Source of the DNA: an uncultured Planctomycetota bacterium
Lineage (GTDB): Bacteria; Planctomycetota; Planctomycetia; Gemmatales; HRBIN36
Direction of reading: 5' to 3'
Length of the DNA stretch: 64,000 nucleotides
NCBI GenBank assembly: GCA_937944855.1
Contig: CALFAY010000013.1
Location: forward strand, 62,001-126,000
The notes beneath the pieces were generated by a model. The model was not told the origin of the DNA. It did not search any database and saw nothing but the letters and a program-made list of their open reading frames with translations. Positions 1-64,000 of this stretch are shown here, one piece after another. How positions within the stretch are numbered: position 1 is the first letter of the stretch; each line of letters starts with the position of its first letter. A program made the position numbers and the translations under genes.

Positions 1-1365
1 GAGATCGTGCTTGAAGTCGGCGGGCTGGCCATTCGTCCGGACGGCAAGATGCTCTGCTGCACCCGCCGCGGCGAGATCTGGCTCATCAGCGGCCACGATT
101 CCGATGATCCGTCGCAGATCGACTTCAAGCGGTTCGCCTCGGGCCTCCATGAACCGTTGGGACTGTGCGTCGAGGGGCGGGATGTGTATGTCGTGCAGCG
201 GCCGGAGTTGACCCGCATCGTGGACCGGGACGGCGACGACGCGGCGGACGAGTTCATCACAGTTTGCGATGCCTGGGGCGTGTCGGGGGATTATCACGAA
301 TTCGCGTTCGGACCGGCGCGTGATCGGCAAGGCAATTTCTACGTCACGCTCAACGTCGGCTTCGGCGGCGGGCATCAGGCCAAGGCCCCGTGGCGGGGCT
401 GGTGCGTGAAAATCACGCCGAAAGGCGAACTGATTCCGTATGCCGCCGGGCTGCGCTCCCCCAACGGCGTCAACTTCAGCCCGGAAGGCGACTTGTTCTA
501 CTGCGACAATCAGGGGGAATGGGTGGCGACGTGCAAGATGCATCACGTCCGTCCCGGCGACTACTACGGCCATCCCGCTGGACTGCGGTATGCCCGTTTC
601 TCTCCGTTCGCCGACCGCCTGCCTCCCGAGAATCATCCCAGCGGCATGCTCTACGACGGTCAACCCGGATCCAATGGCGTCCGCGGCATGCCTCCGGTCA
701 CGCCTCCTGCGATCTGGTTCCCCTACGGCCGCATGGGCAAATCGGCCAGCGAGCCGGTCTGGGACACGACCCAGGGCAAGTTCGGGCCGTTCGCCGGACA
801 GTGCTTCGTCGGCGATCAAACCCAGGCGATGATTATGCGGGTGTTTCTGGAAAAAGTGGACGGAACCTATCAGGGAGCGTGCTTCCCGTTCCGCAGCGGC
901 TTCGAGTGCGGCATCAACCGCATGGTCTTCGGACCCGACGGCAGTCTCCATGTCGGCATGACCAACCGCGGGTGGGGTTCAGTCGGCGGTCGGCCGTATG
1001 GCCTGCAACGGGTCGTGTACACCGGTGTGCTGCCGTTCGAGATTCACAGCATGAGCCTGACGCCGACCGGCTTCGAGTTGACGTTCACCAAGCCGCTCGG
1101 ACCCGACGCCGAGAAGGCCCGTTTCAACCTCCAGTCGCACACCTACCACTACTGGAGCACCTACGGTTCGCCGGAGGAGGACCGCCGACCGGAGCGAATC
1201 ACACGGACGAGCATTTGCGAAGACCGAACGAAGGTCCGGCTCGACGTGGCCCGATTGACCATCGGACGGGTGTATGAGTTGCACGTCGAAGGGTTGAAGG
1301 CTGCCGACGGCGACGCTTTGCTGCACCCCGAGGCGTACTACACGCTCAACCGCCTGCGAAACTAG
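1..1365 (+). CDS. Sugar dehydrogenase-like beta-propeller protein (3' part, gene starts before the window)
   Basis: The reading frame is open from the first base, so the true start lies upstream; an in-frame GTG at position 7 is not needed. The product resembles planctomycete glucose/sorbosone-dehydrogenase-like propellers (membrane-bound dehydrogenase family). Blade-like segments repeat the pattern of a Gly- and Asp-rich turn followed by F/Y-rich strands, for example RPDGKMLCCTRRGEIW, SPEGDLFYCDNQGEW and GPDGSLHVGMTNRGWG. The last 100 or so residues look like a separate beta domain. In this family the propeller often follows or precedes a cytochrome c or heme-binding domain; none is visible in the part present. 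Substrate and cofactor cannot be told. No partner gene is visible on the plus strand before lpxD. Confidence 0.7.
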   Translation, partial: EIVLEVGGLAIRPDGKMLCCTRRGEIWLISGHDSDDPSQIDFKRFASGLHEPLGLCVEGRDVYVVQRPELTRIVDRDGDDAADEFITVCDAWGVSGDYHEFAFGPARDRQGNFYVTLNVGFGGGHQAKAPWRGWCVKITPKGELIPYAAGLRSPNGVNFSPEGDLFYCDNQGEWVATCKMHHVRPGDYYGHPAGLRYARFSPFADRLPPENHPSGMLYDGQPGSNGVRGMPPVTPPAIWFPYGRMGKSASEPVWDTTQGKFGPFAGQCFVGDQTQAMIMRVFLEKVDGTYQGACFPFRSGFECGINRMVFGPDGSLHVGMTNRGWGSVGGRPYGLQRVVYTGVLPFEIHSMSLTPTGFELTFTKPLGPDAEKARFNLQSHTYHYWSTYGSPEEDRRPERITRTSICEDRTKVRLDVARLTIGRVYELHVEGLKAADGDALLHPEAYYTLNRLRN

Positions 1366-1379
1366 CACAGGCACATCCG

Positions 1380-1748
1380 TCAGCGCCCATTGGGCACATA
1401 CGGCGTCGGCTTGGCATACTGCTGTTGCTGAGCCGTCGGAGGTCGTTCGACAACCCCCGGAGGCGGGGTGGTGCCGTTGGGAGCGGCCATGACCGGGCCG
1501 GGCACGCTGCCATTGGGAACGTTGAGAATCGGCGCGTTAGCGACGACGCTGCTGCCGGCCGTCACGCTGCCGCACCCGTTGCACGAGGGACACGGGGCAC
1601 AGCAAGGAATCGGTTCGTAATAGGTCGGCCGGAAGGAGGACCAATCGAACCAACCGCTAAACCAAGGATGCGAGCAGCAGTCGTAACCGCAACCGCTCAG
1701 CCCCGAAGCCAGTGCCAGACCTACCAACCAACCTCGCCAGCGGAACAT
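1380..1748 (-). CDS. Small cysteine-rich putative lipoprotein
   Basis: A 122-residue protein of unknown function. The N-terminus MFRWRGWLVGLALASGLSGC has positive residues, a hydrophobic stretch and a lipobox-like LSGC, so it is probably exported and lipidated at Cys20. After that come more cysteines (YDCC, CCAPCPSCNGCG) and aromatic residues, then a Pro/Asn/Gly/Thr-rich tail, which suggests a disordered or wall-associated domain. I chose the ATG at 1746-1748 because AGGAG lies 7 bases upstream; an in-frame start 24 bases earlier has no comparable ribosome binding site. The gene faces away from lpxD across about 210 bases. No homologue family is recognised. Confidence 0.6.
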   Translation of the reverse strand: MFRWRGWLVGLALASGLSGCGYDCCSHPWFSGWFDWSSFRPTYYEPIPCCAPCPSCNGCGSVTAGSSVVANAPILNVPNGSVPGPVMAAPNGTTPPPGVVERPPTAQQQQYAKPTPYVPNGR

Positions 1749-1957
1749 GGAAGTGCTCCTGTTGAGTAACAATTCACCTCTAGCATGACGTGAAGAACTT
1801 TTGAGTCAAACCAGCTTGAATCCTTCCTCCGCAGATTGCCGGGATGGCCGCAGGCGCTCTCGGCAAACTCGTCTTGCTGCGATTGGGCCGCACCGTTAGC
1901 ATTTTCACGGCCTTTGGCGGACCTCGGCTTACTTTCAAGGAAGAAAGGACTTCAGCC

Positions 1958-2980
1958 GTGCCCTACACCGTGCGGGAATTGGCCGACCTCGTCCAGGGAC
2001 GGATCGTCGGGGACGACCGCCTCGTAATTCACGCCGCTCGTCCTGTGACCGAAGCCGGACCCGACGACATCACTTTCATTGCCGACGACAGGAACGCCAA
2101 ACACCTGACGATGTGTCGAGCCGCGGCTGTGGTAGTACAGCGCGGCCTGATCTGCAATGGCCGAACAGTCATCGAGGTTGAGGATCCGCTGACTGCATTT
2201 TTGACCATCTTCGAGCATCTACATGGAAAAAGCCGAGCACGCATGAGCGGCATCGACCCTCGGGCCTGCATCGCGCCGTCGGTTCGGCTCGGGGACGGCG
2301 TGACAGTCTGGGCCGGATCTGTCATTGGCGAAAACACCGTCATCGGTCCCCGTTGCCGGATCCATGCCAACGTCGTCATCGGCAACCATTGCGTCCTTGG
2401 TGAGGACGTCACGATCTATCCCAATGCGGTCATCTATGACGGCTGCTCCCTGGGCAATCGTGTCGTCATCCACGCCGGGGCAGTGATCGGGAAGGACGGC
2501 TTCGGCTTCCGACAAGTCCAGGGCCGCCATGTCCGCGTGCCGCAGCTCGGCTCGGTTGTCATCGAGGACGACGTGGAAATCGGAGCCGGGACGACCATCG
2601 ACCGCGGGACGTTTCAAGCTACCCGCATTGGAGCGGGCACCAAGATCGACAACCAGGTCCAGATTGGCCACAATTGCCGCATCGGAAAGCACAACCTGAT
2701 CATCAGCCAGGTCGGCATCGCCGGTTCGACGACGACGGGGGATTATGTCGTGATCGCGGGACAGGCGGGCATCGCCGACCATCTGAGCATTGGAAACGGC
2801 GTGATCGTCGGCGCTCAGGCTGGCGTCATGAGCGACATCCCGGACGGACAAAGGTGGCTGGGCACCCCGGCCCGACCAGAACGTGAAGCCAAGGTCCGGC
2901 ACCTCCACACCGAACGGCTTCCGCAGATGTATCAGGACCTCAAACGGATCAAGGAAATGCTGGGACTGAAACAGGCATGA
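1958..2980 (+). CDS. lpxD: UDP-3-O-acylglucosamine N-acyltransferase LpxD
   Basis: LpxD transfers a 3-hydroxyacyl chain from acyl-ACP to the amino group of UDP-3-O-acylglucosamine, the third step of lipid A synthesis in the cytoplasm. The 340-residue protein has the expected size. Residues 1-100 form the uridine-binding domain (YTVRELADLVQG at the start), and residues about 103-320 carry hexapeptide repeats of a left-handed beta helix, such as IGENTVIGPRCRIHANVVIG. The catalytic histidine is in DNQVQIGHNC (His238). I chose the GTG start at 1958 because AAAGGA precedes it by 8 bases and because the family begins with this YTxxELA segment; a longer in-frame start at 1844 would add 38 residues not seen in the family. 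The stop overlaps the start of lpxI as ATGA. Confidence 0.93.
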   Translation: MPYTVRELADLVQGRIVGDDRLVIHAARPVTEAGPDDITFIADDRNAKHLTMCRAAAVVVQRGLICNGRTVIEVEDPLTAFLTIFEHLHGKSRARMSGIDPRACIAPSVRLGDGVTVWAGSVIGENTVIGPRCRIHANVVIGNHCVLGEDVTIYPNAVIYDGCSLGNRVVIHAGAVIGKDGFGFRQVQGRHVRVPQLGSVVIEDDVEIGAGTTIDRGTFQATRIGAGTKIDNQVQIGHNCRIGKHNLIISQVGIAGSTTTGDYVVIAGQAGIADHLSIGNGVIVGAQAGVMSDIPDGQRWLGTPARPEREAKVRHLHTERLPQMYQDLKRIKEMLGLKQA

Positions 2981-3843
2981 CTGCGACCCGAGCCGAGCCG
3001 GTCGGTCTGCTGGCCGGAAGCGGACGTTTTCCGGTCGTCTTCGCCGCCAAGGCTCGCAGCCTGGGCATCCCAGTAGTCTGCGTCGGTATCCGCCATGAAG
3101 CCGAACCGGAACTGGCAAACTTGAGCCATCGCTTCTACTGGGCCGGCATCGCCAGGCTGGGCCGCATGATCCGCTGCTTCAAGCGGGAAGGGGTCAAGCG
3201 GATCGTGATGGCTGGCAAGGTCCACAAGGCCCGCTACCTCTACGCCCCGTGGCGAACCGTGCATCTGTTGCCCGACCTCCGCTCTGCCTGGTTCTGGCTC
3301 AAGCGGATGCTGACTTACGCCCGTAATCGGGACGACGATCTGCTCTTGGCCGTGATCGAAGAGTTTGGGAAGGACGGCATGCATTTCGATTCCGCTTTGA
3401 ACATCTGTCCAGAACTGCTGGCTGCTCCCGGCGTGCTGACTCGACGCAAGCCGACTCGGGCCGAAGAGGCTGACATCGTCTTCGGCTGGCATTTGGCGAA
3501 GGAAATGGGCCGTCTTGACGTCGGCCAGAGCGTCGCAGTCAAGGAACGCGCGGTGCTCGCTGTCGAAGCCATCGAAGGCACCGACAGGGCCATTCTCCGC
3601 GCCGGCGAACTGTGTCCGGCCGGCGGCTTCGTCGTCGTCAAGGTCGCCAAACCGCAGCAGGACATGCGCTTCGACGTGCCGACCATCGGTCCGACTACCG
3701 TCGAAAACCTGCGCCGCGCCGGCGGACGTGTCCTGGCCATCGAAGCCGGGAAAACCATCGTGCTCGATCAAGAGCAGACCGTAGCCCTGGCCGACCGCTA
3801 TGGTCTGACGATCACGGCTATCAAGAATCCCCTCGGCGACTGA
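2977..3843 (+). CDS. lpxI: UDP-2,3-diacylglucosamine pyrophosphatase LpxI
   Basis: LpxI (formerly DUF1009) hydrolyses UDP-2,3-diacylglucosamine to lipid X and UMP in the lipid A pathway. It replaces LpxH in many bacteria outside the gamma- and beta-proteobacteria. Visible hallmarks are the N-terminal GLLAGSGRFPVVFAAKAR segment, the KREGVKRIVMAGKVHK segment, and the C-terminal part containing RAGELCPAGGFVVVKVAKP, QQDMRFDVPTIGP and VLAIEAGKTIVLD. The length of 288 residues is normal. The ATG overlaps the lpxD stop by four bases, so the two genes are translationally coupled; lpxI next to other lpx genes is common. Confidence 0.92.
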   Translation: MTATRAEPVGLLAGSGRFPVVFAAKARSLGIPVVCVGIRHEAEPELANLSHRFYWAGIARLGRMIRCFKREGVKRIVMAGKVHKARYLYAPWRTVHLLPDLRSAWFWLKRMLTYARNRDDDLLLAVIEEFGKDGMHFDSALNICPELLAAPGVLTRRKPTRAEEADIVFGWHLAKEMGRLDVGQSVAVKERAVLAVEAIEGTDRAILRAGELCPAGGFVVVKVAKPQQDMRFDVPTIGPTTVENLRRAGGRVLAIEAGKTIVLDQEQTVALADRYGLTITAIKNPLGD

Positions 3844-3962
3844 AGTCGTCACTTCCGGAAGCGACTCACCTCACTGACGCTTGTGGCGTGCTTGCCGTTT
3901 TGAAACAGTCCGTCCATAGAATTGCGACAGCTTCAAATCCCTGACGCTTCGGAGACGACTCT

Positions 3963-4472
3963 ATGGACTGGGTGCTCGCGCTGGTCCTCGGCATTGCCAT
4001 AGGAACTTTGGACGGCATTTTGATCGGCTACATTCTGGTCCGGCAGGGGGTCTGGTCGGTGGCAGCACCGAAGCCCTCGGAAGAGACCAAGCCGCCCGTC
4101 GAAGCCCTGCGGTTTCTGGCCCTGATGCAGCAAGAAGGACGGCTGGTGGATTTTCTGTTGGAAGACCTGGAAGGCATTTCCGACGAGCAGCTCGGTGCAG
4201 GCGTCCGCGAGATTCACCGACAGTGTCGCAAGGTGCTGCTCGACCATCTGCGGCTGGAACCGATTTTGAATCAGAACGAAGGCGAGCGGGTGACGATTCC
4301 CACCGGCTTCGATCCTTCGACGGTGCGATTGACCGGCAACGTCACTGGCCAGCCGCCGTTCACGGGCATCTTGCAGCATCGTGGCTGGCGGGTGAAGGAA
4401 ATCCGCTTGGCCAAGCCGCCTTCCGGCCAGGATGAAATGGTCCTCATGCCCGCCGAGGTCGAATTGCCTTGA
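3963..4472 (+). CDS. DUF2760 family membrane protein
   Basis: A 169-residue protein with one N-terminal membrane segment (about residues 5-27) and a cytoplasmic DUF2760-like domain. The pattern ALRFLALMQQEGRLVDFLLE, then DEQLGAGVREIHRQCRKVL and a short beta-rich C-terminus with RLTGNVTGQPPFTGILQHRGW, is what I recall for this family. Its function is unknown; in some proteobacteria a DUF2760 gene lies beside an Hsp70-like gene, but none is present here. GGAG lies 8 bases before the ATG. The gene follows lpxI after 119 bases, so it may share the lpx transcript. Confidence 0.75.
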   Translation: MDWVLALVLGIAIGTLDGILIGYILVRQGVWSVAAPKPSEETKPPVEALRFLALMQQEGRLVDFLLEDLEGISDEQLGAGVREIHRQCRKVLLDHLRLEPILNQNEGERVTIPTGFDPSTVRLTGNVTGQPPFTGILQHRGWRVKEIRLAKPPSGQDEMVLMPAEVELP

Positions 4473-4584
4473 AACAAAAACCGGGCAGGGAGGTCGGCCC
4501 CGGCTCGGCTCTTCAGCTGGGACTGTGGCGTACCGGGATCAGTTCCAGGCAAGGCTATCCAGGATGTCTGCCAGAGTTTTTTGA

Positions 4585-4614
4585 TTGCAATAGAAGTGGG
4601 CAAGCGTTTACAAT
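4585..4614 (+). promoter_or_regulatory. Candidate sigma-70-type promoter for the FHA-mutY pair
   Basis: TTGCAA (4585-4590), an 18-base spacer and TACAAT (4609-4614) lie in the 283-base gap before the FHA gene. The -10 box matches consensus at five of six positions and the -35 box at four of six. It would leave an untranslated leader of about 135 bases. Nothing else clear is visible in this gap. Confidence 0.35.
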
Positions 4615-4755
4615 CAATGAAGATCGCCCTACGAGAGACCGAGCGGCCTCTCCAATCGCCTGAAAGTATTGGCAGCCCAGTTTTGAACTCAGGAGTTCCG
4701 GCAGGTCCCAGTCGAGGATCGCGCTGCACATTTTCCGATAGGGAGCGTCTAACTC

Positions 4756-5448
4756 ATGAAACTGAGCCTGGTGGTCTTGCAGGGCAAGCCGGAGGGGAAG
4801 GAAATCCCCATTCGACTCAGCCAGTTCCTGATCGGTCGAGACCCGGAATGCCACCTGCGGCCGAGTAGCCCGCTGGTCAGTAAACGCCATGCGGCGTTGT
4901 TGATCCGAGAAGGCAAGGCGTTTGTTCGCGACTTCGGCAGCACCAACGGGACTTTCGTCAACAAGCAGCCGGTCAAGGGCGAAGCGGAACTCAAGGACGG
5001 GGATGAACTGACCATCGGTCCTCTGAGCTTTCGGGTCAAGCTCAGCACCACAGCTCAGGACACGCCCAAGCCCGCCGCTGTCGCTTCCGCTGAGAAGGCA
5101 GCCGCCGCCGCGAAACCGACACCGGCCATCGCCAAGAAAACGGAAGCAAAGCCAAGCGGCAAGAGCACGGCAGTGGATGATGAAGACAGCGTGCTCGAGC
5201 TGCTGCTGAATCTGGAGGGTGACTCGAGCGGCGGAGTCGGTTCTGGATCCGATCCGATTCCCGGAGGCAGCACCATCATGCAAATGACGGCTGCCGAACA
5301 ACCTGAGGAAACCCCAGCCGAAGCCGGCGAGGAAACCAAGGCACCGGAGAAGCGAGAGAAGTACAAGCCCAAGGTTCCGGATCCGCAGGCCACCGCCAAC
5401 GCTGCCAAAGCCATTCTTGAAAAGTACATGCGTCGTCCGCGTACATGA
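4756..5448 (+). CDS. FHA domain protein with Ala/Pro/Lys-rich tail
   Basis: FHA domains bind phosphothreonine peptides and act in Ser/Thr kinase signalling, which is common in planctomycetes. Residues 1-100 form a full FHA domain: LIGRDPECHLR, the SKRHAAL segment and GSTNGTFVNKQPV contain the conserved phosphopeptide-binding Arg, Ser, His and Asn positions. Residues about 105-150 are Ala/Lys/Pro-rich and probably disordered. The rest is acidic, then basic, ending in AKAILEKYMRRPRT. GGGAG precedes the ATG by 10 bases. The stop overlaps the mutY start by four bases (ATGA), so the two are translationally coupled. No kinase or phosphatase gene is nearby, so the partner is unknown. Confidence 0.88.
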   Translation: MKLSLVVLQGKPEGKEIPIRLSQFLIGRDPECHLRPSSPLVSKRHAALLIREGKAFVRDFGSTNGTFVNKQPVKGEAELKDGDELTIGPLSFRVKLSTTAQDTPKPAAVASAEKAAAAAKPTPAIAKKTEAKPSGKSTAVDDEDSVLELLLNLEGDSSGGVGSGSDPIPGGSTIMQMTAAEQPEETPAEAGEETKAPEKREKYKPKVPDPQATANAAKAILEKYMRRPRT

Positions 5449-6578
5449 GCCGCCGACGGCCTCGCCGAAATGTCCCGTCCGACGGTCCGTTCACGGTTGA
5501 CCGCCGGTTCCAATCGACGCTATGTACTTGGTTCCGCCGGGTCCGCCGGCCGCTACCCTGGCGACAAAGCCGCGACCCCTATCGCATCTGGGTCAGCGAA
5601 GTCATGCTTCAGCAGACGCAGGTTGCCACGGTCATTCCGTACTTCCAGCGTTTTCTCCAGACCTTTCCCACGCTAGCCGACCTGGCAGCAGCTCCCGAAG
5701 AAGAGGTTCTCCGTCAATGGGAAGGCCTCGGGTATTATCGTCGTGCCCGCAGTCTCCACCGGGCGGCAAAGATCATCGCGGCGGAGTACAACGGTGAAAT
5801 GCCTCGGGAGGCCGAAGCCCTGGCTCGTTTGCCCGGCATCGGCCGCTACACGCTGGGGGCCATTCTTTCGCAAGCCTTCGATCAACGCTATCCAGCGGTC
5901 GATGCCAACGCTGCCCGGGTATTATGCCGTCTGGCTGCGTGGGACCAGCCCCTGGGAACCTCCGCGACCCAGAGTTGGTTGCAAGCAACCGCTGAAGCAG
6001 TCCTGCCCGCACAGGGCGTCGGCGAGTTCAATCAGGCCCTCATGGAGCTAGGCTCCCTGGTCTGCAAACCCCGAAACCCCGAATGTCTTTTGTGCCCGGT
6101 GCGGAAATGGTGTCAGGCAGCTCGTCGGGGAATCCAGGAACAGTTGCCGATCAAGGCGAGACAGAAGCAGCCGTGTACGATTGTCGAAGCCGGAGTCATC
6201 ATCCGTCATCGCCGTCGCCTGTTGCTTGTCAAACGCTGTGCTGACGCCGCTCGCTGGGCCAGCCTGTGGGAGTTCCCGCACTCTCCCCTCCAGGACCATG
6301 AAGACCTTCCGACAGCGGTCCGCCACCTAGCCGGAAACGACCTCGGGCTGAACATCGAACTTGGCAGATTTCTGGGCGTCATCGCCTACGGAGTAACGCG
6401 GTTCCGCTATCAATTGCACGTCGTCGAGGCCAGACGGATTTGCGGTCGTCTCCGCCTCCGCAATCACGAGGAGGCACGCTGGACCAAGCCGGACGAATTG
6501 GCCAATCTACCCATGCCCTCGCCGCAGCGCCGAGTGGTTCGTCTGTTAGGTGCGCAGCCGCTAAAATGCCGTTCGTAA
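5445..6578 (+). CDS. mutY: A/G-specific adenine glycosylase MutY
   Basis: MutY removes adenine mispaired with 8-oxoguanine and starts base excision repair. The 377-residue protein has the whole family layout: WVSEVMLQQTQV with the catalytic Glu52, the GLGYYRRAR segment (95-103), the helix-hairpin-helix LPGIGRYT (129-136), the second catalytic residue Asp153 in YPAVDANAARVL, and the iron-sulfur cluster ligands Cys207, Cys214, Cys217 and Cys223 in the spacing C-x6-C-x2-C-x5-C. The last 140 residues form the NUDIX-like 8-oxoguanine recognition domain. The ATG overlaps the end of the FHA gene, which is an unusual partner. Confidence 0.95.
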   Translation: MSRRRPRRNVPSDGPFTVDRRFQSTLCTWFRRVRRPLPWRQSRDPYRIWVSEVMLQQTQVATVIPYFQRFLQTFPTLADLAAAPEEEVLRQWEGLGYYRRARSLHRAAKIIAAEYNGEMPREAEALARLPGIGRYTLGAILSQAFDQRYPAVDANAARVLCRLAAWDQPLGTSATQSWLQATAEAVLPAQGVGEFNQALMELGSLVCKPRNPECLLCPVRKWCQAARRGIQEQLPIKARQKQPCTIVEAGVIIRHRRRLLLVKRCADAARWASLWEFPHSPLQDHEDLPTAVRHLAGNDLGLNIELGRFLGVIAYGVTRFRYQLHVVEARRICGRLRLRNHEEARWTKPDELANLPMPSPQRRVVRLLGAQPLKCRS

Positions 6579-6633
6579 TTGAATGGCCAGGCGGGTTCAG
6601 AGTCTCCAGAAAAAAATCCAAGGAGCACAGGGA

Positions 6634-7716
6634 ATGACGGAGAAGGTGGTCATCATCGGATCGGGACCGGCGGGCTGGACGGCGGCGATTTACACAGCCC
6701 GGGCGAATCTGAATCCGCTGGTATTCGAGGGGGCGATCACCGAAGAAAACAGACTCAAAGGCACGACGCCGCTGGGCCAGTTGAACCTGACCACCGAGGT
6801 CGAAAACTTCCCGACCTGGCCGCACGTCGAAACCGCCGTGCTGCAAGCCTTCGCCAGATCGGCCCTGCCTCCGGAGCGCTACAACAATCTGGTCGGGTTT
6901 TACGAGGGGAAACAGGCCCACCACGGCAAACGGGCAGCGTTCGGCCCGGAACTGATGGAGTTCGCCCGGCAGCAGGCAGCCAACTTCGGCACGCGCATCG
7001 TGACCGAGGACATCGTCCGGGTCGACTTCACTCGCCGGCCATTCAAGCTCTGGTCGTCTGGCGGACAGGAGATCGAAAGCCATGCCGTCATCATCGCCAC
7101 CGGAGCACGGGCCAATTACCTCGGTCTGCCTTCCGAGGAGCGCTTCAAGAACAACGGCGTGTCAGCCTGTGCCGTCTGCGACGGAGCTTTGCCCCGCTTC
7201 CGCAAGCGTCCGCTGATCGTGGTCGGGGGCGGAGATTCCGCCGTGGAGGAAGCGACTTATCTGACCAAATTCGCCTCTGTCGTGTATCTGGTGCATCGCC
7301 GCGACTCCCTGCGGGCCAGCAAGATCATGCAGCAGCGGGCCTTCAACAATCCCAAGATCACCATCAAGTGGAATCGCATCCTGGATGAGGTGCTGGGCAA
7401 CGACGAGGAAGGCGTCACCGGAGCGCGGCTGAAAAGCACCGTGGATAATCAGACCGAAGAGTTGCAGGTCAGCGGCGTCTTCCTCGCCATCGGGCACACG
7501 CCCAACACCGACTTCCTCAAAGGTCAGGTGCAGTGCGACGAGAAGGGTTACATCGTCTGGACCAAACCGCAGCGCACCTACACCAGCGTCGAAGGCGTGT
7601 TCGCCGCCGGCGACGTGGCCGACAGCCACTACCGCCAAGCCGTCACCGCCGCCGGCACCGGCTGCATGGCCGCTCTCGACGCCGAACGCTGGCTCGCCGA
7701 ACACGGTCTGGCCTGA
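6634..7716 (+). CDS. trxB: Thioredoxin reductase-like FAD/NADPH flavoprotein
   Basis: This enzyme should pass electrons from NADPH through FAD to thioredoxin. Visible elements are the FAD-binding GSGPAG (9-14), the redox pair CAVC at residues 179-182, the NADPH-binding [10 protein letters not shown] (198-207) and the C-terminal FAD segment [23 protein letters not shown]. The protein has 360 residues, roughly 40 more than usual. The extra residues lie at about 60-103 (after ENFPTWPH and before [13 protein letters not shown]), within the FAD domain. I chose the ATG at 6634 because AAGGAG lies 8 bases upstream and the family begins at this point. Thioredoxin itself is not nearby. Confidence 0.9.
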
Positions 7717-7802
7717 TCCGTTTCCTTCGGTCAATCGCTGCCAGCTGACAACCCCCCGCCCGAAGCTCCGTTCCGCGCTCCTATAATGGACAAACGAACA
7801 CT

Positions 7803-10800
7803 ATGGAGCGCGTACGCAGTCATTACTCCCTGTTGGAAGGCGTGAACAGTCCGGAGCAGCTCATCGAACGGGCTGTGCGGACCGGACACGACGTGCTCGC
7901 TCTGACCGACGTGAACAACCTCTACGGGGCGGTGAACTTCGTGGAAGCGGCGCGGCACCACGGCGTCCGGCCGATTCTTGGTTGTCAGCTCCGGGATGAG
8001 GCGAACCGCCAGCAGGCGTCGGTACTGATCGCCGAGCCGAGTGGCTACACGAGCCTGTGCCGCATCCTGAGCCGGTTGCATCTGCGACAGCGGCCGGTGC
8101 TGCTTGATCTGCTGCTGGAAAACGCCGAGGGGCTGCATGTGCTCGTGGATCGGGTGGACATGCTGCCGCCGCTGCGGGAGCGGTTCGGCAAGCGGCTGTG
8201 GGTGGAGATCGTGCGGCCGACGTTGCACCTGGATCGGCCTGTCTCCGCCGAGCGGGAGTTGCTGGAACTGGCTGAGCGGTGGAACGTGCCCGTCGTGGCC
8301 GGCGGCGCGGTCCACTTCGCCGAGCCGCACGGGTACATCGTCCACCGTCTGTTGACAGCCATACGTCACAGCGTGCTGCTCGACCAGTTGCCGCAGCGCT
8401 TGCCGGTCAGCGCCGAGCATTATCTGACCGATACCGAGACGCTTCGCCAGCGGTTCCGCGATCTGCCCGCCGCTCTTGTCAACCTCCGCCGTCTGGCCGA
8501 GCAGTGCCGCTCCGACGTGCTGCCCCGGGGCGTCACGGTTCCCCCGGCCAAGGTGCCGCGCGGCTGGACGGCGTTCGGCTTCCTGCGGGCCTTGTGCGAA
8601 CGCGGGCTGCGGCGCATCGCCGATGAAACGCTCCTTTCTGCCGCGGAAGAAACCTACCGTAACCGTCTGGCCGAGGAACTGCATCTGGTCCAACTTCGCG
8701 ACCTGGCCGACTACTTCCTCGTCGTGCGGGACATCGCCTTGTATGCCCGACGCCGAGGCTTGAGCATGGCCCTGCGGGGTTCGGCAGGCAATTCGCTGAT
8801 CTGTTTTCTGCTGGGCATCACCGACGTCGATCCGCTCCGCTTCGGCCTGCCGCTGGAACGCTTCCTGCACGCCGGCCGGCCCGATCTGCCCGACATCGAC
8901 CTCGACTTCGATTGGCGGGTCCGCGATCAGGTCATCGCCTGGGTGTTCCGCCGCTACGGGGCCGAACACACGGCCATGATCAGTTCGCACCTGTTTTTCC
9001 GACCGGCCCTGGCCTTCCGGGAAGCGGCCAAGGTGCATGGCTTGTCCAACGAGCAGATCAGCCATTTGCTCGAGGAGTGGGAACGGCGGATCACGGAAGA
9101 TGCTTCCACGGATGACCTGCTCCACTCCGCCCCGCCGCGGACATTCCCGCTGGAGGCTGAACGCTGGACGCGCCTGCTCGAAGATACCCGACGATTGCTC
9201 GGCAAACCGCATCATCTGTCCATCCATCCCGGCGGCGTGGTCATCACGCCCGGACCGATCGAAGACCACGTCCCGCTTCAGCGGGCCGCCAAGGGCGTCG
9301 TCATCACCCAGTTGGACAAGGACCCCATCGAGCGGATCGGGCTGGTCAAAATCGACCTGCTGGGCAATCGCGCCTTGTCCACGGTGGACGAGGCCCGCCG
9401 CATCCTGGCCGAGTGCAAGGCCCCAGTGGCCGAACCTGCCCCTTCGCTGCCGCGGCTCGGAAGCGAACAGGACGCGGTCACGCAGCGGGTCGTGGACCTG
9501 CTTCGCCGCGGCGAGACGCTCGGCGTCAATCAACTGGAATCGCCGGCCATGCGGCATCTGCTGGTGCAGATGCAGCCGAGAGGCCTGGAGGACGTGATTC
9601 AGGCCCTGGCCCTGATCCGCCCCGGAGCGGCTTCGATAGGAGCCAAGGAACGCTTCATCCGTCGCCGCCGTGGTCTGGAGCCGACCGTCTTCGACCATCC
9701 GCTTCTGGAACCGCTCCTGGCCGCCACCCACGGCCTGATGCTTTACGAGGACGACGCTCTGGGTGTGGTCCAGATCCTGACCGGCCTTTCGCCGTCCGAA
9801 GCCGACCACTTCCGCAAACGGGTGACGAAGACCCGCGATCCCCAGGAAGCGGCGACGTTGTCCCGTGCCTTTCTGGAGGCCTGTCGGCGTCATGGCGTGG
9901 ATCAGCAGTCGGCGGCGCAGGTCTGGGTGCAGTTGGCGAAGTTCAACAGCTATTCGTTCTGCAAGAGCCACGCCGTCAGCTACGGCCTGATCGCCTGGCA
10001 GGCGGCTCGACTCAAGGTCGTGCATCCGGCGGCGTTCTGGTGTGCCGCCCTGAACAACAACGAAGGGATGTATCCGCGGCGGGTGTATGTCGAGGCGATC
10101 AAGCGGGCTGGCATCCCGGTGCGGCTGCCCTGTGTCAATCGTTCCGGGAGAGTGTTTTCCGTCGAACCTCGGGAGGCTCAAGACGGCGGCGACGCCTGGG
10201 CGATCCGCACCGGCCTGGGACTGGTTCACGGTCTGGAAGAGGCAGCCGTCGAAGCGATCCTGGAAGACCGGCAGCGGCGTGGACCGTTCGCCGATCTGGA
10301 GGATTTTTGCCGGCGTGTTCCGATTGGCCCGGAGGCCCTGTCGCTGCTCGTCCACGCGGGAGCGTTCGATTTCACCGGCCGCAGCCGCCCGGAGCTGTTC
10401 CTCGAAATCGAGATGCTGACGAACGGAGGGCGTCGAACTTCTGGTCTGCCCTTCCCGGCTTGGATGCCGTGGTCTCCGGACGACTACTCCCCCCTGCGCC
10501 GCTGGCAGGGCGAATGGCACTGTCTGGGTTTTTTGACCGGCCCGCATCTCATGGCGTTGTTGCGTCCTCGTCTCCCCAGGGGAATCACCCCCAGCCGCGA
10601 TCTGCACCTGCACATCGGCCGCAAGGTCTGCGTCGCCGGTTTGGTCGCCACCGCCCGCCTGACGGAAACCAAGCACGGCGAGACGATGCAGTTCATGACC
10701 CTGGAAGACGAATGGGGCTTCGTCGATGTCACGTTCTTCCCTGGCACGTTCCCTACCGCCACCTATCTCGGTCTGGGACCGTATCTGGTCTGGGGCACGG

Positions 10801-10883
10801 TCGAGGAGCAGTACGACGTCGTCACCGTGACCGCCAGCCGCTTCGCCAGGCAGCCGATCTCACCCTGGCCCGACGACGCCTGA
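7803..10883 (+). CDS. DnaE-type DNA polymerase III alpha subunit (error-prone/DnaE2-like), PHP domain degenerate
   Basis: A C-family DNA polymerase of 1026 residues, nearer in size to DnaE2/ImuC than to replicative DnaE1. The polymerase core looks intact: RGSAGNSLICFLLGIT, the catalytic aspartates in PDIDLDF, and the third one in LVKIDLLGNRAL. The segment HLSIHPGG resembles the DnaE2 type. A helix-hairpin-helix region (about 800-860) and a C-terminal OB fold (GRKVCVAGLVATARL) follow. The N-terminal PHP domain has lost metal ligands: the usual HxH is RVR (VRSHYSLLEG), TDH is TDV, and GCE is GCQ. No imuA or imuB is adjacent. No good ribosome binding site precedes the ATG; a TATAAT at 7782-7787 lies just upstream but has no matching -35 box. 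DnaE2-like is the best fit; a separate planctomycete DnaE group is possible. Confidence 0.85.
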   Translation: MERVRSHYSLLEGVNSPEQLIERAVRTGHDVLALTDVNNLYGAVNFVEAARHHGVRPILGCQLRDEANRQQASVLIAEPSGYTSLCRILSRLHLRQRPVLLDLLLENAEGLHVLVDRVDMLPPLRERFGKRLWVEIVRPTLHLDRPVSAERELLELAERWNVPVVAGGAVHFAEPHGYIVHRLLTAIRHSVLLDQLPQRLPVSAEHYLTDTETLRQRFRDLPAALVNLRRLAEQCRSDVLPRGVTVPPAKVPRGWTAFGFLRALCERGLRRIADETLLSAAEETYRNRLAEELHLVQLRDLADYFLVVRDIALYARRRGLSMALRGSAGNSLICFLLGITDVDPLRFGLPLERFLHAGRPDLPDIDLDFDWRVRDQVIAWVFRRYGAEHTAMISSHLFFRPALAFREAAKVHGLSNEQISHLLEEWERRITEDASTDDLLHSAPPRTFPLEAERWTRLLEDTRRLLGKPHHLSIHPGGVVITPGPIEDHVPLQRAAKGVVITQLDKDPIERIGLVKIDLLGNRALSTVDEARRILAECKAPVAEPAPSLPRLGSEQDAVTQRVVDLLRRGETLGVNQLESPAMRHLLVQMQPRGLEDVIQALALIRPGAASIGAKERFIRRRRGLEPTVFDHPLLEPLLAATHGLMLYEDDALGVVQILTGLSPSEADHFRKRVTKTRDPQEAATLSRAFLEACRRHGVDQQSAAQVWVQLAKFNSYSFCKSHAVSYGLIAWQAARLKVVHPAAFWCAALNNNEGMYPRRVYVEAIKRAGIPVRLPCVNRSGRVFSVEPREAQDGGDAWAIRTGLGLVHGLEEAAVEAILEDRQRRGPFADLEDFCRRVPIGPEALSLLVHAGAFDFTGRSRPELFLEIEMLTNGGRRTSGLPFPAWMPWSPDDYSPLRRWQGEWHCLGFLTGPHLMALLRPRLPRGITPSRDLHLHIGRKVCVAGLVATARLTETKHGETMQFMTLEDEWGFVDVTFFPGTFPTATYLGLGPYLVWGTVEEQYDVVTVTASRFARQPISPWPDDA

Positions 10884-10999
10884 CGACATTCCCACTCTTG
10901 CCGGTTGTCCCCGTCGCCTTCGACACGGACAATGAAGTACAACGAGCGAAGCCAACGGATGGCCGAGAGGACTTTCTCCCTGCGAGCGACGAGGCCGAC

Positions 11000-11845
11000 A
11001 TGCTCCGACCTTGCAAGATCGCGGCTGTGCAGATGGACTGCAAGCTCGGCGACATTCCGTTCAATCTGCACCAGATGACCGCTCGGCTGAACGAGGCCGC
11101 TCGACACGGGGCACGGCTGGTCGTGTTTCCGGAGTGCATCCTGTGCGGCTACTGCTTCGAGAGCCGGGACGAGGCTTTCGCTCAGGCCGAGCCGGTCCCG
11201 GGTCCGAGCGTCGAAGTGCTGATGCTGACCTGCCGGGAGCTGGAAATCTATACCGTGTACGGCCTGTTGGAGCGGGACGGCGAGCAGCTTTTCAACACGC
11301 TGGCTCTGGTCGGACCCCAGGGGTTGATCGCCTCATACCGCAAGATTCACCTGCCGTTCCTGGGCGCGGACCGCTTCACCACGCCGGGGGATCGGCCGTT
11401 CGCTGTGCATGATGTCAACGGACTCAAGCTCGGCATGAACATCTGCTACGACGGCAGTTTTCCCGAATCGGCCCGCGTCCTGACGCTGCTGGGGGCCGAT
11501 CTCATCGTGCTCCCGACCAACTGGCCGCCGGAGGCCCGTGTCAATCCCCTGCACGTCGTGCCGACCCGGGCCTTCGAGAACCGCGTCTATTACGCCGCGG
11601 TCAATCGCGTCGGCGAGGAGCGCGGCGTCCGCTTCGTCGGCCTGAGCCGCATCGTTGCCCCCGACGGGTCTTCGCTGGCGGCCTCTGAATCGGATCGGGA
11701 AGAGATTTTGTATGCGGAGATCGACCCAGCCCAGGCTCGACGGAAACGGATCGTCCATGCCTCGGGCAAGTACGAACTGGACCGGATCGCCGACCGTCGG
11801 CCGGAAATGTACGGCCCGCTTGTCCAGAAGAAGGAAAAGACATGA
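11000..11845 (+). CDS. Carbon-nitrogen hydrolase (nitrilase superfamily)
   Basis: A 281-residue nitrilase-fold amidase that should hydrolyse a non-peptide C-N bond through a cysteine nucleophile. The catalytic triad is visible: Glu in VVFPECILCGY, Lys in YRKIHLPFLG and Cys in GMNICYDGSFPESAR. Substrate cannot be assigned; the ordering and the size suit omega-amidase, N-carbamoyl hydrolase or similar groups. The start chosen is the ATG at 11000 (MLRPCKIAAVQMD), where the family normally begins; the ribosome binding site is weak. The stop overlaps the next gene by four bases, which makes it the first gene of a short run ending in tsaB. Confidence 0.85.
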   Translation: MLRPCKIAAVQMDCKLGDIPFNLHQMTARLNEAARHGARLVVFPECILCGYCFESRDEAFAQAEPVPGPSVEVLMLTCRELEIYTVYGLLERDGEQLFNTLALVGPQGLIASYRKIHLPFLGADRFTTPGDRPFAVHDVNGLKLGMNICYDGSFPESARVLTLLGADLIVLPTNWPPEARVNPLHVVPTRAFENRVYYAAVNRVGEERGVRFVGLSRIVAPDGSSLAASESDREEILYAEIDPAQARRKRIVHASGKYELDRIADRRPEMYGPLVQKKEKT

Positions 11846-12063
11846 ACGCACGGGTCGTACTCAGTCTGGTCATGATGGTGGTGTGGCTGGGCCTGTTCGC
11901 CTATTTTCTGGTGCGCTACGAGCACTTCCGTGATCCGCTCTCCGGCGAGCCGATGGTCCTGCTCCTGTGGCTGCTGGTGCCGGCGGCCTTGATCTGGAAC
12001 GCCCTGCGAGCCTACTACAGTTGGAAACCGAGTCGCCCTCCGATTCGACGACCCGATGAGTGA
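11842..12063 (+). CDS. Small two-helix membrane protein of unknown function
   Basis: A 73-residue protein with two hydrophobic segments (about residues 4-24 and 38-56) joined by a short polar loop, and a basic, proline-rich C-terminus. No family is recognised. Translation is coupled at both ends: its ATG overlaps the hydrolase stop (ATGA) and its own stop lies 8 bases inside tsaB. This strict coupling supports it as a real gene. Confidence 0.7.
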   Translation: MNARVVLSLVMMVVWLGLFAYFLVRYEHFRDPLSGEPMVLLLWLLVPAALIWNALRAYYSWKPSRPPIRRPDE

Positions 12064-12790
12064 AACGGACCTCAAGACGCTGATTCTGGAAACTTCCGGC
12101 CGCAGCGGGACGGTGGCCGTCGCCGAGGGCGGGACCGTTCTGGCCGAGCGACGCTTGGACGAACGGCGGCGACATACCCGCGATCTGGCCCCGGCAGTCC
12201 GTGATCTGCTCCACCAGTGCGGCTGGAAGCCGACGGACGTCGCAGCGGTCATCGTCGATCTCGGACCGGGGAGTTACACGGGACTGCGGGTCGGCATCAT
12301 GTCGGCCAAGATCTGGGCGTATGCGACGGGCTGTCGGCTCATCGGCGTCCCGGCGTTCGCTGCGGTCGCCTGGCAGACTCTGGAGTCCTTGCCGACGCGA
12401 TCCGGACCGCTGCCAGTCTGGGTCGTCAACGACGCTCAGCAGAACCGGGTCTATTGCCAGCGCTTCGACGTCGGGGGAACGGCGACGGGGAACGCGGCTT
12501 CGCTGGCCGCTTTGACCAGCCTGGCTGTCAGGCCCGTGGAGCAGTGGATCGCGGAGTTGACGGCGGAGGATTGCGTCAGCGGTCCGGGACTGCGGCTGCA
12601 TCGGGACAAGTTGCCGTCGCAGGTGCAGGTGGTCCCCGAGTCGGCATGGGATCCGCAGCCGAAGGCATTGCTGCGTCTGGGACTCGATCGCCTGGCCCGG
12701 GGCGAAAGCGACAATGTCATCGCCGTGGAACCGCTTTACGCCCGCCGCAGTTCTGCCGAGGAGATGTGGGAAAAACGCCACGGAGTTTGA
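12056..12790 (+). CDS. tsaB: tRNA threonylcarbamoyladenosine biosynthesis protein TsaB
   Basis: TsaB is the non-catalytic partner of TsaD in making t6A at position 37 of ANN-reading tRNAs. The 244-residue protein has the typical N-terminal ILETSGRSGTVAVAEGG, the RHTRDLAPAVRDLLHQ segment, and the hallmark VDLGPGSYTGLRVGIMSAK. The actin-like fold and length fit. tsaD, tsaC and tsaE are not in the window. It overlaps the preceding small membrane protein gene and is followed by mlaE after 115 bases. Confidence 0.93.
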   Translation: MSETDLKTLILETSGRSGTVAVAEGGTVLAERRLDERRRHTRDLAPAVRDLLHQCGWKPTDVAAVIVDLGPGSYTGLRVGIMSAKIWAYATGCRLIGVPAFAAVAWQTLESLPTRSGPLPVWVVNDAQQNRVYCQRFDVGGTATGNAASLAALTSLAVRPVEQWIAELTAEDCVSGPGLRLHRDKLPSQVQVVPESAWDPQPKALLRLGLDRLARGESDNVIAVEPLYARRSSAEEMWEKRHGV

Positions 12791-12905
12791 CGGCTCGGCC
12801 AATTGTCAGGAAGCAGACAACTCAAGCAGACAGACGGAAAGTGACGATGATACCGGAAAACGTGGGACCAGCAGGCTTGCCAAGCTTTACGCCGGAACGG
12901 AAGAC

Positions 12906-13724
12906 ATGGCTTCGGTGGCGGAGCGCAGCGACGATCTGATCACCCGCCTGGGCGGGGCCGTCTTCGAATTTGTCGAAGCCTGGGGCGATGTGGCCTCGTT
13001 CGCCGGCTCCGCTCTGTGGCTGATGTTCACGAGCCGACCCAGCCGCGGCACGTTGACGCCGAACTTCTATCAGATCGGCGTGCGTTCGGTGCCGGTCATC
13101 GGCATCACGGGGCTGTTCATCGGCATGGTCCTGGCCGTCCAGAGCTACGCCGACTTTATGAAACTACCCGGCATGAGGGGTTGGCTGGGGGTGGCAGTCA
13201 ACGGCAGCGTGATCCGGGAGCTAGGACCGGTGCTGGCCGCGACCATGCTCGCCGGACGCATCGGCAGTGCCATCGCCGCCGAACTGGGCACCATGCGTGT
13301 CACCGAACAGATCGATGCCCTCATCTGCCTGGGGGCCAATCCGATCCGCTATCTGGTGGTGCCTCGTTTTCTGGCCTGCGTCTTCCTCATCCCGCTGCTG
13401 ACCATTCTGGCCGACTTCATGGGCGTCATGGGCGGCGCGTTCATCGCTACCCAGTATTTCGGCATCGAACCGTATGAATACTGGACCCGCTCGCAGCAGG
13501 AAGTCGGGTTGTGGGACATCGGCACGGGACTGTTCAAGAGCATGGTCTTCGGAGCGGCCATTGCCATCATCAGTTGTCATCGCGGGTTCCACAGCAGTGG
13601 CGGAGCGGAGGGCGTGGGCCGAGCGGCGACCAACGCCTTCGTCATGTCTTTCGTCGCCATCCTGATCCTCGATTTCTTCCTGGCCATGTTCTTCAACACG
13701 GTTTATGCGCGCTTGTGGGGTTGA
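12906..13724 (+). CDS. mlaE: MlaE-family ABC transporter permease
   Basis: MlaE is the inner membrane permease of the Mla/MCE phospholipid transporter. The 272-residue protein has about five to six membrane segments and the family signatures IGITGLFIGMVLAVQSY, VIRELGPVLAATMLAGRIG and AAELGTMRVTEQIDAL. I chose the ATG at 12906 (MASVAERSDD), because the upstream 64 residues in the same frame overlap the end of tsaB and look unlike the family. Mla transporters move phospholipid between inner and outer membrane; direction here is unknown. It forms an operon with the ATPase and MCE genes that follow with gaps of 6 and 26 bases. Confidence 0.92.
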   Translation: MASVAERSDDLITRLGGAVFEFVEAWGDVASFAGSALWLMFTSRPSRGTLTPNFYQIGVRSVPVIGITGLFIGMVLAVQSYADFMKLPGMRGWLGVAVNGSVIRELGPVLAATMLAGRIGSAIAAELGTMRVTEQIDALICLGANPIRYLVVPRFLACVFLIPLLTILADFMGVMGGAFIATQYFGIEPYEYWTRSQQEVGLWDIGTGLFKSMVFGAAIAIISCHRGFHSSGGAEGVGRAATNAFVMSFVAILILDFFLAMFFNTVYARLWG

Positions 13725-13730
13725 TCGGTC

Positions 13731-14519
13731 ATGAGTGGCGAGCCGCTAGTTCGTCTGGAGCACGTCGGCATGCGTTTCGGAGGACAGCAAGTCCTCCGCG
13801 ATCTGACTTTGAACATCCACCGCGGCCAGACCGTGGCGGTCATTGGGGAAAGCGGTTGCGGCAAGACGGTGTTTCTCAAGCTCATCATCGGCCTGCTGCG
13901 GCCGAGCACGGGTCGAATCCTGTTCGACAATCAGTCTTTGTTCGAGCTCAGCGAAGCGGAACTGACCCGGCAACGGCTTCGCTTCGGCTTCGTGTTCCAG
14001 ATGGCGGCATTGTTCGACTCGCTGAGCGTGTTCGACAATATCGCCTTTCCGCTTCGGGAACACACCCAGCGGAGCGAGGCGGAAATTGCCGCCGAGGTCC
14101 GGCAACGGCTTCTGGAAGTCGGCCTCTCTCCCGGCGTGGAAACGAAAAAACCGGCGGAACTCTCAGGTGGCATGCGGAAGCGCGTCGGTCTGGCCCGGGC
14201 CTTGGTCATGAACCCGGAGATCATCCTGTACGACGAGCCGACGACCGGCCTCGACCCGGTCATGAGCGACGTCATCAACGAGCTGATCCTCCAGACGCAT
14301 CGGCGGCGCGGGGTCACCAGCGTGGTCGTGACCCATGACATGAGGACGGTCGAGAAGACGGCGCAGCGCGTGATCATGCTGGCCCCGCTCAGCAGCCTCA
14401 AGCCGGATGAGCCGCAGATTCTCTTCGACGGCGACTTGACCGCCCTGCGCGCCTGCACCGATGAGCGCGTCAGCCGCTTCGTCCGCGGCGAAGCAGGGCT
14501 GCTGAGCGTGGCGGGATGA
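13731..14519 (+). CDS. mlaF: MlaF-type ABC transporter ATPase
   Basis: The cytoplasmic ATPase that should drive the MlaE permease. It has all nucleotide-binding motifs: Walker A GESGCGKT, the Q-loop in FVFQMAALFDSLSV, the signature LSGGMRKRVGLARAL, Walker B IILYDEPTTGLDP, and the H-loop VVVTHD. Residues GMRKRVGLARAL and the TTGLDPVMSDVI segment are typical of Mla/Ttg2A ATPases. Length (262) is normal. The gene lies six bases after mlaE and ends close to the start of mlaD. Confidence 0.93.
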   Translation: MSGEPLVRLEHVGMRFGGQQVLRDLTLNIHRGQTVAVIGESGCGKTVFLKLIIGLLRPSTGRILFDNQSLFELSEAELTRQRLRFGFVFQMAALFDSLSVFDNIAFPLREHTQRSEAEIAAEVRQRLLEVGLSPGVETKKPAELSGGMRKRVGLARALVMNPEIILYDEPTTGLDPVMSDVINELILQTHRRRGVTSVVVTHDMRTVEKTAQRVIMLAPLSSLKPDEPQILFDGDLTALRACTDERVSRFVRGEAGLLSVAG

Positions 14520-14545
14520 GTCCAGGGAACCTGGCGAGGGATGCC

Positions 14546-16009
14546 ATGAACGAACAAGCCATTAAGTTCCGCATCGGGGTCTTCGTCCTGTCGGCGGCGA
14601 TCCTGCTGGCGATTCTGATCATTCTGTTCGGCCGACTGCCGACGGTGTTCACCCGGCAGATCGAATACACGGTGCGCTTCCAACAGGCCCCTGGCGTGGA
14701 GCCGGGCACCCCGGTCCGCAAGTCGGGCATCAAGATCGGCGAGGTGGTCTCCGTGGATCTGGATCCGGCGACCGGCATCGTCACCGTCCGGCTGGTCGTC
14801 GATCCGAAGTACCAACTGCTGCAAAGCGACGAAGCGACCCTGGGCCGCGGACTGCTTGGCGATACCACGGTCAATTTCGAGCCGAAACCACAAAGACCCG
14901 ATCAGGAACCTGCTCCCACGGGGCACGTTTTCGAGGGGCAGATTTCTCCCGACCTGGCGGCGGCCCTGCGACGCGCGTCCGATCTGATCCCGGTTACGGA
15001 AGGCACTTTGCAGGAGATTCGCGGAGCAGTGCGGGCCATCAGCGAGGCCATTCCCGAAGTCCGGCGAACCAACACGGAGATTCAGATCGCGGCCAGCAAC
15101 TTTGGCAGGGCGGCGGAAGGCATTGACAATCTGATCCGCGGCAATCAGGACCGGCTCATCCGGGCCGTGGACGCCTTCGTCGAGGCAGCTGGCCGGACCG
15201 CCGATCTCCTCAACGAGGAGAACCGCCGCAACTTCACCTTCGCCCTGCAAAACGTCCGCAACGCCAGCAACCGCTTGGAGAACCTGGTCCACGAAACCGA
15301 GCAACTTCTCGCCGAGAGCCGCAAAACGGTCAAGACGGTCAACGATCAGGTCGAGACCGTGGGCAAGAACACGGATGCGTTCCTGACCGAGGCTCGTGCT
15401 TTCGTGAAAAACACCAACGACCGCATCGACGCCACGGCCAAACAGGCCGAGGTCCTCATGACCGAGTCGCAGAAGACGGTCAAGCAGGTTGGCGACCGGG
15501 TCGAGAATGTCGGCCGGAACGCCGAAGCGTTGATCGGCGAGAGCCGCCAGACGGTCCGGCTGATCGGCGACCGCGTGGACAGCACCTCCCGCCAGGCCGA
15601 CGAACTCCTCAAGGAAAGCCGCGTCGTGGTCAAACAAGTCAGCGACACGCTGACCCGCACCGATGAGGTGCTGACCAATCTCCAAGCCGCCACCAAGCCG
15701 CTGGCCGAACGTGCTCCGTCGGTCATGCGGAACCTGGACGAAAGTTCGGTGCGAATCAACCAGATCAGCTACAATCTGGCCGAGTTTACCAAGCTGCTCA
15801 ACCAGCCCAACGGCACCGTGCAAAAACTGGTCGCTGACCCGGCCTTGTACAACAACGTCAACAGCGTCGCCATCGGCCTGAGCAAATCCATGAGCCGACT
15901 CGACGCCATCCTCCGCGACCTGGAGTTATTTGCCGACAAGGTCGCCCGGCACCCGGAGTTGCTCGGAGTCAGCGGCGCGGTCAACCCCAGCTCCGGCTTG
16001 AAGCGGTGA
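14546..16009 (+). CDS. mlaD: MlaD-type MCE domain protein with long repeat coiled coil
   Basis: The substrate-binding MCE protein of the transporter. It has one N-terminal membrane anchor (about residues 8-28), then an MCE domain (about 36-115: VRFQQAPGVEPGTPVRKSG, then GEVVSVDLDP and RGLLGDTTVNFE). The remaining 370 residues are mostly helical, with five tandem copies of a 25-residue unit, so the protein is much longer (487) than E. coli MlaD (about 180). Long MCE tails can form a tube across the periplasm, as in PqiB. I chose the ATG at 14546 with GAGGGA 6 bases upstream; an in-frame ATG at 14516 overlaps the mlaF stop as ATGA and is also possible. Confidence 0.88.
   Translation: MNEQAIKFRIGVFVLSAAILLAILIILFGRLPTVFTRQIEYTVRFQQAPGVEPGTPVRKSGIKIGEVVSVDLDPATGIVTVRLVVDPKYQLLQSDEATLGRGLLGDTTVNFEPKPQRPDQEPAPTGHVFEGQISPDLAAALRRASDLIPVTEGTLQEIRGAVRAISEAIPEVRRTNTEIQIAASNFGRAAEGIDNLIRGNQDRLIRAVDAFVEAAGRTADLLNEENRRNFTFALQNVRNASNRLENLVHETEQLLAESRKTVKTVNDQVETVGKNTDAFLTEARAFVKNTNDRIDATAKQAEVLMTESQKTVKQVGDRVENVGRNAEALIGESRQTVRLIGDRVDSTSRQADELLKESRVVVKQVSDTLTRTDEVLTNLQAATKPLAERAPSVMRNLDESSVRINQISYNLAEFTKLLNQPNGTVQKLVADPALYNNVNSVAIGLSKSMSRLDAILRDLELFADKVARHPELLGVSGAVNPSSGLKR
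15314..15676 (+). repeat. 75-base (25-residue) tandem repeat in mlaD, about 4.8 copies
   Basis: Units begin at 15314, 15389, 15464, 15539 and 15614. Each encodes a segment of the pattern E-[SA]-R/Q-x-x-V-K-x-[VT]-x-D-x-[VIL], then N/Q-A-[DE]-x-L. The period of 25 residues fits a coiled coil made of two heptads and one hendecad. The last unit stops after 21 residues. Confidence 0.8.
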
Positions 16010-16024
16010 AGCGAGGCCGCATCC

Positions 16025-16336
16025 GTGGTTATGGACTGGCTGCGCTCGTGGTTGTCCCGCCCAAAACCGCCGCCGGAATATGTCTTGCTCACCCGTGTCG
16101 GCTGCCACCTGTGCGATGACGCCAAACGACTTCTGGAGCGGCTTCAGACCGAGTTTGAATTCACGCTGCGGGTCGTCGATGTGGATGGCCATGCCGATCT
16201 CGTGCGGCAGTACGGCGACAAGGTGCCGTTGATCCTGATGCAAGGCCGCCCCCGACTGTGGGGACGGGTCAACCCCGTGCTTTTGCGGCGGATGGTCGAG
16301 AAGGCGTGTCCTCGCCGTCGGCCTGATAGCGCCTGA
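16025..16336 (+). CDS. Glutaredoxin-like thiol oxidoreductase
   Basis: A 103-residue thioredoxin-fold protein of the glutaredoxin/DUF836 kind. The redox motif is CHLC (Cys27 and Cys30) in TRVGCHLCDDAKRLLERL, followed by the cis-proline segment KVPLIL and a C-terminal helix. It may reduce disulfides or support cytochrome or iron-sulfur assembly; the sequence does not settle this. The GTG at 16025 has GAGG 8 bases upstream; an ATG at 16031 is an alternative. It follows mlaD after 15 bases and probably shares its transcript. Confidence 0.8.
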   Translation: MVMDWLRSWLSRPKPPPEYVLLTRVGCHLCDDAKRLLERLQTEFEFTLRVVDVDGHADLVRQYGDKVPLILMQGRPRLWGRVNPVLLRRMVEKACPRRRPDSA

Positions 16337-16353
16337 GCGACTCTCCCAGCCGC

Positions 16354-16398
16354 AAAAAAACCCCGCTGATCTCCCTGGTGACAGGTCGAACAGCGGGG
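16354..16398 (-). terminator. Intrinsic terminator, minus strand
   Basis: Read on the minus strand, CCCCGCTG (16398-16391) pairs perfectly with CAGCGGGG (16368-16361), followed at once by seven T residues (16360-16354). An inner CCTG/CAGG pair shortens the 22-base loop. It could end the dipeptidase transcript, whose stop is about 180 bases upstream, or a short RNA from the promoter at 16437-16464. Confidence 0.7.
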
Positions 16399-16430
16399 CC
16401 GGAACAGAGAAGAGGCCGAAACCGAATCTA
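16354..16430 (-). ncRNA. Candidate small RNA of about 77 bases
   Basis: A minus-strand promoter candidate (16437-16464) would start a transcript near 16430, and the intrinsic terminator ends it at about 16354. No reading frame in this stretch looks like a gene. The 5' part contains a GGCC-flanked pyrimidine-rich segment, and the 3' end is the terminator hairpin. No known RNA family is recognised. It rests on promoter and terminator patterns alone. Confidence 0.3.
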
Positions 16431-16436
16431 GGCCGT

Positions 16437-16464
16437 ATCCTAAATCCACCAAATCCTTTGTCAA
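16437..16464 (-). promoter_or_regulatory. Candidate sigma-70-type promoter, minus strand
   Basis: On the minus strand, a perfect TTGACA (16464-16459) is followed after 16 bases by TAGGAT (16442-16437), which matches the -10 consensus at four positions. No protein gene lies directly downstream on that strand; the next element is the terminator at 16398-16354. Confidence 0.4.
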
Positions 16465-16577
16465 GAAAAAAATGAAAAAATTGCATAAACCGATTCAATG
16501 CTACGATCTGCCCCAACTAAACGTTTGAATAGAGGGGATCGTCGCCCCGACTTTCAGGGGTTTTCGCTGTCCAGCCA

Positions 16578-17810
16578 TCAGCGAGATTGCATCTGCCGGG
16601 CGGTCGCTTCCGCCTTCCGCAGGACCCGCAGCAGGTTCCCGCCGAGGACCTTGAGGATTTCTTCCCGGGAGTGGCCCCGGTTGAGCAATTCCTGCGTGAT
16701 GTAAGGGAAGCAACTCACGTCTTCCAGCTGCTGCGGCGTCAGGTTGATGCCGTCGAAATCCGAGCCGAGACCGACGTGATCCACGCCAGCCACCTTGATG
16801 ATGTGCTCGATGTGGTCCACGACGTGATGCACGCTGCCGGTCGGGATCGGGTGTTCCTTCCGCCACGCCTCGAAAGCCTCCCTAACCTTGGCTTCGTCCT
16901 TGTACTGCCGTCTCAGTTGCTTCCAGACGCGGAACGCCTCGTTCGAGGCCCGGACGCCTTCCGGCAGCAGAAACCCGGGAAAGAAATTGACCATGATGAC
17001 GCCATCCTTTTCTCGCAGCAGTCGCAACACGTCGTCCGGCACGTTACGCGGATGCTCGGCCAGGGCATAGGCCGACGAATGGGACGCGATCACCGGAGCC
17101 TGGCTGACGCGGATGGCGTGCCGCATCGTCTCCGCCGAGACGTGGCTGATGTCCACCAGCATTCCCAGCCGATTCATCTCCTGCACCACCTCCTCGCCGA
17201 ACGGCGTCAGTCCGCCGTGCCGCCGTTCATCGGTGGCCGAGTCCGCCCAATCCAGCGTCACCGAATGCGTCAGCGTCATGTAACGGACGCCGAGTTGGTG
17301 ATACAGCCGCAAGACGGCCAGCGAGTTGTCGATGGAATGGCCGCCTTCGACGCCGATCAGGGACGCGATCTTGCCGGCTCGGCGGATGCGGAGGATGTCG
17401 TCGGCGGTGTCGGCCATCTCGAACACGTCTGGATAGGTCCGGACGATGCGATGAATGATGTCGATCTGTTCCAGCGTGGCCTTGACCGCCGCCGGTCTGG
17501 TGTATTCCTCCGCCTCGACATAGGCCGACCAGAACTGGGCGCCGAGGCCGCCGCGCCGCAGGCGAGGGATGTCGGTGTGCATCTTCGGCTGATAGCGACG
17601 CAGATCCAGGATGCGGAACGCACCGTCGCCTTCCTTGCGGAACTGGTAGGGCAAATCGTTGTGCCCGTCGATGACGAGGGCCTCGGCGTGAAGGGCCAGC
17701 GCTTCTTCGGACAGTTCAATCCGGCCCCGCTCTTCCCCGGCCCGGATCGGATCGAGAGATGCCGCGAAAATCATGGCAACGACCGAAAGCACCTGAGCCA
17801 GCCGGGACAT
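16578..17810 (-). CDS. Exported membrane-dipeptidase-like peptidase (family M19)
   Basis: M19 renal-dipeptidase-type enzymes use two zinc ions to cleave dipeptides, including some with D-residues. The 410-residue protein has a signal peptide ([25 protein letters not shown]), then the metal motif VIDGHNDLP (HxD), the bridging Glu in LIGVEGGHS, His in VDISHVS and [10 protein letters not shown], and Asp in VGLGSDFDG. The set is complete, so the enzyme is probably active outside the cytoplasmic membrane. The ATG at 17808-17810 follows GGAGGA. It faces away from the cytochrome-like gene and converges on mlaD-glutaredoxin. Confidence 0.9.
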
Positions 17811-17851
17811 GCATCCTTCCTCCGAGGGGCAAAAGGCATGGGATAAGACTA

Positions 17852-17879
17852 TTGATCCCGACGGAAAACGGCTTATTGT
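17852..17879 (+). promoter_or_regulatory. Candidate promoter for the cytochrome/DUF1501 pair
   Basis: TTGATC (17852-17857), a 16-base spacer and TATTGT (17874-17879) lie in the 147-base divergent region. Each box matches consensus at four of six positions, so support is modest. It would leave a leader of about 70 bases. Confidence 0.28.
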
Positions 17880-17957
17880 GGAAAGAGAAGTGGTTGAACC
17901 CGAAGCAGCCGGGGTTCGACGGACCTGCCCGAACCATCCCTCCTGAGACGAAGCCGT

Positions 17958-20900
17958 ATGATCCGAAGCCTCGTCATCGTCCTGCTTGGCCTTGGCTGGA
18001 GTCAGCTCCTGCTCTACGCCGATCCTCCTGCTCCGTCGGCGAAGGAACCGCTCGATCCAGAACATGCCGTCAAGATGGCCCGGGGACTGGACGTGTTCAA
18101 GAAGCACGTCCGGCCCGTGCTGGTGCAGCGATGTTTGCGGTGCCACGGCGGCGAGGTGACGGAATCGGAGTTCGACCTCACCGACCGGACGCATCTGCTC
18201 AAGGGTGGCTTGGCCGGTCCAGCCATCGTGCCCGGAAACAGCCAGGCGAGTCTGCTCTTTCACGTCGTCAATCATTCCAAGAAGCCGCGGATGCCGCACA
18301 AGGAGGACAAACTGCCGCAGGAAGCGATCCAGCACATCGCCTTGTGGATCGACCTGGGCGCTCCGTTCGATAAGCCGCTGGTGGAGCGGGAAGAGGCTGT
18401 CGCCTGGACGAAACGGGTCGTGCCGCCGGAAGCTCGGCAGCACTGGTCGCTTCAGCCGTTGCGAGACGTGCAGCCGCCCAAGAACGTCGCCAACCACCCG
18501 TGGGTTCGTAACCCCATCGACCAATTCATTCTCGATCGCCTCCAGCAAGCCGGCATCGAGCCGAATCCCCTGGCCGACCGACGTCGGCTCATCCGCCAGG
18601 CCTATTTCGGCCTGCTCGGTCTGCCGCCGAGTCCGGAGGACGTCGAAGCCTTCGTCAACGATCCCGCTCCCGATGCCTACGAGAGACTGCTGGACCGCCT
18701 GCTGGCCAGTCAACATTATGGCGAGCGCTGGGCGAGGCATTGGCTGGACGTGGCCCGCTTCGCCGAGAGCCACGGCTTCGAGCACGACTACGACCGGCCG
18801 ACGGCGTATCACTACCGCGATTTCGTCATTCAGGCGCTCAACGACGATTTGCCCTACGACGTGTTCGTGCGCTGGCAAATTGCCGGGGACGAACTGGCCC
18901 CCAACAACAAGCTCGCCCTCATGGCCACCGGATTTCTCGCCGCCGGGGTCCACAGCACGCAGATCACCAAGAACGAGGTCGAGAAGCATCGTTACGACGA
19001 ACTGGACGACATGCTGGCGACGACCGGCTCGGCCATGCTCGGCCTGACCCTCGGCTGCGCTCGCTGCCACGACCACAAGTACGATCCCATCCCCCAGCGG
19101 GATTACTATCAGATGCTTTCGGCTTTCACGACGACGGTGCGCAGCGAGATTGATCTCGACCTGGATCCGGAGGGCTATCGGCAGGCCAGGGCGAAATTCG
19201 ATGCCGAGCACGCTCCGTATCAAGCCGCCGTGGATGCGTTTGTCCGCGATCACTTGCCGAGCCGGTTGGCGGCATGGGAAACCTCGTCGGCGAGCGCGGC
19301 ATACCGCGAAGGGCAGGTCTGGGTAGTCCTGGAACCCACGGACCTGAAGTCGGAAGGCGGGGCCAAGCTGACGCTGCGGCCGGATGGTTCGGTCTTCGCC
19401 GAGGGCAACAACGCTCAGTTCGACACCTATTCCGTGACCGCCAAGGCGACGTTGAACGAGATTCGCGGCTTCCGGCTGGAGGTCCTGGCCGATCCAAAAC
19501 TGCCCAAGGGAGGACCAGGTCGGGCCGGCAACGGCAATTTCGCTTTGTCCGATCTCCGCGTCGAGGTCCTGTCCGAGATCAGCGGCAACAACGAGAGCAG
19601 GCCGGTTGTTCTGACCCGACCACGGGCCAGCTTCGAGCAGAAGGGGCTGCCGGTGGCTCACATCGTTGACGGGGATGCGAAATCGGCTTGGGCGGTCGAT
19701 CCGCTGTTCGGCAAGGACAACGCGGCCGCGGTCGAATGTGGCGAGCCGATCACGGACGCCATCGGCAAGGGCATTCGTTTCACGCTCCATTTCAACAACA
19801 ACACCGGACACAATCTCGGGCGGTTCCGATTGGCCGTCACCTCGGCGGAATACCTCGACCTCAGGGCCGACAGCATTCCCGCGGATGTTCGTCGCATTCT
19901 GCTGACCGCTTCCGAGCAACGGAACGACGCTGAACGACAGAAACTTCTCGCTTGGTACGGGGACCGGGATGCGGAACTGCAACGGCTTCGACAGGCGGCT
20001 GCCGAGCATCTGAAAAAAGCCCCCAAGCCGAAGATCGTCAAAGCGCTGATCTCGACCGAAGGCCTGCCCGCCGTTCGGCTGCATACGCAGGGCGAGGATT
20101 TCTTCCCGGAAACGTACTTTCTCCGCCGGGGCGATCCGGCCCAGAAGGAGGGCGTCGCTCCGCTGGGCTTTTTGCAGGTGCTGACCCGGACGGACAAACC
20201 GGAGGAGCGCTGGCCCGTGCAGCCGCCCCCGGGTTCGCGCACGTCGTTCCGTCGCAAGGCCCTGGCCGATTGGCTCACCGACGTCGAATGCGGTGCGGGA
20301 CACCTTCTGGCGAGGGTCATCGTCAACCGCCTCTGGCAGCACCACATGGGCCGCGGCATCGTCGCCACGGTCAACGACTTCGGCACTCGCGGCGACCCGC
20401 CCACGCATCCCGAACTGCTCGACTGGCTGGCCGCCGAACTGATCCGCAACGGTTGGAAACTCAAGCCGATGCACAAACTCATCATGTCCAGCGCGACCTA
20501 CATGCAGAGCACGGCCCATGATCCGGCCAAGGCGGCCAGGGACCCGGACAATCGGCTGTTGTGGCGGCGGCCCATGCGTCGCCTCGAAGGCGAGATCATC
20601 CGTGACGCCATGCTCGCCCTCAGTGGTCAGATGGATACTCGCCTGTTTGGTCCGGGAACGCTCGATCCCAACAGCAGACGCCGCAGCATCTATTTCACGG
20701 TCAAACGCAGCCAGCTGATGCCGATGATGGTCGTCTTCGACGCCCCAGAAGCCCTCGTGAGCATCGGTGAGAGGCCGACCACGACCATCGCTCCGCAAGC
20801 GCTTCTGTTGATGAACAATCCGCAGGTGCGGAATTACGCCCACGGCTTCGCCAGGCGTCTGCTGGCAACCGAGCAAGCCACCTGGAGTGAAGTAGTGCGA

Positions 20901-21083
20901 CAGGGCTACCGTGCCGCTCTGGGACGAGAGCCGGAGGCCGAAGAGCAGCAAGCGTCCGAAGCCTTCCTGCAACGGCAACTGGAAAGCTATCTGGCTGAGG
21001 GTAAGACCCAAGCCCGACATCTGGCGGTCACGGACTTTTGCCAGGTTCTGTTCTGCATGAATGAGTTCGTGTATGCGGACTGA
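17958..21083 (+). CDS. Planctomycete cytochrome protein (PSCyt1-DUF1549-DUF1553)
   Basis: A 1041-residue exported protein of a family greatly expanded in planctomycetes. The order is a signal peptide (to about residue 21), a PSCyt1 cytochrome c-like domain with the heme motif CLRCH (Cys59, Cys62, His63), a DUF1549 domain (starting near [13 protein letters not shown] and including [16 protein letters not shown], a second CxxCH), a middle beta-rich domain, and a DUF1553 (PSD1) domain near the C-terminus ([40 protein letters not shown]). Function is unproven; a role with the DUF1501 partner in polysaccharide or sulfated-compound breakdown is often proposed. It is followed by the DUF1501 gene after 45 bases, the usual pairing. 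Confidence 0.92.
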
Positions 21084-21128
21084 TTCGAGGTCGGTCACGG
21101 CCTTGATTGGCATGAGGGGAAAACGCAT

Positions 21129-22595
21129 ATGCCCGACCGTATTCCCGCGTTCTTCGCGCCGCCGTCGCCTGCCTACCCGAGCCGCCGCCAGTTCCTGGCC
21201 CGGGCCGGCAACGGCTTCGGCCTGATCGCTTTGGCCAGCTTGTTGGAGCAACAAGGGCTTCTGGCGTCGGGAGGCTATCGCAATCCGCTGGCCCCCAAGC
21301 CCGGCCATTTCCCCGCCAAGGCCAAGGCGGTCATCTGGCTGTTCATGAACGGCGGACCAAGCCAGGTCGATACCTGGGATTACAAGCCCGAACTCGCCAA
21401 GGTGGACGGCAAGGACCTGCCCGGCTTCGACAAGCACACTGGCTTTTTCGCCGATCAGGTCGGTCCGCTGATGAAGTCGCCGTTCAAGTTCGAGCGGCAC
21501 GGGCAGAGCGGGACCTGGGTGTCAGAACTGTTCCCGCACATGGCCCGGCACGTGGACAAGATGGCCTTCATCTACTCGTGCTGGACCGATTCCAACAACC
21601 ATTCCCCGGCCCTGTTCAAGATCAACACCGGCATGAGCCGCATGGGCTTCCCCTGCCTGGGTTCCTGGGTCACCTACGGTCTGGGTACCGAGAGCCAGAA
21701 CTTGCCCGCGTTCGTGGTCATGTATGACACTCTGGGCCGCGGCATTCCCAAGGGACACTCGCAGAACTGGGGTGCGGGCTTCCTACCCAGCATTTATCAG
21801 GGCACGGCCTTGAAGCCGCAGGGACAGCCCATTGAAGACCTGGTCCGGCCAGCCGAGATGTCTCCCGTCCAGCAGCGGGCACAATTGGACCTGCTCAATC
21901 AGCTCAACCGCCGTCATGCCGAGCAGAATCCAGCAGAGGCCGACCTGGCCGCCCGCATAGAGTCGTTTGAACTGGCCTACCGCATGCAGATGGCCGCGCC
22001 GGAAGCCCTCGACGTGGACCGCGAACCGCAACTGGTGCAGCGGCTGTACGGCCTCGACAATCCCAAGTGCAGCCACTTCGCCCGGCAGTGTCTGATTGCC
22101 CGCCGGCTGGTTGAGCGCGGCGTCCGGTTCGTGCAGATCTATAGCGGCGGCATGGAGAATCAGTTGAGTTGGGACGGGCACATCGACATCAAGGGCAATC
22201 ACAGCGGCTTCGCTCTGGAAACCGATCAGCCCATCGCCGGCCTGCTCCAGGACCTCGAAACCCGCGGGCTGCTCGATTCGACGCTGGTGATCTGGGGCGG
22301 CGAGTTCGGCCGCCTGCCGGTGTCGCAGAAAGGCGACAAGCCGGGACGCGATCATAACCCGCACGCTTTCACCGTCTGGCTGGCGGGCGGCGGGGTCAAG
22401 GGCGGCGTCCAGCACGGAGCCACTGATGAGATCGGCTTCAAGGCCGCCGTGGACCGCGTCAGCGTCCACGACTTGCACGCTACGATTCTGCATCTGCTCG
22501 GCCTGGATCACAAACGCCTGACTTATCGCTACAGCGGCCGCGATTTCCGGCTCACCGACGTGCATGGAAACGTGGTAACGAGCATCCTGGCGTAA
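21129..22595 (+). CDS. DUF1501 protein (alkaline phosphatase/sulfatase-like), Tat-exported
   Basis: A 488-residue DUF1501 protein of the alkaline phosphatase-like fold, the standard partner of PSCyt1/DUF1549/DUF1553 proteins in planctomycetes. The N-terminus carries a twin-arginine signal ([20 protein letters not shown]). Typical segments are [20 protein letters not shown], the [14 protein letters not shown] region, [17 protein letters not shown] and [14 protein letters not shown], with [17 protein letters not shown]. Substrate is not known. The stop lies five bases from the stop of the convergent LptD-like gene. Confidence 0.92.
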
Positions 22596-22600
22596 GCGAC

Positions 22601-25600
22601 TCAGCGTTGGCTGAGCAATCCGCCTCCGGCGGTGCCGAGGCCCAACCCGCTGCGCTTGCCCAGGCCGCTGCCGGCCAGCGACGGAATGATCTCGAAGATC
22701 ACCCCGAAGTTCTTCTGAAGCGGCTGATAGGTGAAGCCGAAGCTGACCTGGATGTCCGAACCGACCCGCGTCAGCACCAGGGCGTTGCCCAGGTTCTGAT
22801 TGTCACCAAAGTCGTAAGTCGTGGTGAAGGCCCCAAACCACTTGTCGTTGAAAGCATAGCGGCTGCTGAGCACCACCGCCGCGGTGCCCACCGGCTCGAT
22901 GCCCACGAAACCGAAATAGAACTGCACCCGTTCCGGTCGGTCGAGGAAAACGCCGAGGTTGAAGTAGCGTGCTCCATCCTCGAACGGATCGACCCAGCCG
23001 GTGCTCGTGATGGCCGTCCGGTCGCCGATGTTCCAGACGTAATCGTAACGCAGGAACGCGAACGGATGGCCGAAGTTGTCCCGATCCGCCTCCGGAAACC
23101 AGGTCGCTTCCACGTTGAGCGTCATCCAGTCAAGGATGTGCTCGCGGCCGGGAAAGCCCCGCTTCGTCTGCCACCGCTGCTGCACGCCGAAACGGAGCGA
23201 GTGCAGATCGTCGAGGTTTTCCACGTTCCAGATCAGCCCCCGGCGTAAGGCGTACAGCTGCGGATCGAAGATCGGCGACGAAGCCAACAGCCGTTGGGGG
23301 CTTCCGTCGGGAGCGGTCAGCAGCCGCAAGGCACGCAGATCGCGCCGTGCCTGATCAGTGGCGTCATCGTCCAGCCGATCCAGCGGCACCAGTTCCCGAA
23401 AGGCCACGTCGGACACGAAGTAGCCGTAGTCGGCATGAAACAGGATCTTGTGGGCAATGCCGTTGACATTGAACAAGGCGCTGGCGATGTCCGGATAAAC
23501 GGCCGTAAAGGGAATGCCGGCCCGCACGCCGCCGCCTCCGTACAGCCGGGCCGTGCCGTTGTCCTCCGCCAGCGTTTCCGACCAGTAAGAGACATCGAAC
23601 ACGCCATAGGGGACGACACTGAACGGTCCCAGTTGCAGCGGCAGATCGAGTTCCTGCCATAGATCGAGCCGGGCCAGGTCGATCCGCGGGTTGAGCGGAT
23701 AGTCGGTCGAAGGCGGCAGCAGGCGGAAGCGGGCGAATTCATCCGGCACAGGCTGATTGAAAAAGATCGGGTTGATGTCGCTGGTCGGATGGAAGTTGGC
23801 CCATCCGGCGCTGGCATGGACGAAGTACGTCAAGCGGTCGAAGAACGAATGCCCGATCAGGTAGCCGTTCAGTCTCGGCAACCAGGCCGTCTCCGTGACC
23901 CACGGCCGGATGTGCGGCTGGACGTTGATCGTCCACGCCCAGTCGTCCACCTGCTGTTGCACCCACAGGTAGGTTTCCTGATTCGGATCGTTGTCGAACT
24001 CACGCTTGTAATACTGCTCGAGGAAGTTGCGGTCGCTCAGGTACGAGACCTGGGCCAAGACGGTGAAATCCTCACCGAGTTCCTGGCGATGCCGGGCGAG
24101 GAACCGGCCGCGCCACGGATCGAGAATGTCGAACGTCCGCGGGCCGCCGAGGATGTCCGTCTCGGCGTTGTCGTAAAGGCCGTAGCCGCGGATCTCGGTG
24201 CTGTACGCCCCCGGAATGCCGAAGAGGCCGACGCCCTTGGTCAGGAACTGCGAGCCGAGGGCCGGTCCGCGTCGGCTGAAATAGTCGGTTTCCAGCGTCC
24301 ACTTCGTGTTGGGTGGAGCGGAAGCGCCAACCAGCTGAAAGATGTCCCAGTCGAGCATCAGCCCCACGCCGAAGACGCGGTCGGTGCGGAAGCGGACCTG
24401 TTCCAGGGGGCCGAGCGGATCACGGAGGTCGCCTTCCAGATGCGGCACATAGAAGAACGGCACATCGAAGGCCCGCAGCGTCACGTCGTCGGCGGTGGCC
24501 CACAGCTGCGTCAGCATCGCCGGTTGGCCGGTGATCGGATCCACCAGCGGACGGCCGAACCATCCTCGGGCCGGTACCTTGCGTTCCTCGACCGTCGCCC
24601 GTTCCGCCTTGACGGTCAGATCGGGATCGGAAGGCAGCCGGCTGGCGTAGAGCAAAGCGTGGTCGGCCTCGAAACGGCCTTCGGCCATCTGACGGATTTC
24701 CTTGGCCCGGACGTGGATCGTCTCCGGCAGCTTGGGAACGCGGACGGCGATCTCGGCATTGACGAGCAGCGCAACATTGCGCTGCACGTCGTAGAAGACC
24801 TCGTCGGCTTTGAGCATGCGGGTGATCCCGGCGTCGGGACCTTTCAGAGTCGCCTGCCGAATCTCGACATGGCCTTCGAGGTAGATTTCGACCTGCTCCC
24901 GCGTCGGCTCGCCCCGGTCGATGCCCTGCAACAGCCTTTGGCCGTCCAGGCCGCGCGTCCAGATCACCGCCCGATCCGTGCTGATGTCCACCAGGCCGAT
25001 GCCGAGGATGTCCTCGATGGTGATCGTCACTCCGCCGGTGACGATGGCCGCCTGTTCGCCGTCGATCTGTCGGAACTCGGTGCGATAGCCGGTCGAAAAA
25101 CGCGGCGTGATCAGGATGCGCCTCGGCCGGTCGGTCGAAAATGGCGTCGGGCCTGGCAGTTCGGAATCGGGTACCGGCTCGGGCCGCTCGAGCTGGGTCG
25201 GAATGACTTCGACGACGCGCATCTTGCCCGGAGCCGGCAGCGCAACATTCTCTGAAACCGTGGAGGCGGCTTCCATGCGCTGCCGAAGCAGGCTTTGCCG
25301 CTCCCTGACCGCAGCCAGGTACAGTGGGTCGTCGGCTGCCGGAGCAGTGATCCGACGCCGATCCTTCAGTCGAACTTCTTCTGCGGTCAGGAGTTCCAGA
25401 AAGGTTCTGTCTTCCCGGCGACGTCGTCCCAGATCGTCCGTCTGTACGACGTTTTCGCCGTAAAGCATCACCCGGACAGGCTTTTCGCGGCTGGCTTCGC
25501 CCAGTTCGACCCAAGCCGCAGCCCGGTCCATGCTCCAGCGCAACAAACCTTGTTTCACCGTGACCGGACCACGCAACAAAATCACCTGATAGTTGCCCTC

Positions 25601-25789
25601 GGTCCAGACCACCGACTCGGAGCCGCCCAGCATGATCGGCCGGGTTGGATCGGAGGAAACAACTGCTTGTTGAGCTTGAAGTTGCGCTGCGACAAGGAAG
25701 CCGAGCAGCAGGCCCACGGCCCTGAGCATCGCCAGTCCGCAGTTGACCAAACGGCGTAGACCCACCGCCAAACCCCGGCTGAAGCGCAA
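22601..25789 (-). CDS. LptD/OstA-like outer membrane assembly protein
   Basis: A 1062-residue protein that fits the LptD type. It has an N-terminal signal sequence (hydrophobic AVGLLLGFLVAAQLQAQ), then beta-jelly-roll OstA/LptA-like repeats (LRGPVTVKQGLLRWSMDRA, AIVTGGVTITIEDILG, AVIWTRGLDGQ, EIYLEGHVEIRQA), and a C-terminal half of alternating aromatic strands that looks like a large beta barrel (for example TTTYDFGDNQNLGNALVLTR). LptD inserts lipopolysaccharide into the outer leaflet. With lpxD and lpxI in the same window this is a sensible role, but the partner LptE is not seen. The TTG start at 25789 has a poor ribosome binding site; an in-frame ATG at 25729 (MLRAVGLLLGF) is an equally good choice. 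Confidence 0.7.
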   Translation of the reverse strand: MRFSRGLAVGLRRLVNCGLAMLRAVGLLLGFLVAAQLQAQQAVVSSDPTRPIMLGGSESVVWTEGNYQVILLRGPVTVKQGLLRWSMDRAAAWVELGEASREKPVRVMLYGENVVQTDDLGRRRREDRTFLELLTAEEVRLKDRRRITAPAADDPLYLAAVRERQSLLRQRMEAASTVSENVALPAPGKMRVVEVIPTQLERPEPVPDSELPGPTPFSTDRPRRILITPRFSTGYRTEFRQIDGEQAAIVTGGVTITIEDILGIGLVDISTDRAVIWTRGLDGQRLLQGIDRGEPTREQVEIYLEGHVEIRQATLKGPDAGITRMLKADEVFYDVQRNVALLVNAEIAVRVPKLPETIHVRAKEIRQMAEGRFEADHALLYASRLPSDPDLTVKAERATVEERKVPARGWFGRPLVDPITGQPAMLTQLWATADDVTLRAFDVPFFYVPHLEGDLRDPLGPLEQVRFRTDRVFGVGLMLDWDIFQLVGASAPPNTKWTLETDYFSRRGPALGSQFLTKGVGLFGIPGAYSTEIRGYGLYDNAETDILGGPRTFDILDPWRGRFLARHRQELGEDFTVLAQVSYLSDRNFLEQYYKREFDNDPNQETYLWVQQQVDDWAWTINVQPHIRPWVTETAWLPRLNGYLIGHSFFDRLTYFVHASAGWANFHPTSDINPIFFNQPVPDEFARFRLLPPSTDYPLNPRIDLARLDLWQELDLPLQLGPFSVVPYGVFDVSYWSETLAEDNGTARLYGGGGVRAGIPFTAVYPDIASALFNVNGIAHKILFHADYGYFVSDVAFRELVPLDRLDDDATDQARRDLRALRLLTAPDGSPQRLLASSPIFDPQLYALRRGLIWNVENLDDLHSLRFGVQQRWQTKRGFPGREHILDWMTLNVEATWFPEADRDNFGHPFAFLRYDYVWNIGDRTAITSTGWVDPFEDGARYFNLGVFLDRPERVQFYFGFVGIEPVGTAAVVLSSRYAFNDKWFGAFTTTYDFGDNQNLGNALVLTRVGSDIQVSFGFTYQPLQKNFGVIFEIIPSLAGSGLGKRSGLGLGTAGGGLLSQR

Positions 25790-26403
25790 CCTCTTTCGCC
25801 ATTAACGCCGACTTCCAAGGGCGGCGGATGATACGGGGCGAACCTGACCTGTCAAGCCGAGGTCGCAGCAGCGCACGTTCCGCAAGCTGCCTTGTCATAA
25901 AGACTTCCTCACCGCTCCACGACCGGCTAAGCCGAGGCGAGCTTGCCGCGCAACATTTTCTCACAGCATCCCCTTGAGTTTTTCCACGCAAATCCCAAGG
26001 GAAGCGGTCCAGGCGGCGCAACATCTTCGCCCCGCTCCGTTCTTCCCACGGCGGGGGCCGGTTCTGGCTCCGCGCACCGCATCTGCATCCGGAGACGGCC
26101 CGGTACCGAGGGGCAAAAGAGGGTATTGCATGGCTTATTGTGCATATGTGCATGAACCAGCCGGAAGGTCGGTCGCGAAGCAGCGGGAAGCAGACGGCCC
26201 AATCTGCTCAGTCCGCAGATTCAGCCCAGGCGATACAACCGTTCCTGTCGGAGCAAACTTCTCGTCGGTTCAGACGGGCTGGACCGTTTCCTTCCGCCGA
26301 GTATAACCTACGCTTCTTTCCGAACCCATCGGTCGCCCGTGTGTACGGTCGGCAGCGGCGGTGCTCTCGGGAGGAGCGACACGAAAGGCATGGAGGGGTG
26401 GTC
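25790..26403 (+). other. 614-base intergenic region between the LptD-like gene and the small membrane protein
   Basis: This is the longest gap in the window. Reading frames through it are Arg/Pro/Ser-rich and look non-coding. A 6-base inverted repeat (CCCTTG at 25971-25976 with CAAGGG at 25996-26001) has no T-tract. A TATAAC at 26302-26307 could be a -10 box for the downstream gene, but no good -35 box lies 16-18 bases before it. No tRNA or terminator is visible. It must hold the promoters of both flanking genes. Confidence 0.5.
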
Positions 26404-26748
26404 ATGAAGAATCTGCTGGCACTTCTGGCCCTGGTCGTGATCGTCGTCCTGGTCGTCGGCTACTTTCTGAACTGGTACAGCGTTGTCGGCATCGAGAACC
26501 AGAGCGGGGGGCACCGCCTCCAGATCGACGTCAACACGGACAAGATCAAGGCCGACCTGCGGCGGGGCAAAGAGAAGCTCAAGGAGACCTTCGAGGACTT
26601 CCAGGACCTCTCCGAACACGCCAAGACACCGGCCGAGATGCCCGCCTGGCCCAAGACCAACGGCGAGAAGTCGGCCCCCAAAAGCGAGGCACCACCGGAT
26701 AACACTTCCGATCCCGCCAAGCTCAAGATTCCGCCAATTCCGTTCTGA
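26404..26748 (+). CDS. Small membrane-anchored protein of unknown function
   Basis: A 114-residue protein with one N-terminal hydrophobic segment (MKNLLALLALVVIVVLVVGY) and an extracytoplasmic or cytoplasmic soluble part. The segment after the helix (INVDTDK-like: LQIDVNTDKIKADLRRGKE) is helical and charged, and the tail is rich in Pro, Lys and Ser. I chose the ATG at 26404 because GGAGG precedes it; the same frame is open 264 bases further upstream, but that stretch looks non-coding. No family is recognised. It ends four bases before the GspK-like gene, which runs the other way. Confidence 0.65.
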   Translation: MKNLLALLALVVIVVLVVGYFLNWYSVVGIENQSGGHRLQIDVNTDKIKADLRRGKEKLKETFEDFQDLSEHAKTPAEMPAWPKTNGEKSAPKSEAPPDNTSDPAKLKIPPIPF

Positions 26749-26751
26749 GAC

Positions 26752-29700
26752 TCACTGAATCCGCGACCAATACACGACCGGAGCGGGCAGCCTCTCCTTC
26801 GGTCCGTTGGGTTGGCTTGGATCTAACGGGATCTCGTTATCTCGACGCGGATCGAGGCGCGGTGCCTCTTGCCGCAAACTGCGGCCGACGTTGGGTTGCG
26901 TCGGAGAAGCCACGGCACTGAGCCAGCGCATCGTCGCCCTCAGCATCCACTGTTCGAACACCGAGCGGTCAATGACGGCGAAGTAGCGGTGCCGTAGCTC
27001 CGTCCCGTCCTCCCGGCCGATCTCCCTGGCCCGGCCGTTGGCGTCTGAAACGAACCTTCCATTGGAATCCACCTCGAAGTAGCCGATGGTGACCCAGACG
27101 GCGAAGCAGTTGCTACGCACCGTCACGTTGTTGAAAACCTTGTTGAGTGCTTCCGACTTGACCCACGGATGAGCGTCATTCACCAGGGCCGTCGGCGGCT
27201 CGAAGAGCAGGCCGTCGTTGGTGTCGTTGTTGGGCCGCAAGATCGTATCCTGCACGCCAGCTCCGATTTCATACTGGTAGTCGCCGTTGGGGACGTTTCC
27301 GGTCGCCAGGCTGCGGAACGGATTGCGGCTGCGCGAGGCCAGCATGGACTGGTACATGACCCAGACGTCGTCAGGCGTGAAGAAGTTGCTGGCCTGCGGG
27401 TCGAACAAGGCTTGGAACACCTCGAAGTCGTTGACCGTGTTCAGGTTGATCTTGCCGGGCACTCTTCCGGTCATGAACGGCACGACGACCGCAGCGTTGC
27501 TGCCGTGGGGCCGTTGGAAGTAGGCCACGATCGTGTTCGGCGGCACGACATTCCGGACACGGATCACTTCTTCCTGGTCGGGCGTCCCGGGATCGATGAC
27601 GAGCGTGCTGCCGACGGTGATGCCCCAGACGCCTCCATTGTCGGCATAACCCCACAGCACGGGGTAGGACCGGGCGGGGTTATCCGGATCGGGAACCATG
27701 AATACGCCTTGAATGCCCTTGTCGGGGGAGCCATCAATGACTTGGACCGAAAACGGTCGCTCGCCGGGGGTGATGTTTCCCCGGAGAGCGAGCGTGAACG
27801 TGCCCGCTCCGGCGACTCGGCTGCGGGTGTCGAGATACTCCAAGGCCCGATACAGGCGGGAAAGGTTGGAGACCCAAGGTGCCAGATGCTGGGAAGGCCG
27901 TCCTCCGAGCACGAAGTCCTGGAGGATCTCGAACGGCTTCAGCCCGGAGGCCTGCACCAGGTCAATGGTGCTGACGAACTCGCGGTCGAAGTGGGCGAGC
28001 CAGTCGAAGGGCAGTTTGAGCGTCTGATCGGGAGTACCGTCGCTGTCCCGATCGAGGGTCGGATTGATGCGGTTGTCGGGCGGATTGGCGCCGTCGCCGA
28101 AGTTGAGCGGCGTTCCGGGCGCCAGCGTCTGGTTGTAATAGAGTTCCTCGGCGGCGTTGTGGCGATAGAAGGTGTGGCGCGGCTGATTGCGCGGGTTCTG
28201 CGTCGGGAAGACGTGCGGCGCCTGCGGGATGTACTGGGAGTTCGCCAAGTTGGCCGGGTCATGGCGTGATGCATACGGCTGGCGCTTGCCGATGGAGAAG
28301 GTGTTTTCGGCGTTGTAGGGCTGGCCGACTGGAGCGTCGCCGTTGTGCAGGATGATGTTGTCCACATAGTCCACGGTGACGTAGTCGTTGTAATCGGGAC
28401 GGGTGGGATCGGGCTGGTAGGGCAGGTTCGGACACATCAGCCGCTGGAGGACCAAAGTCGGCCGGCGGTTCTGGTCGTTGGGCGACTGACCGCCGGGCAG
28501 GTTTGCCAGCTCGTAGCACATGCCGTCGTGTCGGTAGAGCGGCTCCGGGCGGTCGGGGTCGGTTTCCTGGTCGTTGCCCAGCAGGTCGCGGGAGACGGGG
28601 AAGCGCTTGATCCCGCTGCCCGGATTGGCCGGATCGACCAGGTTCGGCCCGACCACGTACCAGCCGTGCTGCCAGGCTTGCGTGAAGTCGGGGACGATGC
28701 GGTCTTCGTTGTTGCCGCTGTTGGGATCGGTCACCGTCTTCATGCCCTGGACCCGGACGCCGTGGTAGTTGTCGCCGCCGGGCCGGATTTCGCCGCCGGC
28801 CGGAGCACCGTCGAAGGGCACGATGCAATCGGTCAGACCCGCGTTGGCGCGGTACTGGTGGTATTCGCCGAGCTGGGCCGAGCCGAGCGTGTTGTTGCGG
28901 TTCCGCAAGTTCTGTCCACCCTGGTTTGTGAGGATGGCCAGACGATAGGCCTGGATGGCATTTCCCGCGCCCGGAGCGGTTTCGGGCAGGTAGAGCCGTT
29001 CCGAGCCGCCATAGCGCAGGGCCGTGTCCGCATGGAGCGGATTGTACAGCTCGGCCCAGAGATAGACGCGGTAATCGTTCTGCATGGGAATGATCGAGGG
29101 AACGCGGGTGTATTGCCCGTACACCTCGTTGATGACGACGCGGGGCAGTTCGAAGCCATAGACCCAGCCTTCGCGCGGGTTGGCGATTTGCCCGGGGTCC
29201 CAGTTGTATGCGGTGATGTAATCGTCGGTGTCGCGGAGATCCACGATGTTGACGGCCAACTGAGCGAGCCAGCGGTCGGCGTCGCGCTCCGCCGGAGGGC
29301 GGTTGGCGGGGTCGATGGCGGGGTCGATGCCGACGGCGAACTGGAGCGCGCGGTGGATATCCCGGCACAGATCGCGGCGGGCCCGCATGGCGGCATTGAA
29401 GGCGTTCGGGTCCGTGATGCGGCCGTTTGCCTCGATGGGCGGATAGTCCGGCAGCGGGCGATTGAGATCCACGCGCGGGATGTCGAAGACGTTGGCCCGC
29501 CAGGTGCCGGGCAGGAACTCGCCCCCGCCGGGCGGCGTCATCGGCGTCGAGAGTTCCGGCCCGGACGGATCGCGGGCGCCGGCGGCCAGGGAATAACCCG
29601 AACGACCGGACCACCACGGCGTCACGCCGGGACGCACCACGTCGAAGCTGTGGGTGGTCAGCAGACGGCGGAGCTTCATGCCATCGACGTCACCTGGAAA

Positions 29701-31239
29701 GATAGCCGCTCGATTGCCCAGATTGGTCCGCAGCAAGAATCGCAGCTCGCTGTGTAAGGCGTCCGTTCCAGTGTCGCCACCACGCAGCAAGGCTTCCATC
29801 TCCGAAGCGGCAAAGACGCGGTCATCGCCGGCCGGTCGGAACGGGTTGAAGTGGGCGGGATGCCAGACGTCCTGCTCGTTGAAGGTGGAGCCGGAGCGGG
29901 TTTCGTAGCCCAGGGCCGCATCGAAGTCCGGGAAGCGGCGGAGCTGCTCTCCCACGTTGGGGGAGACCGGGTTGGCCGCGATCGGCTGGCCGGACGGTTG
30001 TCGAGACGTCGGACCGGGCCGCAGGGCGTCGAAGTCCAGCCCGGAGTAGTACGGAGCCGGAGGGATCGGAACCCAGCGGTAGGTGCTTGCAGCAGCGTGA
30101 GGCCCAGGCACCGTGTTTGCCCCCGTAAACGGTGCGCCGAAGCGGCCGCGGATCGGCGGGGTCAGAAGGCCGAAGAAGAACCGCCGATGGTCTACTACGT
30201 CCGATACAAACGCAGAGGACCCCTGCCTGGGCAAAAGACGCCGCAGATCGACTTCCCAGGGACCGAACCCTTGATGCGAGGCATGGCCGAGTCCGCTTCC
30301 TAAAAGCGGGTTGCCGTGCACGTTGACGTTGAGCAGACCGCCAAGGTCCATGACGAAGAAGGCGGCCAGCGGCTTGTAACGGCGGCCTGTCGGATCGGTT
30401 TGGATCGGGAAGCCGATGTCCACCCAGTAGCTGTCATTGCCGTAGTGATAGACGGGCTGGCCGGTGTTTGGATCGTCCTTGATCTTGACCACCCAGCCGG
30501 GCGGCAGGTTGCGGACGTCGCCGCCCCGGTCCCCGGGCGGATGGAAGTTGTCCCATCTGCCTGGACGGGCCACGAGCAGCCTTCGTTCGTCGGACGTGGG
30601 GTTGGCATTATGAGCCGTGAGGGGTTGGTCCATCCAGAAGTTGACATAATCCGGGTCGAACGGGTCGTAGGGATCGAAGTCGATCTCGTTGCCATGCACA
30701 TCGCGGATCTTCACCGGCCGGACGAAGGAGCGTTCGAGGACGACGGTGGGGTACGGATCGCTGGGATTGTCGTCGCCGACGGCCCCCAGGATCGGCATAT
30801 TGTGATCGGGATAGGTGTAAGGGGGATTGAAGGCCCCGAAACTCGCTTCGTCGAAAGGCTCATTCAGTTTGCCCAGAGCCACGGCGGTGTCAGTCCGGAT
30901 TTGGCCTCGCCAATAGGCCCGTCGGCCCAGACCGTTGAAGGGCACGTTACCGTCCGGCGAGACGCCGTACATGTTGCTGAGCAGATCATTCCAACGCAGG
31001 GCGGAAGCGGAGTTGTCCGTTCCGAAAACCAACTGATTGAGGACGTAGGCCAGCACCAGATCAGGATCGGGCCGGGAGCGGTTCTCGGTCTCCTTGAACA
31101 GGTGGGCGGATACCGCCTCCTGCTCGGAGTAGAAGACGAAGGTGACGGCGACGACGGCGAACAGAGTCAACAGGGCGAGGACCACCAGCAGCACGACGCC
31201 GCGGCGGGCATGACAGGGATGATTCCGAAAGGCTCGCAT
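26752..31239 (-). CDS. Giant GspK-like minor pseudopilin (1495 residues)
   Basis: The last gene of the secretion cluster. The N-terminus HARRGVVLLVVLALLTLFAV is a class III signal: a basic leader, Gly14 at the cleavage site and a hydrophobic helix that lacks Glu at position +5, as in GspK. The segment GKINLNTVNDFEVFQALF, near residue 1262, is the typical GspK helix-hairpin motif, and FDIPRVDLNRPLPDYP and LLNVNVHG look related. Ordinary GspK has about 320 residues; this protein is nearly five times longer, with Asn/Pro/Asp-rich beta segments between. GspK caps the pseudopilus tip with GspI and GspJ, and here those genes lie directly upstream. No ribosome binding site stands out. Confidence 0.7.
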   Translation of the reverse strand: MRAFRNHPCHARRGVVLLVVLALLTLFAVVAVTFVFYSEQEAVSAHLFKETENRSRPDPDLVLAYVLNQLVFGTDNSASALRWNDLLSNMYGVSPDGNVPFNGLGRRAYWRGQIRTDTAVALGKLNEPFDEASFGAFNPPYTYPDHNMPILGAVGDDNPSDPYPTVVLERSFVRPVKIRDVHGNEIDFDPYDPFDPDYVNFWMDQPLTAHNANPTSDERRLLVARPGRWDNFHPPGDRGGDVRNLPPGWVVKIKDDPNTGQPVYHYGNDSYWVDIGFPIQTDPTGRRYKPLAAFFVMDLGGLLNVNVHGNPLLGSGLGHASHQGFGPWEVDLRRLLPRQGSSAFVSDVVDHRRFFFGLLTPPIRGRFGAPFTGANTVPGPHAAASTYRWVPIPPAPYYSGLDFDALRPGPTSRQPSGQPIAANPVSPNVGEQLRRFPDFDAALGYETRSGSTFNEQDVWHPAHFNPFRPAGDDRVFAASEMEALLRGGDTGTDALHSELRFLLRTNLGNRAAIFPGDVDGMKLRRLLTTHSFDVVRPGVTPWWSGRSGYSLAAGARDPSGPELSTPMTPPGGGEFLPGTWRANVFDIPRVDLNRPLPDYPPIEANGRITDPNAFNAAMRARRDLCRDIHRALQFAVGIDPAIDPANRPPAERDADRWLAQLAVNIVDLRDTDDYITAYNWDPGQIANPREGWVYGFELPRVVINEVYGQYTRVPSIIPMQNDYRVYLWAELYNPLHADTALRYGGSERLYLPETAPGAGNAIQAYRLAILTNQGGQNLRNRNNTLGSAQLGEYHQYRANAGLTDCIVPFDGAPAGGEIRPGGDNYHGVRVQGMKTVTDPNSGNNEDRIVPDFTQAWQHGWYVVGPNLVDPANPGSGIKRFPVSRDLLGNDQETDPDRPEPLYRHDGMCYELANLPGGQSPNDQNRRPTLVLQRLMCPNLPYQPDPTRPDYNDYVTVDYVDNIILHNGDAPVGQPYNAENTFSIGKRQPYASRHDPANLANSQYIPQAPHVFPTQNPRNQPRHTFYRHNAAEELYYNQTLAPGTPLNFGDGANPPDNRINPTLDRDSDGTPDQTLKLPFDWLAHFDREFVSTIDLVQASGLKPFEILQDFVLGGRPSQHLAPWVSNLSRLYRALEYLDTRSRVAGAGTFTLALRGNITPGERPFSVQVIDGSPDKGIQGVFMVPDPDNPARSYPVLWGYADNGGVWGITVGSTLVIDPGTPDQEEVIRVRNVVPPNTIVAYFQRPHGSNAAVVVPFMTGRVPGKINLNTVNDFEVFQALFDPQASNFFTPDDVWVMYQSMLASRSRNPFRSLATGNVPNGDYQYEIGAGVQDTILRPNNDTNDGLLFEPPTALVNDAHPWVKSEALNKVFNNVTVRSNCFAVWVTIGYFEVDSNGRFVSDANGRAREIGREDGTELRHRYFAVIDRSVFEQWMLRATMRWLSAVASPTQPNVGRSLRQEAPRLDPRRDNEIPLDPSQPNGPKERLPAPVVYWSRIQ

Positions 31240-31297
31240 GGCTTCAACTCCTCGACGGGAGACGGTTCATTTTGCCAAAGCTCGACGACGAACTCCG

Positions 31298-32704
31298 TCA
31301 CAGGTCCTGAATGATGGTGATTTCCCGCGTTTGCCGGGTCTTTTCGTCCCACAATCGAATGCGTATCTGAATCGCCCGGGGAGATTGTTTGATGGAACTT
31401 TGACGCTGTCTCAGGTCGCCGAACACCGGATCGCTGCGGTTGCCCAGGGTGTCGAAAGTATAAGACAGATTGTTCAGGAACTGCGACGCCGGATTGCGTG
31501 TCCAGCCAGGAGGGGGCTGAAGTGGATTCTGACCGAAATCCACGAACTCTGGACGGAACGGCCCCCCGGGACCGGCGGTGAAGGCCTGCGGGTCGTACAC
31601 CTTGATGTCCCAGCTCAACACGTTGACCGCCAGCAGATCGACACCGGCCCGGGCGATTCGTCGGGCAGCCCAGTTTTGTGGATTGAAGAAGAAGCGTTTT
31701 TGTGGGAACTGCACGTCGGCTGGCGAGTTGTAGCGGTAGCGCCAGCGGCTGTTGGGTTGCTGCTCCGGCGTGGCGGAGACATCGTGCCGATACTCCGTCC
31801 GCTGACCGACGTTGCCAGCATAGTAGTTCTGCCAGCGAACCGCGTCTTCGATCTCTGTGATCAGGCTGCCATCGTCCCAGGCGGCGTAGGGTTCGGGAGG
31901 CTCCAGGGTGCGTTGGAAGCTGCGGGGGTCCTGAAACAGGGGCAGCGTGGCGGCATCGGGAGCAAGCAGCAGTTGCACGCGGTAGAGTTTGAACAGCGGC
32001 AAAGCGGTGTTGGTGGTCTCGTCGTAGGCGATGCGAACCGAGCCGTCGGGGCGCAGGTCGGGTTCGATGAAGTAGGCGATCTCGGCCCACTGGCTGGAGT
32101 ACACGCCGTTGCTTATTTGATCGAAGCGTGACGGTGGATAACCCCAGTTGTCCAGGGGCAGGTGAGTCGGATTTAGGGGATCGTTGACAACCCGCCGCAG
32201 CGGTACGGCCCCGAAGAAAAAGTTCTCGGGCCGATTGCCGCTCAGCCGCACGGTGAAGGCCAGGCGGTCGCCGGGGTTGTTGGCGGCGGGGTTGGGGTCG
32301 GCCGTGTCCCGCCAGCTGGGCCGACCCACCGAATCGGTCCCTTCCAGAACGCTGGTCAGTCCGTTCGAATGTCCTTCGGCGATGAAGAAGTAGCCCAGTT
32401 CCGGTCGGTCGTACAGGCCGTCGCTGATGTAGCCCGGTTCCGGTGGGTCGTACAGGCCGTCGCTGCGGCGAGCGTTGATCTGATAGGTGCTGAGTCGGCG
32501 ACCGCCCTCGAAGTGGTCCGCCTGGAGATCGCGGCGGAGGATGTTGCTGACGGTTCGCAATTGCTGGTCCATGTCGCCGACCGCCTTGAGCCGCCGGAAC
32601 GCCTTCAGCCCGGTGACGAAGGCCTCCGACAGAATGGCCATCAGGAAGATGGTCAGGGCCAGGGCGACCAGCATTTCCACCAGTGTCAGGCCCTTGCGGT
32701 GCAT
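31298..32704 (-). CDS. GspJ-like pseudopilin
   Basis: A 468-residue protein with a short prepilin leader and MHRKG/LTLVEMLVALALTI, with Glu at +5 after the cleavage Gly. By its place between the GspI-like and GspK-like genes and by the helix sequence it fits GspJ, though ordinary GspJ has about 200 residues. The body carries segments typical of planctomycete versions, such as MDQQLRTVSNILRRDLQADHFEGG. A 39-base tandem duplication lies inside. I chose the ATG at 32702-32704 because GAGGA precedes it and the leader is then the normal five residues; a longer in-frame start would add 25 non-prepilin residues. Confidence 0.72.
   Translation of the reverse strand: MHRKGLTLVEMLVALALTIFLMAILSEAFVTGLKAFRRLKAVGDMDQQLRTVSNILRRDLQADHFEGGRRLSTYQINARRSDGLYDPPEPGYISDGLYDRPELGYFFIAEGHSNGLTSVLEGTDSVGRPSWRDTADPNPAANNPGDRLAFTVRLSGNRPENFFFGAVPLRRVVNDPLNPTHLPLDNWGYPPSRFDQISNGVYSSQWAEIAYFIEPDLRPDGSVRIAYDETTNTALPLFKLYRVQLLLAPDAATLPLFQDPRSFQRTLEPPEPYAAWDDGSLITEIEDAVRWQNYYAGNVGQRTEYRHDVSATPEQQPNSRWRYRYNSPADVQFPQKRFFFNPQNWAARRIARAGVDLLAVNVLSWDIKVYDPQAFTAGPGGPFRPEFVDFGQNPLQPPPGWTRNPASQFLNNLSYTFDTLGNRSDPVFGDLRQRQSSIKQSPRAIQIRIRLWDEKTRQTREITIIQDL
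32390..32467 (-). repeat. 39-base tandem duplication inside the GspJ-like gene
   Basis: Two adjacent 39-base copies (32390-32428 and 32429-32467) differ at only four positions. They encode the 13-residue unit SDGLYD[PR]PE[PL]GY[IF] twice in a row, in frame. The high identity suggests a recent duplication. Confidence 0.85.
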
Positions 32705-32786
32705 GGTCGGTTTCCTCGCGTGTCTGGTGGGGGCGGGAGCGGTCGGCCCGTCCGGCCCCGCATGAGCGAATGAATGCACGAATGAC

Positions 32787-33827
32787 TCAAAACGGCCAGC
32801 GGCCGTCGCTTTTCTCGATCACGTCCACGATGCCCAGCGGAAAGACAGCCACGTAGCCGTCAGCCCGGGCCGGGCGGTCCAGTTCGATCAGTTGAATGCC
32901 GTTGGCGTCCGGCTCCGAAAGCACATTGACGACCCGGTAGAAAAAGCCGTTGGTGATCCAGACCGGCGGATTGTTGGAAATCGGCATCACGGTCGCGTCC
33001 AGCACCCAGTAGCCGGGCCGCACTGCCTGGGCGTTAGCTGGATTGCCCCAGTTGAGCGACGCGATCCGTGAGCCAGCCACGAAGCAGCGATGGTTGTACG
33101 GTGCTGCCGCCGGTCCGCCGCAGCGGAACTCCTGGGTCGCCGAGCCGCCGGGCAAGGGCGCGCCCGCCAACTGCCGACCGGAGTACACGACCACCGACAC
33201 TTCCGCCACCGCGGGATCGCGCCACACCGGCCGACGCCACAGAAACGCCCACGAGATCCGCCGCTGCCGTTCGACCGGATTGTTGACCGGCAGACCGCTG
33301 GGAACAAACGTGATTTCGTCCTCCAGCGTGAACCAGCGGTACAGCAGCTCCCGGCTGGAGCCGGGCGGGGTCGCCGAGCAGTAGGATCGGGGGATGCCCA
33401 GGTTCATACCGACCGGAGTCCCCATCCGTCCGACCGGATCGCCGCTGCTCAGGGGAGCGGTGGGATTGGGCCACAGCGAACACCCGATCGGGTCGATGAG
33501 CACCGGGCAAGTTGCCGGTACCTGGCTGCTGAGAAACATGTAGTTCAGCGGCGTTGTGGGGTTATTGTCGTGGTCGCCGTACAGTCCCGGGGTGTCCCGG
33601 ATCGCCTGCTCTATCTCCGGATTCTTGCGCGGATTCGGATCCCGCAAGGAGTACAGTTCGATCAGGCTTTGGGCGTTGGCTGCCGCCTGGCCGATGCGAT
33701 TGGCCCGGATCGAGTCGGCCATCCGCAACATGCCGATGGGGAACAACGCCAGCAGCGAAATCATGCCAATCGCCATGAGGAAGATGGCGATCAGTACCTC
33801 GGTGATGGACAAGCCGCGACGATGCAT
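32787..33827 (-). CDS. GspI/PilV-like pseudopilin
   Basis: A 346-residue protein with the prepilin start MHRRG/LSITEVLIAIFLMAI (Glu at +5) and the segment ALFPIGMLRMADSIRANRIG, which is common in planctomycete GspI/PilV-like minor pilins. Ordinary GspI has about 125 residues. The C-terminal part is beta-rich and ends near FPLGIVDVIEKSDGRWPF. Position in the cluster (after GspH-like, before GspJ-like) supports GspI. The extended body has no recognised domain. Confidence 0.7.
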   Translation of the reverse strand: MHRRGLSITEVLIAIFLMAIGMISLLALFPIGMLRMADSIRANRIGQAAANAQSLIELYSLRDPNPRKNPEIEQAIRDTPGLYGDHDNNPTTPLNYMFLSSQVPATCPVLIDPIGCSLWPNPTAPLSSGDPVGRMGTPVGMNLGIPRSYCSATPPGSSRELLYRWFTLEDEITFVPSGLPVNNPVERQRRISWAFLWRRPVWRDPAVAEVSVVVYSGRQLAGAPLPGGSATQEFRCGGPAAAPYNHRCFVAGSRIASLNWGNPANAQAVRPGYWVLDATVMPISNNPPVWITNGFFYRVVNVLSEPDANGIQLIELDRPARADGYVAVFPLGIVDVIEKSDGRWPF

Positions 33828-33858
33828 GGATGAAGCCCTCGATAAACGGAGCCGCGCC

Positions 33859-34899
33859 TCACTCCAGATTGGCCGAGCGGCCGGTACGAATGAACGAATG
33901 CGGATCCATACTTCGCCGGTCCACCGGGAAGGTCAGCACCGCTCCGCTCTTGGGATAAACCGCGACGAACGTTTCCAGATCCGGGTCCGGCTCCGGCGAG
34001 CCGCGATGATAACGAACCCACAAGGCGATCAGTCCCTCGACGTGCGCCGACGGAGGATAGACCACCGTTCCCTGGGGACTGAAGACCACTTCCAGCGGGC
34101 GATTATCGTTGCCTTGGAGGGGCAGCCCCAGGGTCATGCCGGGCCGGATTTCCAACTGCGCACCGCTGGGCAATTGCACCGGCTTCTCCCCAGCGATCAG
34201 TTGCGGCCGACGGATGATGCGGTAGCGGAATTGGAGGTTCGTCGCCTGCGGCACATCCACCGGCCGGTCCAGCTCGATCGTGTTGCTCGGTCCTGAAGGA
34301 TCGAAGGCAAGATTCGTGATCTGAAACGTCTGCCCCAGGTCGAGCAGTTCCAGCGAGTCGCCGACTTGCACGAAGCGGGCAAGAGGCTGGAGATTCAACT
34401 GCGGCTGCGAACGATTGAGCAGAAGGACTTGGCCCCGCGGCAGATTAGTGGGGGGCGAATCCACGATCTGGACGGTGCCGTCCACGAAGTCGCCGGGATC
34501 GCGGACGAAAGCCAACGTGTCGCAGATGACCAGGTCATCCACCCAGCCGTTACCGTCCTCGTCCACGTTGTTGGCCAACGCCCAGACGTCCGGCCAATCC
34601 GGCGAGTTGTTGCTGTTAGCGTCCGGGATCTGGCTCCAGTCGGTGCGGCCCCCGGTCTCGGCGGGGTTGAAGCGATAGACGAAACGGACGCCGATGTTGA
34701 CCCGCTCGGCGGCGGCCCGGGCCTTGGCCTGCGAGAGCATCCCTTGCACCAGCGTGGCGGCCCGTGGGACCTGATCCCGGTCCTGCATCCGCAGGGTCAC
34801 TGCCACGGCAATCGTCGTCACCAGGGCCACGATGCCCAGCACGACGATCAATTCGATAAGCGTGAATGCGGCCGTGCTGCGTCTTGGGTTCGCCTTCAT
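33859..34899 (-). CDS. GspH/FimT-like pseudopilin
   Basis: A 346-residue protein with the prepilin start MKANPRRSTAA/FTLIELIVVLGIVALVTTIA. The -1 residue is Ala rather than Gly, which is common in planctomycetes. The following segment RAATLVQGMLSQAKARAAAERVN resembles the GspH/FimT helix. The ATG at 34897-34899 follows GAGG; an in-frame start 90 bases upstream would push the hydrophobic segment too far inside. Ordinary GspH has about 170 residues. Confidence 0.7.
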   Translation of the reverse strand: MKANPRRSTAAFTLIELIVVLGIVALVTTIAVAVTLRMQDRDQVPRAATLVQGMLSQAKARAAAERVNIGVRFVYRFNPAETGGRTDWSQIPDANSNNSPDWPDVWALANNVDEDGNGWVDDLVICDTLAFVRDPGDFVDGTVQIVDSPPTNLPRGQVLLLNRSQPQLNLQPLARFVQVGDSLELLDLGQTFQITNLAFDPSGPSNTIELDRPVDVPQATNLQFRYRIIRRPQLIAGEKPVQLPSGAQLEIRPGMTLGLPLQGNDNRPLEVVFSPQGTVVYPPSAHVEGLIALWVRYHRGSPEPDPDLETFVAVYPKSGAVLTFPVDRRSMDPHSFIRTGRSANLE

Positions 34900-34985
34900 G
34901 ATGCACCTCGTCATTCGGTCGGTCCACGTCGAACCGGCCGAGGGTTCGCTGACATCAAGGGGATGTGCGTCGGCCAGCCCTGGCC

Positions 34986-35948
34986 TCATTGTCCGCTCAG
35001 GCGGATCCGCGAGCGGAAGCTGTACAGGTTGTCGCCCTCACGGGTTGGGTTGCTGACGCTCATGAAGTAGTCGTTGGGCGTCAACCCGAGGTCGTTGGTT
35101 CCGCCGCCCATGTCCGGCCCGTGGGAGACCAGCGTCATCGGGGCGAAGATGGGCCGCTGCGGCAGCGGATGCACGTTCGCTTGAAACCACTGGCCGCAGG
35201 TCATTCCGGCAGTCGGCATGGGGATGTCGGCCCAGCCAGCGATGTTTTCCGGTCGGGTCAGGTCGAGCAGGTGTTCCGGGTCTTCCGGATCGGTGCCCCA
35301 AAGCGCGTTGGGGAAGGCGCGCTCGACCAGGTTCGGTCCCGCCGCCGTGGGATAGTGCAAGGGCCAACGGTAGTAGCGCATCGGCATGCCGAAGCCGTCC
35401 AGCAGCACCGGGAAGACGGCAGCGGCGAAGGTCTGCGTGGACCGTTCCGCGCCGCTGAGGTCGTCCAGGCCGCCGAGCCGTTCGTAGATCAACGCCGCAC
35501 AGATGCTGTTGGTCGCCTCCAGGTTGCCTGTAAGGGAACCGATCTGAGTTCGGAAATAGTTCGCCGCCGGATGGCCTTCGCTGACGAAAATGGCTTGAGC
35601 CAGCAGGGTGTTGGCCTGGATCTCGTCGAAGCTCATCGGGAAGGACCACTTCAGGAGCAATTTGTGGAGGATGACCCTGGCCCGGCGGCGGTCGCCGGCT
35701 GCGGCTTCCAGGAGCAGCGGAGGCGGTTCGAGGTTGCGGACCTCGTCGGCGATCCGCTGGGCCTCTTTGCCGAAGCGCTCGTGGACCTTGAGCATGGTCC
35801 GCTCGGTGTTGGCCTTGCGGACCAGGACCATGCTCTTGACCACGATGCCCAGGGTCAGGCCGGCGAGGATCAAGAGGATGCTGACGGCGATGAGCAACTC
35901 CACCAGGGTGAAGCCGTCGCGTCGGGAAGCAGGCTTGCGTCGCAACAT
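34986..35948 (-). CDS. Pseudopilin (fifth minor or second major type)
   Basis: A 320-residue prepilin with leader MLRRKPASRRDG and mature start FTLVELLIAVSILLILAGL. It sits between the GspG-like and GspH-like genes, an extra place compared with the gspGHIJK order. The body after the helix (KANTERTMLKVHERFGKEAQ) is mostly alpha and then beta, with no clear family. GGAGGG precedes the ATG. Whether it is a second major pilin or a minor one cannot be told. Confidence 0.68.
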   Translation of the reverse strand: MLRRKPASRRDGFTLVELLIAVSILLILAGLTLGIVVKSMVLVRKANTERTMLKVHERFGKEAQRIADEVRNLEPPPLLLEAAAGDRRRARVILHKLLLKWSFPMSFDEIQANTLLAQAIFVSEGHPAANYFRTQIGSLTGNLEATNSICAALIYERLGGLDDLSGAERSTQTFAAAVFPVLLDGFGMPMRYYRWPLHYPTAAGPNLVERAFPNALWGTDPEDPEHLLDLTRPENIAGWADIPMPTAGMTCGQWFQANVHPLPQRPIFAPMTLVSHGPDMGGGTNDLGLTPNDYFMSVSNPTREGDNLYSFRSRIRLSGQ

Positions 35949-35970
35949 GGAAATCCCTCCGGAACGGGCC

Positions 35971-36921
35971 TCATGGAACCATCTTGCCTTCGGTGAAGTT
36001 GGTGATGTTGTCGTAGTCGTCCTGGACGCGGTCGGGGCTGCTTGGATTGCCGGGTCGGCCGACGTCGGCGAAAGGCAGGACTGCGGGCACGTTCAACTGC
36101 CACTGACTGTTCTGCGGGTTGGACGGGTCATATTGCCCGCCGATGCCGAAGAGCCGATCCCGACCCGCGGAGATCAACTGGAACTTGTCAGCCCGATGGT
36201 ACTTGATGACCAGATTCGGACCCGTGCCTGTGGCGGTGGTGAAATACGGGACGAAATGGTTTCCAACTAAGCTCGGACAATCGTTGCTGTAGTTGTTGAA
36301 ACTGGTGTCGCGGGCCAGGAAGTAGGCGTAGGGCGTGCCATACGGATCGGCATAGCCGCCCCACAGATGCTTGGCGGGGTTCCAGCCCACCAGTTTGCCG
36401 ACGTTGAATTCGTAGAACGGACCGAGGCGGGTCGCGTTTCCGGTCGGAGCACGGGTCGGATTGGTCTTGTCCGTGTGCCAGCCGCCGGGCACCCGGTTGA
36501 GACCGGCATAGGGCGGTCCCCCGAGGAACAGGACCAGGGCCTCGTGGCCTTCGAGAAGGTACGGCCCGTCGAGCTGGCCATTGCCATTCCAGTCGTGGCC
36601 TGACGTCAAATCGATTCCTGGAAACATCCGTTCCAGGTAGCTGGCCGAGTAGGCCTGTGCCGCATCGCTGCGGTCGTAAGCCCCGTTCTCGATGAGGATG
36701 ATGGCGCTGGGCGGATACAGGCCGAACTCGAGCCGGAAGGCTTCCAGGGCCTGAGACAGTTGGCCGATCTCGGAGACGGTGCGCACCTCGTCGGTGTAGA
36801 TGAGCACCTTGGTGACGGCGGACAGGAGCATCCCCGCCAGCAGCACCACGATGAGAATGACGACCATCAATTCCAGCAGGGTGAAGGCCGGCCTGGGCCG
36901 TCGGGATGATGACAGACGCAT
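35971..36921 (-). CDS. gspG: GspG-like major pseudopilin
   Basis: The first pseudopilin after GspF, as in type II secretion operons. The 316-residue protein has the prepilin start RPRPA/FTLLELMVVILIVVLLAGM with Glu at +5 and Ala at -1. The segment IGQLSQALEAFRLEFGLYPPS matches the GspG region that normally precedes the YPxxE motif. The body is about twice the length of ordinary GspG (about 140), with long loops. GGAGGT lies upstream of the ATG. A prepilin peptidase gene is not in the window. Confidence 0.75.
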   Translation of the reverse strand: MRLSSSRRPRPAFTLLELMVVILIVVLLAGMLLSAVTKVLIYTDEVRTVSEIGQLSQALEAFRLEFGLYPPSAIILIENGAYDRSDAAQAYSASYLERMFPGIDLTSGHDWNGNGQLDGPYLLEGHEALVLFLGGPPYAGLNRVPGGWHTDKTNPTRAPTGNATRLGPFYEFNVGKLVGWNPAKHLWGGYADPYGTPYAYFLARDTSFNNYSNDCPSLVGNHFVPYFTTATGTGPNLVIKYHRADKFQLISAGRDRLFGIGGQYDPSNPQNSQWQLNVPAVLPFADVGRPGNPSSPDRVQDDYDNITNFTEGKMVP

Positions 36922-36981
36922 GAAGACCTCCTCGCTTGCAGCATGGCCGCGCCCTGCGACGCGGCGGCCCGGATGATTCCG

Positions 36982-38235
36982 CTATTTGGCTCCGCCGGAG
37001 AGCTTCTCCAGAATGGCCAGCATCGGGTAGAACAAGGCGATGACGATGAAGCCGACCGCCCCGCCCAAAAACACGATCATGATCGGTTCCAACAGGCTGA
37101 CCAGGCTTTCAACCAGCACGTCCACCTCTTCCTCATAGACCTCGGCGATCTTGTAGAGCATGCGGTCGAGATCGCCGGTCTCCTCGCCGACGTCCACCAT
37201 GTTGACGACCATGTCATCCACGAGTCGGCTTTCTTTAAGCGGGACGGCGATGGTCTCGCCTTCGCGGATCGACTCCCAGACCCGCTGATACATGGCCTCG
37301 TACACGGCGTTGTTGCACGTTTCCTTGGTGATGCTGAGGGCTTCGAGGATGGGCACGCCGGAACTGACCAGCGTCCCCAGCGTCCGCGTGGTTCGGGCAA
37401 TGATGGTCTTGGAAATAATCAGGCCGATGATGGGAATGTGGAGCTTAACCCAGTCCACAATGTAGCGGCCGATGCGGTGCAGTTTAATCAGCTTGATGAA
37501 CAGCCAGAAGGCGAGCACGACCAGCGGCGCGACCCAGAAGTACGCCTTGGCGAAGTCGGAGACATCGAGCAGGACCTGGGTGATGGTCGGCAGCTTCATG
37601 TCGAAGTCTTTGAAGATCTGTTTGAACTTCGGGATGATGTAGATGAGGATGAAACTGAGGATGCCGATGGCCACCAGGATGACGACCACGGGATAGACCA
37701 TCGCGCCGATGATCTTGCGCTTGAGGCTCTGGGCCTTTTCCTTGAAGTCGGCCAGGCGCTGGAGGATGACTTCCAGGGCGCCACCGGCCTCGCCGGCGCG
37801 GACCATGTTGACGTAGAGGCGGTCGAAGCACTTGGGATGCTTGGCGAAGGCCTCGCTCAAGGTGGCCCCGGACTCGACGTCGTCCACCACGTCGATGAGG
37901 GCGTTTTTGAGCACGCCGGGCTTCATCTGGCCTTCGAGGATCTTCAGACTGCGGAGCACGGGCAGACCGGCGTCCTGAAGCGTGGAGAACTGCCGGGTGA
38001 AGGTGCACAGTTGCTTGGAAGAGACGCCGCCGATGGTCCAGGTCTGGCCTTTCTTGCGGCGTTTGACGGCCTTGGCGGCCTTGCCCTTCTTGGTGCCGCC
38101 CACCTCCTGGATGCGGGTGACGAAGTAGCCCATCTGGCGGATCTTCTGTTGGGCTTCTTCTTCGGAGGCGGCGTCGATGGAGTCTTTGACCTCCTCGCCG
38201 GTGGTGCTCATCGCTTCGAACTTGTAGGTCGGCAT
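36982..38235 (-). CDS. gspF: GspF/PilC inner membrane assembly protein
   Basis: The platform protein of type II secretion or type IV pilus assembly. Its 417 residues start with the usual MPTYKFEAMSTTGEEVKDSI, followed by two GspF domains (FTRQFSTLQDAGLPVLRSL, the second RTLGTLVSSGVPILEALSI) with three membrane segments, including VYPVVVILVAIGILSFILIY and VFLGGAVGFIVIALFYPML. The ATG at 38233-38235 has GGGAG 9 bases upstream and a good family start; an in-frame site at 38262 lies inside the preceding gene. It follows gspE after 23 bases. Confidence 0.93.
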   Translation of the reverse strand: MPTYKFEAMSTTGEEVKDSIDAASEEEAQQKIRQMGYFVTRIQEVGGTKKGKAAKAVKRRKKGQTWTIGGVSSKQLCTFTRQFSTLQDAGLPVLRSLKILEGQMKPGVLKNALIDVVDDVESGATLSEAFAKHPKCFDRLYVNMVRAGEAGGALEVILQRLADFKEKAQSLKRKIIGAMVYPVVVILVAIGILSFILIYIIPKFKQIFKDFDMKLPTITQVLLDVSDFAKAYFWVAPLVVLAFWLFIKLIKLHRIGRYIVDWVKLHIPIIGLIISKTIIARTTRTLGTLVSSGVPILEALSITKETCNNAVYEAMYQRVWESIREGETIAVPLKESRLVDDMVVNMVDVGEETGDLDRMLYKIAEVYEEEVDVLVESLVSLLEPIMIVFLGGAVGFIVIALFYPMLAILEKLSGGAK

Positions 38236-38258
38236 GGAACGCTCCCAAACGGATCGGA

Positions 38259-40112
38259 TCAATCGTCTTCGACGACGGTTTCCCGGACGACCTCTTCGAT
38301 GGTGGTAATGCCGTTGAAAATGGCCCGCAGGCCGGACTCGCGGAGGGTGGACATGCCCTTCTTGCGAGCGGCCACGCGGAGTTCGTCGGTCGAGGCGTTG
38401 TTGACGATCATGTCGCGGATCTCGTCGTCCACGACGAGCAGTTCAAAGATGCCGGTGCGTCCGCGGTGGCCGGTGTTGTTGCAGCGGTCGCAGCCTCGGC
38501 CGTAGTAGAACTTCTTGCCCTTGACGTCCTGCGGGCGGAGGTTGAGTTCCATGAGCAGTTCCGGGCTGGGTTCGTACTCGGTGCGGCAGTCCACGCAGAT
38601 CTTGCGGACGAGCCGCTGGGCCAGCACGCCTTCGAGCGTGGCGGTGATCAGGTACGGCTCCAGGCCCATGTCCCGCAATCGGGTGATGCTCGACGGCGCG
38701 TCGTTGGTGTGCAGCGTGCTGAAGACGATGTGCCCGGTCAGCGACGCCTGCACGGCGATCTGAGCGGTTTCCAGGTCGCGGATCTCGCCGACGAGGATCT
38801 TGTCCGGGTCGTGCCGCAGGATGGCCCGCAGGCAGTTGGCGAAGGTGACGTCGATGTCCGGGTTGATCGGGATCTGCACGATGCCGTCGATGTCGTACTC
38901 GATCGGGTCTTCCGTGGTGATGATCTTCTCGCTGACGTCGTTAAGTTCGTTGAGGGCGGAGTACAGTGTCGTGGTCTTGCCCGCGCCGGTCGGCCCGGTG
39001 ATGAGGAGAATTCCGTTGGGCTTGCGAATCAATTCGCGGAAGCGGGCCAGCATGCTCGGCTCCATGCCGACCTTGTCCAGGTCGAGCTGGACGACGGTGC
39101 GGTCCAGCACGCGGATGACCACGCTCTCGCCGAACATCGTCGGCAGCACGGAGACGCGCATGTCCACCGGGTTGCCGCCGACGTTCAGTTCGATGCGGCC
39201 GTCCTGGGGCAGACGCCGCTCGGCGATGTCGAGGTTGGCCATGACCTTGATGCGGCTGGAGATGGCCATCGACAGGTGCCGTGGCGGCGGGACCATCTCG
39301 TAGAGCACGCCGTCGCAGCGGTAGCGCATCTTGTACTCATCCTCGAACGGCTCGAAGTGGATGTCGCTGGCCCGGTCCTTGATGGCCAGCAGCATCACCA
39401 TGTTGAGCAGCTTGCGGACGGGAGCGGAGTCTTGGAGTTCCTGGAGGCTTTCCAGGTCGATGCTGGTTTCCTTCTCCAGGCGGCCGAGGTTCGGGTCTTC
39501 TTCGAGCTTCTGGATGATCTCGACAATGCTTTCTTCCTTGCCAGCGTAGAAGCGCGGGATGGCCTCCGTGACGGCCTTGAGGGAAGCGACGACAGCCCGC
39601 ACTTCCTTGACGCCGATGAGATTGCGGAGGTCGTCGAGGGCCAGCAGGTTGCTCGGGTCGGCCATGGCGACGGTCAGGACGTTGTCCTTGACCGACAGGG
39701 GCACGATCTTGTACACGCTGGCCATCGCCTCGGGGACCAGGGCCAGGGCTTCCGCCTGCGGCTTGACCTCGTTGAGGTTGACCAGCTTCAGACCATACTG
39801 CTCCGCCAGGGCCTGGAGCAGTTGATCTTCGGTGATCAGTCCGCGGGCCATGGCCACCTGGCCGAACAGTTGGCCCGTTTCCCGCGATTCCTGAAGGATG
39901 TCCCACAGCTGGTCCTCGTCGATGAAGCCGAGGTCCACCATGACCTGCCCGAGCTTCTTCGTGGCTCCGCCGCGAAGCGATTCCATCGCGTCGGTGCGGC
40001 CAGCCACCCGCTTGGGCGCCGGTTTGATGGTCTTGGCGGGGGCAGGCTTGGCTGCTCCAGCCGCGGGCTTGGCTGCGGGCTTTTTGTCGCCGTTACGAGG
40101 TGGTGGAGGCAT
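38259..40112 (-). CDS. gspE: GspE/PilB assembly ATPase
   Basis: The 617-residue ATPase that should drive pseudopilus assembly. Residues 1-40 are Ala/Pro/Lys-rich and unusual; residues about 50-190 form the GspE N-terminal domain (MshEN-like segments DLGFIDEDQLWDIL and ARGLITEDQLLQALAEQYG). The ATPase core has Walker A GPTGAGKT (373-380), the Asp box EDPIEYDIDGI, Walker B KILVGEIRD and the His box HIVFSTLHTNDAP. A zinc-type four-cysteine motif is present (Cys506, Cys509, Cys541, Cys544). It is the second of three related ATPases here and lies directly before gspF. Confidence 0.93.
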   Translation of the reverse strand: MPPPPRNGDKKPAAKPAAGAAKPAPAKTIKPAPKRVAGRTDAMESLRGGATKKLGQVMVDLGFIDEDQLWDILQESRETGQLFGQVAMARGLITEDQLLQALAEQYGLKLVNLNEVKPQAEALALVPEAMASVYKIVPLSVKDNVLTVAMADPSNLLALDDLRNLIGVKEVRAVVASLKAVTEAIPRFYAGKEESIVEIIQKLEEDPNLGRLEKETSIDLESLQELQDSAPVRKLLNMVMLLAIKDRASDIHFEPFEDEYKMRYRCDGVLYEMVPPPRHLSMAISSRIKVMANLDIAERRLPQDGRIELNVGGNPVDMRVSVLPTMFGESVVIRVLDRTVVQLDLDKVGMEPSMLARFRELIRKPNGILLITGPTGAGKTTTLYSALNELNDVSEKIITTEDPIEYDIDGIVQIPINPDIDVTFANCLRAILRHDPDKILVGEIRDLETAQIAVQASLTGHIVFSTLHTNDAPSSITRLRDMGLEPYLITATLEGVLAQRLVRKICVDCRTEYEPSPELLMELNLRPQDVKGKKFYYGRGCDRCNNTGHRGRTGIFELLVVDDEIRDMIVNNASTDELRVAARKKGMSTLRESGLRAIFNGITTIEEVVRETVVEDD

Positions 40113-40244
40113 GGTGCGTTCGCCTGTGTCTCAAGTCAACGAGCCGACGACCCGGCAGCCTTTCTGCCGGACGTCGCAACCCGAATCTATCTGCCGAAGG
40201 AGAGGAAAAGCTGGGAGAATCGCCGAGGCGCAGCGGAGCCGGGA

Positions 40245-41441
40245 TCAGCGACGACCGAAGCGACGGGGACCTTCGTCCTCATCCTCGTCTTCGTCCTCGT
40301 ACTCCTCATCGTCCTCGTCGTATTCCTCGTCTTCTTCCTCTTCCTCCTCTTCCTCTTCCAGGAGTCCGCGTTCGGCCTGGGCGATCTTGGCTGCCAGTTC
40401 GGCCGGACGGGAAGAGCGCATCAGCACCTCTTCCTTTTCCACCAGCCCTTCCTTCCAGAGCCGGAACAGGCTCTCGTCCAGAAGGAACATGCCGTGCTTG
40501 CGTCCGGTCTGGATGCTGGAGTCGATGCGGTACACCTTGTTTTCGCGGATGAGGTTCTGGATGGCCGGAGTGACCACCATCATCTCGTAGGCCGCAACCA
40601 GCCCTTCCGGCTTACGGGGCAGCAGCGCCTGGGAGAGCACCCCGATAAGAGCGGTGGATAACTGAGTGCGGATCTGATCCTGCTGCTCCTTGGGAAACAC
40701 GTCCACGATGCGGTTGATGGTGCTGGCGGCACCGCTGGTGTGGAGCGTGGCAAAGACGACGTGGCCGGTCTCGGCGGCCTCCAGGGCGGCATGGATGGTT
40801 TCCAGGTCGCGCATTTCGCCGACGAGAATCACGTCGGGATCCATCCGCAGAGCGCGGCGCAGGGCCTCGGCAAAGCTGGGCACGTCCACACCGATTTCCC
40901 GCTGATTGACCGTGCTCTTTTTGTGCGTGTGGTAATACTCGATCGGGTCTTCGATAGTGATGATGTGCTTGTCGTAGTTTTCGTTGAGCCAGTTGATCAT
41001 CGAGGCCAGACTGGTCGTCTTGCCGGAGCCGGTCGGCCCCGTGACCAGCAGCAGCCCGCGCGGCCGGGTGATGAGCCGGCGGATGGCGTCTGGCATGCGG
41101 ATCTGCTCGAAGGTCAGAAACTGGCTCGGGATGCGGCGGCAGACGATGGAGACGTTGCCCTTCTGCTTGAAGATGGCGACGCGGAAGCGGCACTTGTCGC
41201 TGTAGGCGAAGCCGAAGTCCGCCCCGCCGCGTTCCTGAAGCTCCTGTTGGCAGCGGTCGGGCGTAATGCTCTTCATGAGGGCCATGGTGTCGTCGGGTTC
41301 GAGCACCTTGGCATCCAGTCGTCGGAGCCGCCCATGCAGCCGGATGACCGGCGGTTGACCGACCGAGATGTGGAGATCGCTGGCCTTGAGCGTGTAAACC
41401 GTCTCCAGCAGTTTCTCCATCAAGACCGTGCCAGCAGCCAC
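40245..41441 (-). CDS. pilT: PilT-type retraction ATPase with acidic tail
   Basis: PilT drives pilus retraction. The 398-residue protein has the family core: LKASDLHISVGQPPVIRLHG, Walker A GPTGSGKT (135-142), the Asp box EDPIEYYHTHKKS, Walker B VILVGEMRD, the His box HVVFATLHTSGA and the PilT signature AIQNLIRENKVYRI (293-306). The last 37 residues are exceptional: residues 362-390 are nearly all Glu, Asp and Tyr, then GPRRFGRR. A PilT in the middle of a gspE-F cluster is not usual for type II secretion and suggests a type IV pilus-like machine. A promoter candidate lies upstream at 41547-41575. Confidence 0.93.
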   Translation of the reverse strand: MAAGTVLMEKLLETVYTLKASDLHISVGQPPVIRLHGRLRRLDAKVLEPDDTMALMKSITPDRCQQELQERGGADFGFAYSDKCRFRVAIFKQKGNVSIVCRRIPSQFLTFEQIRMPDAIRRLITRPRGLLLVTGPTGSGKTTSLASMINWLNENYDKHIITIEDPIEYYHTHKKSTVNQREIGVDVPSFAEALRRALRMDPDVILVGEMRDLETIHAALEAAETGHVVFATLHTSGAASTINRIVDVFPKEQQDQIRTQLSTALIGVLSQALLPRKPEGLVAAYEMMVVTPAIQNLIRENKVYRIDSSIQTGRKHGMFLLDESLFRLWKEGLVEKEEVLMRSSRPAELAAKIAQAERGLLEEEEEEEEEDEEYDEDDEEYEDEDEDEDEGPRRFGRR

Positions 41442-41546
41442 AGTCGCTCCCTTTCCACTTTGCTCCTGGAATCGACGGCTCGAGGTCTGTCAGAAATCCA
41501 GGTGTCCGCGCGCACGTCCTGCTCTGGACGTACCTTGGACAAAGCC

Positions 41547-41575
41547 ATTATCCCCAGTCCCAGTGACCAATTCAA
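41547..41575 (-). promoter_or_regulatory. Candidate sigma-70-type promoter for pilT and the genes after it
   Basis: On the minus strand, TTGAAT (41575-41570) is followed after exactly 17 bases by GATAAT (41552-41547), which match consensus at four and five of six positions. The leader to pilT would be about 100 bases. Confidence 0.5.
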
Positions 41576-41616
41576 CCTTCCATGAGAAAAATGGTAGCTC
41601 ATTCTCCGATTTCAGG

Positions 41617-43335
41617 TCACACCAGAGCGCTCTCGTGGTGGCAGGTGGACAGGACTTCTTCCAGCGTCGTGATGCCCCGCAACGCCTTGTTGACGCCGTC
41701 TTCCAGCAGCGTCCTCATGCCGAGCAGCCGAGCCTGGCGGCGAATGGCCTGGGTCGGCTCCCGCCGGAAGGTCATCTCGCGGATCGTGGAGTTCATCTTC
41801 ATCATCTCAAAGATGCCCGTCCGTCCGCGATAACCTGTATGGTGGCAATGACTACAGCCACGGCCACGCATGAAGGTAGCGTTGGCCAGGCGATCCGGGG
41901 TCAGACCGGCGGCGCGGATCTCCGCCATGCTCGGCTGGTCCGGCTCCTTGCACTTCGGACAGACGATGCGGACCAGTCGCTGGGCCATGATGGCGATCAA
42001 GCTCGAAGCCACCAGGAACGGCTGAATGCCGATGTCGATCAGACGGGTGATCGCGCTTGGCGCATCGTTCGTGTGTAGCGTACTGAAAACCAAGTGTCCT
42101 GTCAAAGAAGCCTGGATAGCGATCTCCGCCGTCTCGCAGTCGCGGATTTCGCCCACCAGAATGATGTTCGGCGCCTGCCGAAGCATGGCTCGGATGATCC
42201 GGGCGAAGTCCAGTCCGATGCTGTGTTTGACCTCGACTTGATTCACACCCGGGAGGTAATACTCGACCGGATCCTCGGCCGTGATGATCTTGCGGTCAGG
42301 CCGGTTCAACTCGTTTAAGGCCGCATACAAAGTTGTGGTCTTGCCTGAACCCGTCGGTCCCGTCACTAGGAAGATGCCGTTGGGCCGTTTAATGATCTGC
42401 TGGAAGCGTTGATAGTCGTCGTCCGCAAAGCCCAGGTCACGGATGTTCACCTGGATGCTGCTACGGTCGAGGATGCGCATGCAACACGCCTGACCATGGT
42501 TGGTCGGGAGGATGCTGACCCGCAGGTCGAAGTGCCGACCGTTGACGACCATTTTGATGCGTCCGTCCTGAGGACGCCTCTTTTCGGCAATATCAATGTT
42601 GCCCATGATCTTGATGCGGGACAGGATCGCCGGCAGCAGGCGCTTGGGCGGGCTGTCGCGTTCCACCAACACGCCGTCGATGCGGTAGCGGACGCGGATG
42701 CGGTCGGCGAACGGCTCAATGTGGATGTCGCTGGCCCGCAGGCTGATCGCTTCCTGGATGATGAGGTTGACCAGCTTCACGACCGGAGCGTCGCTGTCAT
42801 CCATCTCGGCCATGCGCTGGGCCGATTCGGTCTCGGTCGTGTCGATGGCCGTGTCCGTGAACTCCTGAAGCATCGAGTCCACCGACTCGGTTTCGCTCTG
42901 GCCGTAATAGCGGTTGATCGCTTCGATGATCTGCTCGCGGGGAGCGAGGACAGGCTGAATGTCCTTATTGAGGATGAACTGGAGTTTTTGAATGGTGTCC
43001 AGGTCCATTGGGTCGCTCATGATGATCTTGAGCGTGCCGTTGTCCTGGGCCAATGGCAGGATGACGTTTTCGCGGGCCACCGACTCGGGAACCAGTTCCA
43101 CGACCGCCGCCGGGATGGTCATTTCCGTGAGGTCCACGAACTGGAGGTTGTGGAACTCCGCGATGGCAGTCATGACATCCTGGGCAGAGCAATAGCCGAG
43201 TTTGACCAAGGCATCGGCAAGTTTCGCGCCGGTGGATTTCTGAACGGCGGTGGCTTCCTGGAGTTGGTCCCGACTGATGACGCCCTTCTTAATAAGGATG
43301 TCGGTGAAGTCGCCTCGACCTTTGCCCATGCTCAT
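41617..43335 (-). CDS. Second GspE/PilB-type assembly ATPase
   Basis: A 572-residue paralogue of the ATPase at 38259-40112. Residues 1-150 are a GspE N-terminal domain (IKKGVISRDQLQEATAVQK, YCSAQDVMTAIAEFHNLQFV), followed by the ATPase core: Walker A GPTGSGKT (326-333), the Asp box EDPVEYYLPGVNQV, Walker B IILVGEIRDCETA, the His box HLVFSTLHTNDAP and four zinc-type cysteines (Cys459, Cys462, Cys494, Cys497). I chose the ATG at 43333-43335 (MSMGKGRGDF) because GGGAG lies 9 bases upstream; a longer in-frame start would add 17 residues. It is the first gene of the cluster; two assembly ATPases plus PilT point to more than one machine or to division of labour. Confidence 0.92.
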   Translation of the reverse strand: MSMGKGRGDFTDILIKKGVISRDQLQEATAVQKSTGAKLADALVKLGYCSAQDVMTAIAEFHNLQFVDLTEMTIPAAVVELVPESVARENVILPLAQDNGTLKIIMSDPMDLDTIQKLQFILNKDIQPVLAPREQIIEAINRYYGQSETESVDSMLQEFTDTAIDTTETESAQRMAEMDDSDAPVVKLVNLIIQEAISLRASDIHIEPFADRIRVRYRIDGVLVERDSPPKRLLPAILSRIKIMGNIDIAEKRRPQDGRIKMVVNGRHFDLRVSILPTNHGQACCMRILDRSSIQVNIRDLGFADDDYQRFQQIIKRPNGIFLVTGPTGSGKTTTLYAALNELNRPDRKIITAEDPVEYYLPGVNQVEVKHSIGLDFARIIRAMLRQAPNIILVGEIRDCETAEIAIQASLTGHLVFSTLHTNDAPSAITRLIDIGIQPFLVASSLIAIMAQRLVRIVCPKCKEPDQPSMAEIRAAGLTPDRLANATFMRGRGCSHCHHTGYRGRTGIFEMMKMNSTIREMTFRREPTQAIRRQARLLGMRTLLEDGVNKALRGITTLEEVLSTCHHESALV

Positions 43336-43552
43336 GATTGTGATCTCCCGAAGACTCGGCCGGAACAGCCCAAGCGCGGCCCACACTGGGACCGAGCCGT
43401 CGTGGCGGCATCCCTGGCGATGCGATCCGAAGCTGAAGCGCCAACGGCCCCCCGGCCGCGGGTTGCCGCCTTTTTCCTGTGACTGGTAGCATCTTCAGGC
43501 TACATTAGGTCGAAGCGGGGTTCAAGAGAAAACCTTTCCAGATGGTGCAACC

Positions 43553-44050
43553 ATGCAGATTTACCTCATTCGCCATGCCGACGCGGAACCCCTGGGAGCG
43601 GGCGGCGCGGACAACGACGAAGAGCGAGCGTTGACCGGCAAGGGCCTGGGGCAGACCGAGGAGTTGGCCCGCTTCTTCAAGCGGCTCGGCGTCGATCCCG
43701 GTGCGGTCCTGACCAGTCCGCTGGTGCGGTCGCGGCAAACGGCAGAACGGCTTTTGGAGAAAATGGGACTGGGCGAAGGCAAGTGCGAACTGATCCTCGA
43801 AGATGAGCTGGCTCCCGGAGGCTCATGCAAAGGTCTGGCCAAGCGGTTGTCCAAGCTCAGCAGCCCGGTCGTGTTTCTGGTCGGGCATGAACCGGACCTG
43901 GGCCGATTCACGGCTTGGCTGATTGGCAGCAAGCGCGCTCAGGTCGAGCTGGCCAAGGCCGGTGTCGCTTACGTTGACGCCAACGCTCCGCTTGGAAAAG
44001 CTTGTGGCTCGCTGGTCTGGCTGGTGACGCCCACTCTGCTGGTCCGGTGA
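43553..44050 (+). CDS. sixA: SixA-type phosphohistidine phosphatase
   Basis: A histidine phosphatase of 165 residues that should remove phosphate from phosphohistidine. The catalytic RHG-type motif is YLIRHADAEPLG, the second Arg-containing stretch is LTSPLVRSRQTAERL, and the second catalytic His is in VGHEPDLGRF. SixA proteins from other bacteria act on histidine-containing phosphotransfer domains; the partner here is not visible. It is the first plus-strand gene after the secretion cluster. The coding region ends 115 bases before the chosen rsmH start. Confidence 0.88.
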   Translation: MQIYLIRHADAEPLGAGGADNDEERALTGKGLGQTEELARFFKRLGVDPGAVLTSPLVRSRQTAERLLEKMGLGEGKCELILEDELAPGGSCKGLAKRLSKLSSPVVFLVGHEPDLGRFTAWLIGSKRAQVELAKAGVAYVDANAPLGKACGSLVWLVTPTLLVR

Positions 44051-44105
44051 GGATTGGTCTTGCCTGCCGGTTCACAAAGGATATAGTCGGCCCCGCCAAT
44101 GGGTG

Positions 44106-44140
44106 CGTCGGCAGCCGGCTTGCACGGCAAGCCGCCGACG
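44106..44140 (+). promoter_or_regulatory. Long hairpin in front of rsmH
   Basis: GGCTTG (44117-44122) and CAAGCC (44128-44133) form a six-pair stem with a five-base loop. After a four-base bulge on the left side, CGTCGGC (44106-44112) pairs with GCCGACG (44134-44140). No T-tract follows. It lies between sixA and rsmH and may be a regulatory leader or chance; a longer rsmH start at 44103 would make it coding. Confidence 0.35.
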
Positions 44141-44165
44141 TGCCGCGACCTTCGACGTGGCTTCC

Positions 44166-45059
44166 GTGTCCGAGCCTGCCTCGCCGCTGCACATCCCGGT
44201 CCTGCCGCTCGAGGTGTTGACCTGGCTCGATCCGCAACCGGGTCAGATCATCGTGGATGCCACGGTCGGCGGCGGCGGACACGCCTGGCGAATCGCCCAA
44301 CGGCTCGCGCCCAACGGCCTTCTGATCGGCATCGACCAGGACGAGGCCATGCTGGACCTGGCGCGGGCCACGTTGAAGGAGACTGCGGTACCGGTCACGC
44401 TGGTCCACGGCAATTTCGCCCAATTGCGGCAACTGCTGGACGCCTTGAAAGTGGAGCGGGTGGACGGCGTGCTGGCGGACCTGGGGTTCGCTTCGGATCA
44501 ATTGGCCGATCCGCAGCGCGGCCTGAGCTTCCAGAGCGAGGGGCCGTTGGACATGCGGCTCGATCCGTTGCGGGGCGAACCGGCGAGTCGGCTCGTGAAT
44601 CGGCTCAGCGAGCGGGAGCTGGCGGACATCTTCTGGCGGTACGGCGAGGAGCGCTTCCGCCGCCGGGTAGCCCGCCGCATCGTCGAGGCGCGGCGTCGGC
44701 AGCCGATTACGACCACGACGCAGCTGGCTGAGCTGGTCCGCCGCTGCGTGCCCCGGGGCCGAGGCGGCATCGACCCGGCGACGCGGATTTTCCAAGCCCT
44801 GCGCATCGCGGTCAACGACGAGCTGGGAGCCTTGGAACAATTGCTGAAGCAATTGCCGGAATGCCTCAAACCGAAAGGCCGGGCAGTGATCATCAGTTTT
44901 CATTCGCTGGAGGACCGGCTGGTGAAAAACGCCTTTCGATCGGGGCCGTGGGAAGTGCTGACCCGCAAGCCGGTGACCGCCAGCGAAGCGGAAATCACGA
45001 CCAATCCACGCAGCCGCAGCGCCAAGCTGCGGGCAGCGCGCCTGCGTTGCGTTGCCTGA
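44166..45059 (+). CDS. rsmH: 16S rRNA (cytosine1402-N4) methyltransferase RsmH
   Basis: RsmH (MraW) methylates the base at position 1402 of 16S rRNA with S-adenosylmethionine. Visible hallmarks are HIPVLPLEVLTWL, the SAM-binding DATVGGGGHAWRIAQRL, GVLADLGFASDQL, QSEGPLDMRLDP, the RIFQALRIAVNDELGALE segment and ISFHSLEDRLVK. I chose the GTG at 44166 because it gives a normal family N-terminus; no good ribosome binding site exists, and in-frame GTG codons at 44157 and 44103 are also possible. In most bacteria rsmH begins the cell-division cluster; here the following gene is a LysM protein. Confidence 0.92.
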   Translation: MSEPASPLHIPVLPLEVLTWLDPQPGQIIVDATVGGGGHAWRIAQRLAPNGLLIGIDQDEAMLDLARATLKETAVPVTLVHGNFAQLRQLLDALKVERVDGVLADLGFASDQLADPQRGLSFQSEGPLDMRLDPLRGEPASRLVNRLSERELADIFWRYGEERFRRRVARRIVEARRRQPITTTTQLAELVRRCVPRGRGGIDPATRIFQALRIAVNDELGALEQLLKQLPECLKPKGRAVIISFHSLEDRLVKNAFRSGPWEVLTRKPVTASEAEITTNPRSRSAKLRAARLRCVA

Positions 45060-45109
45060 ACCGGGTAGCGTGCACGACGGAACAGCGACTCACGGAGGAG
45101 ACCAGACCC

Positions 45110-46720
45110 ATGTCCCGTGAAACCAAGGTCGGAATGACGGTAGCCGCCCTCTTTCTCTCGCTGGTGGGCGGCGTGCTTCTGTACAAGCTGTATTTCACGC
45201 AGGATCCCCTGCTCGGCGGGACGGAGGAGATCCAGACCGCCCAGGCAGTCAGTGACACCGATGCGTCAACAGAACCGAAGCCTCCGCAAAACCAGGAGGC
45301 TTCCGACACCGGACCGAAGCAGCCGGAAGCGGCTCCGCCTCCGCCGGACGAACCCCCGGTGCTTTCGGGACCGCAAGTGGCCCAGGGCGGACCGCTCCCA
45401 AGACAGCCAGAACCTCCCGGCCCGCCGCCGACCGACGACCCGCCCGCGCTGAACCGGCCTCCCGTCCTGACGCCGCCAGAGCCCCCGCCTCCTCCGGAAG
45501 AACCGGCCGGCCCCCCAGCGCTGATGCCGCCCATGCCCCCTGGCTCGCGCCCCACTGACACCCCCATGGCACATACTGATGATCCGCCGCGATTTCCGAA
45601 GTCGTCCAATCCGCCGGTGCTGGAACCGCCGCCCCCGTCCAGATTGCCGCCGACAGATGCTCCGCGTCTGGAACCTCCGCCGCCGGAACGGCCCGCCGCC
45701 GACCCAGCCCGGGAACAGGCGGAGCCGCGTCCTTCGCTTTCGCGGGACCCGGCCGAGCCGCGTCCGCTGCCGGGTAGTGACAGGCCGATGTCACCGCAAG
45801 AAGTCCGTCCGGAGGTTCCGCGACTCGATCCCGAACTGCCTCCTCCCGCTCTACCGCAGTCCGAACCGAGTTTCGGATCTTCGCCCAAGCCCGCTCCCGC
45901 CTCCGTTCCGCCGCCGCCTCCTCCGACCGCCTTCGACCGCAAATACGAAGTGCCAGTGCTGGGCCGTCCTGTCGTCGATTCCCAGAATCGCGGGGCGACG
46001 GGTGCGGTTCCCCAGGCCAGTCCCGCCTCGCAGCGCTCAGACAGTTCCGGCATCCCGCTGACGGTGCGCCCCCAGCCGGGCAACGTCCGCACCGACGCCG
46101 GCATCCCCGTGATCGTGCAACCGCCCGTGTGGAACACGCCGGACGGCAGACCTCCGGCGCACGTCGAATCGTTCGACCTGGAAGTGTACCTCTGGAAGCC
46201 GGGCGACACCTACGGCACCGTCAGCCAGCACCGCTATCGCAGCGATCGCTACCAGGAAGCGCTGGCCCGCTTCAATCGAGAGCGCGATCCGCGCCTGGCC
46301 AATCCGCAGCCGGGCATGACCGTCTTCCTGCCCCCGGCGGGCTATCTGGAACGCCGCTACGGGGTATCCGCTCCAGGCGGTGGGACTTCTCCCCGCCCCA
46401 CGACGCCCCCCGCACCAAGCAACATCCCCGATCTGCCCGGCAATCCGGCCTCCGAGGGCAGCTCAATCCAGCAGGTGGCCGATTTCCGGCCCGCGGCTTC
46501 TCCGTCGTCCTCGGCATCGCCTGGGGGAAAGCGTTACCGGGTCCGGCCCAACGACACGATCTGGACCATTGCCAAGCGGACCCTGGGCAGCGGCGAACGC
46601 TGGCCGGAAATCCTGCGGCTCAACCGCGACGTGCTCAGCGACGTCAACCGCCTCGAAGTCGGCATGGTGCTCCGCCTGCCCGACGACGCCCGGCTGGACG
46701 GGATCGATTCCTCCCCGTAA
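45110..46720 (+). CDS. Bitopic proline-rich protein with C-terminal LysM domains
   Basis: A 536-residue protein with one membrane segment near the N-terminus (about 8-28), a middle region (about 45-350) full of Pro, Glu and Ala that is probably disordered, and a C-terminal part with two LysM-like modules. The first begins VYLWKPGDTYGTVSQHRY, the second KRYRVRPNDTIWTIAKRTLG and ends with RLEVGMVLRLPDD. LysM binds N-acetylglucosamine polymers, so it may bind peptidoglycan or an exopolysaccharide outside the inner membrane. GGAGGAG precedes the ATG. It occupies the place where ftsL usually follows rsmH, but it does not look like FtsL. Confidence 0.82.
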   Translation: MSRETKVGMTVAALFLSLVGGVLLYKLYFTQDPLLGGTEEIQTAQAVSDTDASTEPKPPQNQEASDTGPKQPEAAPPPPDEPPVLSGPQVAQGGPLPRQPEPPGPPPTDDPPALNRPPVLTPPEPPPPPEEPAGPPALMPPMPPGSRPTDTPMAHTDDPPRFPKSSNPPVLEPPPPSRLPPTDAPRLEPPPPERPAADPAREQAEPRPSLSRDPAEPRPLPGSDRPMSPQEVRPEVPRLDPELPPPALPQSEPSFGSSPKPAPASVPPPPPPTAFDRKYEVPVLGRPVVDSQNRGATGAVPQASPASQRSDSSGIPLTVRPQPGNVRTDAGIPVIVQPPVWNTPDGRPPAHVESFDLEVYLWKPGDTYGTVSQHRYRSDRYQEALARFNRERDPRLANPQPGMTVFLPPAGYLERRYGVSAPGGGTSPRPTTPPAPSNIPDLPGNPASEGSSIQQVADFRPAASPSSSASPGGKRYRVRPNDTIWTIAKRTLGSGERWPEILRLNRDVLSDVNRLEVGMVLRLPDDARLDGIDSSP

Positions 46721-46760
46721 AACAGTCGCCGGAAAGGAATCACGGGAAGAATCCTCCGTG

Positions 46761-46791
46761 CAGGCGCCCGGGAGCTTCCGCTCCCTGCCTG
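46761..46791 (+). terminator. Possible terminator between the LysM gene and rpmF
   Basis: Hairpin with CAGGC/GCCTG (46761-46765 and 46787-46791) and an inner GGGAG/CTCCC stem (46770-46774 and 46781-46785) with a 6-base loop. It is followed by TCCTTTCAT, a weak T-tract, so termination may be partial; a leader structure of rpmF is also possible. Confidence 0.35.
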
Positions 46792-46838
46792 TCCTTTCAT
46801 CGTGATCGAGCTAAGCCCAGGCAGGGAAAGGCAGCAAC

Positions 46839-47027
46839 ATGGCCGTTCCGAAGCGTCGCGTCTCCAAGTCCCGTCAAGGCATGAGACGGAGCCATCTGCA
46901 CGTCACCGCCCCGCAGATCCAATATTGTCCCAATTGCAAAGAGCCGGTGCTGCCCCATCGGGTCTGTGAAAATTGCGGCTACTACCGCGGTGCGCAAGTG
47001 GTGGTTATCAAGGAAAAGAAGAAGTAA
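46839..47027 (+). CDS. rpmF: 50S ribosomal protein L32
   Basis: A 62-residue ribosomal protein. [19 protein letters not shown] is the standard L32 start, and four cysteines (Cys30, Cys33, Cys43, Cys46) in CPNCK and CENCGYYRG form the usual zinc site. The order rpmF-plsX-fab is a common bacterial arrangement. AAAGG precedes the ATG. Confidence 0.96.
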
Positions 47028-47039
47028 GGACGGAAACCG

Positions 47040-47969
47040 ATGCGGTTGGCACTGGACGCCTTTGCCGCCTCGACGCCCCTCGATGTCCTGGCCGACGCCG
47101 CCGCTGCCGTTGTCGCCGCCGCCAGGGATGTTCGCCTGACTCTGGTCGGCGAACCTCAGGCCCTGGAAGCTGCTCTGAGTAAAGTCCCGGACCGTGCCCG
47201 AGATCGCATCGTCGTTTTCCCAGCTTCCCAGAAGGTTGCTGAGGACGAAGATCCCGAGACCGCTCTGCGTCTGCGGCCGGATGCGTCCATCGCCCGGTGC
47301 TGGCAACTGCTCGCTGAGCGCAAGGTGGAGGGTCTGATCTCTCTGGCTCCGTTGCCGGTCATGGTCGCGGCGGGACTGCGACTGCGACGCCTCTTGCCGT
47401 TTGTCCGCCGACCCGCCGCGGCCGCTACCATCCAGACGGCACGGGGTTCCTGGCTGATTCTCGATGCTGGAGCTTTTCTCGACGCCAAGCCTGCTCATCT
47501 GTACCAATATGGGGTCGAGGGGCTGGTTCTGCATCGTTTGCTGACCGGGCACGAGAGAGGCTGCTGCGCCTTGCTTCGTTGTCCAGATGCAGAGATCACA
47601 CGGGAGGCGGACCGGCTTCTGGAAGCGGGCCTGTCGCCGCAGCAGTACGCCGGCATCGTCGAGCCAGCCGATGCCTTCCGCAGCAGCGGCGATGTGCTGG
47701 TTTGTCCCGGCAAGCTGGGCGCGCTGCTGATGCGGACTGGCGGCAGCGTCGCCCGTCTGCTGCAAGAAGCGGAACTGCCCGGTCCCCGCGTGTCGGCCGC
47801 TCTGCCCCTGCTGGGTTTTGCCGGTTATGCGGTCCACCTGAGCAACCCCGCGGGGCTGTCGGAAGCCGTTGGTCTGGCCCAGCGGATGGAGTCGGCCCGG
47901 ATCAACGACGAAATCGCCAGCCAGTTGCAGTTCGGTCCGCTGGTCGGAGCGGCCGAGGAAGACGGGTGA
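47040..47969 (+). CDS. plsX: PlsX-like phosphate acyltransferase, motifs degenerate
   Basis: PlsX makes acyl-phosphate from acyl-ACP for phospholipid synthesis. The position after rpmF and before fabD, the length (309) and several alignable stretches support the identity: MRLALDAFAAS replaces the usual start with DAMGGD, LILDAGAFLDAKPAHLYQYG replaces LDAGAN-D-C-KPEHL-x-QFA, and YAGIVEPADAFRSSGDVLVCPGKLGALLMRT replaces the GNVEGRD and VTDGFTGN region. The usual SAGNTGA segment reads SLAPLPV. The fold is probably kept, but the active site looks altered. The ATG lies 12 bases after rpmF. Confidence 0.75.
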   Translation: MRLALDAFAASTPLDVLADAAAAVVAAARDVRLTLVGEPQALEAALSKVPDRARDRIVVFPASQKVAEDEDPETALRLRPDASIARCWQLLAERKVEGLISLAPLPVMVAAGLRLRRLLPFVRRPAAAATIQTARGSWLILDAGAFLDAKPAHLYQYGVEGLVLHRLLTGHERGCCALLRCPDAEITREADRLLEAGLSPQQYAGIVEPADAFRSSGDVLVCPGKLGALLMRTGGSVARLLQEAELPGPRVSAALPLLGFAGYAVHLSNPAGLSEAVGLAQRMESARINDEIASQLQFGPLVGAAEEDG

Positions 47970-48030
47970 CAATTTCCGAAGGCGTGCAAGCGACGCCAGT
48001 CTCGCGGGTGGTCAAGGCAAGGAGACCCTC

Positions 48031-48939
48031 GTGGCCAAAATCGCCTTTTTGTTTCCCGGCCAAGGCGCCCAGTACGTCGGCATGGGCAAGGCCCTGTGCG
48101 AGAGCGAACCGGCGGCGCGGGCGCTGTTCGATCAAGCCTCGGAAGTGCTTGGCTACGATCTGCTTGGCCTGTGTCTGGCAGGGCCGGAGGAACGGCTGAG
48201 CGCGACGGTGATCAGTCAACCGGCCATCTTCACGGCCAGTCTGGCGGCGTTGGAATCGCTCAGAAAAAGCGAACCGGACGCGGTGGCGGAGTGCCAGGCC
48301 GCGGCGGGCTTGAGCCTGGGAGAATACACGGCCCTGACCTTCGCCGGGGCTTTGTCGTTCGCCGACGGGCTGCGCGTGGTGCAGCGGCGCGGGGAAGCAA
48401 TGCAGGCGGCCTCCGAAGCCACGCCCAGCGGCATGGTCAGCATTCTCGGGTTGGAAACCGCTCAAGTGGAAGAACTGTGCAAGAAAGCAGCCGAGAGCGG
48501 TCCAATTAGAATTGCCAATTATCTGTGTCCGGGCAACGTCGTGGTTTCGGGAGCGAAGGCGGCGTGCGAGCGGATCGAACAGTTGGCGGCGGAGGCCGGG
48601 GCGATGAAGACGGTGCGTCTGGCCGTGGCCGGGGCTTTCCACACCGACTTGATGCGTCCCGCGGACCAGCGCCTGCGGGAGGCCCTGGATCAGGTCGAAG
48701 TCCATCGTCCCCGGATTCCGGTCTGGTCAAACGTGGACGCTCAGTCGCACACCGACCCGGCGGAGATCCGGGATCTGCTGGTGCGGCAGGTGCTGGAGCC
48801 GGTGCAATGGGAGCCGACGGTGCGGAACCTGTTGGCGGCAGGTTTCGACCGCTTCTATGAGATCGGTCCCGGCCGGGTGCTGGCGGGACTGCTCAAACGA
48901 ATCCAGCGCAAGGCCGATTGCCGCAACGTCGCCGCCTAG
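48031..48939 (+). CDS. fabD: Malonyl-CoA:ACP transacylase FabD
   Basis: FabD transfers malonate from CoA to acyl carrier protein. The 302-residue protein has AFLFPGQGAQYVGMG near the start, the catalytic serine in AGLSLGEYTAL (Ser95), and the catalytic histidine in VAGAFHTDLM. I chose the GTG at 48031 because AAGGAG lies about 7 bases upstream and the family begins there; the frame is open further upstream but overlaps plsX. It follows plsX after 61 bases, with acpP and fabF downstream. Confidence 0.94.
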   Translation: MAKIAFLFPGQGAQYVGMGKALCESEPAARALFDQASEVLGYDLLGLCLAGPEERLSATVISQPAIFTASLAALESLRKSEPDAVAECQAAAGLSLGEYTALTFAGALSFADGLRVVQRRGEAMQAASEATPSGMVSILGLETAQVEELCKKAAESGPIRIANYLCPGNVVVSGAKAACERIEQLAAEAGAMKTVRLAVAGAFHTDLMRPADQRLREALDQVEVHRPRIPVWSNVDAQSHTDPAEIRDLLVRQVLEPVQWEPTVRNLLAAGFDRFYEIGPGRVLAGLLKRIQRKADCRNVAA

Positions 48940-49190
48940 CCCCCCGGCGTTCGGACCGATCCCGACGAACGAAACCTCGGCTCGCCCCCGGCCAGGTGGT
49001 CGCCGCCGCGCTCCGCTTCCGTATATTTGCCGATTGAGCCGGAATTCCGCAGCGGAAAGGGACTTGGAGTGGACAAGGTAGAGGAGTTGGGTTATATCAA
49101 GGGCCGGACGAGGGAGGATGCCTCCCCTGGACCGGTCGGGATTTGGCGGGAGACGGCAAACCTGCCTGCACACTTCGGAGGAGTGGTATC

Positions 49191-49481
49191 GTGAATTCGA
49201 TTGAAGAACGCGTGATCGACATCATCAGCGATAAGCTCGGCGTGGCCAAGGATCAGATCACTCGCGAAACGTCCCTGATCAAAGACCTCCAGACCGACTC
49301 GCTCGACATCGTCGAACTGGTCATGGATCTGGAAGAGGAATTCGATCTCCAGATTCCGGACCAGGCCCAGCAGAACATCCACACCGTGGGACAGATCATC
49401 GACTACATCGAACGGGAAGTGAAGCAGAAGAAAAGCGGTAGCTGGGAAGGTCAGGGAACCGGGGCCGTCACGAAAGACTGA
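49191..49481 (+). CDS. acpP: Acyl carrier protein
   Basis: A 96-residue acyl carrier protein. The phosphopantetheine attachment site is Ser37 in LQTDSLDIVELVMDLEEEF. The GTG start at 49191 follows GGAGGA. The first 78 residues are normal ACP; the last 18 or so (KQKKSGSWEGQGTGAVTKD) are an extra polar tail. It carries fatty acid intermediates for FabD and FabF on either side. Confidence 0.95.
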   Translation: MNSIEERVIDIISDKLGVAKDQITRETSLIKDLQTDSLDIVELVMDLEEEFDLQIPDQAQQNIHTVGQIIDYIEREVKQKKSGSWEGQGTGAVTKD

Positions 49482-49634
49482 AGCCTGCCCACCAGCGGCG
49501 ATTCGGCACCGGGGTCAGACTCTTCGCCTTCTCGGGTGTCCGGGTCTGTCCCGCCCTGTCCCTTGCGGGAGGAGTGGGAACCAGGCAGGCCCGTGCCGAG
49601 GAAGGGGAAAGTACGGAAGCGGCAGGCAGAAGTC

Positions 49635-50876
49635 ATGGTCCGACGTGTTGTCATAACGGGAATGGGGACGGTCAATCCGCTGGCCAGCGACCTGGAAGCG
49701 TTCTGGAAAGGGTTGCTGGAAGGGCGAAGCGGCATCGGTCCGATTGACCTGTTCGACGCCAGCCCGTTCCGCGTCCGCTTCGCGGGTCAGGTGCGGCACT
49801 TCGAGCCGGAAAAGATCATCGACGCCCGCACGGCCCGCCGCCTGGACCGCTTCGCCCAATTCGCCATCGTGGCCGCCATCGCCGCCATCAAGGATGCCGG
49901 ACTGGACTTCGCCAAGGAAGACGTCAACCGCTGCGGTTCGATCCTCGGCAGCGGCATCGGCGGTCTCAACGAGTACGAGGAGCAGCACACCCGGCTGCTC
50001 CAGCAAGGCCCCCACCGCATCAGCCCGTTCGTCATCCCCAAGCTGATGCCCAACGCCGCTCCGGCCCAGGTGTCGCTGCACTACGGGTTGCGGGGTCCGA
50101 ATATGTCGGTGTCCACGGCGTGTGCGTCGGCGGCCAATGCCGTCGGCGAGGCGATGCGGACCATCCAGCGGGGCGACGCCGACATCATTGTCAGCGGGGG
50201 CACCGAAGCGACCATCACCCCGATGGGCATCGGCGGATTCGTGGCCGCCCGCGCCCTGTCCGAACGCAACGACGCCCCCACTAAAGCCAGCCGACCTTTC
50301 GACAAGGACCGCGACGGCTTCGTCCTTAGCGAAGGGGCCGGGATCCTCGTTCTCGAAGAAATGGAACACGCGGTTCGCCGCAAGGCCCGCATCTACGCGG
50401 AACTGCTGGGCTATGGCGTGTCGGCGGATGCCTACAACATCACCGCTCCCTGTCCGGACGGCAGCGGGGCGGCGCTGGCGATGCAACTGGCCCTCCGCGA
50501 CGCCCGCACCAATCCTGATGAGATCCAGTACGTCAACGCCCACGGCACCAGCACTCCGCTGGGCGACGAGGCGGAAACCAAGGCGATCAAGCTGGTCTTC
50601 GGCAATCACGCCTACAAGCTGGCGATCAGCAGTACCAAGAGCATGATCGGGCACCTGCTCGGGGCCAGCGGCGGCGTGGAATTGATTGCCACCGTCATGT
50701 CAATCCACACCAACTGGGTCCATCCGACCATCAACTACGAAACGCCCGATCCCGCCTGCGATCTCGACTACGTTCCCAACCAGGCCCGCCAGATGACCGT
50801 GCGCCGGGCCATCTCCAACAGCTTCGGCTTCGGCGGACACAACGCCTGCCTCGTGGTCGGCAAATTCGAACCTTAA
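49635..50876 (+). CDS. fabF: 3-oxoacyl-ACP synthase II (FabF)
   Basis: FabF extends acyl-ACP with malonyl-ACP. The 413-residue enzyme carries the full catalytic triad: Cys163 in STACASAANA, His303 in NAHGTSTPLGD and His340 in SMIGHLLGASGG, plus the C-terminal NSFGFGGHNA. I chose the ATG at 49635 (MVRRVVITGMGTVNPLASD), the standard family start; the ribosome binding site is weak. It follows acpP after 153 bases. Confidence 0.96.
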   Translation: MVRRVVITGMGTVNPLASDLEAFWKGLLEGRSGIGPIDLFDASPFRVRFAGQVRHFEPEKIIDARTARRLDRFAQFAIVAAIAAIKDAGLDFAKEDVNRCGSILGSGIGGLNEYEEQHTRLLQQGPHRISPFVIPKLMPNAAPAQVSLHYGLRGPNMSVSTACASAANAVGEAMRTIQRGDADIIVSGGTEATITPMGIGGFVAARALSERNDAPTKASRPFDKDRDGFVLSEGAGILVLEEMEHAVRRKARIYAELLGYGVSADAYNITAPCPDGSGAALAMQLALRDARTNPDEIQYVNAHGTSTPLGDEAETKAIKLVFGNHAYKLAISSTKSMIGHLLGASGGVELIATVMSIHTNWVHPTINYETPDPACDLDYVPNQARQMTVRRAISNSFGFGGHNACLVVGKFEP

Positions 50877-50902
50877 AACTTGATGAGAAGACGGGCCGCT
50901 CC

Positions 50903-50931
50903 TTGCAAAGCTGCCCGGCCCTCGCTACTTT
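50903..50931 (+). promoter_or_regulatory. Weak candidate promoter for the amidohydrolase array
   Basis: TTGCAA (50903-50908), a 17-base spacer and TACTTT (50926-50931) precede the first gene of the array. The -10 box matches only three positions of consensus. Confidence 0.22.
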
Positions 50932-50979
50932 GATGCCGAATTCCCTTCCCAGCACAGATACGGCATTGCGGAGACGGTC

Positions 50980-53355
50980 ATGGGAGTGCCACGCGGCGGC
51001 GTTGCGGCTCTGCTCGTCCTCGGAACTCTCATCGCACTCCACGCCGCCGACCAGGCGGATGAAAAGCCTCTCGCTCTAGTGGGCGGGTTGATCCGGACCC
51101 AGACGGAAGCGGGTGATTTCGTCGGCTGTGTGGTCGTGGATCGGGGCCGCATTGCCGCGCTGGGACCGGACGTGCAACCGCCTCCCGGCGCTCGGGTCCT
51201 CAACATCAGCGGCTGCGTCGTGACGCCGGGATTGATCGACGCTCGCAGTCTGGTGGGCCTGAATGCCTCGGCCGCTTCGGAAAGTGGTCGGGACGGCAGC
51301 CTCGACATCCTTGATGCCGTCGATCCGTACTCGGATGCCTGGCGAGATGCCGCTCGACATGGCGTGACCGCCGTGGCCGTACAACCGGCCGGTTCGGGCA
51401 ACCTGGGCGGCAGCGGGGCCATTTTGCGGGCTGCTCCCGGAGAAATGCCGGCCGATCTGGTGATCCGATCCCCCGCGGCCTTACAGGCCTGTCTGGGCAT
51501 CGCGCCCCGGGCCGAGACCCCGGCCGCAAGTCCCCTGCTCGATCTGCTCCGCAGCCGCGGTTTTCAGATTCCTACGCAACCGCAACAACCGGCCGCTCCG
51601 CCTCCGGCCACAACCTTGACCCGATACGCCCAATACGAGCAACTCCGCAGCCAGTTCGAGGCCGCCAAACGCTATGGCGACAACCCCCCGGCCCGCAAAG
51701 ACCGTGCGCGGGAACTGCTCGCCGAGGCTGTTCGAGGGCGCATCCCTGTCCGCATGGAGGTTCACTACGAGGACGACGTCCGCAACGCCCTTCGTCTGGC
51801 AGCCGACTTCAACCTGCGGATGATTTTCGAGCGGGTGGAGCGCTGCCGAGTCATTCCCGAAGAATTGAAACGATCCCGCTGCGGGCTGGTGATCGGGCCG
51901 TTGTGGCCGGAGCGGCCTTCGGATGCGGTGCGAAGTCTGGCTCTGGACGGCCGCAAGTGCGCGGTGGGAACCTTCGGCTCCGGGGCCTTGGCCACGGCTG
52001 CCTTGCGTTACCACGCCGCCGCTGCCGTCGCTGCGGGATTTCCGCGCAACCGCGTCTTGGCTGTTCTGACCAGCGACGCCGCCGATCTGCTTGGCGTCGG
52101 CGACAAGCTCGGCCGGCTGGCCGTTGGAAGGACCGCCGATCTGACCGTCTTCGCCGGCGATCCGCTCGACCCGTCCGCTCCGGTCCGCCTGACCATCAGT
52201 CAGGGCACGATCACTTACGAGAACTGGGAAGCTGAAGCCGTTGAGCTTCCGCGCTCCGTCGCCGTCGCCATTCCCGAGAAACTGCCGAGCCGCTTGACGC
52301 TCCGTACCCGCCGACTCCTCGCCCCCGACGGGACGTGGAAAGAAGGTAGCTTGCACCTCAGCGACGGCCGATTCGTGGCCGAGTCGCAATTCGCTGGCGA
52401 TTCCGCCGTGCTGACCGTGGACCTGGGCGACGCTCCGATCACGCCCGGTCTGGTGTCTGCCCATTTTCCGTTGAATGTGGAGCAGACGCCCGATGCCGAC
52501 GCCTCGCATCTCCGTGCCGGCGATCTGCTCTTCGATCAGCAGGGCCGGTTGCATTCCCAGCTGGAAAGCGGAATGCTCTGGATCGTCGCGGCACCGGGTT
52601 CGGCCAATGTGCTGGCCGGGACGGCAACGCTGCTGCCGACCTCCGATCGGGGAACCTCGGCTTCCCGATCCGACGTGGCCCTCAAAGGCGTGCTGACCGC
52701 TGCCGCCCGCAGCCGGGACCGCTATCCGGTGAGTCTGGCGGGGCAATACGCCCTGGTCGCCGACCGACTTCGCGGGGCGTCCAGCGACACGGCGTTGTAT
52801 CTCCCCGATCCGATCCGGCGGGCTTTGCTCGCCCAGCGAGAGCGAACTTTGGAAGCCGTTCGCTCTCGATCCTGGCCGATGCTCCTGGAAGCTCAGACGC
52901 GAGCCGAGATCGAAGCGGCGGTTCGACTCGTCGAGGAATGCAGGGTCCGCGGCATCCTCGTCCATCCGCGTGAAACGGAGGGCACAGAGGAACTGCTTCG
53001 ATCCGCGAACCTGGCGGTCGTGATCGGTCCGACGCGGCCGACCGACGCCGAACGCACCGTGACAGGCTTGGTACGTCTGATTCAACAGGGCGTTCCCGCA
53101 GCAGTGGGTGGCGACGCCGCGGATATGCGCACCACGGCGGCGATGCTGGCCGCAGCGGGACTGCCCCGGGCCGCGGCACGCAAAACCCTGATCGCCGCCG
53201 ACCTCGACTCCCTGGCTCCGGCCCCGGCAGCGTCCCGTTTCGCCCCGGGCAGTCCGGCGGACCTGGTGATCTGGTCCGGTGATCCGCTCGACCTGACGGC
53301 TCGGCCGCTTGCGGTGATCGTGGAGGGCAAACGCGTCGCGGGAACCGCGCCATGA
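50980..53355 (+). CDS. Exported double amidohydrolase-like protein, metal site lost
   Basis: First gene of a seven-gene array. The 791-residue protein has a signal peptide (MGVPRGGVAALLVLGTLIAL) and two amidohydrolase modules. Module 1 (about 30-420) has the framework VVTPGLIDARSLVGL, where the usual metal-binding HxH is RxL, and ends with LGRLAVGRTADLTVFAGDPL. Module 2 (about 430-790) has APITPGLVSAHFPL (one His, no second) and ends with ADLVIWSGDPLDL. The strand-5, strand-6 and strand-8 ligands are also missing. A Pro/Gln-rich stretch (QIPTQPQQPAAPPP) sits before the strand-5 region. Start supported by GGAG 8 bases upstream. Its stop overlaps the next gene by four bases. Catalysis as a metal hydrolase is unlikely. 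Confidence 0.8.
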   Translation: MGVPRGGVAALLVLGTLIALHAADQADEKPLALVGGLIRTQTEAGDFVGCVVVDRGRIAALGPDVQPPPGARVLNISGCVVTPGLIDARSLVGLNASAASESGRDGSLDILDAVDPYSDAWRDAARHGVTAVAVQPAGSGNLGGSGAILRAAPGEMPADLVIRSPAALQACLGIAPRAETPAASPLLDLLRSRGFQIPTQPQQPAAPPPATTLTRYAQYEQLRSQFEAAKRYGDNPPARKDRARELLAEAVRGRIPVRMEVHYEDDVRNALRLAADFNLRMIFERVERCRVIPEELKRSRCGLVIGPLWPERPSDAVRSLALDGRKCAVGTFGSGALATAALRYHAAAAVAAGFPRNRVLAVLTSDAADLLGVGDKLGRLAVGRTADLTVFAGDPLDPSAPVRLTISQGTITYENWEAEAVELPRSVAVAIPEKLPSRLTLRTRRLLAPDGTWKEGSLHLSDGRFVAESQFAGDSAVLTVDLGDAPITPGLVSAHFPLNVEQTPDADASHLRAGDLLFDQQGRLHSQLESGMLWIVAAPGSANVLAGTATLLPTSDRGTSASRSDVALKGVLTAAARSRDRYPVSLAGQYALVADRLRGASSDTALYLPDPIRRALLAQRERTLEAVRSRSWPMLLEAQTRAEIEAAVRLVEECRVRGILVHPRETEGTEELLRSANLAVVIGPTRPTDAERTVTGLVRLIQQGVPAAVGGDAADMRTTAAMLAAAGLPRAAARKTLIAADLDSLAPAPAASRFAPGSPADLVIWSGDPLDLTARPLAVIVEGKRVAGTAP

Positions 53356-54551
53356 AACCGTGGACCGACACCATGACGGACAACAAGAATCTGTGGACGC
53401 AGCCTTGGCGAAGTTTGCTGCTGACGGCGCTGGTCCTGGTTCCGATCACCGCCCAGGCCGAGGAATTGTTCATCAAGGCCGGCCGGATTTACACGCTGGA
53501 CGGACCGCCGTTGTCGCCCGGTGTCGTCCATGTGCGGGACGGCAAGATCGTCGCCGTCGGACCCGATCTCCCCATCGCCTCGGGCAGCCGTTTCCGCGAC
53601 CTGGGTTCCGGAGTGCTGCTGCCGGGCTTCATTGACGCCGCCAGTTCCGCGGGTCTGGAAGGCGGACGGGCTGAATCCACGGTCGAAGTCAGTCCCCGTC
53701 TCCGCGCCCTCGATGCCGTCGATCCGTCCAGTTCCGCCCTTCGTCGGCTGTGTCATGAGGGTGTCACGACGGTGCACATTCTGCCCGGCACGGACAACGT
53801 CATCAGCGGCTTGTCCTGCATCCTGAAGACCCTGACCGACCGCCGACGACAACCGCTGCGAGCCGACTATGGATTGGCCATCACCACGTCCTCCGATCCC
53901 GTCGAAGGCAATTCCTCGCGCAACCGTCCGGACTCGATCTACAACCGTCAGCCGACCAACCGCATGGGCGTCGTCTGGCTGTTGCGGAGCGAGTTCGGAT
54001 TGGCGACCCGGACCTCGACCCCCGACCGGGCCGTACTCCGCGAAGTGCTCGCCGGAACCAGGCCCGTGTTCTGCACCAGCCGGCTCGACACCGACCTGCT
54101 GGCGGCCCTGCGACTGCGGGAGGAATACCCGATGCGGCTGGTCCTGGTCGGTGGCCAGGAGGCGTATCGTGTGCGCGAGCAGATCGCCGCGGCCGGGGTG
54201 CCGCTGCTGTTGGCCCGCGTCAGCAGCCAAGCTGGCATCGGACCGGAAAGCACGGAGACGATCCTGAATCTGCCGGGGGTTTTACAGCAAGCGGGCATTC
54301 CGATCTGCCTGACCGGCGGCGATCTGCTGGAACAGGCCCGCTGGGCCGTCCGCTTCGGGCTGCCCCGGGATGCCGCCCTGGAAGCGATCACCGTGCAACC
54401 GGCCCGCGTACTGCAACTGGAACAGCGCGTCGGCCGCATCAAGCCCGGTCTGGACGCCGATCTGGTCGCCCTCAGCGGCGATCCGTTCGATTGCTCGACG
54501 CGAATCCTTTGGACCATGATCGACGGCATCATCCGCGCCGAGGAGCCGTGA
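53352..54551 (+). CDS. Exported amidohydrolase-like protein, metal site lost
   Basis: A 399-residue single module. The N-terminus has a hydrophobic export segment (LLLTALVLVPITAQAEE) preceded by a longer polar stretch. The framework is complete (GRIYTLDGPPLSPGVVHVRD, then VLLPGFIDAASSAGL and IKPGLDADLVALSGDPF), but HxH is AxS and the histidine of strand 5 is absent (VFCTSRLDTD). The loop after the first strands is long. The ATG overlaps the stop of the preceding gene (ATGA); the next gene begins two bases after its stop. Confidence 0.78.
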   Translation: MKPWTDTMTDNKNLWTQPWRSLLLTALVLVPITAQAEELFIKAGRIYTLDGPPLSPGVVHVRDGKIVAVGPDLPIASGSRFRDLGSGVLLPGFIDAASSAGLEGGRAESTVEVSPRLRALDAVDPSSSALRRLCHEGVTTVHILPGTDNVISGLSCILKTLTDRRRQPLRADYGLAITTSSDPVEGNSSRNRPDSIYNRQPTNRMGVVWLLRSEFGLATRTSTPDRAVLREVLAGTRPVFCTSRLDTDLLAALRLREEYPMRLVLVGGQEAYRVREQIAAAGVPLLLARVSSQAGIGPESTETILNLPGVLQQAGIPICLTGGDLLEQARWAVRFGLPRDAALEAITVQPARVLQLEQRVGRIKPGLDADLVALSGDPFDCSTRILWTMIDGIIRAEEP

Positions 54552-54553
54552 CT

Positions 54554-55933
54554 ATGCGTTGTCACTCCTTTGTCGTTCTGCTTGTGCTGACCTCGCTATC
54601 CGGGGCGTGGGGCGAAGAGGTCCTGGCGATCAAGGGCGGCAAAATCTTGCCGGTGTCGGGTCCGCCCATCGAAAGCGGCGTGGTGGTGATCCGAAACGGA
54701 AAGATCGAAGCCGTCGGCAAGGACTTGGCCATTCCGCCTGATGCCCGGGTCCTCGACGCCACGGGCAAGGTCGTCATGCCCGGTCTGATCGAAGTCCACT
54801 CCTCCCGCGGCATGGACCAGACCAACGAAACCAACCCGATCGTGCCGTTTTTGTCCGTGGTGGACGCGATTGATCCAAGCCAGGATTACTTCGAGGAGTG
54901 TCGGCGGCAGGGGATCACGACAGCGGCCATCGTCCCGGGAAACAACACGATCTTCGGCGGGCAGGCGGCCATCGTGCGGACCGCCGGCCAGTTCCTCAAC
55001 GAAATGCTCCTCAAGCGGGACATCGGCATGAAGATTTCCCTGCGGCCGACTGGGGACCGCAATCGCATGGGTCAGGTGGCGGCCATTCGTCGGGAACTCG
55101 ATGCCGCCCGGGAGGCGATGACCGAGCGCAGCCGAACCTCGCAGGCCCAGCCGCAGCCGACGCCGGACGCCAAAGGCGGCAACGGCTCCGGCCCGGGACC
55201 GCTGGCCGAAAGCGACGACGAGGACACGCAGCAGCGTCGGCCGCGTCCCGGCGGCGGCGACCAGGCCGGCCAGGAGACCAATCCTGACGCCGCCCTCGTG
55301 CGGGCGGCATTGGCCAAGCTGCTCAAGGGCGAACAGATCGCCTTCATCTACTGCGAACTGCCGATGGACGTGCCCCAGGCGGTCCGGCTGGTCAAGGAAT
55401 ACAAACTGCGGGGCGTGCTCGTGCTTGCTCCGGCTTGTCACAGGGCTGTCAAACAGGTTGCCGCCTCGGGCTTGCCGGTGGTTCTCGAACCGACGCTGGT
55501 GCTGTGGGAGAGCGATCCGCGAACCGGAGAGGAGAAGCAGATCGTACTGCCGAAGCTGTACCGGGACGCCGGGGTGCCGGTGACCTTCACGGTGACGCCG
55601 ACCCAGCCGGCGGGAGCGGGGCGGGGCAGCGGCAGCCAGCCGCCGATTCTGGGCACGAATTTCCTCTGGTTCCAGGCGGCCACGGCCCTGAAATACGGCA
55701 CGCCTTACGACGAAGCCCTGCGGTCGATCACGCTGCGGCCCGCGGAAGTGCTCGGTATCGCCGACAGCCGTGGTTCGCTGGAACCGGGAAAGGCCGCAGA
55801 TGTCGTGATCCTCAGCGGCGATCCGCTCAAGCTCGATACCTGGGTCGAGACCACGATCATTGACGGGCGGGTGGTGTACGAACGGCACAACGACCGCAAG
55901 ATCAAGGCCTTGTTGAAACCGGATGCGGAGTGA
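54554..55933 (+). CDS. Exported amidohydrolase-like protein, metal site lost
   Basis: A 459-residue module. Signal peptide MRCHSFVVLLVLTSLSGAWG; framework VVMPGLIEVHSSRGM, with one His kept and the second replaced by Ser; strand-5 position IAFIYCELP (no His), strand 6 GVLVLAPACH, strand 8 VTFTVTPTQPAG (no Asp). A 45-residue acidic, glycine-rich insertion (AESDDEDTQQRRPRPGGG and neighbours) lies before strand 5. It ends with SLEPGKAADVVILSGDPL, the usual C-terminal composite strand. AGGAG precedes the ATG at 54554 by 8 bases. Confidence 0.8.
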   Translation: MRCHSFVVLLVLTSLSGAWGEEVLAIKGGKILPVSGPPIESGVVVIRNGKIEAVGKDLAIPPDARVLDATGKVVMPGLIEVHSSRGMDQTNETNPIVPFLSVVDAIDPSQDYFEECRRQGITTAAIVPGNNTIFGGQAAIVRTAGQFLNEMLLKRDIGMKISLRPTGDRNRMGQVAAIRRELDAAREAMTERSRTSQAQPQPTPDAKGGNGSGPGPLAESDDEDTQQRRPRPGGGDQAGQETNPDAALVRAALAKLLKGEQIAFIYCELPMDVPQAVRLVKEYKLRGVLVLAPACHRAVKQVAASGLPVVLEPTLVLWESDPRTGEEKQIVLPKLYRDAGVPVTFTVTPTQPAGAGRGSGSQPPILGTNFLWFQAATALKYGTPYDEALRSITLRPAEVLGIADSRGSLEPGKAADVVILSGDPLKLDTWVETTIIDGRVVYERHNDRKIKALLKPDAE

Positions 55934-55972
55934 GTCGTGATACGCTTCTCTCCGCCATGAGTTCGGGTGCAT

Positions 55973-58381
55973 ATGCGAGTTGCTTGTACATTCGCGGCCT
56001 TGTTGAGCTTTGCCGCTTCCCTCCTTGCGGGGGAGGTGCGCGTCTATCACGCGGCCCAGATCTGGCCGGGCAATGGTCCGCCTCTTACGGATGCCGTGCT
56101 GGTCGTCGAGGACGGCAAGATCATTGCTGTCGGCAAAGCGAGCGAGGTGTCGATCCCCGAAACAGCGCTGCGGCACAACCTGGGCAAAGCGGTCATCATC
56201 CCGGGTTTGATCGCCGGAGAAACCGGACTGGCCGAGGGCGGACGCGATGATGCCGTGGCCTTCACGCCGCATCATCGGGCCGTGGATGGCTTCGACTGGT
56301 ACGGCGACTACGCAGCGGTCCTGGCCGGAGGCGTGACCACGGTGCAGGTGTCGCCGGGTTCCCGGCGTCTGGTCCCCGGACAGGGGGCCGTGGTCAAGCT
56401 GCACGGTGCGGACCTGGACCGCCGCACGCTCAAAGCTCCCGAGAGCCTCCGTATCGTCCTCGGCGAGGCGTACAAAAATCCGCCCCGCATCTACGAGCCG
56501 CCTGTCGGCGCGGTTTCCGTCGAGCGACCGCTTCTGCCATCGCAACCGCAATTGGCCGGCAGCCTCGCGGCCGCCGTCGCCGGACTTCGCAGCGCCTTCG
56601 TCGCCGCCAAAAGTCGCCGTCCTCAATCGGATCCGATCCTGGACCCCCTGGCCTTGCCGATGACCGAGAAGTTGCGAGTTCGCGTCAGTGCTTCCGGGCC
56701 TGGAGATGTTCCGGCGATGTTGACCGTGGCGAAAGAGTTCGACCTGCGGCTGACGCTTGTGGAGCCGAACCTGAGCGGCACCAAAGTCGCCGAGTGGAAG
56801 CCCCACGTGGAGGGGGTGGTCCTGAGCATCGGCATCCGTCCGGGCATGATCGGGGACGGACTGCCGCCGCGTCCCCCGGCGGACCTCGCCCGGCAACTCC
56901 TGGTCGCCGGTCTTCCAGTCGCCCTCAAGCCGGTGCAGGATGCCGATCTAAAGGACCTGCTCTATCTGGCCGGGCAGTTCCGACCGCAACTGAGCGAAGT
57001 CGAGGCCTTGCGGCTGGTCACGGCTGATGCCGCTGCAGTGCTCGGCGTCGCTAACCGCGTTGGTACCCTGGCCGCAGGCAGAGACGCCGATTTCGTCGTC
57101 CTCAGCGGGCCGCCCTTCGCTGTGCCGACACGGGTCCGCCAGGTGTATGTCGATGGGGAGCCGGTCATCTCGGCCGGGGAGAGCAAACGGCGGCTGCTGC
57201 GGGCAGGGCGGATCTTCACCGGCACCGGCGAAGCGCTGAGCGATGCCGCGGTTCTCATCGACCACGGCAAGATTCGTGCCGTCGGCCGGGAGGTCGCCCT
57301 GCCGCCCGATGCGGTCGTGCAGGAATTTCCCGACGCCGTCATCGTCCCGGGCTTCATTGACCTGGGGGTGACGTTCGGCGTCGGCGGTTCGCTGTCGTCG
57401 GCGGTGCCATTGCAGACCCGACTCGGCGAACGGCTGGTGATCGGCGACCCAGCGTACAAGCCGGTACGACAGGCCGGTGTCACCACCGTGCTGCTTTCCG
57501 GTCCTGCTCCGGCCGCCGTCGTCGCCTACAAGCCGACCGATAAACCGCGGGTGGTTCAGGATCCCGTGGCCTTGCGTTTCGCCTTGCGGGGCAATTTGTC
57601 TTCGGCCTCGGCATCGCTGCGGGAAACGCTCCGGGCCGGCAAAGCCTACGCCGACGCCTGGGACCGCTACGAGAAGGAATTGCCGCTCTACGAACAGAAA
57701 AAGAAGGAGTACAACGCTCAGATCGCCGCTCAACAACAGGCTCGACAAGCATCGGGCGACCAGGAACAGAAGGCTGGAGAACAAAAGGCGGACGAAAAAA
57801 AGGACGAGAAGAAGCCGGAACCGCCTCGGCCCCCGGAACGTCCGCAGGCCAACCCGGCGCTGGAACCGTACCGGGCGCTGTTCTCCCGGCGGATTCCCGC
57901 GCTGGTCGAGGTCCAGCGGGAGGACGCGATCCGCCTGGCCATCGCCATCTGCCGCGAGGAGTTCGATCTGAAGTTGGTCCTCGTCGGAGCGGAGGACGCG
58001 CCCCGAGTCGGGAAGCTGCTGGCGGAAAAGGCCGTGGGCGTGGTCCTCCGGCCGCAGCTGGTCCGCGCTTCCGAGCGAGACGAAATCAATGTGCCGATGG
58101 AACTGTCCCTCAGCGGAGTCGCTTTTGGCTTTCAGTCCCAGGCTGGTCTCGGCTCCCGGCTGCTTCCGGGGGCGGTCGGCTACGCCGTGCATCGGGGCCT
58201 GGCTCCGCAGGACGGCCTGCACGGTCTGTCCGTCCAGGCGGCCCGGCTCCTGGGGCTGGATCAGGTCGGCACGCTGACGGCGGGCAAGGATGCCGATCTG
58301 GTCGTGCTCTCCGGATCGCCTTTCGACCCGGCGACGCGCGTTCTGGCCGTGATGATTGACGGCGAATGGGTTCACGAGTGA
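55973..58381 (+). CDS. Exported double amidohydrolase-like protein, metal site lost
   Basis: A protein of about 800 residues with a signal peptide (VACTFAALLSFAASLLAG) and two modules. Module 1 has VIIPGLIAGETGLAEGG, with no HxH; module 2 has VIVPGFIDLGVTFGVGG, also without it. Both end in the typical GxDADxVVLSG pattern. Between the helix DAWDRYEKELPLYEQK and the strand-5 region of module 2 lies a Gln/Lys/Glu-rich, proline-rich linker of about 50 residues. ATG at 55973 or GTG at 55967 are possible starts, neither with a good ribosome binding site. It follows the previous gene after 39 bases. Confidence 0.78.
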   Translation: MRVACTFAALLSFAASLLAGEVRVYHAAQIWPGNGPPLTDAVLVVEDGKIIAVGKASEVSIPETALRHNLGKAVIIPGLIAGETGLAEGGRDDAVAFTPHHRAVDGFDWYGDYAAVLAGGVTTVQVSPGSRRLVPGQGAVVKLHGADLDRRTLKAPESLRIVLGEAYKNPPRIYEPPVGAVSVERPLLPSQPQLAGSLAAAVAGLRSAFVAAKSRRPQSDPILDPLALPMTEKLRVRVSASGPGDVPAMLTVAKEFDLRLTLVEPNLSGTKVAEWKPHVEGVVLSIGIRPGMIGDGLPPRPPADLARQLLVAGLPVALKPVQDADLKDLLYLAGQFRPQLSEVEALRLVTADAAAVLGVANRVGTLAAGRDADFVVLSGPPFAVPTRVRQVYVDGEPVISAGESKRRLLRAGRIFTGTGEALSDAAVLIDHGKIRAVGREVALPPDAVVQEFPDAVIVPGFIDLGVTFGVGGSLSSAVPLQTRLGERLVIGDPAYKPVRQAGVTTVLLSGPAPAAVVAYKPTDKPRVVQDPVALRFALRGNLSSASASLRETLRAGKAYADAWDRYEKELPLYEQKKKEYNAQIAAQQQARQASGDQEQKAGEQKADEKKDEKKPEPPRPPERPQANPALEPYRALFSRRIPALVEVQREDAIRLAIAICREEFDLKLVLVGAEDAPRVGKLLAEKAVGVVLRPQLVRASERDEINVPMELSLSGVAFGFQSQAGLGSRLLPGAVGYAVHRGLAPQDGLHGLSVQAARLLGLDQVGTLTAGKDADLVVLSGSPFDPATRVLAVMIDGEWVHE

Positions 58382-58423
58382 CATGGGGTTGACAATCCCT
58401 CTGACGCATCAGGAAAGCCTTCC

Positions 58424-59674
58424 ATGTTGGCAGGAAGATTTTTGCCCGGCATCGTTGTGACTTGTGCGGCCGCCCTGCTACTGCCGGCGCTGGTGGGGGC
58501 CGGCGAGAAGCCGAAACTGGCCATCCACGTCGCCAGGGCGATCCCTTGCGCCGGCGAGCCGATCGAAAACGCCACGATCCTTGTCGCGGACGGCAAGATC
58601 AAGGCGGTGGGCAAGCGTGGCGAATTGGCCGTGCCCGAAGGCTACCAGGTCATCGACCACGGCACCCGTTGGGCCATGCCGGGCATGATTGACGCCCACA
58701 GCCACATCGGCGGGGCGATGGGCGACATCAACGAGATGGTCTATCAGACCAATCCCGAGTTGCGGGTGCTGGACGTGATTCGGCCGCACAACGAGCAGCT
58801 GAAAAACGCCGTGGCCGGAGGCGTGACCACGATCACCTTCATCCCCGGTTCGGGCACCAACATGGGCGGTTGGGGGGCGCTGATGAAGACCGGCCCAGGC
58901 AAGCTCGAAGACGTGCTCCTCCGCTTCCCCGGCGTGCTGAAGATCGCTCAGGCGGGCAATCCGGAGCGACGCGGCGGCGAGGTCGGCAGCGGCCGCATGG
59001 GCATGAACCACATCATCCGGGAGCAGCTCCGCGAGGGCATGGGCTACGTCAAGGACTGGGACGATTACGAAGCAGGCCGCCGTCCGGACAAACCCGCCGT
59101 CAATCTCCGCCTGGAATACTTCAAGCCGCTGTTCCGCCGACAGATTCCCGTGCTCGTCCACACGCAGGGTTACCAGGTCATCATGAGTACCTTGCGGATT
59201 CTGCACGACGAGATGAACCTGAAGGTCATCATCGGCCACGGCTGCTTTGACAGCAACTTGCTCTCGGAGGAGATCCTGAAGCGGGGCATCCCGGTGATGG
59301 CAGGGCCGCGCGGCTTCCGGTATGATCCGGCTGACGGCCAGGTGAAAGGGCAGGTGGCTGGCTTCGCGGATCGGGGCGTCAAGGCCCTGGGCGTCAACAC
59401 CGATTCGCCAGTCGTGCCGCAGGAGGAACTGGCCTTCCAGGCGACCATGGCGGTGCGGCTCGGTTGGAATGACGAGGACGCCATCCGCGGACTGACCATC
59501 GAACCGGCCAAGGCCCTGATGATCGAGGACCGCGTCGGTTCCCTCGAAGTCGGCAAGGATGCGGACATCGTGATTACGACCGGCTCCATCCTCGACCCTC
59601 GCCATTATGTCGTGGAAGTGTTCATTGACGGGCGTTCGGTGTACGACGTGAAAAAAGACCGACGACGGTTTTAA
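58424..59674 (+). CDS. Exported amidohydrolase with intact metal-binding residues
   Basis: The only module of the array with the full metal site of the family. The 416-residue protein has a signal peptide (MLAGRFLPGIVVTCAAALLL), HxH as His92 and His94 in MIDAHSHIGGAMG, the strand-5 His246 in IPVLVHTQGYQ, the strand-6 His272 in KVIIGHGCFD and the strand-8 Asp327 in ALGVNTDSPVV. It also has the helical MGMNHIIREQLREGMGYVK segment of the imidazolonepropionase/prolidase-like group. Substrate is unknown; hydrolysis of a cyclic amide or an N-terminal amino-acid bond is a family-based guess. AGGA lies 9 bases before the ATG. The next gene starts three bases after its stop. Confidence 0.85.
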   Translation: MLAGRFLPGIVVTCAAALLLPALVGAGEKPKLAIHVARAIPCAGEPIENATILVADGKIKAVGKRGELAVPEGYQVIDHGTRWAMPGMIDAHSHIGGAMGDINEMVYQTNPELRVLDVIRPHNEQLKNAVAGGVTTITFIPGSGTNMGGWGALMKTGPGKLEDVLLRFPGVLKIAQAGNPERRGGEVGSGRMGMNHIIREQLREGMGYVKDWDDYEAGRRPDKPAVNLRLEYFKPLFRRQIPVLVHTQGYQVIMSTLRILHDEMNLKVIIGHGCFDSNLLSEEILKRGIPVMAGPRGFRYDPADGQVKGQVAGFADRGVKALGVNTDSPVVPQEELAFQATMAVRLGWNDEDAIRGLTIEPAKALMIEDRVGSLEVGKDADIVITTGSILDPRHYVVEVFIDGRSVYDVKKDRRRF

Positions 59675-59677
59675 GCC

Positions 59678-60931
59678 ATGCGCTTGCTAGCCCTGTCATG
59701 TTTGTTGGCCCTGCCGGCGTTGGCGACGAGCCAGCAGATCGTGGTCATTCACAATGCCGTGGTCGAGACGCTGGGACCGGCGGGCCGTCTGGAGAACGCC
59801 ACGGTAGTCATCCGCGACGGCAAGATCGCCGCCGTGGGCAAAGATCTGCCCGTGCCTGAGTTCGCCGAGGTGATCGACGCCCAGGGCGGAACGCTCATGC
59901 CGGGGATCGTTGATCCGTACTTCCAGGTCGCCATCACCCCGGCCACCGCCGACAGCGGGGAACGAACCACCGTCGTTCGGGGGCGGACCTTTCCGTTCGG
60001 CGGATTCGGCGGAAGGCCAGCGTCGGGCTTCACCCGCATCGCCGACAACTTCTATCCCTACGACCCCGGCCTCAAGCCGCTGCCTCGGGTCGGCATTTGT
60101 CGGGCGAACGTCGTCTCCAGCGGCGTCGGCCAGGCGGCGATGATCCGCTGCACGCCTGATCAGCCGGAAACGATGCTGGTGCAGCCGGACGGTCCGATCT
60201 TCGCCACTGTCACCAACAGCACGGAAAGTCTCGACCCGATTCGTTCGCGCCTGGGGCGGAGCGCTCGTCCCTCGGGCGGGTCGGGTACAGGTTCGGCGTC
60301 GTCATCCGCAACGGTCAACGATCCGTGGAAGGACGTAATGGAAGGGAAGAAGCCGCTCATCATCGAGGCCAATACCGCCGCGGCGGTCGTCCACGTCGTG
60401 CGGATGTTGCAGGACCACCCGAACGTCAGGCTGGTCCTGTTCGTGGCCGGCGACGCCGTTCCGGAAAACCTGCCGCTGCTGAAGGAACGCAAAGTATGCG
60501 TGGTGCTGCGGCCTCGCTTTGACTTCCTGCCGGCCTCGCGCGACCGCTTCAGCGCCCCGCGAATGCTGCACGAAAACGGTGTGGAGGTGCTTTTCAGTCT
60601 GACGGCCCGTCCACCGCGTCCGCCAGCGGCCACGCCGCCGACCCAGCAACAACAGCAACAACAGGAAGAAGAGCAGCAGACCGTGCCGGGCGTGGAGCGG
60701 GATTTTCCGCTGTTTCCCGTGGCCATGCAGGTGAAAGCTGGACTGCCCCGACAGACCGCCCTGGAAGCCCTGACGAAAAAACCCGCTGCCTTGCTCGGCT
60801 GGGAGAAGACGCACGGCAGCATCGAACCGGGAAAGGTTGCCGATCTGCTCTTGTTCACCAGCGATCCGCTCGACCCCGCCAGCCGACTGCGGCTCACGCT
60901 CATCGATGGGAGGATAACCCATGCGCACTAA
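59678..60931 (+). CDS. Exported amidohydrolase-like protein, metal site lost
   Basis: A 417-residue module. Signal peptide MRLLALSCLLALPALATS; framework TLMPGIVDPYFQVAIT, where HxH is PxF; strand-5 position PLIIEANTAAAV with Glu in place of His; strand 8 without the Asp. A Gly/Ser-rich segment (RPSGGSGTGSASSS) sits before strand 5, and a run of glutamines and glutamates (TQQQQQQQEEEQQ) interrupts the later part. It ends with IEPGKVADLLLFTSDPLDP. It starts three bases after the intact enzyme gene and overlaps the next gene by 11 bases. Confidence 0.78.
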   Translation: MRLLALSCLLALPALATSQQIVVIHNAVVETLGPAGRLENATVVIRDGKIAAVGKDLPVPEFAEVIDAQGGTLMPGIVDPYFQVAITPATADSGERTTVVRGRTFPFGGFGGRPASGFTRIADNFYPYDPGLKPLPRVGICRANVVSSGVGQAAMIRCTPDQPETMLVQPDGPIFATVTNSTESLDPIRSRLGRSARPSGGSGTGSASSSATVNDPWKDVMEGKKPLIIEANTAAAVVHVVRMLQDHPNVRLVLFVAGDAVPENLPLLKERKVCVVLRPRFDFLPASRDRFSAPRMLHENGVEVLFSLTARPPRPPAATPPTQQQQQQQEEEQQTVPGVERDFPLFPVAMQVKAGLPRQTALEALTKKPAALLGWEKTHGSIEPGKVADLLLFTSDPLDPASRLRLTLIDGRITHAH

Positions 60932-62378
60932 TCGCTCGATCCTCTGCTTTGTTGTGACAGGGATACTGGGATCGGTTCTCATCGCCGAAGAGAATAAAGA
61001 TTCGCAATCGGCCAAGCCGGCTGCTCCGCCGCTGGCCATCGTCGGCGGGGATGTTTACACGGTTTCGCACGGGGTCATCCCGCGGGGCACGGTCTTGATT
61101 CAGGAGGGCAAGATCGCGGCCGTCGGAGCGGATGTCGCCATTCCTGAAAACGCCCTTCGTATCGACGCCTCCGGCAAGAGCGTGACGCCGGGCTTCGTCG
61201 CCATCAGTGCGTCCAACGTCGGCATCCGCACGGGCACCGGAGCACGGGGCCGAACCGGCGAACCGGCGCCGCCGCAGGGGGTCACGGGCCGGGTCGTGGA
61301 CGCCATCAATCCCTACGACCGCAACATCCTCTTCTGTCTGGCCTCGGGCATCACCACGGCATGTGTCGAAGTGTCCGGAGGCGGGGCCGGTCGCTTCGGT
61401 CGGGACGCCCTCGACCCAGAAGAACTGGACGAAACCAATGTCTGCCCCTGCTGCGGCATGACCTATCTACCCTTGGAACCGATCACGGCTCCCAATCCGA
61501 CGGAGCGGACGCCGCGGCGTCATGCCGTACTGCGGATGACCTTCGGCGAGCTGGAGCGGATGCTGGTCAAGGAGTCGCCGTTCTACCATCTTCCCGCCGG
61601 AGCCATTGCTGGCGCGTTCAACAAGCATCAGTGGCGTGAGACGATCAAGCGGGCCAGGGAACAAGTGCGGGATCGTAACGAGACGGAAGACGAAGGCGGC
61701 TTCGGCGGTTTCGGGTTCGGCGGCGGCTTCGGACGCCGGGTGCCGGAAGAGGTCGTGCAACTGGTCGAGAAGAAGATTCCGCTGCGGACCGACGCCGCTT
61801 CGGTCGAGCAGATCCGCACTGCCTTGAGCCTGGCCAAGGAACTCGGATACTCGGTGATTCTCGAAGGAGTCCATGAAGCCTGGCTGATTCCCGAAGAACT
61901 CAAAGAAGCTCAGGCGCAGGTCATCCTTACGCCACGGAGCCGACGTCGGCCGCAACTCGGCAAGGAGGACTCGACCGGCAGTTCCATCGAAACCGCTGGC
62001 ATTCTGGAGCGATCCGGCGTGCCATTCGCCGTGGCTACGTTAGGCAATTCGGTGAACCTCGACGGCATTCCAGGTCGGGACCTGACCAGCCTCATGCTCG
62101 AAGCGGCCTTTGCCGTCCGCGGCGCATGCAGCGACGACACGGCTTTAGCGGCCATCACGATCCATCCTGCGCGGATGCTCGGTCTCGACAAGCGGATCGG
62201 CACCATCGAGGTCGGCAAGGACGCGGACCTGGTCATCCTCACGGGGCCGCCGCTGGATTACCGATCGCATGTGGACAAGGCCCTGGTCGGCGGCAAGGTC
62301 TATTACGACCGGCTGCGGGAGAACATCTACCCCGATCTCCCGAACCGTCCCCGCAGCGCCGCCCAGACGAAGCGGTAG
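60921..62378 (+). CDS. Exported amidohydrolase-like protein with a CPCC insertion, metal site lost
   Basis: The last gene of the array. The 485-residue module has a signal peptide (MRTNRSILCFVVTGILGSVL), the framework SVTPGFVAISASNVGI (no HxH), a strand-5 position with PLRTDAAS (no His) and a C-terminal end IGTIEVGKDADLVILTGPPL. Unique to it is CPCCGM (Cys175, Cys177, Cys178) in ETNVCPCCGMTYLPLEP, a possible metal or disulfide site. A Gly/Phe-rich loop (EDEGGFGGFGFGGGFGRR) lies before strand 5. AGGA precedes the ATG, which lies inside the preceding gene. Confidence 0.78.
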   Translation: MRTNRSILCFVVTGILGSVLIAEENKDSQSAKPAAPPLAIVGGDVYTVSHGVIPRGTVLIQEGKIAAVGADVAIPENALRIDASGKSVTPGFVAISASNVGIRTGTGARGRTGEPAPPQGVTGRVVDAINPYDRNILFCLASGITTACVEVSGGGAGRFGRDALDPEELDETNVCPCCGMTYLPLEPITAPNPTERTPRRHAVLRMTFGELERMLVKESPFYHLPAGAIAGAFNKHQWRETIKRAREQVRDRNETEDEGGFGGFGFGGGFGRRVPEEVVQLVEKKIPLRTDAASVEQIRTALSLAKELGYSVILEGVHEAWLIPEELKEAQAQVILTPRSRRRPQLGKEDSTGSSIETAGILERSGVPFAVATLGNSVNLDGIPGRDLTSLMLEAAFAVRGACSDDTALAAITIHPARMLGLDKRIGTIEVGKDADLVILTGPPLDYRSHVDKALVGGKVYYDRLRENIYPDLPNRPRSAAQTKR

Positions 62379-62435
62379 AGCGTTCCTCGTTCCCGTCCAT
62401 CCGATGCCCCGGACCCGATGCCAGCGCTGGATTTT

Positions 62436-62464
62436 CTGGCATGTTGCTATGCCCAAGCTATAAT
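62436..62464 (+). promoter_or_regulatory. Likely sigma-70-type promoter
   Basis: CTGGCA (62436-62441), a 17-base spacer and a perfect TATAAT (62459-62464) lie 38 bases before the ATG of the next gene. It separates the amidohydrolase array from the following exported protein gene. Confidence 0.55.
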
Positions 62465-62502
62465 TTCGGCATAACCTGAACTCCCTGGGGTCAAGCCGAG
62501 TC

Positions 62503-63807
62503 ATGAAGACGACGAAGTGGACGGGGCATCTGGCCGCTTGCTTGGTTTTTCTCTGGGCAACTCCGGCATGGGCAGACGGCCCACCGGCGGGCAAAGTGGC
62601 GGCCGTTTCCGGAGCCTTGTTGCAACAGAGCGGCAACGGTCCGTCCTGGAAGCCGGCCAAACCCGGCGTGTCTGTTGCAGCTGACACCTTGCTGCTCGCC
62701 CTGCCGGAAGCGGAGATCGACTCGCTCAACGGCAACGTCCGCCTGCACCTGATGGCCGACCTGTCCCACCGCTTACCGGAGCCGATCTACGAGGGCGCCG
62801 TTGTCCTGAATCAGCCCAAGGGAGTCGATCTGGACTTCACGCTGGACCGGGGACTGGTTCTCGTCAGCCATCGCCGTCCGCGTGGTGAAGCGACGGTGCG
62901 CGTCCGCTTCGACAGGCATGTGTGGGACATCGTTCTGGAAAAGCCGGGAACCCGCATCGCTCTCGCGAAGGTGGGCCGTCATGCGGGAGGCATGCGGCCA
63001 TCCTTTGAAGACACCGCCAAGCCGTTCAAGCCCGATCAGCCGACCTTGCACGTTTACCTGCTCGTCCTCAGCGGCGACATCGAGCTGACCACGGGCGGCC
63101 TGTGCTTCGCCCTGGATGCTCCGCCCGGACCGGCCATATTTCACTGGAGCAACGTGGACGGCGACGAACCCGCTCCGCGACACCTCGAGCAACTTCCGAG
63201 TTTCGCTCAACCGCTCACCGCCGAAGAACGCCAATTGGCCGAGACCGTCAATCAGCGAGCCAAGAAACTCAACGAGTCGCCCCCCGCCAAGGTCGCCGCC
63301 GAATGCCTGGAAGACGCCGACCCGCGCTTTCGCAGGATGGGCGTTACCCTTCTGGGGGCAATCGATGACCTGGAGGGGCTTCTGAACGCACTCCAGAATC
63401 CCAAGCATCCCGAAGTGCGGGAACAGGCCGTGGTCATTCTCCGTCACTGGCTGGGCCGCAAGGCGGGACACGATGCGTTACTTTACCAGTATCTGACGAG
63501 CAAACGGCACCTGACCCCGGCTCAAGCGGCGGGATTCTTGCAACTTCTGTACGGCTTCAGTGAAGAGGACGCCGAATCGCCGGAACTGTACTCGACTCTG
63601 CTGGCGTACCTCAACCACGATTCGATCGCGGTGCGGGAACTGGTGCGTTATCATTTGTACCGTCTGGTCCCGGCCGGCAGCGACATTCCCTTCGACGCTG
63701 CTGATCCGCCGGCGAAGAGGGCCGAGGCGTTGAAGCGGTGGAAAGCCCTGATTCCTCCGGGCGAGTTGCCACCCAGGGCCATTCCCAAGTCAGGCGGGTT
63801 ACCGTAG
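62503..63807 (+). CDS. Exported FecR-like protein
   Basis: A 434-residue protein with a signal peptide (TGHLAACLVFLWATPAWADG). The beta-rich part after it (VAAVSGALLQQSGNGPSW, EIDSLNGNVRLHLMADL, DRGLVLVSHRRPRGEATV) resembles FecR-type domains that bind or sense in the periplasm. Residues from about 240 on are helical, with an LLNALQNPKHPEVREQAVVI-like repeat pattern that resembles HEAT repeats. Function is unknown. The ribosome binding site is weak, but a strong promoter lies just upstream. An unrelated exported protein begins 44 bases after it. Confidence 0.65.
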   Translation: MKTTKWTGHLAACLVFLWATPAWADGPPAGKVAAVSGALLQQSGNGPSWKPAKPGVSVAADTLLLALPEAEIDSLNGNVRLHLMADLSHRLPEPIYEGAVVLNQPKGVDLDFTLDRGLVLVSHRRPRGEATVRVRFDRHVWDIVLEKPGTRIALAKVGRHAGGMRPSFEDTAKPFKPDQPTLHVYLLVLSGDIELTTGGLCFALDAPPGPAIFHWSNVDGDEPAPRHLEQLPSFAQPLTAEERQLAETVNQRAKKLNESPPAKVAAECLEDADPRFRRMGVTLLGAIDDLEGLLNALQNPKHPEVREQAVVILRHWLGRKAGHDALLYQYLTSKRHLTPAQAAGFLQLLYGFSEEDAESPELYSTLLAYLNHDSIAVRELVRYHLYRLVPAGSDIPFDAADPPAKRAEALKRWKALIPPGELPPRAIPKSGGLP

Positions 63808-63850
63808 CAGGGCGTCGTTGAGCCAACAAAACTCTGAGGAGATGCTTGCT

Positions 63851-64000
63851 ATGTCGTCGTGCGGTCGCGGGCGACTCTGGATCGTGACTTGTGGATGGAG
63901 TATTGGACTGATGCTGGTACTGTTGGGCGCGCCCCAGCCGCTTGAAGCCCAACGGTTCGGCGGGCCGCGCTCCTGGTTCCCACCGAGCTACTACCAGCAG
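63851..64000 (+). CDS. Exported protein, 5' part only (runs off the window)
   Basis: Fifty codons from the ATG at 63851 with GAGGAG 9 bases upstream. The N-terminus has a few basic residues and a hydrophobic stretch (IGLMLVLLGAPQPLEAQ) followed by QRFGGPRSWFPPSYYQQ, so it looks like a secreted protein. The rest is outside the window, so family and function cannot be judged. Confidence 0.6.
   Translation, partial: MSSCGRGRLWIVTCGWSIGLMLVLLGAPQPLEAQRFGGPRSWFPPSYYQQ

Follow-up and report, generated by a model that had tools for sequence, protein, structure and literature searches.

In the portions of the literature available to us, an inactivated PHP domain is the rule among DnaE2 polymerases (PMC3919608; PMC12926913), and the pattern given for this domain comprises nine positions, HHDHEH[C/H]DH (PMC12926913). 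About 77% of DnaE2 carry a C-terminal SRDF[H/R] motif (PMC3919608). The class termed DnaE2B occurs without ImuA/ImuB and is tied to Y-family proteins and RecA; this group is coupled to an inactive PolY of the gbDinB2 type and is widely spread (PMC12926913). The DnaE2B-PolY-RecA system of Bacteroidetes has two apparently active polymerases (PMC6511836; PMC12926913). Planctomycetes are among the phyla with both DnaE1 and DnaE2 (PMC3919608). In the text of the other two papers available to us, the single planctomycete mention of PMC12926913 concerns X-family enzymes, and in PMC6511836 Planctomycetes appear under another system, GeoPolY-ImuB-C; a planctomycete DnaE2-PolY pair was not described in the literature searched, supplements aside.

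The window, by which we mean the whole 64,000-nucleotide stretch of planctomycete DNA analysed, contains a dnaE2-type C-family DNA polymerase gene at positions 7803–10883 (+ strand), an open reading frame of 1026 amino acids. We propose, with a probability of roughly 0.75, that its product is an accessory, non-replicative DnaE2B-like polymerase without PHP proofreading, which would perform damage-induced, error-prone translesion synthesis as the catalytic subunit of a DnaE2-PolY-RecA mutasome; the mutagenic activity, the complex and the SOS control are what we infer here.

The locus resembles DnaE2B-iPolY-RecA systems with a gbDinB2-like PolY (PMC12926913; PMC6511836) in its inactivated PHP domain and in having no ImuA/ImuB, and again in a PolY bearing both a clamp motif and a RecA-NT motif, in PolY-dnaE2 pairs among relatives and in wide phyletic spread. 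It differs from them in that dnaE2 and polY are unlinked, that inactivation of the PolY is incomplete (ALDD for LDE, with the first Asp motif intact) and that the PolY tail in this genome ends in LRTPCLTR. With the Bacteroidetes system it shares a Y-family partner keeping most catalytic residues, but the phylum is another and the catalytic Glu is Asp in PolYs of the window lineage. Like ImuA-ImuB-DnaE2 (DnaE2A/ImuC), it combines an accessory DnaE2, a degenerate PHP domain and a Y-family helper that would bind the clamp and a RecA-fold protein; unlike that system, it comes from a genome without detected ImuA, ImuB or DUF6504, lacks the SRDF tail and falls in a separate clade. The domain order PHP, Pol3, (HhH)2, OB is that of replicative DnaE1 with PHP proofreading; however, the window protein keeps one of nine ligands against nine of nine, has no recognisable clamp motif and exists alongside a true DnaE1.

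At the level of protein families, the DnaE superfamily model TIGR00594 of NCBIfam matches the window protein above its cut-off (2.2e-163), and the error-prone DNA polymerase model NF004225 matches below its own (1.8e-171). Between DnaE1 and error-prone DnaE, NCBIfam is undecided, with 574 and 573 bits, both under the cut-offs. In Pfam, PHP, DNA_pol3_alpha, the finger domain and HHH_6 exceed their cut-offs and the OB match is weak. An AlphaFold model built from a 32-row alignment (mean pLDDT 89.8) retains the DnaE fold, PHP domain included; among solved DnaE structures its best match is a Mycobacterium tuberculosis DNA polymerase (E 2e-62).

The genome that holds the window (G000) is a draft of 3.99 Mb in 63 contigs, 94.46% complete. 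C-family matches in it number just two: the window gene and a DnaE1 on contig C22 (L002). A third, PolC-like match was not found in this genome; as the PolC models of NCBIfam match the window protein weakly, it is not of the PolC type. The sequence-only reading had left room for the window gene being the only replicative DnaE: another dnaE is present, with a complete PHP site, and judged from its sequence the window DnaE2 is not the replicase.

The PHP domain covers about residues 1–235 (7803–8507, + strand); the sequence-only reading dealt with 7803–8400, which is most of it. The three changes described there are confirmed, with RVR at residues 3–5, TDV at 35–37 and GCQ at 60–62. The loss is real, but it had been undercounted. 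Aligned to DnaE1 of the same genome, which has all nine ligands, the window protein reads R,R,E,V,Q,-,-,A,H at the nine HHDHEHCDH positions: eight are changed or in gaps, H171 alone is kept, and no ligands retained at shifted positions were seen in the alignment. Sequencing error is not the cause, since RVC, TDV and GCQ stand in the protein of G006, a genome of the same genus (87% identity). These positions are poorly conserved among the relatives of the window DnaE2. Matches to the pattern number 0–3 in the window clade (12 rows), 0–5 in other relatives (80 rows), 0–4 in the SRDF-type DnaE2 set (21 rows) and 1–6 in four named plasmid rows; in DnaE1 they number 5, 6 or 9 (7 of 8 rows scored, two of which lack part of the N-terminus and one of which is from E. 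coli). All nine ligands occur in no aligned row outside DnaE1. PHP proofreading is thus most likely absent from the window DnaE2, with one of nine ligands left, much as the sequence-only reading had supposed.

The polymerase site, by comparison, is intact, again in line with that reading. Aspartates D364 and D366 with the conserved D368 (8892–8906, + strand) and the third catalytic aspartate D518 (9354–9356, + strand) are kept in 125/125 aligned rows, an alignment that left out L169, a Bacillus plasmid PHP protein, and L039, which was not extracted. A dead PHP domain beside a live polymerase is, on these alignments, the general state of DnaE2-type proteins. Where other DnaEs carry their beta-clamp motif (residues 880–887; 10440–10463, + strand), the window protein reads SGLPFPAW, without QxxLF or xLPLF, within a low-confidence loop of the model (residues 877–888). 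By pattern, the motif is found in none of 12 window-clade DnaE2 rows, some of which retain a bare LF, MF or IF, and in 36 of 80 other relatives. Its absence fits recruitment through PolY.

A quick SH-aLRT tree of 54 rows, hand-picked from the 125 and containing no DnaE3 rows and no named DnaE2B reference, places the window protein within a 37-row clade (support 99*). The SRDF-tailed DnaE2 (ImuC) side splits off at 98* and DnaE1 at 100*, in agreement with the DnaE2-like identity first proposed and adding a third clade beside SRDF-tailed DnaE2. The C-terminal SRDF is missing from all 12 window-clade rows and present in 18 of 21 DnaE2A rows. The window protein thus shows the traits of the DnaE2 class: it is additional to a DnaE1, combines a degenerate PHP domain with intact aspartates and lies outside DnaE1, whose clade and canonical clamp motif it lacks. 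Of the DnaE2A/ImuC traits, imuA and imuB were not found and the SRDF[H/R] motif is absent; of those of DnaE2B, no detected imuA/imuB and a co-occurring PolY with a RecA-NT-like motif are both present. The window protein would accordingly belong with DnaE2B, a label drawn from clade composition in a tree without a named DnaE2B.

Among 198 genomes of the class, window-type polymerases (46–87% identity) occur in ten besides our own, making 11; the remaining genomes match at 28–35% only, with DnaE1 or SRDF-tailed DnaE2 where tails were read. A wider scan took one genome per species, for 84,980 species, and kept the best 80 loci. These come from Planctomycetota first, then from Acidobacteriota, Thermodesulfobacteriota, Neomarinimicrobiota, Nitrospirota, Gemmatimonadota, Myxococcota and others.

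The gene had been said to stand alone next to trxB. This holds for the neighbourhood: trxB (6583–7716, + strand) ends 86 bp upstream of dnaE2, and the downstream ORF, which presumably encodes a carbon-nitrogen hydrolase, is by appearance no polymerase accessory gene. It does not hold genome-wide, as a candidate PolY partner lies on contig C9. We do not count trxB in the system; among 24 loci compared it adjoins dnaE2 only in the same-genus L003, and we rejected it as a functional partner.

Elsewhere in the genome, the PF00817 search finds a single Y-family protein, that on contig C9, and there is one RecA (contig C5). The absence of ImuA/ImuB first noted around the gene extends across the draft: a Burkholderia ImuA query matches the RecA locus only, and an ImuB query gives no match in five clade genomes (G000, G006, G004, G060, G078) and matches in all five positive-control genomes with SRDF-tailed DnaE2. 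DUF6504 (PF20114, ImuB-C), which we take to be the C-terminal domain of ImuB, is found in none of 41 relatives and, among 14 controls, in Caulobacter only, as would be expected; we rejected a standalone ImuB-C as a third part. Two proteins have a LexA DNA-binding domain. One of them, L172 (G000:C20:10730-10909), lies in an open frame of 216 amino acids whose remainder is unlike the LexA peptidase domain. The separate proofreading exonuclease suggested by the sequence-only reading finds no support, PF00929 (RNase_T/DnaQ) having no match in this genome and matches in 10 of 14 control genomes. Because the DnaE1 PHP site is complete and no RNase_T/DnaQ match was found, proofreading of replication in this organism likely falls to the DnaE1 PHP domain only.

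The PolY on contig C9 (L024:679-2052) has a QTDLF clamp motif and a RecA-NT-like C-terminus, the latter recognised by eye after the available text of PMC6511836. Both features, the clamp motif in a QxxLF-like form, are kept in nearly all PolYs compared. Y-family polymerases use D, D and E residues in catalysis. The PolYs L064, L066, L067, L069, L074 and L078 have D..DE; L070, L076 and the window lineage have D..DD; most Thermodesulfobacteriota PolYs have lost these carboxylates. The change from D-E to D-D is found in 12 of 12 window-lineage orthologues, with the first Asp motif kept, and D-E stands in all 18 other class PolYs looked at. All 11 orthologues complete at the C-terminus end in RTPCL[ST][RK]; similar tails occur in the linked planctomycete PolYs L064, L066, L067, L070 and L076 and in none of the 18 further PolYs of the class that were inspected. 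After KQAK, the C9 PolY has some 21 residues without counterpart in the ten aligned linked relatives.

Orthologues of this PolY (at least 230 bits, 46–93% identity) are present in 11/11 class genomes with a window-type polymerase and in 1/187 without (198 genomes; Fisher p = 3.5e-17, which overstates independence since the genomes share ancestry). The next best near-full-length match reaches 209 bits and 38–39% identity. The exception, G156 (88% complete), has the PolY without any kind of DnaE match. The PolY match of G004 and that of G196 are each split in two. In the same-family genome G004, polY lies directly upstream of dnaE2, and a tblastn search with the C9 PolY places a homologue there in many of the best 80 loci. 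By profile search of the same 80, counting loci with room for it (at least 1 kb upstream of dnaE2), PolY immediately precedes dnaE2 in 37 of the 53 that lie outside the window sub-clade, across several phyla, goes undetected in the other 16, and is upstream in none of 11 within the sub-clade. Co-occurrence and the arrangement in relatives make the C9 PolY the likely partner of the window DnaE2. In order mates, polY adjoins a presumably truB-like gene; among nine loci no conserved repair gene was seen beside polY, and this candidate was rejected.

Among the best 80 loci, lexA is present in 27. A DUF72 gene is present in 19 of the 80, often within lexA-PolY-dnaE2 cassettes of relatives. A Desulfosarcina ovata plasmid carries, one after another, lexA, DUF72 (L163, 991-1797), an ORF whose product has QRPLF and a C-terminus resembling RecA-NT, and dnaE. 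The literature found for DUF72 together with lexA and DnaE2 does not contain the term DUF72.

An operator-like palindromic site, TGGACAAACGAACA (7787–7800, + strand), lies just before the dnaE2 start and overlaps a -10-like TATAAT (7782–7787). It matches 9/10 positions of TGT[AT]C-N4-G[AT]ACA (shuffle p = 0.007), a motif first noticed by eye and then scored, partly on the sequences from which it had been defined. The palindrome is kept in G006 as TGGACAAAAGAACA. Another, TGTTCAAAAGAACA, overlaps the promoter-like sequence of polY, scoring 10/10 in G000 and G006 with its form conserved. Seven other polY promoters reach 8–9/10 (L134, L135 and L140 not located). The dnaE2 promoters range over 6–9/10, several relatives having only 6–8 (L062, L082 and L083 not located), and six other window promoters taken as controls score 6–8/10. 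This common site suggests that polY and dnaE2 may be co-regulated. LexA control is not established, because the genome's own recA (7/10, p 0.77) and lexA (8/10, p 0.22) are no better than chance in shuffles and several dnaE2 promoters score 6–8.

A search for dyads of any kind in four G000 promoters returned one trivial common repeat. The strict palindrome pattern occurs at seven sites in the genome, against two for a reversed control. One of the seven, L182 (G000:C3:21307-21320), precedes an ORF with clustered cysteines that we take to be an SplB-type radical SAM protein; no obvious repair gene follows the other strict sites. Between the TATAAT and the dnaE2 ATG lie 15 bases (7782–7805), so few that the transcript may have almost no leader.

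We now propose how the parts could act together. DNA damage would relieve a LexA-like repressor at the matching operators of dnaE2 and of the unlinked polY. The C9 PolY would bind the beta clamp through QTDLF and RecA through its C-terminal RecA-NT-like motif, and would recruit DnaE2, which has no recognisable clamp motif. DnaE2 would then extend past the lesion without proofreading. A more specific version, tentative and rather doubtful as a whole, is a split two-polymerase planctomycete mutasome in which DnaE2, having lost proofreading site and clamp motif, would rely on PolY; in this PolY, Asp would have become fixed in place of the catalytic Glu, and the conserved C-terminal tail RTPCL[ST][RK] would dock DnaE2. 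Such a system might be intermediate between an active PolY and dead helpers of the ImuB kind, with RecA replacing ImuA, both polymerases kept and both loci under one operator family.

That the PolY co-occurrence merely reflects shared inheritance in one lineage, DnaE2 acting alone or with another partner and PolY independently, is unlikely in our view. In its favour, the two genes are unlinked in this genome, none of the 11 sub-clade loci has an upstream PolY, the 11 genomes are related, and polY of order mates sits by a presumably truB-like gene and not by repair genes. Yet the genes are adjacent in the same-family G004 and in 37/53 outer loci of several phyla, the operator-like site is common to both, and 18/18 other PolYs of the class that were inspected lack both this PolY's tail and its E-to-D change. 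There is a small chance that the PHP domain is catalytic through different residues, as another nuclease or a phosphatase. Its fold is intact in a confident model, and PMC4822814 deals with the E. coli PHP domain as a pyrophosphatase; against this, eight of nine ligand positions are changed or in gaps, with little conservation among relatives.

Very improbable is a second faithful replicative polymerase served by a separate exonuclease, as DnaE1 is in alpha-, beta- and gamma-proteobacteria. E. coli DnaE (L170) does depart from the nine-ligand pattern as well (R,H,D,F,E,H,G,D,R), its proofreading being supplied by the epsilon subunit, according to the available text of PMC3919608. But a DnaE1 with complete PHP is present, the window protein lies outside DnaE1 at 100* without a recognisable clamp motif, and we rejected this arrangement for want of any PF00929 match in the genome. 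Least probable of all, at a very slim chance, is that the system is ImuA-ImuB-DnaE2 after all, with imuA and imuB lost in assembly gaps. A draft of 63 contigs at 94.46% completeness would allow it, but the ImuB query fails in all five clade genomes and succeeds in all five with SRDF-tailed DnaE2, and the window protein has no SRDF tail and sits in another clade; on the five clade genomes it was rejected. We therefore retain the accessory DnaE2B-like polymerase as our preferred reading.

A dead PHP domain without ImuA/ImuB, which had looked like an oddity, is expected for the DnaE2 class (PMC3919608 and PMC12926913, in the text available) and would be the normal state of one DnaE2 class. The new detail is a concrete candidate partner on another contig, dnaE2 being alone only locally. 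With partners ranging from D..DE through D..DD to lost carboxylates, the path from an active PolY to a catalytically dead helper becomes testable. Within one genome, a division of labour is suggested, in which DnaE1 with its complete PHP domain would be the probable proofreader and DnaE2 would work without one.

What the first reader, a model, noticed from the sequence alone, without database searches (positions are those of the whole stretch)
50980..62378. Seven-gene exported amidohydrolase array with only one intact active site
Nine amidohydrolase modules in seven adjacent plus-strand genes share the family framework (P-G-[LFIM]-[IV] after the first strands, and the closing GxDADxV strand). 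Only the fifth gene (58424-59674) keeps HxH, both later histidines and the aspartate; in the others HxH reads RxL, AxS, HxS, GxT, LxV, PxF and so on. All have signal peptides, gaps are 39 bases or less, and no gene is broken. Retention of eight metal-free modules beside one active enzyme argues for a structural or binding role, for example a complex around the active subunit. The complex itself is inference.
Basis: partly seen in the sequence, partly recalled or inferred. Interest (0 to 1): 0.8.

Follow-up and report, generated by a model that had tools for sequence, protein, structure and literature searches.

The report
One enzyme with eight dead copies
Bacteria of the phylum Planctomycetota carry an ancient row of exported genes in which one working metal-dependent hydrolase sits among eight related protein modules that have all lost the catalytic residues yet were kept together across the phylum, which suggests they form a machine around the one working part.

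Summary
Seven co-directional genes (50980-62378) encode nine amidohydrolase modules. Only g5 (58424-59674) keeps the full binuclear site: HxH, Lys, His, His, Asp. I found the same gene order, whole or cut by contig ends, in 85 distinct planctomycete loci. All 133 g5 modules keep all six ligands. All 529 other modules keep at most 3 of the 5 His/Asp ligands (371 keep none). The genes are on one strand in 85/85 loci, and the degenerate genes show dN/dS 0.09-0.19 against a same-genus relative. In 294 phylum genomes, g5 and degenerate g7 co-occur in 71 of 75 genomes that have either. Extra copies arise only at g5 (up to five). Relatives fuse one intact module to one or two degenerate ones (A-d, d-A-d), and two Alphaproteobacteria have an intact+degenerate gene pair; the four relatives seen in Firmicutes and Actinobacteria are solo. 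Closest solved structure: T. maritima 3OOQ. Most likely this is an exported hetero-paralogous assembly in which eight pseudoenzyme modules scaffold or gate one catalytic subunit, much as ClpR does for ClpP. Conservation and linkage are shown. Physical assembly, metal content and substrate are inference.

The parts
50980..53355 (+). g1, 791 aa, two degenerate modules (g1a about 50980-52251, g1b about 52252-53352), signal-like N terminus
   Evidence: ORF; Pfam; ligands RxL/E/R/G in g1a and HxP/E/H in g1b; orthologs in 85-locus set
53352..54551 (+). g2, degenerate module (AxS), start overlaps g1 stop as ATGA (alternative start 53373)
54554..55933 (+). g3, degenerate module keeping only the first His and the Lys of the site (HxS, K)
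   Evidence: His kept in 68/73 and Lys in 66/69 orthologs
55967..58381 (+). g4, 804 aa, two fused degenerate modules (g4a about 55967-57190, g4b about 57191-58378), GTG start
   Evidence: AlphaFold2 pLDDT 89.1, best fold match 3OOQ
58424..59674 (+). g5, the only intact module: H92, H94, K173, H246, H272, D327
   Evidence: 133/133 orthologous modules intact; pLDDT 90.2, 3OOQ TM 0.80/0.86
58697..58705 (+). HxH motif of g5 (H92, H94)
58940..58942 (+). K173 of g5, putative carboxylated-lysine bridging ligand
   Evidence: invariant in 133/133 g5 modules; on predicted strand 172-174; the role is inferred by analogy
59159..59161 (+). H246 of g5
59237..59239 (+). H272 of g5
59402..59404 (+). D327 of g5
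59678..60931 (+). g6, degenerate module (no ligand kept)
60921..62378 (+). g7, degenerate module, overlaps g6 by 11 bases
   Evidence: co-occurs with g5 in 71 genomes

Best explanation
The array encodes an ancient exported assembly built from amidohydrolase paralogs. One subunit, g5, is a binuclear metallohydrolase of the T. maritima 3OOQ subfamily. The eight other modules are pseudoenzymes that keep the fold but not the metal site, and they form a fixed heteromeric scaffold that holds, stabilises or gates the catalytic subunit outside the cytoplasm. I propose it arose from a homo-oligomer whose duplicated subunits specialised, all but one losing catalysis while keeping interfaces. In some lineages the catalytic slot is served by several g5 isoforms on the same scaffold. 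Shown: sequence, order, linkage, conservation, selection, loss of ligands, predicted fold of g5 and g4. Inferred: export (from signal segments), physical assembly, lack of metal in the eight modules, and hydrolysis of an amide (perhaps peptide-like) substrate by g5.
For: Intact/degenerate split is complete: 133/133 g5 modules against 0/529 others with four or more of the five His/Asp ligands. Order g1a-g1b-g2-g3-g4a-g4b-g5-g6-g7 conserved, one strand in 85/85 loci. dN/dS 0.094-0.187 in degenerate genes, 0.056 in g5. g5 and g7 co-occur in 71 of 75 genomes with either, Fisher p 3e-63, not corrected for phylogeny. Relatives fuse one active module to one or two degenerate ones, or carry them as adjacent genes. 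g1a-g1b and g4a-g4b, and in L078-L081 g1a-g1b-g2, are fused. Only g5 multiplies, up to five copies. g4 modules keep the fold. Intact+degenerate pairs also in Alphaproteobacteria, while homologs without a signal peptide are solo. Precedents: inactive dihydroorotase needed for ATCase (PMC7053772), ClpR in Clp cores (PMC7966870).
Against: No interface was modelled or measured. g4's inter-module placement is uncertain (pTM 0.66). Degenerate genes evolve faster than g5 (34-61% against 72-73% identity to the more distant arrays), so partner surfaces may be less constrained than a rigid complex would suggest. No known homolog complex of this kind. Some genomes appear to lack g3, so not every module may be essential.
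Confidence: 0.6

Rival explanations
1. The eight modules are independent exported binding proteins that capture substrates, products or surface polymers for g5 without forming a stable complex.
For: All have signal segments. Several groups (g2, g3, g7) keep conserved polar residues that could line a pocket.
Against: Fusions of active and inactive modules in relatives and fixed single copy number with strict colinearity fit a complex better. g1a, g1b and g6 conserve few polar positions.
Confidence: 0.2
2. Some degenerate modules are neofunctionalised enzymes with a different, metal-poor or metal-free chemistry.
For: g3 keeps one His and the Lys almost everywhere. g1b keeps up to three His/Asp ligands in a few genomes. 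Conserved acidic residues at two site positions in g1a.
Against: No group has a second complete set of conserved ligands. g1a, g1b and g6 have only 20-27 positions conserved at 85% or more, few of them polar.
Confidence: 0.12
3. The degenerate genes are decaying duplicates with no function.
For: Loss of catalytic residues by itself.
Against: No frameshifted array gene was seen among the complete arrays examined; dN/dS is well below 1. The eight modules form mostly separate clades spanning the phylum, with conserved order and signal segments.
Confidence: 0.02

Closest known systems
Thermotoga maritima amidohydrolase, PDB 3OOQ, and its solo homologs in Firmicutes and Actinobacteria
   Same: Same subfamily by sequence (E 6.5e-51), fold (TM 0.80/0.86) and all six metal-site residues.
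   Different: Homologs in Firmicutes and Actinobacteria are single genes without an evident signal peptide and without degenerate neighbours; the gene context of 3OOQ itself was not examined. Here the enzyme is exported and sits among eight pseudoenzyme modules.
Pseudomonas ATCase with inactive dihydroorotase (pDHO)
   Same: A catalytically dead amidohydrolase-fold protein retained because an enzyme needs it for assembly and activity (PMC7053772).
   Different: There one dead amidohydrolase serves a transcarbamoylase in the cytoplasm. Here eight dead modules accompany an active paralog of the same family, with signal peptides.
ClpP/ClpR protease cores of cyanobacteria and plastids
   Same: Paralogous active and inactive subunits in one hetero-oligomer; Arabidopsis has five active and four inactive (PMC7966870).
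   Different: Different fold and chemistry; the ratio here is one active to eight inactive, and the assembly is unproven.
NCBIfam XaaProDiPepCaul (Caulobacter-type Xaa-Pro dipeptidase)
   Same: Best-scoring curated family for g5 and same superfamily.
   Different: g5 scores 71.7 bits against a cut-off of 500, so it is not a member.

Membership tests
Amidohydrolase superfamily (Pfam Amidohydro_1/3) | Sequence match above the curated cut-off | tested here: met
   All seven proteins
Amidohydrolase superfamily (Pfam Amidohydro_1/3) | Amidohydrolase fold | tested here: met
   g5 and the double module g4 by AlphaFold2 and Foldseek; other modules by sequence only
Amidohydrolase superfamily, catalytic members | HxH, Lys, His, His, Asp metal site | tested here: met
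   g5 only, 133/133 orthologous modules; the other eight modules fail in 529/529
Amidohydrolase superfamily, catalytic members | Bound metal and hydrolase activity | not testable with these tools
   Needs purified protein
T. maritima 3OOQ subfamily | Best structural and sequence match with the same six ligands | tested here: met
   (g5)
NCBIfam XaaProDiPepCaul | Score above the equivalog cut-off | tested here: not met
   71.7 of 500 bits for g5
Enzyme-pseudoenzyme paralog complexes (ClpPR type) | Inactive paralogs retained with an active one | tested here: met
Enzyme-pseudoenzyme paralog complexes (ClpPR type) | Physical hetero-oligomer | not testable with these tools
   Only indirect evidence from gene fusions
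ATCase-pDHO complex | Adjacent transcarbamoylase partner | tested here: not met
   No transcarbamoylase in the array; the immediate neighbours in the window are a ketoacyl-synthase-like gene and a HEAT-repeat-like gene

The most novel reading that the evidence does not exclude
A phylum-wide exported nine-module particle in which eight different ancient pseudo-amidohydrolases, all descended from a single catalytically dead ancestor, form an obligate asymmetric scaffold around one exchangeable catalytic subunit. The 1+1 and 1+2 systems of other planctomycetes and of Alphaproteobacteria would be its simpler relatives.
Probability: 0.35. Interest if true: 0.88.

Novelty: new variant of a known kind. 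Interest (0 to 1): 0.76.

Why it matters
Enzyme-pseudoenzyme complexes are known mostly as one or a few dead partners, often in eukaryotes or organelles. Here a bacterial phylum keeps eight dead paralogs per active enzyme, apparently outside the cytoplasm, with complete separation between intact and lost active sites. Intermediate grades (solo, 1+1, 1+2, 1+8) survive in living genomes. That makes a long-standing question directly testable: how a homo-oligomer turns into a hetero-oligomer with dispensable active sites. It also bears on annotation, since eight of these nine modules should probably not be called hydrolases.

Tried and rejected
(1) Decaying duplicates: rejected by dN/dS, co-inheritance and intact frames. 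(2) Substitute metal sites: listed positions conserved at 85% or more in each group; none formed a second ligand set, though g3 and g1b are partial. (3) Function from neighbours: ORFs within 5 kb of the 85 arrays gave no neighbour shared across the phylum, only lineage-specific downstream genes. (4) A promoter or terminator fixing the operon: matches close to what shuffles give. (5) Literature on amidohydrolase arrays or pseudo-amidohydrolases in Planctomycetes: nothing relevant in the held library; the library is open access only. A metal-dependent bile salt hydrolase preprint concerns another amidohydrolase family. (6) I first read the 1338-1354 aa proteins of L078-L081 as the three-module type; tree and profiles show they are g1a-g1b-g2 fused. 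(7) Some g5 copies marked 'd' came from too strict a motif; the alignment shows all g5 copies intact. In one search, some type A/B active modules appear to lack one ligand only because of a one-column shift; the motifs (LQH, KSD) are present.

Full report
What is there. The window is G000:C13:62001-126000 of a 4.0 Mb draft genome. The nearest named relative carrying the array is a Gemmatales MAG, SKYG27 (L049). Seven plus-strand ORFs at 50980-62378 are separated by at most 42 bases or overlap. All match Amidohydro_1 and Amidohydro_3; g1 and g4 hold two modules each, giving nine. Module-to-module BLASTP mostly shows 20-35% identity over the longer alignments. Each gene starts with a signal-peptide-like segment. 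This is found in most orthologs of each gene and is rare at internal module starts used as a control (11 of 87; a hydropathy rule, not SignalP).

Active sites. g5 carries H92, H94, H246, H272 and D327, plus K173, invariant in orthologs and on a predicted strand. That is the position expected for the carboxylated lysine of binuclear amidohydrolases, by analogy. The T. maritima homolog 3OOQ has the same six residues. None of the other eight window modules keeps more than two of the five His/Asp ligands.

Generality. A profile search of 60 relatives, of 199 genomes of the class and a scan of 84,980 species genomes (best 80 of 134 confirmed loci kept) gave 85 distinct loci with the array or a contig-truncated part of it. 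The scan loci are titled planctomycetes or unnamed MAGs. One is the isolate Tautonia sociabilis (L070), so the array is not a metagenome artefact. Profile assignment shows the order g1a-g1b-g2-g3-g4a-g4b-g5(1-5 copies)-g6-g7, with a few local swaps, uncertain calls for g1b, and truncation at contig ends. In these loci 133 of 133 g5 modules keep all five His/Asp ligands and the Lys. The other 529 modules keep none (371), one (130), two (25) or three (3), and never four or five. The scan patterns contain no ligand residue, so the result is not built in. All genes of an array lie on one strand in 85/85 loci, and 461 of 496 gaps are 50 bp or less.

Selection and co-inheritance. Against the same-genus genome, dN/dS (NG86) is 0.094 to 0.187 for the degenerate genes and 0.056 for g5. 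Longer comparisons have high dS and are only indicative. In 294 genomes drawn across the phylum, g5 is found in 73, g7 in 73, both in 71; g3 in 70, 67 of them with g5. The exceptions are mostly fragmented drafts, plus one lineage (f43) in which g3 falls below the cut-off. The Fisher p-value does not correct for shared ancestry.

Simpler relatives. In the same class, two-module proteins (~900 aa) have an intact first and a degenerate second module, and three-module proteins (~1400 aa) have an intact middle and two degenerate outer modules. Both also occur as split genes. Among seven homologs found on replicons outside the phylum, four from Firmicutes and Actinobacteria are solo intact genes without an evident signal peptide, two Alphaproteobacteria have an intact gene followed by a degenerate one, and a Hymenobacter locus looks like degenerate-active-degenerate with broken frames. 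In this small sample, then, a signal peptide goes with a degenerate partner. A tree rooted on 3OOQ, with ligand columns removed, puts all degenerate modules in one clade (support 0.97) next to g5. This suggests one dead ancestor, but long-branch attraction is not excluded, and g4b and g6 are not cleanly monophyletic there.

Structure. AlphaFold2 gives g5 at pLDDT 90.2; the best PDB match is 3OOQ, TM 0.80 by query and 0.86 by target. The double degenerate g4 is predicted at pLDDT 89.1, and its best-matched module again fits 3OOQ (TM 0.82 by target), so the fold is kept without the site. The placement of the two modules relative to each other is not confident (pTM 0.66).

How it works, most likely. 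I think g5 is an exported binuclear hydrolase held in a heteromeric assembly of eight pseudoenzyme paralogs. Direct contact is suggested by repeated fusion of degenerate modules to each other and, in relatives, to the active module. Expansion of g5 alone, to as many as five copies, suggests a fixed scaffold with a catalytic position that can take isoforms. The substrate is unknown. An amide or peptide is plausible from the nearest enzyme families and from a peptide transporter next to the Qipengyuania pair, but that is weak evidence.

Comparison with the known. It would work like pseudo-dihydroorotase with ATCase (PMC7053772) and ClpR with ClpP (PMC7966870). By membership, g5 belongs with the 3OOQ subfamily of amidohydrolases. 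It is not a member of the Xaa-Pro dipeptidase equivalog (71.7 bits against 500). I found no description of such an array in the held open-access papers, which does not prove there is none.

Verdict. A retained non-catalytic role for the eight modules is well supported; a complex is the best explanation but unproven.

Noticed in passing
L014, L016, L018-L020, L024, L027-L028, L046-L048 (two-module); L011-L012, L015, L017, L021-L023, L025 (three-module): Separate fused amidohydrolase proteins in the same class follow the same rule: one intact module plus one (A-d) or two (d-A-d) degenerate modules. Split-gene versions exist (L035, L037, L039-L042, L044-L045).
   Followed up: partly
L099, L107-L109, L114-L115, L117, L119, L122-L123: The catalytic gene g5 is present in three to five tandem intact copies while the degenerate genes stay single.
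   Followed up: partly
L078, L080, L081 (first gene of the array): g1a, g1b and g2 are fused into one protein of about 1340-1354 aa; in other deep lineages g1a and g1b are separate genes.
   Followed up: partly
L131:4285-7070 (Qipengyuania citrea plasmid): Intact+degenerate amidohydrolase pair lies between a peptide MFS transporter gene and an FKBP-type isomerase gene; the intact one starts with a lipobox-like sequence. Hints at an exported peptide-related function.
   Followed up: no
L129:3092-6930 (Hymenobacter volaticus plasmid): A Bacteroidota homolog reads as degenerate-active-degenerate across several ORFs, with frame breaks (real decay or sequencing error).
   Followed up: no
g3, window 54554-55933 and orthologs: g3 keeps the first His of HxH (68/73) and the site Lys (66/69) though all other ligands are lost; it may bind something at the old site.
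   Followed up: no
G234, G258, G277 (family code f43): Genomes with g5 and g7 but no g3 match at the cut-off used; possible lineage-specific loss or divergence of g3.
   Followed up: no
window 62503-63807, + strand: The gene just downstream encodes a signal-bearing protein with a marginal HEAT-repeat match below Pfam's cut-off; it does not appear to be part of the conserved array.
   Followed up: no
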